A stretch of 23,864 nt of DNA, from IMG/VR virus record IMGVR_UViG_3300045999_006906, positions 1-23,864 of that record; one strand, 5' to 3'. Both the position numbers and the translations under genes were made by a program. Shown in pieces: positions 1-23,864 of the stretch (its first letter is position 1; the number at the start of each line of letters is the position of its first letter). The notes under the pieces were generated by a model. The model did not search any database. It was not told the origin of the DNA and saw only the letters and a program-made list of their open reading frames with translations. Source of the DNA: a virus.

Positions 1-480
1 AATCAGCACATTGAGGAAATCGAAAAGCAGCCGCACACAGAGCGCATCGCAGCCTATCGTAAGCTGACCTTTCTCAACGAATACCCATCCAAAAAGCCAA
101 AGCGCAGACGCTTCAAGTTAGGCGGCAAGTGGTATCGAATAGTTACGAACCCCGCTGAGGTTTCCGCTGGCGAATATGCCACGCTTCAGGTAGTGGCAGC
201 CGATGGAAAGTTCATACAAAATATGCCGCAGGTTATTGCGTGCCTGATGATAGAACAGGAAAGAAAGTGGTTCAGATGGGTGGACGTTCGGTATGATAAA
301 TCACGCAGCGCGCAGGAATTTCAGCGAAAAGCGCAATTAATCATGCAAAAAATGCCTGTTGGGCAAGCCTACCCCTACGCGCTTTTTTTTTCGAATCTCT
401 TACCCGAATTATTGAAAGTTTCCCTCACCTTTTTCCAGCAGCAGGAGAAGAAGCTGAGGAAACAAGCAATGACTGGTTAG
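1..480 (+). CDS. Tail assembly chaperone-like protein, N-terminal part (5' truncated)
   Basis: The frame is open from the first base of the window, so the true start lies upstream; the GTG at 193 is only an internal codon. The product reads as the N-terminal half of the tail chaperones of Bacteroidota siphophages: a basic stretch (KKPKRRRFK), a segment around SAGEYATLQ, a helical part, and a PVGQAYPYALFF segment. In the family such proteins bind the tape measure during tail assembly (established for lambda G/GT; here inferred by resemblance). At 383-391 the frame runs through nine T's, then continues with a charged tail to TAG at 478-480. The -1 frame is also open here and continues to 674, so this product may be the short form of a frameshifted pair. 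It sits upstream of the large terminase rather than the tape measure, which is unusual. Confidence 0.55.
   Translation, partial: NQHIEEIEKQPHTERIAAYRKLTFLNEYPSKKPKRRRFKLGGKWYRIVTNPAEVSAGEYATLQVVAADGKFIQNMPQVIACLMIEQERKWFRWVDVRYDKSRSAQEFQRKAQLIMQKMPVGQAYPYALFFSNLLPELLKVSLTFFQQQEKKLRKQAMTG
384..390 (+). promoter_or_regulatory. Candidate -1 ribosomal slippery site T_TTT_TTT
   Basis: In the frame of the upstream gene the codons are GCG CTT TTT TTT TCG, which contain the canonical X_XXY_YYZ heptamer as T_TTT_TTT. A -1 slip moves the ribosome into a frame with no stop until 674, joining the chaperone N-terminus to a plausible C-terminal half. Frame 0 stops at 478-480. No obvious downstream pseudoknot was found by eye. 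A one-base undercall of the T-run in the assembly would give the same picture. Confidence 0.5.
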
Positions 481-674
481 GAATGTTTTATCGCATGGCA
501 GGGAAGGACTTAACGAAGATGGACGCGGTCATGGCGATGCCGCTCATGGAGTTCTTCAACTATGCTGCCCTTCTGAAGACGATTGATAGGGATCGAGAAG
601 ATAGGTTAAATCGGGCAAGCACTGCAGGGCCAGAATTTTACATGGCGCAACTCATGTGGGAACTTAAGCAATGA
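390..674 (+). CDS. C-terminal half of tail chaperone, in the -1 frame
   Basis: This frame is open from 300 to 672 and stops at 672-674. Read from the slip site it gives an acidic linker, then DWLGMFYRMAGKDLTKMDAV and a PLMEFFNYAALLK segment. This resembles the C-terminal part that, in related phages, follows the chaperone N-terminal domain in one protein. It can be made as a -1 frameshift extension of the upstream gene, or start independently at ATG 483, two bases after the upstream stop, giving 63 residues. I favour the fusion because residues before 483 also look coding. It overlaps the large terminase start by four bases (ATGA), showing translational coupling. Confidence 0.55.
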   Translation, partial: FESLTRIIESFPHLFPAAGEEAEETSNDWLGMFYRMAGKDLTKMDAVMAMPLMEFFNYAALLKTIDRDREDRLNRASTAGPEFYMAQLMWELKQ

Positions 675-1855
675 AGATAAAGTACAACCGCCCACCGCTT
701 GCACCGTATCAAATCGCTATCCTCGACAGCACGGCGCGTTATACCGTCACGGCTGCCAGCACGAAGGCAGGCAAAACCGCTTCACATATTGTATGGCTGT
801 TTGAAAAGGCGCTTCAGGGAAAGAAAGGGCAGTCGTTTTGGTGGGTCGCTCCCGTGTATGGGCAGGCTGAAATCGCGTTCAGGCGGTTTAAGCAGCAATG
901 TTCCGAAAGGCTGTTTGAGGCAAACGAAAGTAAATTAAGATTGACCTTGCCCACCGGGGCAATGATTGAATTTAAGAGCGCGGAAAAGCCTGATAACCTT
1001 TACGGCGATGACGTTTACGCAGCTGTGTTTGATGAGTTCACCCGCGCCCGCGAAGAAGCATGGTTTGCGCTGCGTTCAACCCTGACAAAAACCCGAGGTC
1101 AATGCAAGCTTATCGGGAACGTGAAAGGGAAAAAAAACTGGGGCTACCGATTGGCAGAACGGGCAAGGCAGGGCGAAGATGGGTATGAGTTCCACAAAAT
1201 CACCGCTTGGGATGCAGTGAACGCGGGAATTTTAGAGAAAGAGGAAGTGGAACAGGCAGAACGAGACCTACCCGCGCACGTCTTCAAAGAACTTTACCTT
1301 GCCGAACCCGCCGACGATGATTCAAACCCTTTCGGACTGGACCACATACGGTCCTGTATCGAACCCCTTGCACCCGGTCCGGTGGAATGGTACGGAATTG
1401 ACCTTGCCAAAAGCAGGGACTGGACCGTCATTATTGGACTTAATCAGTCCAAAAAGGTAGCCTTCTTCGAGCGTTTCCGGCTTGACTGGAAGGCAACCCG
1501 CGACACGGTGCAGCGGATTGTTGGCAGAACGCCTGCGGTAATTGACTCCACGGGCGTTGGTGACCCGATAGTTGAAGACTTGCAGCGGGTTTGCCCAAGG
1601 ATTAAGGGCTTTAAATACACCTCGACAAGCAAACAGCAAATTATGGAAGACCTCGCAGGCGCAATCCACGGGCGGGAGGTTGTGTTTCCCGATGGCCCGA
1701 TAGTCGATGAACTCATGAACTTTGAATGGACACACACGCGCACGGGCATAAGCTACAACGCGCCTGAAGGGCTGCACGATGATTGTGTGAACGGGCTGGC
1801 ACTTGCCCTGCATTGCAGCCGCGTAAACAAGAAAGGGCTATTTCTACTGACATGA
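671..1855 (+). CDS. terL: Terminase large subunit
   Basis: ATP-driven DNA packaging motor and headful/cos nuclease acting at the portal of the empty prohead. The 394-residue protein has an N-terminal ATPase with a Walker A-like loop (STKAGKT, residues 30-36), a Walker B (AAVFDE, 117-122, with D121/E122 as the acidic pair), and a coupling region near residue 149 (IGN). The C-terminal RNase H-like nuclease shows three acidic positions: GIDLAKSRD (D244), IDSTGVGDP (D292) and GLHDDC (D370/D371). It is short for a large terminase but complete. The ATG at 671 overlaps the stop of the upstream chaperone frame, and its own TGA overlaps the next start (ATGA at 1852-1855). The small subunit is not adjacent; a candidate lies on the other strand at 15313-15711. 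Confidence 0.93.
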   Translation: MKIKYNRPPLAPYQIAILDSTARYTVTAASTKAGKTASHIVWLFEKALQGKKGQSFWWVAPVYGQAEIAFRRFKQQCSERLFEANESKLRLTLPTGAMIEFKSAEKPDNLYGDDVYAAVFDEFTRAREEAWFALRSTLTKTRGQCKLIGNVKGKKNWGYRLAERARQGEDGYEFHKITAWDAVNAGILEKEEVEQAERDLPAHVFKELYLAEPADDDSNPFGLDHIRSCIEPLAPGPVEWYGIDLAKSRDWTVIIGLNQSKKVAFFERFRLDWKATRDTVQRIVGRTPAVIDSTGVGDPIVEDLQRVCPRIKGFKYTSTSKQQIMEDLAGAIHGREVVFPDGPIVDELMNFEWTHTRTGISYNAPEGLHDDCVNGLALALHCSRVNKKGLFLLT

Positions 1856-2343
1856 AAACACCTATTGAAATTCTCGCCTCCGAAACATGGCCAGCGATGG
1901 TCTGCAAGAAGTACAGCCCAGCGCATTGGAAAGACCTTCAGCAGGAATTGTTCCTACTTATTGCCACGGAGTTGAGCGAAAAGGCAGCACGTGCGCAGGA
2001 GGCAGGGTACTTCGAGTTTTTCTACATCCGATGCGCTGCGAACCTTTGCAAGCCAAATGACCGGATAGCTAAGTTAAACATTGGAACAGACAGCATTGAG
2101 GGTTGGGATGTTGCAGAGGATGAAGATGAATTTAGGGAACGCAAAGAAGCGGATGTGCAGGAAAAGTTGGATGCGATAGCAACGGTGCAAAGCCGTGAGC
2201 CGTGGTATGAATCGAAGATGATGGAACTTTACCTGTCTGGAATGAGTATGCGTAAAATACACCGCCTGACTGGAATTGCGCTGAATGAGGTTAGTAGGGT
2301 GATAAATGACTTTCGGGCGAAGTGTCGCGAGGAATACCTATAA
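1852..2343 (+). CDS. Sigma-factor-like / HTH regulatory protein
   Basis: 163 residues from the ATG at 1852, chosen because it overlaps the terminase stop as ATGA; a longer reading from 1783 would lie inside the terminase gene. The N-terminal part (SPAHWKDLQQELFLLI, then GYFEFFYIRCAANL) resembles small sigma-70-related proteins of Bacteroidota phages. An acidic linker (EDEDEF) follows, and the C-terminus (SGMSMRKIHRLTGIALNEVS) reads as a helix-turn-helix like sigma region 4. Possible roles are a late transcription factor or a DNA-recognition protein for packaging; the sequence does not decide. It is the last plus-strand gene before the convergent hairpin at 2346-2370. The family call is from memory of the pattern. 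Confidence 0.5.
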   Translation: MKTPIEILASETWPAMVCKKYSPAHWKDLQQELFLLIATELSEKAARAQEAGYFEFFYIRCAANLCKPNDRIAKLNIGTDSIEGWDVAEDEDEFRERKEADVQEKLDAIATVQSREPWYESKMMELYLSGMSMRKIHRLTGIALNEVSRVINDFRAKCREEYL

Positions 2344-2345
2344 GC

Positions 2346-2370
2346 AAAAAGGCCACCCCGAAGGATGGCC
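2346..2370 (-). terminator. Intrinsic terminator ending the virion operon
   Basis: On the minus strand an 8-bp stem, GGCCATCC paired with GGGTGGCC (one T-G wobble), closes a TTCG tetraloop and is followed at once by TTTTT. It sits just beyond the stop of the tail tube gene. The hairpin also forms on the plus strand after the sigma-like gene, but without a T-run there, so it is best as a minus-strand terminator between convergent units. Confidence 0.8.
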
Positions 2371-2401
2371 AATTCACACCATAACACAAAACGATTCAAA
2401 T

Positions 2402-2917
2402 TTAGCTGATATTCAGCGAAGTTAAAACACCTGATTGAACAATTTGTGGAGGTTCTTTTTCAGCATGGGTAAAGGTCAGGTCGTAGCCGGTCATGTCACC
2501 AAGGGCAACACCAGTCATAAAGCTGCCTGCTGTCATGTCCATTCCACGTGCAAGGCCCATTGCCCAATAATCGCCTGCATTGGTTTTCACGATAGAAACC
2601 AGACGGGCAACGCTCAACAGCTTTACTTCATTACGCTTCGCGGTGGACAGCTTGCGCAGCTTGATATTCAATTCAGCAGAATTGAAAACCGTGCCATTCT
2701 CCACGCTTGGGGTAATGGTGTTGGTAAAACTTGCGGTGTCTTTAGGCAGTTCGTATTTGAAGAACGATTTACCCCCGTTCAGGGTTAATGCGGACACTTC
2801 GCCGCTGGCTGAAGTGTAGGAGGATACGGCTTCGTATTCAACAAGCCATATTTTATCAACGCCGCCGACGCTGTCTTTGCAATCGTGGCTAAATCCGGTG
2901 GTGAGAATGCAACTCAT
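2402..2917 (-). CDS. Major tail (tail tube) protein
   Basis: 171 residues, beginning with a motif like the tail tube proteins of Bacteroidota prophages (CILTTGFSHDCKDSVGGVDK). The rest is beta-rich, with Thr/Ser/Gly stretches, as expected for a polymerising tube subunit that forms the DNA channel of the tail. No signal peptide, membrane segment or catalytic motif is seen. It lies directly downstream of the major capsid gene, separated by 75 bases that contain a strong hairpin with a T-run. The ATG at 2917 follows an A-rich leader (CTACAAAAAAGAT). A minor head protein is the alternative, but size and position favour the tube. Confidence 0.6.
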   Translation of the reverse strand: MSCILTTGFSHDCKDSVGGVDKIWLVEYEAVSSYTSASGEVSALTLNGGKSFFKYELPKDTASFTNTITPSVENGTVFNSAELNIKLRKLSTAKRNEVKLLSVARLVSIVKTNAGDYWAMGLARGMDMTAGSFMTGVALGDMTGYDLTFTHAEKEPPQIVQSGVLTSLNIS

Positions 2918-2931
2918 ATCTTTTTTGTAGG

Positions 2932-2967
2932 GGTTAAAAAGAAAGGGCGGGCAATTTTACCCGCCCC
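2932..2967 (-). terminator. Terminator-like hairpin between capsid and tail tube genes
   Basis: On the minus strand GGGCGGG (2966-2960) pairs with CCCGCCC (2951-2945) around an eight-base AT-rich loop, followed by TTTCTTTTT. It lies within the virion operon, after the capsid gene. It could partly terminate transcription, or protect the 3' end of the abundant capsid message. Confidence 0.7.
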
Positions 2968-2992
2968 TTCGGTTTGAAATTATCCTGTCTAA

Positions 2993-3958
2993 TTACAGGG
3001 TGAAGTACACGATTTGAGTGGGGAAAGCAACCTGAACGCCGTATTTGAACTCAGCGTTAAAGATTACGTTTTTCTTCACAGGGTCAGAGATGAACTCAAA
3101 GTTCTCCTCTTCGCCTACAAGGTCAGTACCGATGAAGTAGTTTGACCAGTAGCTGAAGTGGATTTTGTTCGAGCCATTCAAGCCGGGCAGACCATAGACC
3201 TTGGTGCCTGTGATAGGTTCAATTACCATGAACTGCTCACCTGTTTCAGGATTGTAGTGATAGTTGTTAGCCGCGATGAGGTGCTGCTTGTACAAAAGGA
3301 AGGTATCAACGCCCATTGCGAAGAAGCGGTCTTCTTTGGCCAAAATCGCCTTGCCGTCAGTGCTTGCCTGCGCCTGATTAATCATCTTCAGGATGGCATC
3401 ATCGATGTTGGAAACAGTCAAAGATGTCAGCTGAGTCCAGCCGCCTCCGGTGGTGGGGTTACCTTCGATAGGGTCGCCTGCGCCACCGAATCCAAGAGCG
3501 GTAAGAATGGTGTTGAAACCGTCGAACTGGTTTGCAGCGATAGTTCCCTGCCAGATGTCTTCTTCCAGAGCATCAGCGATTTTGCCGATTTTCTCGTTTC
3601 CGATTTGGTCAGCGAAAGGCAGTTCATTGTCGCCACCTGAACCAGCAGCCATTTGGGTCTGCATCCACTTGGTTTTCAGTGTCTTAGGACACAAGGTTTC
3701 ATAAACCTGAATGTCGCCAACGCTCAGAGTGCGCTTGCTGAAAGTTGTGCTTCCAGAGGTGGTAGGTTCGCAGCCGTTTGCCTGGAAGAAAACGGTGGAA
3801 TCAAGGATGTTCAGGTTGTCGCTGGTTTTGATACCTGGGATTACTTGACCAGCACCTTGCAAAAGGCTGGCTGTTTTGCCTCCGAAGAGGGCTTTGTACA
3901 GGAGCGGAAGGCGGTCTTCTTTCCCGTAATTGTCGAGGTCACTTACTACGAATGCCAT
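2993..3958 (-). CDS. Major capsid protein
   Basis: 321 residues; assigned as the shell-forming subunit by order (protease/scaffold gene immediately upstream, tail tube downstream) and by general character. It has an N-terminal helical part (LDNYGKEDRLPLLYKALFGG), a central Gly-rich loop and beta segments, a region (EEDIWQGTI, then a DDAILKMINQAQ helix) typical of phage capsid folds, and an aromatic, beta-rich C-terminus ending in VYFTL. The start is two bases after the protease-scaffold stop, with an A-rich leader (AAACCAACAAATAAAC) but no Shine-Dalgarno sequence. It is followed by a strong hairpin. HK97-type fold is likely but not proven by eye. Confidence 0.8.
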   Translation of the reverse strand: MAFVVSDLDNYGKEDRLPLLYKALFGGKTASLLQGAGQVIPGIKTSDNLNILDSTVFFQANGCEPTTSGSTTFSKRTLSVGDIQVYETLCPKTLKTKWMQTQMAAGSGGDNELPFADQIGNEKIGKIADALEEDIWQGTIAANQFDGFNTILTALGFGGAGDPIEGNPTTGGGWTQLTSLTVSNIDDAILKMINQAQASTDGKAILAKEDRFFAMGVDTFLLYKQHLIAANNYHYNPETGEQFMVIEPITGTKVYGLPGLNGSNKIHFSYWSNYFIGTDLVGEEENFEFISDPVKKNVIFNAEFKYGVQVAFPTQIVYFTL

Positions 3959-3960
3959 GT

Positions 3961-5559
3961 TTATTTGTTGGTTTTAATTTTTCGGATTGATTCGGCAAAA
4001 GCCATGATACGCTCATCACGTCGTGCAGCTTCGCCTTTGAGTGCGTTTACTTTCTTCACAGGTTCAGCAGCAGGAATTGCGCTGAACTGCTCGATTACTT
4101 CGAGCGTCTTAGCTTGGGCGTTGGTCAGGTTTTCCACCAGTCCAGACAGCTTTGCAATCAAGGCCGCCTGTTCGTTGAACTTCGCCTCAAATTCAGCCTT
4201 TACGCTTGCCATTTCGGTGCTGTTTTCAACTTCTACCACTTCCTCAACTTCAGCCTTTTCAACGATTTGAGTTACCACGCCGCCTTCGGTTGTTACCAAG
4301 TAGCCTTCAGCGGTTTCGTGTGTTCCATCGGGGGCAGGTACAAACTCGCCGTCTGGGGTCTGCACTTCAAGAACTGAACCTACGCCAAGCATGGCGATTT
4401 CATCGCCGGGGAAACGGATAACCGTTCCATCAACAAGAGTGCTTTCGGCAAACTTCACGGCAGGGGTTTCTTCCTCTACCGAAAAGCCGAGCAACTTCTT
4501 GATTTCATTGATTTTGTTTAATGCGCTCATTTCATCTAATGGATTATTTTCTGAATTGTCGTACTTTGTCAGGATAGCTTCAATAGCCGCCATTGTCTGT
4601 TCTTCGCTGCTTGCGGGTTTGTCGGTGAAATAACCCTCAATGGAAAAGCCTTTGAACTTGCCGTCTTTGATGTTCTGCCAAACAGCGTCGTCTTCTACGT
4701 AGTAGGACAGGAACCAGCTGCCCTCTGGCGCATCTGCCCACATTTGCGGAGGGTTTATACCGCGTTCTTTGTCCACTATGAACGATTCCAGCAAGTGCAT
4801 ACCGCCCACGGGGTTTGCGTGTTCTGCGTTCACCGCGTTGTATTTGTTTTGCAATGCCCACAGCTTTACCGCCTTTTGGATTGTTGCCGCGCTGAACTTG
4901 ACATAGTAGGTTGAGCCGTCTTCAGCCCTGCGAAGGATGGGCTTTTCAGCAATCATGGCTGGCCCCGTGATGATGCGGCGTTCCTCTGACTGAATCGCGA
5001 AGGATAGCTTTTCCCGTTCGATTGTGTTAATCTTCGCCTCTGCCCACCGCAACATTTCTTCACCGCCCCACAGCAAGTAGGAAATAGTGCCGCAGGCCTC
5101 TCGATCGTCTGGGTTGTAGTATTCAGCAGCGCGGGAAAGGTAAGAGTAAGTGCGCCGGATGGTCTGTTCCGACAGCGGTTCGCCTGAAGCAATCTGCTGC
5201 GCCCGAACCTTGCCCACCTGCGTAGCGCATTTGTTATTGAGTTCTTCATTAAGACGGATGCCGCGTTCTGCGTTCGCCTTTGCTGCCTCTGGGTAATCGC
5301 TGAAGCTGGCCATTTGCGTTTTATCCTCCCAGTAGCTGTAACAGATAGCAACTGCCTGTTCTTGGTCTTTGCCTTCGCCAATTAGGATGGGCACGCACCG
5401 CCCGATAAAATCTTCTTCGCTTTCATTGGCGGTAGGGGTCACGAATTTATCCGCGCTGAAGAAGTGGAAATCCTCTTCAATAGCGGGTGACTGCACAAGG
5501 CTGACTTGGGTCAGGCCATCGCCGTCTTCAATTTCTAAGTAATAGATAGGGTCGTTCAT
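3961..5559 (-). CDS. Prohead protease (XkdF-like) fused to scaffold, with an N-terminal insert domain
   Basis: 532 residues that appear to combine three parts. Residues 45-80 hold a Cys motif (RCVPILIGEGKDQEQAVAIC) and 86-177 a helical domain (SDYPEAAKANAERG ... CGTISYLLWGGEEMLRWAEAK) that I recall from related phage proteins without a known function. Residues 195-312 match the XkdF-type serine protease: H247 in AEHANPVGGMHLLESF and S306 in GFSIEGYF are the likely catalytic pair. From about 345 to the end the protein is Glu/Ala/Lys-rich and coiled-coil-like, as in scaffolds cleaved during maturation. In HK97-like phages the protease trims capsid and scaffold. The capsid gene follows directly. 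Copy B of the 35-bp repeat covers the start codon. Confidence 0.8.
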   Translation of the reverse strand: MNDPIYYLEIEDGDGLTQVSLVQSPAIEEDFHFFSADKFVTPTANESEEDFIGRCVPILIGEGKDQEQAVAICYSYWEDKTQMASFSDYPEAAKANAERGIRLNEELNNKCATQVGKVRAQQIASGEPLSEQTIRRTYSYLSRAAEYYNPDDREACGTISYLLWGGEEMLRWAEAKINTIEREKLSFAIQSEERRIITGPAMIAEKPILRRAEDGSTYYVKFSAATIQKAVKLWALQNKYNAVNAEHANPVGGMHLLESFIVDKERGINPPQMWADAPEGSWFLSYYVEDDAVWQNIKDGKFKGFSIEGYFTDKPASSEEQTMAAIEAILTKYDNSENNPLDEMSALNKINEIKKLLGFSVEEETPAVKFAESTLVDGTVIRFPGDEIAMLGVGSVLEVQTPDGEFVPAPDGTHETAEGYLVTTEGGVVTQIVEKAEVEEVVEVENSTEMASVKAEFEAKFNEQAALIAKLSGLVENLTNAQAKTLEVIEQFSAIPAAEPVKKVNALKGEAARRDERIMAFAESIRKIKTNK

Positions 5560-5591
5560 TTTCTATAATGGTGAAAGTGGTCATTTGTCTT
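5557..5591 (-). repeat. 35-bp leader repeat, copy B, at the protease start
   Basis: Matches 11647-11681 at 29 of 35 positions without gaps. On the minus strand it reads AAGACAAAT, an 11-base spacer with TTTC, then CCATTATAG and ends on the ATG of the protease gene. It also spans the TGA of the upstream gene. No TAnnTTTG box is present. It may be a phage-specific promoter or a translation-initiation element. Confidence 0.75.
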
Positions 5592-6171
5592 GATTTGCCA
5601 TCACGGAAATGGAAAGGGCTATCTTCTGCCCCATCGCCCGGCCCAGGTATTCCGCGAACTCGTCGAAGGTTGCGTCGTTAATGATTTTGCTGAAGAACTT
5701 GTTCCCCTTGTAGCCTTTTGCGTGGATTTTGCGCGCAATCGCTTTGGCCAGGTTCATGTTCTTTTCTGCGCGTGTGTCGCCTGGCATATTGCTTACGTCT
5801 ATGCCCTTTGCGCTGATCCACCCGGTAGGCCCAGACAATGCCTTCACAAGTTCACCGTCCCCGCTGTTGCGTGTGCGTGGCCTGCCTCCGTCCACGTATT
5901 CGTAATAGTCGTTAGCGTTTATCGCGCCTATTACATCGTTGCCCCGTGTGCGCGTTTTGGCTGCGTCGAGTGATTGAAACAAACTCATGCTTGCCCGTCC
6001 TGAAGGGTTCTGGGAATTTTTAAGGCTCGTTTTCAAACGCTCCGTGGTGTAGTTCGTCCACCCCTGCACCAAGTCAGAAAGCAAATCCCCTGTAAGGGTT
6101 GGCTGTTCTACCTCCGCTTTTCCGAGCCGGGAGAGGTACTGCCGCTGAAGTGCTGTTAGTTTGCCGTTCAT
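5581..6171 (-). CDS. Putative head-tail joining / tail completion protein
   Basis: 196 residues, mostly helical, with a central DYYEYVDGGRPRTRNSG segment. The short aromatic-plus-Gly-Arg-Pro motif is similar in style to HK97 gp10-type tail completion proteins, where a strand with this motif follows an N-terminal helix. The remainder (IARKIHAKGYKGNKFFSKI) is basic. The ATG at 6171 overlaps the tape measure stop (ATGA), and the gene ends inside copy B of the 35-bp leader repeat. The family match is loose, so another minor structural role is possible; belonging to the virion module is secure from position. Confidence 0.45.
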   Translation of the reverse strand: MNGKLTALQRQYLSRLGKAEVEQPTLTGDLLSDLVQGWTNYTTERLKTSLKNSQNPSGRASMSLFQSLDAAKTRTRGNDVIGAINANDYYEYVDGGRPRTRNSGDGELVKALSGPTGWISAKGIDVSNMPGDTRAEKNMNLAKAIARKIHAKGYKGNKFFSKIINDATFDEFAEYLGRAMGQKIALSISVMANQDK

Positions 6172-8072
6172 AGCACAGACGTTTTGCGAAGGTTGCGCGT
6201 TCTGCGCTGCGTTGCGCTGATGTCCCCTTCAGTTACATATACTTTATTGCTCCATTGCCCGGCCTGCTGCGTTCCTCCGCCAAGGCTGCTGCTGTTCATG
6301 GAAGGCATGGGAAGGCTGCCACGGCTTGCGCTCATGCCTCCGCCGCCTTGCTGAACATTCCCGCTCTTCACAATCTTAATGGCACGCGCTGAACCAGTCA
6401 GAACAGCCGCTGATATTGCCGCGAATTTTGCAAGACCAGCAAGACCGCCTGTAACTTGGTTCATCGGGTCTTTTTCGCTTGTGGAAGTTCGTAGAGCGTT
6501 AGCAATGGCAACCCCTGTATCCGCTGCGATTTGAGCAAGTGCAAGGGCTTTTCCTGCCGCTGTTTCCTGCCCAATTATGTCGATGGCTGCTGTACTTGCC
6601 GCCATGAGGTCGGAATATACTTTTTCTTTGACGGTTTTCTTTGCCTCTTCAACTGCCTTTTCTTCCTCTGCTGCCTGTTTCAGGTTGGCAAGGCGCATTG
6701 CTTCAAGTTCCTTTTCCTGTTCGATAGTAGCATGCCCCGCATCGCGTTTAGCTTGGATTTCGTTTTGCAGTTCGCGCTTTCGGATTTCAAGCTGCGCCTT
6801 TGCGAACTCCTCCTGCGTTTTAGCTGCCTTCATTGCGGCAAGTTCTTCCTCATCGTATTTCGATTGGATGAAGGAAAGCTCATCCTGTGCTGCCTTTTCG
6901 CGCTGTGCCTTCAGCGTGTCCTGCTGTTTCTTTTGCGCGTCTTCCTGTTCCTTGTAATAGGTTGCACGAACCTTGTTAAGTTCAGCGTTTAGAAGCATTT
7001 GAATTTGAACTTCAGAATATCCTTTTTCTTTTAGGGTGCGGATTTCCTTTTCAAAGTTCAGTTGTGTAATGGCCAAACGGTTATCGAGCGTATCTTCATG
7101 AAGTTTCAGCATTGAAACATTGCGTTCTATGCTGTTCTGTTCTGCCTCGATACGTTTTTCTTCCGCTTCGCGTGCCAGTTCTTCGCGCTTTTTCCTGCGC
7201 TCTTCAGCTTTATCCTCTGCATCTTCCTGTTGTTCGATATTCTCTTTCTTTACGCGCGTTTTTTCCCGCTCGCGTTCCAATGTCATGAGGTGCTTAAGTT
7301 CTTCATATCGGTCGCGTTCTTCTTCAGTTAATGAACGTTGTTTCCAAACAAAATAAATTTGGTTCAGCTCTACGTTTAGACGCTTCATCCGGGCCTTAAA
7401 AATTTCCTCTTCAGTTGCGCCCTTTGCCTCCAATAATTCCAATTCACGCTCTAAGCCTTTAATGGCTTTTTTGTTCATCTCCTCAAGTGTTTTCCAATCG
7501 GTCAGGCCAAAGAATTTCCTAAACGCGCTGGTTACTTTATCCCAGTTTGCAGCAAGCATACCAACTGCCACCACTATTGCACCTACTCCGGTGGCAATGA
7601 GCGCACCGCGCAAAGTTCCTAAAGCGGGTATGACCTGCGTCATGATTGTGGTTTGCAGCCCGGCAAACATGAACTGCATATCCTTCAACCCTGAAATACC
7701 CTGCGCCAATGCCATCGCACCCTGAACGCGCACCATTGCCTTTTGCAAATCCTCACTTTCGCCGCCAAGCAAAGCCGCTGCACCTTGGGCCGCTGCAAAT
7801 CCGTTGGCCAGCGTTCCTGTGATGTTGGCTATCATTTGAAACTTGTCAGGATGAAGCCCTTTAATGGTGGCGTTTACATCCTCCATGCGGTCGCGGAGGT
7901 GTGCAACTTTTTGCGCTGCTGCAATGGTGCGTTTATCCGTTTCTCCGAAAGCCTCTGCCAGCCTTAACGCCTCCTGTTGCGCTTCGCGAATCTGCGCCTT
8001 GAACGATTTAACGGACTGGTCACCGCTTACGGAGGCTTGCACCTCAACTGGTTGTACTATCTTTTTTGCCAT
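6168..8072 (-). CDS. Tail tape measure protein
   Basis: 634 residues. The protein runs down the inside of the tail tube, sets tail length and is ejected ahead of the DNA. The order is an N-terminal helical region (1-90), a hydrophobic, Gly/Ala-rich segment at about 150-175 (ALIATGVGAIVVAVGMLA) that could cross or fuse with a membrane, a very long Glu/Lys/Gln-rich coiled coil from about 195 to 490, a second hydrophobic region at about 495-570 and a short beta-rich tail ending ATQRRTRNLRKTSVL. This arrangement is typical of tape measures. At about 1.5 angstroms per helical residue the tail would be near 95 nm if the rule holds. TAATG overlap joins it to the upstream gene. The tail chaperone is not adjacent. 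Confidence 0.85.
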   Translation of the reverse strand: MAKKIVQPVEVQASVSGDQSVKSFKAQIREAQQEALRLAEAFGETDKRTIAAAQKVAHLRDRMEDVNATIKGLHPDKFQMIANITGTLANGFAAAQGAAALLGGESEDLQKAMVRVQGAMALAQGISGLKDMQFMFAGLQTTIMTQVIPALGTLRGALIATGVGAIVVAVGMLAANWDKVTSAFRKFFGLTDWKTLEEMNKKAIKGLERELELLEAKGATEEEIFKARMKRLNVELNQIYFVWKQRSLTEEERDRYEELKHLMTLEREREKTRVKKENIEQQEDAEDKAEERRKKREELAREAEEKRIEAEQNSIERNVSMLKLHEDTLDNRLAITQLNFEKEIRTLKEKGYSEVQIQMLLNAELNKVRATYYKEQEDAQKKQQDTLKAQREKAAQDELSFIQSKYDEEELAAMKAAKTQEEFAKAQLEIRKRELQNEIQAKRDAGHATIEQEKELEAMRLANLKQAAEEEKAVEEAKKTVKEKVYSDLMAASTAAIDIIGQETAAGKALALAQIAADTGVAIANALRTSTSEKDPMNQVTGGLAGLAKFAAISAAVLTGSARAIKIVKSGNVQQGGGGMSASRGSLPMPSMNSSSLGGGTQQAGQWSNKVYVTEGDISATQRRTRNLRKTSVL

Positions 8073-10462
8073 TACTCTGCTATTGCTTTAAAAACCCATT
8101 CTTGGCCGCTCCACTCGATGACGGGCCGGAACTGGTCACCTTCGGCAGGTGTTCCGATGTCCTTGGTAGTCACGCCCGTGAACATGGAAACCCAATCTGT
8201 AAGGGTTGGTCGCAGCCCTCCATTGCTGGAAGTTTCGCCATTCCACCCAAACTGCCTCAGAGGCACATCCAATCCCCCGCGCAAGTCGGGCCACCTGTCG
8301 TTATTATCGTCCTTAGCATCGTAGCCGCCTCCTGTTTTGCCTGTCTGATGGGTGAAGACATTGGCCGTTTTTATCTTCAGAAACTCGCATTCGGTAACCT
8401 CCGCGCTGCCCACCTGGTAATCCTGGATTTTGTTCAGCCGGAAGTATTGCCCTTCGAAGAAGTAGAGGTCACGAAACGACCACTTCAGCCAATCGGCAGG
8501 GGTAATGTAAACGCGGGCCTTTACAATCTTGCTGTTCCTATCGGTGATTTCGGTCAGGTACTTGCGCCACTCCCTGTTGAATAGGTTGTTGTTCGGATAT
8601 TGGATTCCCTTTGGAAGGTTCACGTAATAGGGCATTCCAAAGTTCAAATCTTTAGTCGGTGTGAACGGGTGGTCAAGATGCCCAGCGTGAGGATAACCGC
8701 CCGTGATGATTTCAGGATTGACGAGCGAAGATTCAGCCACAGCATCGCACAGCCTCCATTGCAAGTTCGTCACCTTGCCGCTCCAATACAGGATACGAAG
8801 TTCCCCGTTTGCATTAGCGTCCTTTGGCATCGAGGCAACCACGAATTGCGCCCCTGCCTGATTGTATGGGGTGCTGGCAAAGGTCGTTTCTATCTTACGC
8901 TCGTTCTTGATGAAGTCGTTATCAATGATGATTCGCGCCTCCCCGTAACTCTTGCCCGTGGCCTTGTTATACTCTTCGCTGTCAAGGTCTTTACCCACAG
9001 CCATACTGAACACATAAGGGTTGCCGTCAAGTTCGCCCATTGGGATAATTTCCAATGGCTGCGAATAGTCAATCTTTGCTGTGAGGTCATGAATAACCGT
9101 ATCGCGGTAAAACGTGTCGCGTGGTGCGATGTATAGTTCACGGGTTCGGGTCGTTGGTTCGCAGTACAGATTGTCCATTATCAGCAGGTCGGAAAGAAAC
9201 TTGTCCTGTTGCCAATCGCCGCTCACGAACATGGAGTTGAAATCCACCAACAGCCCTACACCGTGGCCAGATTGCAGCGCGTCAATTTGGATATAGCTGT
9301 CGGTCTTGACCTTGAAGTTAAATCCAGAGGTGAACACTACAGGCGCACTTGTGCCAAGTTCATAAGCGGTGATGCCCGTAAGGCGTACTTGGATTTCATC
9401 GCCTAATAGCGCAAAAGCAGAGGCAATGTATGCCTCCTGTTGGATGGTCGCTCCTGATGAGGTAAATTGAAACGGCCCTGATTCAAAGCTGCAAATGGTG
9501 CGCTTACCTGCCAGCATGACAAATGTCGCCTTCCCGAAATCGTAAATGGTGTGGTCAATGCCAGTAATATCTAAATCCAGGCTGAGGCTAACTGCATACC
9601 TCACGCCCTGTTTAGGTGATGTGTATTTCCCCGTTGCCGTATCGTAATTGTTGCCAGCATCGTAATAACCACTACTGCTGTCATCGTTGAATACCAGCGT
9701 AGTTGGCGCGGTCACATAGGTCACATCGCTACTCCTCCGCGCCTTGGCGGCAAAGGTGGCAATGGTTGCCTCCGAAATTTGACCTAATTTCGGAAAAGGT
9801 ATTACCCGTGATTTGAACTCATCGGTATTGAAGAAACTATCTGCTGAGTAAGTGTACCCTGCGCTGGTAAATATCTTATCAACGATGACCTTTGTGAATA
9901 TGGCAGGCGTAAAATCTTCACAGCCCCATGCGTTGTATGGTTTATTTTCCCTTCCACGGTCAATCATCGGGTAAACGTAACCACCGCTGGCTGCTGTGTA
10001 GGCCCATGAGTTTTTAACCGCTGTTCGTGAAAGGTTGTGATTGAACTCTGAAAGGTCGATTTCGCTCAATTTCTTGTTCCTGATTTTGGCGAACAGGTCT
10101 GCAACCTCACCATGCACGCTCACCTCGTATTCAATCTGCCCCTTGCGAATAACGCTGATGTTCAGCAAGCGCACAAAGCCGCGCATCTGTTCTACTTCAT
10201 TAACCGTTACGAGGGCAGCCGCTTTCTTGTTCGGGTTGAAGTCTGGCGCGAACTGCGTTCCGTTGTTCAGCTGCTCCTGATTTACGTCAAAGATGTGGCC
10301 GAATAGCTTGTTATTTGCCGATGTACCCGGGATGCGAAAGGTCCGGGACCAATCGGATGAACGCTGCGAAGGTTCGCGGATGTCGGCTATCTCCCGCGTT
10401 ACTTGCAGGACTTCGTTTTCCGACAGGTCAACTTGCCTGCCTTCAATGAAAAGCCTCATCAT
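8072..10462 (-). CDS. Distal tail / baseplate-type structural protein
   Basis: 796 residues, beta-rich throughout, without signal peptide, catalytic motif or repeats. The N-terminus (MRLFIEGRQVDLSENEV, then REPSQRSSDWSRTFRIPGT) is a pattern I recall at the start of large tail proteins in Bacteroidota siphophages. A middle part carries aromatic-rich strands (YTYSADSFFNTDEF), and the C-terminus includes a short bundle of Gly/Asp loops. Position upstream of the tape measure and the size suggest a tail-tip or baseplate hub protein that contacts the host. An AGGAGG lies eight bases before ATG 10462, which overlaps the previous stop (ATGA); a second ATG follows at once. The exact role is inferred. 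Confidence 0.6.
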   Translation of the reverse strand: MMRLFIEGRQVDLSENEVLQVTREIADIREPSQRSSDWSRTFRIPGTSANNKLFGHIFDVNQEQLNNGTQFAPDFNPNKKAAALVTVNEVEQMRGFVRLLNISVIRKGQIEYEVSVHGEVADLFAKIRNKKLSEIDLSEFNHNLSRTAVKNSWAYTAASGGYVYPMIDRGRENKPYNAWGCEDFTPAIFTKVIVDKIFTSAGYTYSADSFFNTDEFKSRVIPFPKLGQISEATIATFAAKARRSSDVTYVTAPTTLVFNDDSSSGYYDAGNNYDTATGKYTSPKQGVRYAVSLSLDLDITGIDHTIYDFGKATFVMLAGKRTICSFESGPFQFTSSGATIQQEAYIASAFALLGDEIQVRLTGITAYELGTSAPVVFTSGFNFKVKTDSYIQIDALQSGHGVGLLVDFNSMFVSGDWQQDKFLSDLLIMDNLYCEPTTRTRELYIAPRDTFYRDTVIHDLTAKIDYSQPLEIIPMGELDGNPYVFSMAVGKDLDSEEYNKATGKSYGEARIIIDNDFIKNERKIETTFASTPYNQAGAQFVVASMPKDANANGELRILYWSGKVTNLQWRLCDAVAESSLVNPEIITGGYPHAGHLDHPFTPTKDLNFGMPYYVNLPKGIQYPNNNLFNREWRKYLTEITDRNSKIVKARVYITPADWLKWSFRDLYFFEGQYFRLNKIQDYQVGSAEVTECEFLKIKTANVFTHQTGKTGGGYDAKDDNNDRWPDLRGGLDVPLRQFGWNGETSSNGGLRPTLTDWVSMFTGVTTKDIGTPAEGDQFRPVIEWSGQEWVFKAIAE

Positions 10463-11649
10463 AGGCGTTGCCTCCTGTTCGTGAGTGCGCGTTGGATTGT
10501 AACGCTATACTGCACCAGCCCGTCGCGGTTGTACTTGCGCTCAAACTCCGTGGAGGTCACAGTAACCTTTTCAAGTGCGCTGAACGCCCCCATGTAAACG
10601 ACAGGGGAAAAGAGCAGCTGTTCGATGTACTCCGCCTCCGTGTCCGTGAGGAAGTCCGTATTCAGCGTCCATTGCTCGGTTAGCGTGGTGTTGTAGTTTG
10701 TCACTCCGCCCCGAGCGTTGGAATAGTTGTAGGCCCCGGTAGTGTAGCGGAAAGAATCCTGTTCAAAGGTTTTCTTTTCTCCGTTCAGGTTCCGCACCGT
10801 GCGTTTCCTGAAGGTGTATGAATCGAACCCGCCTAAAGTGTTAAGGAAGTGAAGCGTTACAGGGTCATATTTGCTGCACTCCTGCCACAGGTCGAACCGC
10901 ATGGTTTCTGATGCCTTCCCCGCATAGCCGGACGGGTAAGCCTGCACCGTGTAATAAGCCTCGTTTCCGGATGTGAACCCTATGCTGTTGAACGTGCAGT
11001 CAGCAGCAAGCAGCCGCGATTTGTAGTCCACGTAGGTAAAGGTCTTCTGCACCGTTTGCAGCAGCGTTCCCGCCGCGTTGTAACTCTTAAACTCAAACAC
11101 CTTGTTTGCAGTATCGTTCCCGAACAGCGCATGAACCGTGTGCGCCTCATCCGCCTGCACCTTGCGGTTGCGAACATTTGTGAGGAACTGCGCACCCGCT
11201 GTCCCGCCTGATGCGGTGAGGTAGTCCGCTTGTGCGTATCCGAGGAAGTCCTGAATCGGCAGGCAGGCATCCCATGAAAACTTGTTGTTGGTGCTTACTA
11301 CTCCCGTGGCTTCAGTCACAACCCCGCTGCCGTATTCGTAGCCGAACTTTGCCCGATAGGTAACGATGCGAGGCTGCCCGACTACCGCCGCCGCTGATGG
11401 TGGTTCAAAGTCGTTGCCAACGTAGGAAGCGATGATTTCGGTTATATCGAACACCGCCTCATTCTGGCTGCTGCCGTAGCGGATGGGTGCTTTTAGCTTC
11501 GCCTGTATCGTGCCGTCAATCTCAACCTCGCACAGGTAGCGGAAATTGCTTGCTCCGGTTATTGCCGTGTCCGTTTCGCGAACAACAAAGGTCAGCGGAT
11601 TAAAGGCGGGTGAGTAGTCTTGCGGCTGCTGCTGTATTGAGTAGGCCAT
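10459..11649 (-). CDS. Tail structural protein, first gene of the virion operon
   Basis: 396 residues, beta-rich and Thr/Tyr/Asn-rich, with no transmembrane segment or enzyme motif. The start (MAYSIQQQPQDYSPAFNPL, then FVVRETD) resembles a conserved tail/baseplate protein of Bacteroidota phages that precedes the large distal protein. The C-terminal part (EQWTLNTDFLTDTEAEYIEQLLFSPVVY) recalls an arm that could dock on the next tail component. It is the first gene after the terminator at 11710-11743, and copy A of the 35-bp repeat covers its start codon, so it probably opens the virion transcription unit. Function beyond virion structure is not shown. Confidence 0.55.
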   Translation of the reverse strand: MAYSIQQQPQDYSPAFNPLTFVVRETDTAITGASNFRYLCEVEIDGTIQAKLKAPIRYGSSQNEAVFDITEIIASYVGNDFEPPSAAAVVGQPRIVTYRAKFGYEYGSGVVTEATGVVSTNNKFSWDACLPIQDFLGYAQADYLTASGGTAGAQFLTNVRNRKVQADEAHTVHALFGNDTANKVFEFKSYNAAGTLLQTVQKTFTYVDYKSRLLAADCTFNSIGFTSGNEAYYTVQAYPSGYAGKASETMRFDLWQECSKYDPVTLHFLNTLGGFDSYTFRKRTVRNLNGEKKTFEQDSFRYTTGAYNYSNARGGVTNYNTTLTEQWTLNTDFLTDTEAEYIEQLLFSPVVYMGAFSALEKVTVTSTEFERKYNRDGLVQYSVTIQRALTNRRQRL

Positions 11650-11681
11650 TTCCTATAATGGGGAAAACGGCAATTTGTCTT
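11647..11681 (-). repeat. 35-bp leader repeat, copy A, at the first tail gene
   Basis: Partner of 5557-5591, with 29 of 35 bases identical and equal spacing to the start codon. Conserved blocks on the minus strand are AAGACAAAT and CCATTATAG, with AAATG at the 3' end. It lies between the terminator at 11710-11743 and the first virion gene, so a promoter must lie in or beside it. Confidence 0.75.
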
Positions 11682-11687
11682 ATCGTT

Positions 11688-11703
11688 TTCCTGACGTCAG
11701 GAA
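11688..11703. promoter_or_regulatory. 16-bp perfect palindrome, possible operator
   Basis: TTCCTGACGTCAGGAA is a perfect inverted repeat six bases upstream of copy A of the leader repeat. It has the size and symmetry of a dimeric repressor or activator site. No second copy was noticed in the window, and copy B of the repeat lacks it. It has no T-run and its arms leave no loop, so it is unlikely to be a terminator. Confidence 0.4.
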
Positions 11704-11709
11704 GGTGAT

Positions 11710-11743
11710 AAAAAAAGAGGGGCAGCCACCACAGCTACCCCTC
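11710..11743 (-). terminator. Intrinsic terminator before the virion operon
   Basis: On the minus strand GAGGGGTAGC pairs with GCTGCCCCTC over 10 bp (one T-G wobble) around a seven-base loop and is followed by TTTTTTT. It would end the transcript coming from the small-gene and tRNA-like region, separating it from the virion operon. Confidence 0.85.
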
Positions 11744-11777
11744 CCCGCGTATGAAAAAAACCAAACCAAAGGTTTTG

Positions 11778-11875
11778 CGGTCGGGGTGGGAATCGAACCC
11801 ACCATTAGCAATCTTAGGTACTCTCATGCTTCCTTACCCTGTTTCCTCCTCCAAGTGCGACAGGTTGTTCCGACC
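11778..11875 (-). tRNA. tRNA-like element A (non-canonical)
   Basis: The 3' part is a clean tRNA T-arm and acceptor: stem GTGGG, loop TTCGATT, stem CCCAC, then CCCGACC and a G. The 5' end GGTCGGA pairs with the acceptor at six of seven positions. The 66 bases between do not fold into normal D and anticodon arms by eye, and no anticodon can be assigned. CCA is not encoded. It may be a degenerate tRNA, a tRNA-like RNA, or a tRNA 3' fragment kept as an attachment core. The 35-residue ORF ends just before it. Confidence 0.4.
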
Positions 11876-11883
11876 AGTTGCCT

Positions 11884-11991
11884 TTATTTCTTACAACATA
11901 CTGAGCAACATCCTTCATTTCTGCGGTCATACCATTTACCACAACAGAACACCCAGATTTCATGATTAAATATAGCTGTTATTTTGATCAT
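11884..11991 (-). CDS. Cys-rich microprotein between the tRNA-like elements
   Basis: 35 residues starting MIKITAIFNHEIWVF and then carrying six Cys in three pairs (FCCGKW, GCCSV, CCKK), which suggests a small metal-binding knuckle. The ORF fills the gap between the two tRNA-like elements without touching either, which is the main support for it. The upstream sequence AAAAAT before ATG is A-rich. A second, 49-residue ORF in another frame (11814-11963) overlaps it and runs into tRNA-like element A; I regard that one as less likely. Confidence 0.4.
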   Translation of the reverse strand: MIKITAIFNHEIWVFCCGKWYDRRNEGCCSVCCKK

Positions 11992-12005
11992 ATTTTTATT
12001 GCTTG

Positions 12006-12097
12006 TGACCGGGGCAGGATTCGAACCTGCAAGCAAGCAGGCCGGGCGGTTGAAGACCTCCTCACACTCCTGCTTTGCGCCATGTGCGCACCCGGTC
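12006..12097 (-). tRNA. tRNA-like element B (non-canonical)
   Basis: Perfect seven-base acceptor (GACCGGG with CCCGGTC, then A) and a perfect T-arm (GCAGGTTCGAATCCTGC). The length of 92 fits a class II tRNA with a long variable arm, but the middle is not canonical: the D stem pairs poorly, one possible anticodon arm gives GAG (Leu) with a mismatched stem, and another gives TTC with C instead of T at position 33. A competing 7-bp pairing, AAGCAGG with CCTGCTT, spans the would-be anticodon region. CCA is not encoded. Confidence 0.45.
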
Positions 12098-12129
12098 ATG
12101 TTGCCGCCATATCCCTGACGGCTAGGCAA

Positions 12130-12333
12130 TCAATCTTCTTCGAATAAATCCAATCCTACTTCTTCGCCTTCGCGCTCCAGCAGCGTGAGTTCTTCAGGTC
12201 GCATGGCCATCTGGCCGTTCCCAAGGTGAACCCACACCAGCTGCTGCTTCACGTTCACTTTCGCCACCGTGCCGCGCATCCCGAATGTATCTTGAACAAG
12301 GTCGCGCGGTTGGTAATCTTCTGCCGCTCTCAT
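12130..12333 (-). CDS. Small hypothetical protein, beta-barrel-like
   Basis: 67 residues. The centre (DTFGMRGTVAKVNVKQQLVWVHLGNGQMAMRPEELTLLE) reads as a short SH3/KOW-like barrel: a turn, alternating strands and a closing PEEL motif, similar in style to small regulatory phage proteins. The C-terminus is acidic (EREGEEVGLDLFEED). ATG 12333 has a good Shine-Dalgarno (GGAGG) eight bases before it and overlaps the previous stop (ATGA). It is the last ordinary gene before the tRNA-like region. No function can be assigned. Confidence 0.7.
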   Translation of the reverse strand: MRAAEDYQPRDLVQDTFGMRGTVAKVNVKQQLVWVHLGNGQMAMRPEELTLLEREGEEVGLDLFEED

Positions 12334-12569
12334 GGTTTACCTCCGTAGGTTTCGTTGTAGTATTGGTCATTAGTCCCATCTAAGCTAAATGAAGAACTAC
12401 ACCCGCTGTCGCAATCAATAGTAGTACTAGCGTACCCATCTTGTCTGGCCGCTATTATCTGCTCTTTCTCCATTTGCAAGGCTTGTTCTAACCATTTTTT
12501 TTGCTCTCCAATTGGATAATTTGGGTCAACCATTAGGGTAAATAACCATTCTACTGCTGTCTGTGTCAT
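12330..12569 (-). CDS. Small conserved phage protein
   Basis: 79 residues. The pattern MTQTAVEWL, then EQALQMEKEQIIAARQDGY and a C-terminal DQYYNETYGG is one I recall from many Bacteroidota phages and prophages; the function is unknown to me. The first half is helical, and a central CDSGCSSS stretch is a Ser/Cys-rich linker. Both ends overlap neighbours by four bases (ATGA), placing it in one operon. Its base composition is more AT-rich than the genes to either side. Confidence 0.75.
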   Translation of the reverse strand: MTQTAVEWLFTLMVDPNYPIGEQKKWLEQALQMEKEQIIAARQDGYASTTIDCDSGCSSSFSLDGTNDQYYNETYGGKP

Positions 12570-12724
12570 GCCTTCCTGATGTTTACCGCCCTGCCTTCGT
12601 GAATTTCAAACGTCACCGCGCAATCACGCTTGAAAGGATGCTCAAGATTTGCTGCGATGTAGCTAAACCCTGCGCCCTCAGCGTATTGGATTTGGTCGCT
12701 TCCAGATAAATACCAGCCTCTCAT
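12566..12724 (-). CDS. 52-residue hypothetical protein
   Basis: A short ORF starting ATG AGA GGC TGG, product MRGWYLSGSDQIQYAEG and onward to VNIRKA. It contains Tyr and Cys residues but no known motif. It is supported by context: its start overlaps the stop of the 148-residue gene (ATGA at 12721-12724) and its stop overlaps the start of the 79-residue gene (ATGA at 12566-12569), and without it 150 bases would be empty inside a tightly packed operon. Codon use resembles the neighbours. Function unknown. Confidence 0.7.
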   Translation of the reverse strand: MRGWYLSGSDQIQYAEGAGFSYIAANLEHPFKRDCAVTFEIHEGRAVNIRKA

Positions 12725-13167
12725 AACCCCTTCAATGCTATAATTTCCGCGCCTGGTGTGTACGTCGCACCCTCTAACAATTCCCCGTCTTCGCTGACCA
12801 TTGCCGCGCCGAACTTTGCCGCTGCCTGCGCTGCCGCCTTTGCGCGTTCCTCAATGGATTGTAAGGTTGCCTTGGCTTCGTTCCACGCCTGCACGCCTTT
12901 GAAGTCCCAACGGCCCGCGCCTGACTTCTTTTCGATTGTCGCTCCAAAGTAGCTAAATGTTTTTTCGTGCCATTGGCCTGACTGCTCAATCGCGTAAGGC
13001 TTCACCTCGTCTTTGAGGCTGTCAAGCATTTTTGCAATGCGGTTCAGGGTGATGTAGGTCGCCAGCGCGTCAATGCTTCCCTCGCGCCATGCGTTGCCCA
13101 GTTCTTCAAGCCGCTCCATAACGGGCAGGCCGTGGGCGAAATGTTCAAGTTGTTCTGTGTTATTCAT
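12721..13167 (-). CDS. Hypothetical phage protein, helical
   Basis: 148 residues, largely helical. An N-terminal part (MNNTEQLEHFAHGLPVMERLEELG) is followed by a helix (DALATYITLNRIAKMLDSLKDEV), a central WHEKTFSYFGATIEKKSGAGRWDF segment with Gly turns, a long Ala/Lys-rich helix (about 95-125), and a short C-terminal stretch (GATYTPGAEIIALKGL). The shape, with a basic coiled helix before a conserved short tail, recalls small phage proteins of unknown role, some near recombination genes. Its start region carries one copy of the 21-bp repeat shared with the next gene upstream. Function not assigned. Confidence 0.7.
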   Translation of the reverse strand: MNNTEQLEHFAHGLPVMERLEELGNAWREGSIDALATYITLNRIAKMLDSLKDEVKPYAIEQSGQWHEKTFSYFGATIEKKSGAGRWDFKGVQAWNEAKATLQSIEERAKAAAQAAAKFGAAMVSEDGELLEGATYTPGAEIIALKGL

Positions 13168-13393
13168 GGTGTTATATGGTTTGATTTTCTGAAATATCGT
13201 CTTTGCAAAACAAGCCTATTACGGTCAAGTCATTTCTGCCAGCCACGATTTTTTCTAACTCATTGGCAACATCAATATCTCGAAGCGATGAGTACCCAAA
13301 CTCTACTAATGCTTTTGTTTTTAAGATTATGTATTGTGATTTTGCAACAATACGGCCATCTGATAGCCTTATTTCTGTGTTATTCATGGTGTT
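13153..13393. repeat. 21-bp exact direct repeats flanking a small gene
   Basis: Identical 21-base copies lie at 13153-13173 and 13373-13393, spaced 220 bases apart; the shared core reads TTATTCATGGTGTT on the plus strand. Each copy covers a start codon, so both downstream proteins begin MNNTE. The 71-residue gene lies between them. A related copy with two mismatches covers the DnaB start (19614-19634). Confidence 0.85.
13172..13387 (-). CDS. Small hypothetical protein flanked by direct repeats
   Basis: 71 residues from ATG 13387. The N-terminal TEIRLSDGRIVAKSQYIILK looks like two strands, followed by a mixed region (SLRDIDVANELEKIVAGRNDLTVIGLF) and an acidic tail. A longer reading starting at 13414 is possible but lies upstream of the promoter-like box, so I prefer 13387. 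It is flanked by exact 21-bp repeats and is AT-rich compared with its neighbours, which suggests a gained or loss-prone gene. A TATATTTG box ends seven bases before the start. Function unknown. Confidence 0.65.
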   Translation of the reverse strand: MNNTEIRLSDGRIVAKSQYIILKTKALVEFGYSSLRDIDVANELEKIVAGRNDLTVIGLFCKDDISENQTI

Positions 13394-13394
13394 G

Positions 13395-13402
13395 CAAATA
13401 TA
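13395..13402 (-). promoter_or_regulatory. Bacteroidota-type -7 box (TATATTTG)
   Basis: A perfect match to TAnnTTTG on the minus strand, in the 49-base gap after the glycosyltransferase gene. TTG occurs 21 bases upstream as a possible -33 element. The start codon of the 71-residue gene is seven bases downstream, so the message would be nearly leaderless. Confidence 0.55.
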
Positions 13403-13436
13403 GTGCTTCTCCACAATTCAAAGCAACTATGCACAA

Positions 13437-14462
13437 TTATTTTTTCACCAGCACTTCAGTCAGCACCGCTATCCGGTCAAGATTCACCTTGTGCAAATCG
13501 CCGTTCTTTTCCAGATACGCCGCGTTGGGCCTGCCGTCTAACTTGCCTTCGTACGCCTCATACAGCCGCGCCTTCCATTCTTTAACGCCGGATGCGGTGT
13601 AAACGCCTAACGAGGCGTGGTCATGGTAAGGGCCGAAGTCTGAAGCAATGACGGGCAGCGAATAGCAGCCAGCCTCTTTTACTTTGATATCCGATTTGCA
13701 GAGGTTGAATTGCGAGGTAACCAGCGGGGCCAGCACCACATCCAAACGGGAAAGATAAATGCCGTATTGCGAAGGGTGAACCCCGGGGCGCAGCTTCAGC
13801 CAGTCAGGATGCCCGACAGGTGCAACATCGTTTCCTACCGCCTGCCATTCTGGATCCTTTTCATCGTACCCGCAAATGTTGTACTCGCTGCCAGTTTCTT
13901 CGCAGAACTCCCTAACCGCTTGGCTGATGGTGAACAGGTCATACCGATGCGACCGGCTGCCGACGAATCCAACGCGGAATTTGTCGCTTGGTTCTTTCTC
14001 CTGATTCCATTGCAGTTCCGTAAGGTTCAAAGCATTAGGGATAGTGTAAACGTTGCGGTTCACTTTGTACACCTGTTCCCGGAGGCGGTCATTTTCGCAG
14101 ATAACAGCGTCCGCGTGGTACAAAGCCGCCTGCACTTTAGCAGATAGCCCACGCCGTTTCCACTCATCAACAGCTGGATTATATCGGTTGAGCATCCAGT
14201 AGTCATCAATGTCCACGATGAACGGAATACCTCTGGTATTGAGGATGGAAATAATCTGCTCCTGCGGTTCAGCTAAAGTACCGTTCCAAATTACAAGGTC
14301 GTATTTATCAAGGTCTGGCAGCGGGCGGTAATTGCCGTTCTCATCCCGTGGACTCCAAATGTCTATCTGCGCGAAGCCGCGAATCTGCAAGTCATGGAGT
14401 GGGGCGTATAGGCGGTGGTAAGAAATGCCGCTCATGCCGTTGAGTATGCCGAGTATCTTCAT
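13437..14462 (-). CDS. Glycosyltransferase, GT4-like (GT-B fold)
   Basis: 341 residues. The protein would transfer a sugar from a nucleotide-sugar donor to an unknown acceptor in the cytoplasm. The N-terminal Rossmann half begins MKILGILNGMSGISYHRLYA and includes VDIDDYW (83-89) and CENDRLREQV. The second half shows VGFVGSRSHRYD (164-175) and the donor-binding motif KSDIKVKEAGCYSLPVIAS (256-274), with Glu263 in the position typical for GT4. No membrane segment or signal is present. It overlaps the previous gene stop (ATGA). With a methyltransferase and a GT9-like gene 1.5-2.8 kb upstream, it may act on phage DNA, virion proteins or host glycan; substrate not evident. Confidence 0.8.
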   Translation of the reverse strand: MKILGILNGMSGISYHRLYAPLHDLQIRGFAQIDIWSPRDENGNYRPLPDLDKYDLVIWNGTLAEPQEQIISILNTRGIPFIVDIDDYWMLNRYNPAVDEWKRRGLSAKVQAALYHADAVICENDRLREQVYKVNRNVYTIPNALNLTELQWNQEKEPSDKFRVGFVGSRSHRYDLFTISQAVREFCEETGSEYNICGYDEKDPEWQAVGNDVAPVGHPDWLKLRPGVHPSQYGIYLSRLDVVLAPLVTSQFNLCKSDIKVKEAGCYSLPVIASDFGPYHDHASLGVYTASGVKEWKARLYEAYEGKLDGRPNAAYLEKNGDLHKVNLDRIAVLTEVLVKK

Positions 14463-14686
14463 TTGTTTCCAGGTCTTAAATCATTCAAATGTATTTTAAC
14501 GTCACACCAATAGCGACATTCAGATGAATTTGCCCAATGAGCGCAATTGTATTTGTCATCATCTGCTTCGAGAAAATCAAACAATTCATCTACAACTTTA
14601 ATTGCGCAATCTGCCGCAATTGAATAATTACTTGTCAGAGTGCCGTAGTAATTAAACAGTTCATATGCCTTTTCTTTAGCTGTCAT
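14459..14686 (-). CDS. Small conserved phage protein
   Basis: 75 residues. An N-terminal helix (AKEKAYELFNYY), a second helix with Cys (SIAADCAIKVVDELFDFLEADDD) and a C-terminal segment (CAHWANSSECRYWCDVKIHLNDL) with several Cys/Trp. This arrangement resembles very common small proteins of Bacteroidota phages beginning KEKA.EL, of unknown role. Both ends overlap neighbours as ATGA. No catalytic motif. Function unknown. Confidence 0.7.
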   Translation of the reverse strand: MTAKEKAYELFNYYGTLTSNYSIAADCAIKVVDELFDFLEADDDKYNCAHWANSSECRYWCDVKIHLNDLRPGNK

Positions 14687-15036
14687 GTTAGTTTGCCTTT
14701 GAAATGTTCGATTAGCCGCTCCATGTGGTGTTCGTAGAATGACGCGAACGAGCCAAAGCCCTGGTCATTCTGTTCATAGTTTCGATACAGCACAGCGCGC
14801 AGCCGTGAACCTGGTGTTTTGCCGCCTGCCTCGGGGTCGGCCTTAAGCTGGTCCAATAACGCTTCTTCTTCGCCGCTGAAGTATTCAGGCTTGATGGCAA
14901 CGTATGCAAGCTGGTGATTTAACGTGAGCAGGGCCGCCGCTTTATCCACGGGTAATTCCTGCGTGCCGAGTGTCACCTTCCACGTCCTGTCCTTGCGCGT
15001 TGTTACGCCTTCAATCGTTGCCGGGAGTATTATCAT
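14683..15036 (-). CDS. Conserved phage protein of unknown function
   Basis: 117 residues from ATG 15036; the preceding codon is TTG, so an extra residue is possible. The N-terminus (ILPATIEGVTTRKDRTWKVTLGTQELP) is a beta hairpin; then a helical middle and PGSRLRAVLYRNYEQND lead to a C-terminal helix (FASFYEHHMERLIEHFK). I recall this pattern (IPATIE..., ...FKGKL) in many Bacteroidota phages, often in the replication or nucleotide-metabolism area. It overlaps the DUF3310 gene by 26 bases and the next gene as ATGA. Function unknown. Confidence 0.75.
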   Translation of the reverse strand: MIILPATIEGVTTRKDRTWKVTLGTQELPVDKAAALLTLNHQLAYVAIKPEYFSGEEEALLDQLKADPEAGGKTPGSRLRAVLYRNYEQNDQGFGSFASFYEHHMERLIEHFKGKLT

Positions 15037-15316
15037 CAATCAGCCAATTAAGATAAACACGGGCTTTCTCCAAGTCCTGCAGACCGCCCTTTTTCTCATA
15101 ACGCCACAGGTACTTCATGATATTGCCCTTCAGGTAGCCGCGATAGCCAACAGGCGAAAGGCTGGCTTTAATTGCAGCGATGCACTCCACCGCGCCTTTG
15201 TAATGGTCAGGGTCGTGAGGTTGGTCTGTTTTGGATTTGCTTTGCATTCGTGCTTTGTATTGTTCTTTGGTGATGTTCATGACAACCTTTCGACCTACCC
15301 TGCTAATGATGCTCAT
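15011..15316 (-). CDS. DUF3310 family protein
   Basis: 101 residues. The core DPDHYKGAVECIAAIK, then GYLKGNIMKYLWRYEKKGGLQDLEKARVYLNWLI matches the DUF3310 (SaV-like) family, small phage proteins often found with nucleotide metabolism or replication genes; the molecular role is not established. The N-terminal 30 residues are basic and of low conservation. The ATG at 15316 was chosen because it overlaps the small terminase stop (ATGA); an internal Met at residue 13 is an alternative. The C-terminus overlaps the next gene. Confidence 0.85.
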   Translation of the reverse strand: MSIISRVGRKVVMNITKEQYKARMQSKSKTDQPHDPDHYKGAVECIAAIKASLSPVGYRGYLKGNIMKYLWRYEKKGGLQDLEKARVYLNWLIDDNTPGND

Positions 15317-15711
15317 TGTGTCAGGTTCATGGTAACGGTGATTTCCCCTTCATGCTCGATGGTTGTTTTATCCTTCCAGCCGTGGTTGCACTTCAGGTCG
15401 AAGATGATTCCGGTTGTGTTGCCCTCCCCATTCAGCAGCGCGATTTGCTTTGCATCGTGGATTTCGGCGTGGATACTTTTTATAGTGCGGGAAAATTCTT
15501 CGCGTTGTGCATATTCATCAAGTGTGTTCCTGTCCATTTTCATGAATCGGCAGAACTCCCCAACGGTAGGAACGCGGGGTGTTGGAACATCCACCAACTT
15601 TCCGGAGTTGCTCAACACCGATTTAGTGAAGGTGGCACAATGAGCCATGTATTCGTCAAATGCCTGCTGCAATGCTTCAGGGCTTTCTATTTTGCGTGGT
15701 CGTCCTTTCAT
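15313..15711 (-). CDS. terS: Terminase small subunit
   Basis: 132 residues. Binds phage DNA to start packaging and hands it to the large subunit. It opens KGRPRKIESPEALQQAFDEY, continues with a helix-turn-helix (PTVGEFCRFMKMDRNTLDEY, then EEFSRTIKSI), and ends with GIIFDLKCNHGWKDK, a tail common in small subunits of the DNA-packaging gp3-like type. It overlaps the upstream HNH gene by 35 bases and the next gene as ATGA. Most phages keep it next to the large subunit; here the large subunit is 13.5 kb away on the other strand. The call is good but from pattern recall. Confidence 0.8.
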   Translation of the reverse strand: MKGRPRKIESPEALQQAFDEYMAHCATFTKSVLSNSGKLVDVPTPRVPTVGEFCRFMKMDRNTLDEYAQREEFSRTIKSIHAEIHDAKQIALLNGEGNTTGIIFDLKCNHGWKDKTTIEHEGEITVTMNLTQ

Positions 15712-15958
15712 TGAGTTTCTCAGTTACGATTTGTCGTAAATACTCTTTCGGCAATCCCGTGCCAAAGTCAGCCTCATGATGGCAGCTTCTGCACAGGGCG
15801 ATAAGGTTTTCAGGCGTGTCCCGTGATTTGCTCCCGCCCATCCCCCTTGCCTGTATGTGGTGGATGTCCACCGCCTGCCCTCCGCAGACTTCGCAGGGGA
15901 TGAAATCGGTTTGTGTGAGGTTGCGTGCTTCAAGGTAAATCTTTTTGTAGGCTTTCAC
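15677..15958 (-). CDS. HNH endonuclease
   Basis: 93 residues, a single HNH domain: CEVC (C22, C25), DIHHI (H33/H34), NLIALC (N51) and CRSCHHEAD (C56, C59, H60). The Cys quartet binds zinc and the His/Asn residues form the nuclease site. Small HNH proteins beside the terminase are known to take part in DNA cleavage for packaging in HK97-like phages. The start codon is GTG at 15958, overlapping the methyltransferase stop (GTGA). It overlaps the start of the small terminase, supporting a packaging role rather than a free homing nuclease. Confidence 0.85.
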   Translation of the reverse strand: MKAYKKIYLEARNLTQTDFIPCEVCGGQAVDIHHIQARGMGGSKSRDTPENLIALCRSCHHEADFGTGLPKEYLRQIVTEKLNERTTTQNRKP

Positions 15959-16509
15959 TTTTGAATGATCACCTCAATCGAAAATTCCCCGTTGTTGTGT
16001 TCCTCCGGACGGTCTGCATTGGTTGCCGTGTCAATCACCCGCATTTCGTAATCAAACGGGAAAGTGAACGCAGCGTGCAACAACCCCGCAACGCTGAACG
16101 TGTGTGGCGGTTCGCAAGCAAAGGGAAGGTAGAAGTACTTGTGGTCTTCGTTCCATCGTGAAGGCAGCGTTTTCTTGCGCTCGTATAGGTCGCGATGTGG
16201 CAAGCTGATGATGATATGCCCACCCTTTTTGCAAATGCGATACCAGTTCTTCAGGGCCGTTACTGGGTCGGAAATGTGTTCCAACACGTGCGATGCGTAA
16301 ACGTAGTCGAATGTGTCATCTGCGTAAACGTCCATAGTTGTCGCGTCGCAAATGTCCTTGTCATGGTGAACAGCATCTTGGCTGATTGTGTCCTGCCCAT
16401 CATGCGTATCAATGCGCCCGCATCCAATGTCAATGCCCTGCCCTTTGATGTACTTTTCGAAGAAGCCTTCTTGAAAGCGTCGTGCGTATGCTTTGCGTGT
16501 TTCTGCCAT
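15955..16509 (-). CDS. SAM-dependent methyltransferase (class I)
   Basis: 184 residues from ATG 16509, which overlaps the GT9-like stop (TAATG); a longer frame begins further upstream but lies inside that gene. The Rossmann core shows motif I GIDIGCGRI (25-33), an acidic second-strand region, and FDYVYASHVLEHISDP (67-82), the hallmark of the Methyltransf_11 group, followed by KKGGHIIISLPHRD. There is no target-recognition domain and no cytosine or adenine motif (PC or DPPY), so it is probably not a classical DNA methylase. Such enzymes often methylate sugars or small molecules; next to glycosyltransferases a glycan target is plausible but inferred. Confidence 0.85.
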   Translation of the reverse strand: MAETRKAYARRFQEGFFEKYIKGQGIDIGCGRIDTHDGQDTISQDAVHHDKDICDATTMDVYADDTFDYVYASHVLEHISDPVTALKNWYRICKKGGHIIISLPHRDLYERKKTLPSRWNEDHKYFYLPFACEPPHTFSVAGLLHAAFTFPFDYEMRVIDTATNADRPEEHNNGEFSIEVIIQK

Positions 16510-17294
16510 TAGGATGGGTTTATGATAATGGGCGTTTCCGGATTTTGTTCCATGCGGGCCAATCTGTCCACGTGCCACTTCATGTTTTCGTTGTTGTACA
16601 CTACGCCCCAGTTTTCACCCGTGCTTACCACATTCGGGCAGTAGGGCGAAAGTTCAAGAACGCGGGGCAGGTCGAATATCTCCGAAACGGCAAATGGTGA
16701 AGATTGGTTGCCAAAGTGCATTAGGCCCCCTGCGATTACCTTTGCCATTATCAGGAAGTCATCCGTATTAACGTGATTCGCTTTCGGGCAAAGTTTCGCG
16801 AACTTTTCAAATTCTTGCTGCAGACCGATGAAAAACACATCGTAGGGCTGTTCCTGCAGCATCGCCCACTTTGCATCACCTCCCGCCGCGTTATTCCTGT
16901 ACCGCTCCGAAAGGTTCACGGTGATGTATCCATTGTTCAGGCGATTGATGCGGAACGCAGGCCCGGGCAGCAGTTCAGGGTAAACCGAAAGTATCCAACG
17001 GCGAATATCGTATGCACTCAGGTTGATGCGTTCTTCACGGAATAGGTCAAGATTGTAATCAACTTTTTCACCGTGCCACAATTCGCACTTGATGCCGCAA
17101 TACTCCACCAATGGGCGCAACATATTGCACATGGTTTCGTTGAGCATCACACCCCCTCCTGGATGGGTCAGGCCGGCAGCGTATTGTGCAGGTCGGTCAG
17201 GGTTAAGGTATAATGTGCCGCCGCCGTTTGCCCGGATGGTTGGCAGCATATAAATCACATCGCCGGCGTTGCCGCTGTGTAGGTAGGTCTTCAT
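16509..17294 (-). CDS. Glycosyltransferase, GT9/heptosyltransferase-like
   Basis: 261 residues. The N-terminus KTYLHSGNAGDVIYMLPTIR matches the opening strand and Gly loop of GT9 enzymes (H-x-GD-x-I), and the C-terminal half has the donor-site style motif GLMHFGNQSSPFAVSEIFDL, followed by PRVLELSP and CPNVV. It lacks a signal peptide and membrane segment, so acts in the cytoplasm. In host bacteria such enzymes build lipopolysaccharide; in a phage the acceptor is unknown. Both ends are translationally coupled (ATGA with the previous gene, TAATG with the methyltransferase). Shorter than host heptosyltransferases (about 350), so it may be a minimal form. Confidence 0.75.
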   Translation of the reverse strand: MKTYLHSGNAGDVIYMLPTIRANGGGTLYLNPDRPAQYAAGLTHPGGGVMLNETMCNMLRPLVEYCGIKCELWHGEKVDYNLDLFREERINLSAYDIRRWILSVYPELLPGPAFRINRLNNGYITVNLSERYRNNAAGGDAKWAMLQEQPYDVFFIGLQQEFEKFAKLCPKANHVNTDDFLIMAKVIAGGLMHFGNQSSPFAVSEIFDLPRVLELSPYCPNVVSTGENWGVVYNNENMKWHVDRLARMEQNPETPIIINPS

Positions 17295-17494
17295 CCGTTG
17301 TAAAGGTTTTCTAATTGCCTCATTGCTTCAATCTTACACGATGGGCAGCTGTTCAGCGTGCGCCCAAGCAGCAGGTAGGCCAGCTTTTCAATGACAGCCG
17401 TTTCCGGCCCATCGAAAGTCCAGACGAGATTGCGCTTGTATGCCTGCCACTTGGGAAGAAGTTTGCTGAATTGCTCTTTCTGTTCGGGATTCAT
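17291..17494 (-). CDS. Small hypothetical protein with CxxC
   Basis: 67 residues: a helical N-terminus (PEQKEQFSKLLPKWQAYKRNL), a middle with ETAVIEKLAYLLLGRTL and a CPSC motif near the C-terminus (residues 50-53) followed by a short helix. One CxxC alone is insufficient for a zinc finger unless the protein dimerises. Coupled to both neighbours (ATGA on each side), so it is part of the same transcript as the GT9-like enzyme. Function unknown. Confidence 0.7.
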   Translation of the reverse strand: MNPEQKEQFSKLLPKWQAYKRNLVWTFDGPETAVIEKLAYLLLGRTLNSCPSCKIEAMRQLENLYNG

Positions 17495-17733
17495 ACGATG
17501 AAATGAGGTGGCTCGTTGTCCTTGGTTCTGTGCTTGCTTTCAGCGCGAAACTTTGAAATTGCATCGAGGTAATTGGAGCTGAAGTTTTCAAAGTAGTCCT
17601 TATTCAGCGTCCAATGGATGTCGAATGGTGTTCGCGTTTCCGTCCTGTGGTAACGGGCAATCGTTATGCCATCGCTGATTCTGTGACCCCAAAAAGCGCA
17701 GATAGTGCCTTCTGGAACTTCGTTTCTGTACAT
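17491..17733 (-). CDS. Hypothetical protein
   Basis: 80 residues, with strands around GTICAFWGHRISDGITIARYH and aromatic residues (FDIHWTLNKDYFENFSS), no transmembrane segment and no known motif. The C-terminus is charged (RAESKHRTKDNEPPHF). It overlaps the next gene as ATGA and starts two bases after the upstream stop. It could not be linked to a family by eye. Confidence 0.6.
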   Translation of the reverse strand: MYRNEVPEGTICAFWGHRISDGITIARYHRTETRTPFDIHWTLNKDYFENFSSNYLDAISKFRAESKHRTKDNEPPHFIV

Positions 17734-17735
17734 GG

Positions 17736-17924
17736 TTAGTATATTGTTTGTGTGTATATTTTTAGACAGTATTTGAAAGTGTATCGAATCAGCTCATTTC
17801 CTTGCATTTCGCTGTAAATCACCACATCGTGTTCAGGAAGTTCAAAATGTCCATTTTCTATTTTCTGACTAATCCATTTTTCAATAAGGTATTTTGCTGT
17901 TTCGCGGCTGATTGTATTTCCCAT
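17736..17924 (-). CDS. Small hypothetical protein
   Basis: 62 residues from ATG 17924 (overlap TGATG with the upstream membrane protein); a longer reading from 18035 would overlap that gene and is unlikely. The N-terminal half is helical (RETAKYLIEKWISQK), then HFELPEHDVVIYSE and a C-terminal amphipathic stretch ending in TQTIY. AT-rich compared with its neighbours. No motif recognised. Confidence 0.55.
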   Translation of the reverse strand: MGNTISRETAKYLIEKWISQKIENGHFELPEHDVVIYSEMQGNELIRYTFKYCLKIYTQTIY

Positions 17925-18157
17925 CAGTATAATGTTTTGTGAATGAGTTTTGAAAATATAGGGGAAATGCCTGCGTAAATCGGATTTCCACCCATCAGCG
18001 CAATGGCAATGAGTGCAAGCCAAAATGCCAGACATTCAGGGCAGGTGAATACCTTGTACCCGCTAAATGGGCCGAGTTCGTCCATCTGATTATTTAGCGC
18101 GAAGGGAACTGATGCGCCCGCAATGGATAGGATAGCAAGGAAGATTTCTGGTGTCAT
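17924..18157 (-). CDS. Small membrane protein, DUF1360-like
   Basis: 77 residues with two hydrophobic segments, about 3-21 (PEIFLAILSIAGASVPFAL) and about 35-56, the second containing CPECLAFWLALIAIALMGG. The Cys-Pro-x-Cys next to a membrane helix is typical of small DUF1360-type phage membrane proteins, whose role is unknown; superinfection exclusion, lysis support or envelope change are possibilities. Coupled at both ends (ATGA upstream, TGATG downstream). No signal-peptide cleavage site is visible. Confidence 0.6.
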   Translation of the reverse strand: MTPEIFLAILSIAGASVPFALNNQMDELGPFSGYKVFTCPECLAFWLALIAIALMGGNPIYAGISPIFSKLIHKTLY

Positions 18158-18351
18158 AGGTAGGTGTTTTTGTAATAAGCAGCCGCGATTTTCTTTGCGC
18201 TCGTTGGGATGATACCCACCTGTTCGAGCGCGTCCGCGTGTGATTTTTCAATGAGTTTGCGCTCAAGTTCCCGCGCCTCCGCGATTTGCTTTTCCGGCAA
18301 ACCCTGGCTGCTGATGGGGTAGATTGACAAAAGGTAATTTACGCCGCTCAT
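18154..18351 (-). CDS. Small helical protein
   Basis: 65 residues from ATG 18351; a longer reading with a TTG start at 18360 is less likely because a promoter-like box lies there. A short N-terminus (SGVNYLLSIYPISSQ) is followed by a charged helix (LPEKQIAEARELERKLIEK) and a basic C-terminus (SAKKIAAAYYKNTYL). This may be a DNA-binding or helicase-associated accessory; not shown. It sits between the DnaB helicase and the membrane protein, overlapping the latter (ATGA). Confidence 0.6.
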   Translation of the reverse strand: MSGVNYLLSIYPISSQGLPEKQIAEARELERKLIEKSHADALEQVGIIPTSAKKIAAAYYKNTYL

Positions 18352-18357
18352 CGCTTG

Positions 18358-18365
18358 CAAATTTA
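18358..18365 (-). promoter_or_regulatory. Bacteroidota-type -7 box (TAAATTTG)
   Basis: A TAnnTTTG match overlapping the end of the DnaB gene, followed six bases later by the ATG at 18351. The -33 region has no clear element. The spacing (box, CAA, three or four bases, ATG) repeats that at 13395-13402. Confidence 0.4.
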
Positions 18366-19628
18366 CAACAAATAGTGGGAATAACTACTTTCAAAGCGGC
18401 AAGGAATTATTCCGGTGCGCCCGTTTCGGTTCTTGCTGATGATAGTTTCAGCCTCTTCAATCGGTGGCTTTTCGGTTTCGTAGTACATGGGCCGGAAAGG
18501 GAATACCACCAAATCAGCGTCCTGTTCAATCGCTCCGGATTCGCGAAGGTCTGACAGCCCTGGCCGCTTATCAGCCCGCTGTTCGCTCTGCCTGTTTAGC
18601 TGAGAAAGTGCGATGACCGTCATGTTGCTTTCCCCAGCAATCAGCTTGCATTGGCGGCTAATGTAGGCCATCTGCTGCTCACGAATTGCTTTCGGGTCGG
18701 ATGGGTTGATGAGGCCGAGGTAGTCGATGATTGCCAAGGTTATCCCGTGCTTCGCCTTCATCATCTTCAGCTTTGAGCGTATCTGGTCAATGCTTTGCCG
18801 CCTGCTGTCATCAATCCAAATGCTCATGCGTGCGATGTTGTGCATCCGCGCCATGCTTTCAATCTGTTCCTCTGTTACGTTTGCCGTGCGTATTGCTTCG
18901 CTGTTGATAGAGTATTCAGAACTTAGCACCCTATCCACCAGCCCTTCCTTCGTCATTTCCAAACTGAAGAACGCCACCTTCCCGCCGGCCCTGAGTGCGT
19001 GCGCGATACTGATGGACATTGCCCAGGATGTTTTCCCCATCCCTGGCCGGCCCGCAACGACCCAAAATTCCCCTGGAACAAATCCACCCGTGAAGCGGTC
19101 CAGCATATCCCAGCCGGATGGCACACCTAAAGTTTTAATGCCATTCATTTTCCGCTGCGCAATGTCATTCACCCGCTCCACCGCCACTTTCGCAATGTGT
19201 ACCCCGTCTGCCTTTTCGATGATTGACAGCTGGTCGAGTCGAGCCTGTGCATTGCTGATGATGGCGAACGCATCTGCGTTGCGGTCAGCTGCATGGTGTT
19301 GCAATTCCGCGCCCAATACTGCCAGCTGCCGCGTAAGGTACATCTGGTGCAGAATTTTGATTTTGAAAACCAAGTTTGCATCACCAATGTAACGAGCGGA
19401 TATGTGCACCGCTGTGTGCATTGGCAGGCCCATCTTTTTCAACTTCAGGCCCACCGTCATTACATCAATCGGTTCGCCCTTGTCGTTCAGTTCTTTGATT
19501 GATTTATAGGTTGCCTTTGTTTCAGGTTCAGTGAAGAAATGCTCATTGCACTCATTGACGTGCATCTGCGCTTCGTAGCTGTTTATGAACATTGAGAGAA
19601 CGTCCTGTTCAAGTTCTGTGTCTTTCAT
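18363..19628 (-). CDS. dnaB: DnaB-type replicative helicase
   Basis: 421 residues. Hexameric helicase that unwinds the phage replication fork. The N-terminal collar domain (residues 1-140) includes TELEQDVLSMFINSYEA and EPIDVMTVGLKLKK. The RecA-like core has Walker A GRPGMGKT (193-200), Walker B AIIDYLGL (D302), the LSQLNR motif (341-346) and DLRESGAIEQDADLV (360-374). The length is near the family norm of 430-470. It starts at ATG 19628, overlapping the initiator stop (ATGA), and its start region closely matches the 21-bp repeat around 13153 and 13373. It follows the iteron-bearing initiator gene, the usual partner order. Confidence 0.95.
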   Translation of the reverse strand: MKDTELEQDVLSMFINSYEAQMHVNECNEHFFTEPETKATYKSIKELNDKGEPIDVMTVGLKLKKMGLPMHTAVHISARYIGDANLVFKIKILHQMYLTRQLAVLGAELQHHAADRNADAFAIISNAQARLDQLSIIEKADGVHIAKVAVERVNDIAQRKMNGIKTLGVPSGWDMLDRFTGGFVPGEFWVVAGRPGMGKTSWAMSISIAHALRAGGKVAFFSLEMTKEGLVDRVLSSEYSINSEAIRTANVTEEQIESMARMHNIARMSIWIDDSRRQSIDQIRSKLKMMKAKHGITLAIIDYLGLINPSDPKAIREQQMAYISRQCKLIAGESNMTVIALSQLNRQSEQRADKRPGLSDLRESGAIEQDADLVVFPFRPMYYETEKPPIEEAETIISKNRNGRTGIIPCRFESSYSHYLL

Positions 19629-20260
19629 GGTGTTAGGGTTGAGTATTTAGCTTGTGTAAGTTGTTTTTTGTTTTCTGGCTTAAACCAAACTGCAATCATT
19701 TTTTGTTTCCAGTTTTGAACCTTTTTACCTGATTTATCTTTCCAGTTATTGACAGAATAGTATTCGTATGCTCTAACTGCTGCATCTGAAGAGTATCCTT
19801 TTTCATTGAAGTATGCCTTCACTTCTTCAATAGTAGGTTCTATTGTTTCTTTGTTCTTTGTTCTTTGTTTATCTATACTCACAGTGCTTTCACAGGTGCT
19901 TTCACATTGCTTTGAGTCGTGCTTTATCAGTGCTTTATCAAGTGCTTTATCAGGTGCTTCATCAAATTTTGATAGAGCAATGATGTTACTGCTGTACTGA
20001 TTTTTAGATTTTTGCACCAATTCAAAGAAGCCCCATTCGCACAGGTCGTTAAACGCTGGTATATACGTTGTGTAAGAACCTATTCCAATCGCCTCCATAG
20101 CCATTTGCGAAGGCAAACCAAACTTTTCTTTCCAGCCTAATCTGTTGCAATGTTCAATGGCAAAGAATAAAAGGGCAGCGTGAATAGGTTTAACCTTTTC
20201 AGGATTCGCAAAGGCAAAATCCCACCATGTACGTGAAATTTCATATCCTGTCAGCTTCAT
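19625..20260 (-). CDS. Replication initiator-like protein (winged helix), containing the putative origin
   Basis: 211 residues from ATG 20260; TTG at 20269 is an alternative. The N-terminal half (ISRTWWDFAFANPEKVKPIHAALLFFAIEHCNRLGWKEKF..., then YTTYIPAFNDLCEWGFFEL) looks like a DNA-binding winged helix of phage initiators. A low-complexity linker follows (PDKALDKALIKHDSKQCEST), encoded by the iteron array at 19882-19965. The C-terminal domain ends in KVQNWKQKMIAVWFKPE, a segment shared by phage replication proteins and helicase loaders. This protein-and-iterons-in-one-gene plan matches lambda O. The gene is directly upstream of DnaB. Identity is by analogy. Confidence 0.75.
   Translation of the reverse strand: MKLTGYEISRTWWDFAFANPEKVKPIHAALLFFAIEHCNRLGWKEKFGLPSQMAMEAIGIGSYTTYIPAFNDLCEWGFFELVQKSKNQYSSNIIALSKFDEAPDKALDKALIKHDSKQCESTCESTVSIDKQRTKNKETIEPTIEEVKAYFNEKGYSSDAAVRAYEYYSVNNWKDKSGKKVQNWKQKMIAVWFKPENKKQLTQAKYSTLTP
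19841..19965. other. Putative origin of replication: iterons plus A-rich tract
   Basis: On the minus strand 19965-19882 carries about seven imperfect iterons of 10-12 bases, with core GATAAAGCAC or GTGAAAGCAC. Next to it 19872-19841 holds three tandem AAAGAAC units in an A-rich stretch, which could be a duplex-unwinding element. Both lie inside the initiator gene, as in lambdoid origins. The repeats encode a low-complexity linker, so coding needs do not explain them. Confidence 0.6.
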
Positions 20261-20540
20261 CTTCTTCAAGTTGATCTAAACAATTCAATGCGAAATTCTC
20301 TGCTATCTTGTAGGCTAAATTTCCAACCATATCTGCGACTGCCATTTTACCAGAAAGGACGCCTTCTTCATACGTGAGTACATAAACAGGCGCATCGTCG
20401 GTCATTTGACAAATTGCAGTTCCATGAATTAGCCTTGTTTCAGGATTAAATGTTACAATCATGTCCCATTCTTCGTAATCAAACCGATAGGTGAATGAGT
20501 CGTGTAGATTTTGTTTAGTTGCGTATTTTTTTACTAACAT
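20241..20540 (-). CDS. Hypothetical protein
   Basis: 99 residues from ATG 20540 (the upstream TTG at 20552 is less likely). It contains a beta-rich N-terminus (SFTYRFDYEEWDMIVTFNP, then GTAICQMTDDAPVYVLTYEEG) and a helical C-terminus (AVADMVGNLAYKIAENFAL) with an acidic end. Possibly a small regulator or an inhibitor; nothing is decisive. It overlaps the initiator gene by 20 bases. It follows a promoter box and a structured leader at 20545-20698, so it may be controlled separately from the upstream genes. AT-rich. Confidence 0.65.
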   Translation of the reverse strand: MLVKKYATKQNLHDSFTYRFDYEEWDMIVTFNPETRLIHGTAICQMTDDAPVYVLTYEEGVLSGKMAVADMVGNLAYKIAENFALNCLDQLEEDEADRI

Positions 20541-20542
20541 GG

Positions 20543-20641
20543 TTAAAAGCAAAACGCCCCCTCATTTCCCAGTGTGACACCGCCCCGATAACAAGGGCGC
20601 ACTGGTACTCCGAGGGAGCGTCTGTTAAATTCGTTTTTCAT
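20543..20641 (-). CDS. 32-residue ORF over the structured leader
   Basis: A short ORF with ATG at 20641 and TAA at 20543-20545, two bases before the next gene's ATG. The product starts MKNEFNRRSLGVPVRPC and has many Gly and Arg but no family motif. It lies exactly on the strong RNA stem-loops, so its codons may be a by-product of the RNA. Spacing to the downstream gene is consistent with a translated leader peptide. Low confidence. Confidence 0.25.
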   Translation of the reverse strand: MKNEFNRRSLGVPVRPCYRGGVTLGNEGAFCF

Positions 20642-20685
20642 CGTTATCATCATTAGGGCTGGGTGTCAATCAGCGTTTCCTAACT
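20545..20685 (-). ncRNA. Structured leader or small RNA
   Basis: Downstream of the box at 20691-20698 the minus strand has an 11-bp outer stem (20622-20612 with 20563-20553, GACGCTCCCTC against GAGGGGGCGTT, two wobbles). Nested within are CCAGTG/CACTGG and CGCCC/GGGCG, closed by a nine-base loop. TTTTGCTTTT follows, so it may act as a terminator or attenuator before the 99-residue gene, or release a small RNA of about 140 bases. The family is not recognised; the end at 20685 is an estimate. Confidence 0.4.
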
Positions 20686-20690
20686 TGTTT

Positions 20691-20698
20691 CAAATATA
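20691..20698 (-). promoter_or_regulatory. Bacteroidota-type -7 box (TATATTTG)
   Basis: A perfect TAnnTTTG match just downstream of the ParB-like stop, driving the structured leader and the 99-residue gene. A second match, TAAATTTG, lies at 20711-20718. No clear -33 element was seen at the right distance. Confidence 0.5.
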
Positions 20699-20701
20699 CA
20701 A

Positions 20702-21445
20702 TCAATATCTCAAATTTACTTTATCGCGCCGGCGATAGTTGTAAATTTCTTCGATAAGTGAAACGTATTGTGCAGTAGTTTGGCAATCAAACAAAACTGA
20801 TGGTTGAGTACGTAGTTTTGCAATAAACTCTGTTAATTCAAACTGTGCTTTATTTAGAACTTGCGTCATTGCCATAATGAAACATATTCTTTTGTAGCCT
20901 TCATAAAATGGTGCAATAAGTAAAATAGCTTCAGCAATTTCTACAGCACGTTTATATGACCCTATTTGAAATTGACCATTGTAAAACTGCTTTACCAATG
21001 ACCCAGACGCATCAGCCGTATGACCACGAAGCAAAGACATACAGCATTTGTGCGGAAAATCATACTTGTCTTTAAACTGTTTGTAGCGGATGTAATCCGA
21101 TTTACCGAGTTTCACATACCCCTCGAGGTAATCATCCGCGTTCCAAGTTTTTGAATTTGCATTAAGAATTTGAACTTGCTCTAATCCATAGCCTTCGCAG
21201 ATGATGTAATGCAGTGGCAATCCAAACTCCTTTACAGCTTCAAACCTATGCTGCCCATCAATGATTTCAAACCGCTCATTCACGATGATGATGGTGAACA
21301 AATAGTTTTCCTGAATGGATTTTTTTAGCCGCTGAAGGTGCAACAGGTTAAGGTTGCGGTTGCCGTCAATGGAAGTAAATCTTCCGTAGTCTGTGGTTGT
21401 GTGAACTTGGCGCAGTGCCATTGGTTCGATTGTTTTGTTTGTCAT
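20702..21445 (-). CDS. ParB-like nuclease-domain protein (DGQHR)
   Basis: 247 residues. The N-terminal part has a ParB/Srx-type fold with LQRLKKSIQENYLF and the signature IIDGQHRFEA (61-70), which binds nucleotide in ParB-like domains. The middle continues with a conserved run (EQVQILNANSKTWNADDYLEGY, about 90-110); the C-terminal half is helical, contains Cys residues (CCMSLLRG) and resembles a DNA-binding region. Known roles in this group include nicking DNA, partition and regulation; which applies here is not visible. It starts at ATG 21445, 23 bases after the DnaA-like stop, and lies between the DnaA-like gene and the replication initiator, so a replication role is plausible. Confidence 0.75.
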   Translation of the reverse strand: MTNKTIEPMALRQVHTTTDYGRFTSIDGNRNLNLLHLQRLKKSIQENYLFTIIIVNERFEIIDGQHRFEAVKEFGLPLHYIICEGYGLEQVQILNANSKTWNADDYLEGYVKLGKSDYIRYKQFKDKYDFPHKCCMSLLRGHTADASGSLVKQFYNGQFQIGSYKRAVEIAEAILLIAPFYEGYKRICFIMAMTQVLNKAQFELTEFIAKLRTQPSVLFDCQTTAQYVSLIEEIYNYRRRDKVNLRY

Positions 21446-21468
21446 TTATTTTGGTTTTGAAATTGGTG

Positions 21469-21864
21469 TTATAGAAATCCGTTTTGCAACTTTTTTTCAG
21501 CCGAGTAAAACTCTTGGTTTTCCACGAATCGCCCGTCCAGCACATCTTCTATTTCCTGTATTCTCCGCCTTACAGGCTTTTCAACGCTTGACCAATCGCA
21601 TATCTGGTCATAACCGTGGATAGCTGTTGAATGGTCGCGCCCTCCTGCGTAAAGCCCTATTTGCTTCCAGGTTACATCGGTGCGCGTTTTGGCGAAGTAG
21701 AAGAAGTAGAACCGCGCCATCTTCCATTCAGTTACCCTGCTTTTGCTTTTCAGCGCATCGTCGGGAACATTACACACCCTCGCCACAGCTTCCCAGATAC
21801 AATCCATCTGAGTGTCATAGTAGCGATTTAACGCAGCGTTGTACTCGTTCTTGAGGTTGGGCAT
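21469..21864 (-). CDS. Stand-alone DnaA domain IV (DNA-binding) protein
   Basis: 131 residues from ATG 21864, selected because it overlaps the previous stop (TGATG); a longer reading from 21885 lies in the small membrane-protein gene. The central part (RVTEWKMARFYFFYFAKTRT, then TWKQIGLYAGGRDHSTAIHGYDQI) matches the C-terminal DNA-binding domain of DnaA, with the signature GGRDHSTAIH at 74-83. The AAA+ ATPase domain of DnaA is absent, so it should bind DnaA-box-like DNA but cannot act alone as an ATP-dependent initiator. It could guide the phage initiator, compete with host DnaA, or act as a repressor. The first 40 residues are helical. Confidence 0.85.
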   Translation of the reverse strand: MPNLKNEYNAALNRYYDTQMDCIWEAVARVCNVPDDALKSKSRVTEWKMARFYFFYFAKTRTDVTWKQIGLYAGGRDHSTAIHGYDQICDWSSVEKPVRRRIQEIEDVLDGRFVENQEFYSAEKKLQNGFL

Positions 21865-21977
21865 CACTCGCCTTTTTTTAACCATGTGCGCAAAGTGTCA
21901 ATGATGGATAACAGGGCCGCGAGTGTGGCAAGGTACGCAACGTACCTCACCACTTCCTCGATTGGCATTTCGTTCAT
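21864..21977 (-). CDS. 37-residue single-membrane-span microprotein
   Basis: Very short ORF with acidic N-terminus, hydrophobic segment VVRYVAYLATLAALLSII and basic C-terminus (RTWLKKGE), consistent with one membrane helix. Its start overlaps the annealing-protein stop (ATGA at 21974-21977) and its stop overlaps the DnaA-like start (TGATG), so it fills an otherwise empty gap exactly. A GGAGG lies 11 bases before the start. The role is unknown; a spanin, holin or regulator is possible but unsupported. Confidence 0.65.
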   Translation of the reverse strand: MNEMPIEEVVRYVAYLATLAALLSIIDTLRTWLKKGE

Positions 21978-22582
21978 GCTTTCACCCCTCCTTTGCTGAT
22001 GGCCAGCAGGGCCGCTTTCATGACCTGATTCAGGCGGTAGGATTGTTCCAGCTTTTGCGTTGTGATTCGCAGGCCGTCTTCGCCTTCGCCATTGGCAGCC
22101 TTAGCTTCGAGCCACTTGCACGCCTCTTTCCAGGGTGCATCGGTTTTGTTTAGCCACGGTTTATCTGATGTTGCTGCAGCTGCTGTTGCAGGTGCGCTGG
22201 CTGCGTTTGCGTCGTCGTCCTCATCGGCAACAATGCCAAGGATAGCAGCCATAGCGTAACGTCGTCCGTAGGTGATTGCAGAGCCGTACCCTTGCGGGTC
22301 GTTCTTCGTTGGTTTCAAGAACAACGAACCCGTAATGTACTCGCCTGATTCGTGAACAAGTGAAGTGATGATGGAAACCCCATCGCAGGCCGTTTCAAAG
22401 GTTTGGCAGATTGCCAGGCCGTGCTTCTGAAGGATTGGCTTTGCAGTTTCCGCGATGCTTTGCAGGGTTGCGTATTTGGATTTGAAATGCGGGTTGTTCC
22501 CGTCTTTCGGTGCGGTTGGCATTTCGGCTTGCGCCTTTACGAGGGCCGCGAATACTTGTTTCGTGTCTGTGCTATGTTTCAT
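21974..22582 (-). CDS. erf: ERF-family single-strand annealing protein
   Basis: 202 residues. ERF/Rad52-like phage recombinases anneal complementary single strands and help circularise or repair phage DNA. The family core is clear: KDGNNPHFKSKYATLQSI, an LQKHGLAICQTFE segment, GEYITGSLFLKP and PQGYGSAITYGRRYAMAAIL (about 95-116). After residue 125 an Ala-rich linker (AASAPATAAAATSD) precedes a small C-terminal domain. It overlaps both neighbours as ATGA. No exonuclease partner is visible in the window. Confidence 0.9.
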   Translation of the reverse strand: MKHSTDTKQVFAALVKAQAEMPTAPKDGNNPHFKSKYATLQSIAETAKPILQKHGLAICQTFETACDGVSIITSLVHESGEYITGSLFLKPTKNDPQGYGSAITYGRRYAMAAILGIVADEDDDANAASAPATAAAATSDKPWLNKTDAPWKEACKWLEAKAANGEGEDGLRITTQKLEQSYRLNQVMKAALLAISKGGVKA

Positions 22583-22764
22583 TTGATTAAGTTTTGTTTT
22601 GTCCAGCCTGGGAATCCTTCAAGGTGATATTCCCAGCAGCGTGATTTAGCGTTCCATCGTGAAGCGGCAACGGTTGCCTTGATTCGTGAGTTGCGAAAGG
22701 TGACCTGTTCGCCTACGTTGTGGCGCAGCTGACGTTTGCGGCAAAGGGTGCGGAGGAAGCTCAT
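22579..22764 (-). CDS. Small basic protein, SH3-like
   Basis: 61 residues from ATG 22764, which overlaps the previous stop (ATGA) and has a strong Shine-Dalgarno (AGGAGGTG, ending six bases upstream). The N-terminus is very basic (RKRQLRHN), followed by a VGEQVTFRNSRIKATVAASR, WEYHLEGFPGW, WTKQNLIK pattern typical of small beta-barrel (SH3/Tudor/KOW-like) domains that bind nucleic acids or proteins. A longer start at 22824 is excluded by overlap. Located next to the annealing protein, so a recombination accessory role is possible but unproven. Confidence 0.65.
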   Translation of the reverse strand: MSFLRTLCRKRQLRHNVGEQVTFRNSRIKATVAASRWNAKSRCWEYHLEGFPGWTKQNLIK

Positions 22765-23141
22765 TTCTTCACCTCCTTCAGATGTCCCGGCAGTTCGCCG
22801 TTGAACGGGGCGCAAAAATCCCATCTGCTGTAATCATTGTCAACATAATTATTTTTATCCATTTTTTCAAATTTTGACAAAAATCCTCCATCAAAATTTT
22901 CATCCCAAAACCAACACCACTCACCCGGTTTCGGCTGCCACTTGGGAAGGATGATTTCCGGCTTTTCGGGGTAAAGCATGGGGGTTGCGTCACCAAGGTA
23001 TAATTTCCCATCCGCTGTGTAGCGATAGTGATAAAAGTTAAATTCTACCTTAATTGGGTATCTACTGGCAAACTCGATGTCAATTATTACCCCTTCTCTA
23101 AATCGCAGGCAGTAAACCTGCTGTCCTACGTACCAGTTCAT
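22761..23141 (-). CDS. Conserved hypothetical phage protein
   Basis: 126 residues. The opening WYVGQQVYCLRFREGVIIDI is a small KOW/SH3-like barrel pattern; TPMLYPEKPEII and KPGEWCWFWD follow, a combination I recall from many Bacteroidota phage proteins of unknown role. Two Cys and many aromatics lie in the C-terminal half. A GGAGGG occurs nine bases before ATG 23141, which overlaps the previous stop as ATGA. Function unknown; the shared barrel style with the next gene suggests related accessory roles. Confidence 0.7.
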   Translation of the reverse strand: MNWYVGQQVYCLRFREGVIIDIEFASRYPIKVEFNFYHYRYTADGKLYLGDATPMLYPEKPEIILPKWQPKPGEWCWFWDENFDGGFLSKFEKMDKNNYVDNDYSRWDFCAPFNGELPGHLKEVKK

Positions 23142-23437
23142 TTCTTGCAGCCCTCCTGCGCTTCGATGATTGCTTCGTATTCCGCCCGCAGGTTGTGGTG
23201 CGCTTCCTCAAACGCCGCCGCAAATTCAGCTGGGCTGCAGGGTTTTGATTCGTAGAAATCGCTTTCTAAAATACTTGTGCCAATTTTTGGCCAGCTTGGC
23301 GATACCGTCATGCCTTTCAAGTTGTCGTACCTGTCTTTACGGGTAATGCAGATGTAGGCGGTGTCTGTTTTGCCGAAATACGGCAGCTGAATTTCTGTGT
23401 AGGCAATAAGCTTCTGTTTGATTTTGATTGTGTTCAT
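23138..23437 (-). CDS. Hypothetical protein
   Basis: 99 residues; two beta hairpins (KQKLIAYTEIQLPYF, TDTAYICITRKD), a central MTVSPSWPKIGTS, and a charged helix (SPAEFAAAFEEAHHNLRAEYEAII) with one Cys near the end. The start lies in an AACACCATGAA context shared with three other genes, 26 bases after the next upstream gene. The C-terminus overlaps the following gene. No family recognised. Confidence 0.6.
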   Translation of the reverse strand: MNTIKIKQKLIAYTEIQLPYFGKTDTAYICITRKDRYDNLKGMTVSPSWPKIGTSILESDFYESKPCSPAEFAAAFEEAHHNLRAEYEAIIEAQEGCKK

Positions 23438-23463
23438 GGTGTTTATTGGTTAGTTAGCCGCAA

Positions 23464-23703
23464 TTACGCTTCACGCACTTTGACGGCTTCGTAGATATAC
23501 AAATAAGTTTGCGCAAATTCCCCACGCTTGAAGTTATCAAAGTATTTATTTGCTTCTTCTAATGTTTTACACTCCATACAGAATTGATGCTTTGTATCAA
23601 TATTACCCTCGCCACTTAAAATTAAGTAACTGCGGCTAACAGCACCTAAACAAGATGGCTGGCTTTGTGCTTCGTCTGAAAGTTTGTTGTTTAAATTATC
23701 CAT
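23464..23703 (-). CDS. Small hypothetical protein
   Basis: 79 residues: a polar N-terminus (NLNNKLSDEAQSQPSC), a beta-rich SYLILSGEG..., KHQFCMECKTLEEANKYF and an AQTYLYIYEAVKV strand. CMEC could bind a metal if the protein dimerises. It starts 42 bases after the end of the partial gene at the edge, so it may begin a new unit or be coupled over a short spacer. Function unknown. Confidence 0.55.
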   Translation of the reverse strand: MDNLNNKLSDEAQSQPSCLGAVSRSYLILSGEGNIDTKHQFCMECKTLEEANKYFDNFKRGEFAQTYLYIYEAVKVREA

Positions 23704-23745
23704 TGTTCTTTGTATTAAGTTTCGAGGTATAATCAGCCACCTCGT

Positions 23746-23864
23746 TTAGCTGCCAAACGTTGTGTGAATTGTTACTCTTGTTTTTTCTTCAATGCGTTTC
23801 CGCTCCTGTGCGCTCACCACGGGCTTATCGCCGTACTGCGCCAGCTTTTCAGCGCACTTCCTCC
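23746..23864 (-). CDS. C-terminal end of an upstream gene (partial)
   Basis: The minus strand is open from the window edge to TAA at 23746-23748 in one frame, coding a basic tail that includes CAEKLAQYGDKPV and RKRIEEKTRVTIHTTF. The other two frames stop within it. It looks like the helical end of a DNA-binding or recombination protein, but too little is present to name it. Confidence 0.5.
   Translation of the reverse strand, partial: RKCAEKLAQYGDKPVVSAQERKRIEEKTRVTIHTTFGS

Follow-up and report, generated by a model that had tools for sequence, protein, structure and literature searches.

Genes at the locus

Three enzyme genes lie on the minus strand between positions 13437 and 17294 of the window, meaning the whole 23,864-nucleotide stretch of DNA that was analysed. 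They encode a GT9-like glycosyltransferase, a methyltransferase and a GT4-type glycosyltransferase, and the open reading frames given by a sequence-only reading of the same DNA (16509-17294, 15955-16578 and 13437-14462) were confirmed, with the methyltransferase start corrected to 16509. The source is an uncultivated water phage. Five more genes share the span, and consequently the enzyme genes are interleaved with packaging genes rather than contiguous. All five are on the minus strand: an HNH endonuclease gene (15677..15958; Pfam HNH, E=1.4e-7), the terminase small subunit gene TerS (GP3_package, 15313..15711; Pfam PF16677, E=4e-20), a DUF3310 gene outside the module assignment (15011..15316; E=9.3e-19), and two small genes without a Pfam match, for a conserved protein of 118 aa (14683..15039; cluster c3, 47 members) and one of 75 aa (14459..14686). 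The large subunit gene, TerL, is on the plus strand at 671..1855 (Pfam Terminase_6N, E=2e-8). The window also encodes the MCP (2993-3958) and a presumed tail protein (2402-2917). No RNA families or tRNAs were found in the window. Placement of the set in an "early operon", as originally described, proved inexact: the genes sit between the replication and the structural genes with TerS among them, and in a sister clade TerL directly follows GT4, mostly overlapping it. Overlap of GT4 and TerL in 62 of 78 loci suggests late expression.

The GT9-like protein (261 aa; 16509..17294, minus strand) found no match in Pfam, PHROGs, NCBIfam or a PDB sequence search, nor did a profile of its family when searched against PDB sequences. 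Its AlphaFold model (pLDDT 84.5, pTM 0.85) has as its top PDB fold match WaaF (1psw; Z 15.1, 221 residues, rmsd 3.5), with WaaC (Z 14.9), a Veillonella GT9 enzyme (3tov; 14.0) and TibC (13.9) close by and sugar epimerases (Z 10.7) next after the GT9 enzymes; as judged from this model, heptosyltransferases are the closest GT-B fold. Profile-profile comparison of the family with four GT9-type proteins gave a probability of 87.7% (E=3.4e-6), against 0.1% for a GT4 control. Given that the Pfam GT9 model PF01075 finds no match at E<=1 in this protein, nor a match in its Bacteroidota homologues, the label "GT9-like" is used and the protein is not assigned as a GT9 member. The family alignment has 23 invariant columns, and G11-D12 is invariant in 19 sequences. 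In the fold alignment residue 1 of the model pairs with chain residue 2 of the GT9 structure, and by inferred position G11-D12 corresponds to the catalytic Asp13 of WaaC/WaaF (HepI), where the D13A change brings a 4688-fold loss (PMC5713226). The best structural match is a viral protein named as an FkbM methyltransferase (A0A6J5NY32), which is probably a GT9-methyltransferase fusion.

The methyltransferase (type MT-A, 184 aa; 15955..16509, minus strand) matches Methyltransf_11 above the Pfam cut-off (E=7.6e-12), carries D27, G29 and G31 invariant across its aligned relatives, and has a model (pLDDT 84.7) whose best PDB matches, up to Z 13.0, are SAM methyltransferases; it has both the SAM-binding fold and the motif of class I enzymes. 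Its true start is ATG 16509, not the upstream GTG 16578 of the listed reading frame. The ATG overlaps the stop of the GT9-like gene as TAATG, and an N-terminus close to MAETxK is found in all aligned relatives. The GT4-type (GT-B) glycosyltransferase (341 aa; 13437..14462, minus strand) matches PHROG 7162, "glycosyltransferase", at E=2.1e-41, and matches the Pfam GT1/GT4 models below their cut-offs only (best E=0.0014, 19.4 bits vs 27). Its relatives in Phapecoctavirus, at 26-28% identity, sit in a four-gene glycosyltransferase cluster that has no annotated acceptor. NCBIfam offers no specific name for any of the three proteins. The enzyme classes, GT9-like included, had been called from the sequence alone, and fold matches, PHROG 7162 and Methyltransf_11 agree with them.

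Conservation, exchange and cellular kinship

The module is conserved across a large group of uncultivated phages of ~31-37 kb that appear to be lytic. Among 53 loci collected by terminase bait alone, on contigs that are related rather than independent, GT4 stands upstream in every one, and GT9 and methyltransferase genes are present in 39. The other 14 form one clade that keeps GT4 and has no detectable GT9; four loci were read in that clade, and each contains a methyltransferase. Loci L243-L246 and L253 carry GT9 and then GT4 directly, without a methyltransferase. Most relatives, independently fetched contigs among them, retain the GT9-methyltransferase-GT4 linkage. Further, dN/dS against relatives is 0.03-0.14 for all three enzyme genes, indicating purifying selection, and this, taken with the linkage in independently fetched contigs, places the module beyond chance. 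Absence of the genes from close relatives had been named at the outset as an outcome that would count against a modification system; it was tested and did not occur, and the glycosyltransferase genes are a core of the group. The whole window has no DNA similarity to isolated phages, and neither the MCP nor the GT9-like protein has relatives among 50,697 phage records, so no isolate can serve as a guide. Phage_integrase was found in 0 of 26 records, the window and some records being fragments, and in all 14 control genomes. A lysogenic-conversion or serotype-conversion cassette was rejected on that count.

Between relatives the methyltransferase gene is swapped gene-exactly, with four non-homologous types in one slot and at least 16 changes of type on the GT9 tree. 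Homology of the window with three close relatives (L002/L003/L016) ends at 16513 and restarts at 15957-15960; positions 15955..16509 are the exchange slot, bordered downstream by the HNH gene, in which the whole gene is replaced by non-homologous methyltransferases. Tail-tip protein type and methyltransferase type are both present on only about six contigs.

The GT9-like family is akin to Bacteroidota, occurring in the chromosomes of 10 of 395 Bacteroidota genomes and in 0 of 398 from Pseudomonadota; the Bacteroidota homologues lie in polysaccharide loci, with genes for GT2 and GT4 enzymes and for GDP-mannose dehydratase as neighbours. Bacterial relatives of MT-A are rare, and one of them (L137) has three flagellin genes before it and a glycosyltransferase after it. 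A huge-phage relative of MT-A (L345, 45%) has no GT9 or GT4 neighbours.

Candidate roles of the module

We give about an even chance to the proposal that the module makes a short, O-methylated glycan whose carrier is most likely a virion protein, with the methyltransferase as a replaceable cassette. The GT9-like and GT4 enzymes would each transfer one sugar from host nucleotide-sugars, the sugars and their order being conjectural, and the methyltransferase would methylate the glycan, most likely by giving it an O-methyl cap. Glycosylation of the acceptor would most likely be cytoplasmic and take place no later than virion assembly. With the glycosyltransferases forming the constant core and the methyltransferase replaceable, related phages would retain the backbone and alter its methyl decoration, and the benefit may lie in variation of surface chemistry. 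Both the methylated glycan and the decorated virion had been put forward from the sequence, and both gain support here, the latter as a candidate. The bolder statement, that the virions of a whole group of lytic Bacteroidota phages are coated with a glycan of host-derived type, of which only the methyl cap varies, serotype-like, by gene-exact exchange of non-homologous methyltransferases, is possible but doubtful. In waters antibodies are not the obvious pressure, and the variation, if real, would suggest that hosts, decoys or predators are the selecting agents.

The main rival places the acceptor on the host surface, and it would explain the linkage and the swaps about as well as a virion acceptor does: the module would alter LPS, capsule or S-layer glycans during infection, with swapped methyltransferases matching differing host glycans, and by masking receptors would keep progeny from binding debris or exclude rival phages. 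We regard this as rather unlikely. The GT9-like family is common to Bacteroidota polysaccharide loci, a bacterial relative of MT-A (L140) belongs to an LPS-core-like operon that also encodes GT9 heptosyltransferases and an O-antigen ligase, and cassette swapping resembles serotype variation. However, the 26 records contain no integrase, which speaks against lysogenic conversion of the classic kind, no genes for a flippase, a polymerase or sugar nucleotides were recognised adjoining the module, and the terminase linkage and overlap suggest late expression, when surface remodelling seems least useful. Quite improbable is a methyltransferase that acts outside the glycan pathway, in a slot that is simply a recombination-permissive site for unrelated methyltransferases with nucleic acid, protein or small-molecule substrates. 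The slot does accept several families, including a CmoB-like one (Methyltransf_9, which belongs to tRNA modification), and the bordering HNH gene could drive exchange; yet all occupants analysed are class I SAM methyltransferases of 184-217 aa and not random genes, three of the five bacterial MT-A relatives whose surroundings were read have glycosyltransferase, flagellin or LPS genes next to them, and the GT9-like protein's best structural match is the probable methyltransferase fusion described above.

Some viruses are known to modify DNA with glycosyltransferases, and the module could in principle likewise make a glycosylated, methylated base as a defence against restriction. In some relatives genuine DNA-modification genes, namely Mom (E=6.5e-51), TAGT (E=5e-35 and 3e-37) and Tet_JBP (E=4.7e-10), lie in the module's own operon, with a ParB-like gene on one side and TerS on the other, and co-expression with packaging genes therefore does not single out a virion protein. 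Against this stands the lack of a recognised source of hydroxylated bases, thymidylate-synthase-type hydroxymethylase (PF00303, Thymidylat_synt) being found in 0 of 26 records and Tet_JBP (PF12851) in 1, while TAGT occurs in 2, Mom in 1 and none of these in the window. The module persists with or without them, matches neither AGT/BGT nor other known DNA glycosyltransferase families, and a closely related sequence of 33,871 b, which spans the part missing from the 23.9 kb window, has no DNA-modification genes either. Modified DNA, one of the products first suggested for these genes, is thus disfavoured, and we consider it very improbable.

Comparison with known systems

Phage DNA hypermodification systems (TET/TAGT, Mom, T4 glucosyltransferases) touch the module only in that such genes share its operon in some relatives. 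The GT9-like protein resembles WaaC, WaaF and TibC in fold (Z 14-15) and in the position of the catalytic Gly-Asp, and differs in its ~12% identity, its shorter length and its failure to match Pfam GT9; TibC itself glycosylates protein directly (PMC4358343). In the region presumed to hold HepI D261, which with K192 is an ADP-heptose donor residue, the family conserves GNQS, whereas the ordinary GT9 proteins aligned carry a GDSGPMH-type motif, so the donor may differ. Flagellin glycosylation islands combine one to three glycosyltransferases with interchangeable methyltransferase families, and strains with the same glycosyltransferases differ in sugar-modifying enzymes (PMC4875605). They share with the module constant glycosyltransferases and variable methyltransferases, and the MT-A relative beside flagellin genes lies in such a setting; they differ in being cellular, in having flagellin as acceptor and often in containing sugar biosynthesis genes.

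In phages, the module has what marks virion-glycosylation modules, namely linked glycosyltransferases with a methyltransferase of sugar-modifying type. The cited literature documents virion glycosylation for mycobacteriophages only. PMC11600133, citing Freeman et al. 2023, describes cluster O phages, which are without lysogeny genes, as having an O-methyltransferase gene and, downstream of it, three tandem glycosyltransferases to which modification of the capsid and the tail tube is attributed. The system, first put forward as a candidate for an undescribed one, is therefore not wholly undescribed in kind. Like it, clusters O and F1 (Che8) are cases of a siphovirus that carries a small number of glycosyltransferases together with a methyltransferase (PMC11600133, PMC11256854). 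This likeness is one of gene content, the glycan and acceptor here being predictions; here, moreover, the host phylum is another, the GT9-like and GT4 genes are interleaved with terminase genes, and the methyltransferase is swapped. The GT9-like family is named by no library, and the swappable methyl cap would be a natural experiment on the purpose of glycan decoration, a question that interchangeable methyltransferases between conserved flanks make directly testable. If the virion reading is true, virion glycosylation, which the cited papers document for mycobacteriophages, would become a more general phage trait, since the glycan module belongs to the core genes of a widespread group of uncultivated phages.

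Three linked enzymes

The module is real, core, and under selection, and its GT9-like family is unnamed. The window, a fragment of a tailed phage (23,864 bases; IMG/VR virus record), carries the terminase large subunit (TerL) gene on its + strand. The - strand holds the genes for replication (DnaB-type helicase, DnaA C-terminal domain, ERF), those for structural proteins, with an XkdF-type protease among them, and the region with the three enzymes, all of which are real ORFs. The GT4-type glycosyltransferase (341 aa, 13437-14462) matches PHROG 7162 'glycosyltransferase' (E=2.1e-41), Pfam GT4 models matching below cut-offs only. The methyltransferase (15955-16509) matches Methyltransf_11 (E=7.6e-12); its start is placed at ATG 16509 because the relatives' proteins begin there, and overlaps the GT9 stop codon (TAATG). 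Searches of Pfam, PHROGs, NCBIfam and PDB sequences give no hit for the GT9-like glycosyltransferase (261 aa, 16509-17294), and the best structural matches of its AlphaFold model (pLDDT 84.5) are GT9 heptosyltransferases (WaaF, Z 15.1; WaaC, 14.9; a Veillonella GT9, 14.0; TibC, 13.9), followed by two chloroplast NDH-PSI chains (Z 12-13) and sugar epimerases (10.7). Likewise, profile comparison pairs the family with ordinary GT9 proteins at a probability of 87.7%, against 0.1% for phage GT4, and its invariant Gly-Asp pair aligns to Asp13 of heptosyltransferase I, mutation of which costs 4688-fold in activity (PMC5713226). The classes named by the sequence-only reading (GT4-like, GT9-like and Methyltransf_11) proved right. 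In BFVD the closest structure to the GT9 model is A0A6J5NY32 (467 aa; 25% identity over 247 columns), a viral protein named FkbM methyltransferase and probably a GT9-methyltransferase fusion. Elsewhere, in the replication region, a 247 aa protein (20702-21445) has weak ParB_N, DndB and GmrSD_N matches.

Viral contigs were scanned with the three enzymes and the capsid protein, yielding more than 130 and later about 330 loci, most of which have the order GT9, methyltransferase, GT4, often adjoining TerL; among 78 loci, 62 have GT4 and TerL overlapping. A second set was baited with terminase alone, so that the module itself does not drive selection. Restricted to contigs with 5 kb or more of upstream sequence, this set numbers 53, which share ancestry and are not independent events; GT4 lies upstream of terminase in all 53 and GT9 plus methyltransferase in 39. 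The remaining 14 are one clade; the four loci read lack a detectable GT9 and carry an extra Methyltransf_23 protein (189-192 aa) a few genes upstream of GT4. Measured against relatives, dN/dS (GT9 0.06-0.14, methyltransferase 0.05-0.07, GT4 0.03-0.06) resembles that of the major capsid protein (0.03-0.07), which argues that the module is not chance.

Exchange of the methyltransferase

METHYLTRANSFERASE is exchanged: non-homologous enzymes, MT-B (Methyltransf_9, CmoB-like) and MT-C (Methyltransf_23), stand in for the window's type (MT-A) in close relatives, and MT-D (Methyltransf_23) in more distant loci. A GT9 tree (121 rows, quick method) requires at least 16 changes among the four types. Locus L002 carries MT-B beside a GT9 97% identical to the window's; DNA homology between the two breaks off at 16513, immediately ahead of the GT9 stop codon, and restarts at 15960, the methyltransferase end. 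Every variant keeps a stop-start overlap at the junction (TAATG or TGATG for MT-A, ATGA for MT-B and MT-C). The replacement is gene-exact, one enzyme being swapped and both glycosyltransferases retained. Four loci encode, between MT-D and GT4, a protein of 245 aa (L232:2051-2788) that matches no Pfam model and might be an additional, third glycosyltransferase.

Bacterial kin

The GT9-like family occurs in 10 of 395 Bacteroidota genomes (E<=1e-68) and in 0 of 398 Pseudomonadota genomes; the ten exclude a phage-like contig from the MAG that served as centre and a weak hit on an ordinary GT9-like protein. Its Bacteroidota neighbours include GT2 and GT4 glycosyltransferases and GDP-mannose dehydratase; this distribution and these neighbours support a role in carbohydrate metabolism and hosts among the Bacteroidota. 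Only six relatives of MT-A occur in the bacterial genome collection, and their MAG-based placements may include binning errors. One belongs to a phage-type GT9-methyltransferase pair in a Flammeovirgaceae MAG, one (41% identity) is surrounded by GT9 heptosyltransferases and an O-antigen ligase, and a third lies among glycosyltransferases and a TylF O-methyltransferase. A further one, in a Comamonadaceae MAG (L137:10001-11143, 60% identity), comes immediately after three flagellin genes, with a glycosyltransferase gene following it, and likely serves flagellin glycan methylation; it is fused to TPR repeats.

Product and acceptor

Two sugar transferases, one from a host polysaccharide-type family, together with an interchangeable methyltransferase would most likely build an O-methylated glycan. 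Twenty-six records, many of them as long as full-length genomes of the group usually are, were searched for DNA-modification and integrase genes. Thymidylate-synthase-type hydroxymethylase appeared in 0/26, Tet_JBP in 1/26, TAGT in 2/26 and Mom in 1/26; the window has none of these and no integrase. A 33,871-base close relative encodes portal, holin, M15 peptidase, metallophosphatase, a PAPS-reductase-like protein, a tail fibre with an Mtd N-terminal domain and an N6/N4 DNA methylase, and nothing recognisable for making a hydroxylated base. Between the ParB-like gene and the terminase small subunit gene of relatives lies a variable slot, apparently a DNA-modification hot spot, where known modification genes come and go: Mom, TAGT (TET-associated glycosyltransferase), or Tet_JBP with an FkbM methyltransferase (L156:9132-10596, L043:3879-4721, L020:2157-3020, L166:5961-6734); L031:8239-9453 encodes a fusion of the ParB-like protein with a DNA methylase. 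These genes vary as GT9 and GT4 persist, and the module is therefore independent of them. Other observations in relatives are an N6/N4 DNA methylase gene immediately upstream of that for TerL (L135:2555-3178; absent from the window at 483-671), a 923 aa tail fibre with an N-terminal Mtd (major tropism determinant) domain (L135:7181-9949), and an early-region PAPS-reductase-like protein (L019:2171-2965, E=4.6e-9).

The main rival is that the module remodels the host surface. The lack of an integrase (0 of 26 records) argues against lysogenic conversion, and linkage to the terminase genes points to late expression; for both reasons we infer that the virion is the preferred acceptor. For such virion decoration the closest described case is that of the cluster O mycobacteriophages, which similarly combine glycosyltransferases with an O-methyltransferase: three tandem glycosyltransferases downstream of the latter reportedly modify the capsid and the tail tube (PMC11600133). 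Direct glycosylation of protein by a GT9-fold enzyme is exemplified by TibC (PMC4358343). Flagellin glycosylation islands, in which transferases are constant and sugar-modifying enzymes variable (PMC4875605), follow the same logic as the module.
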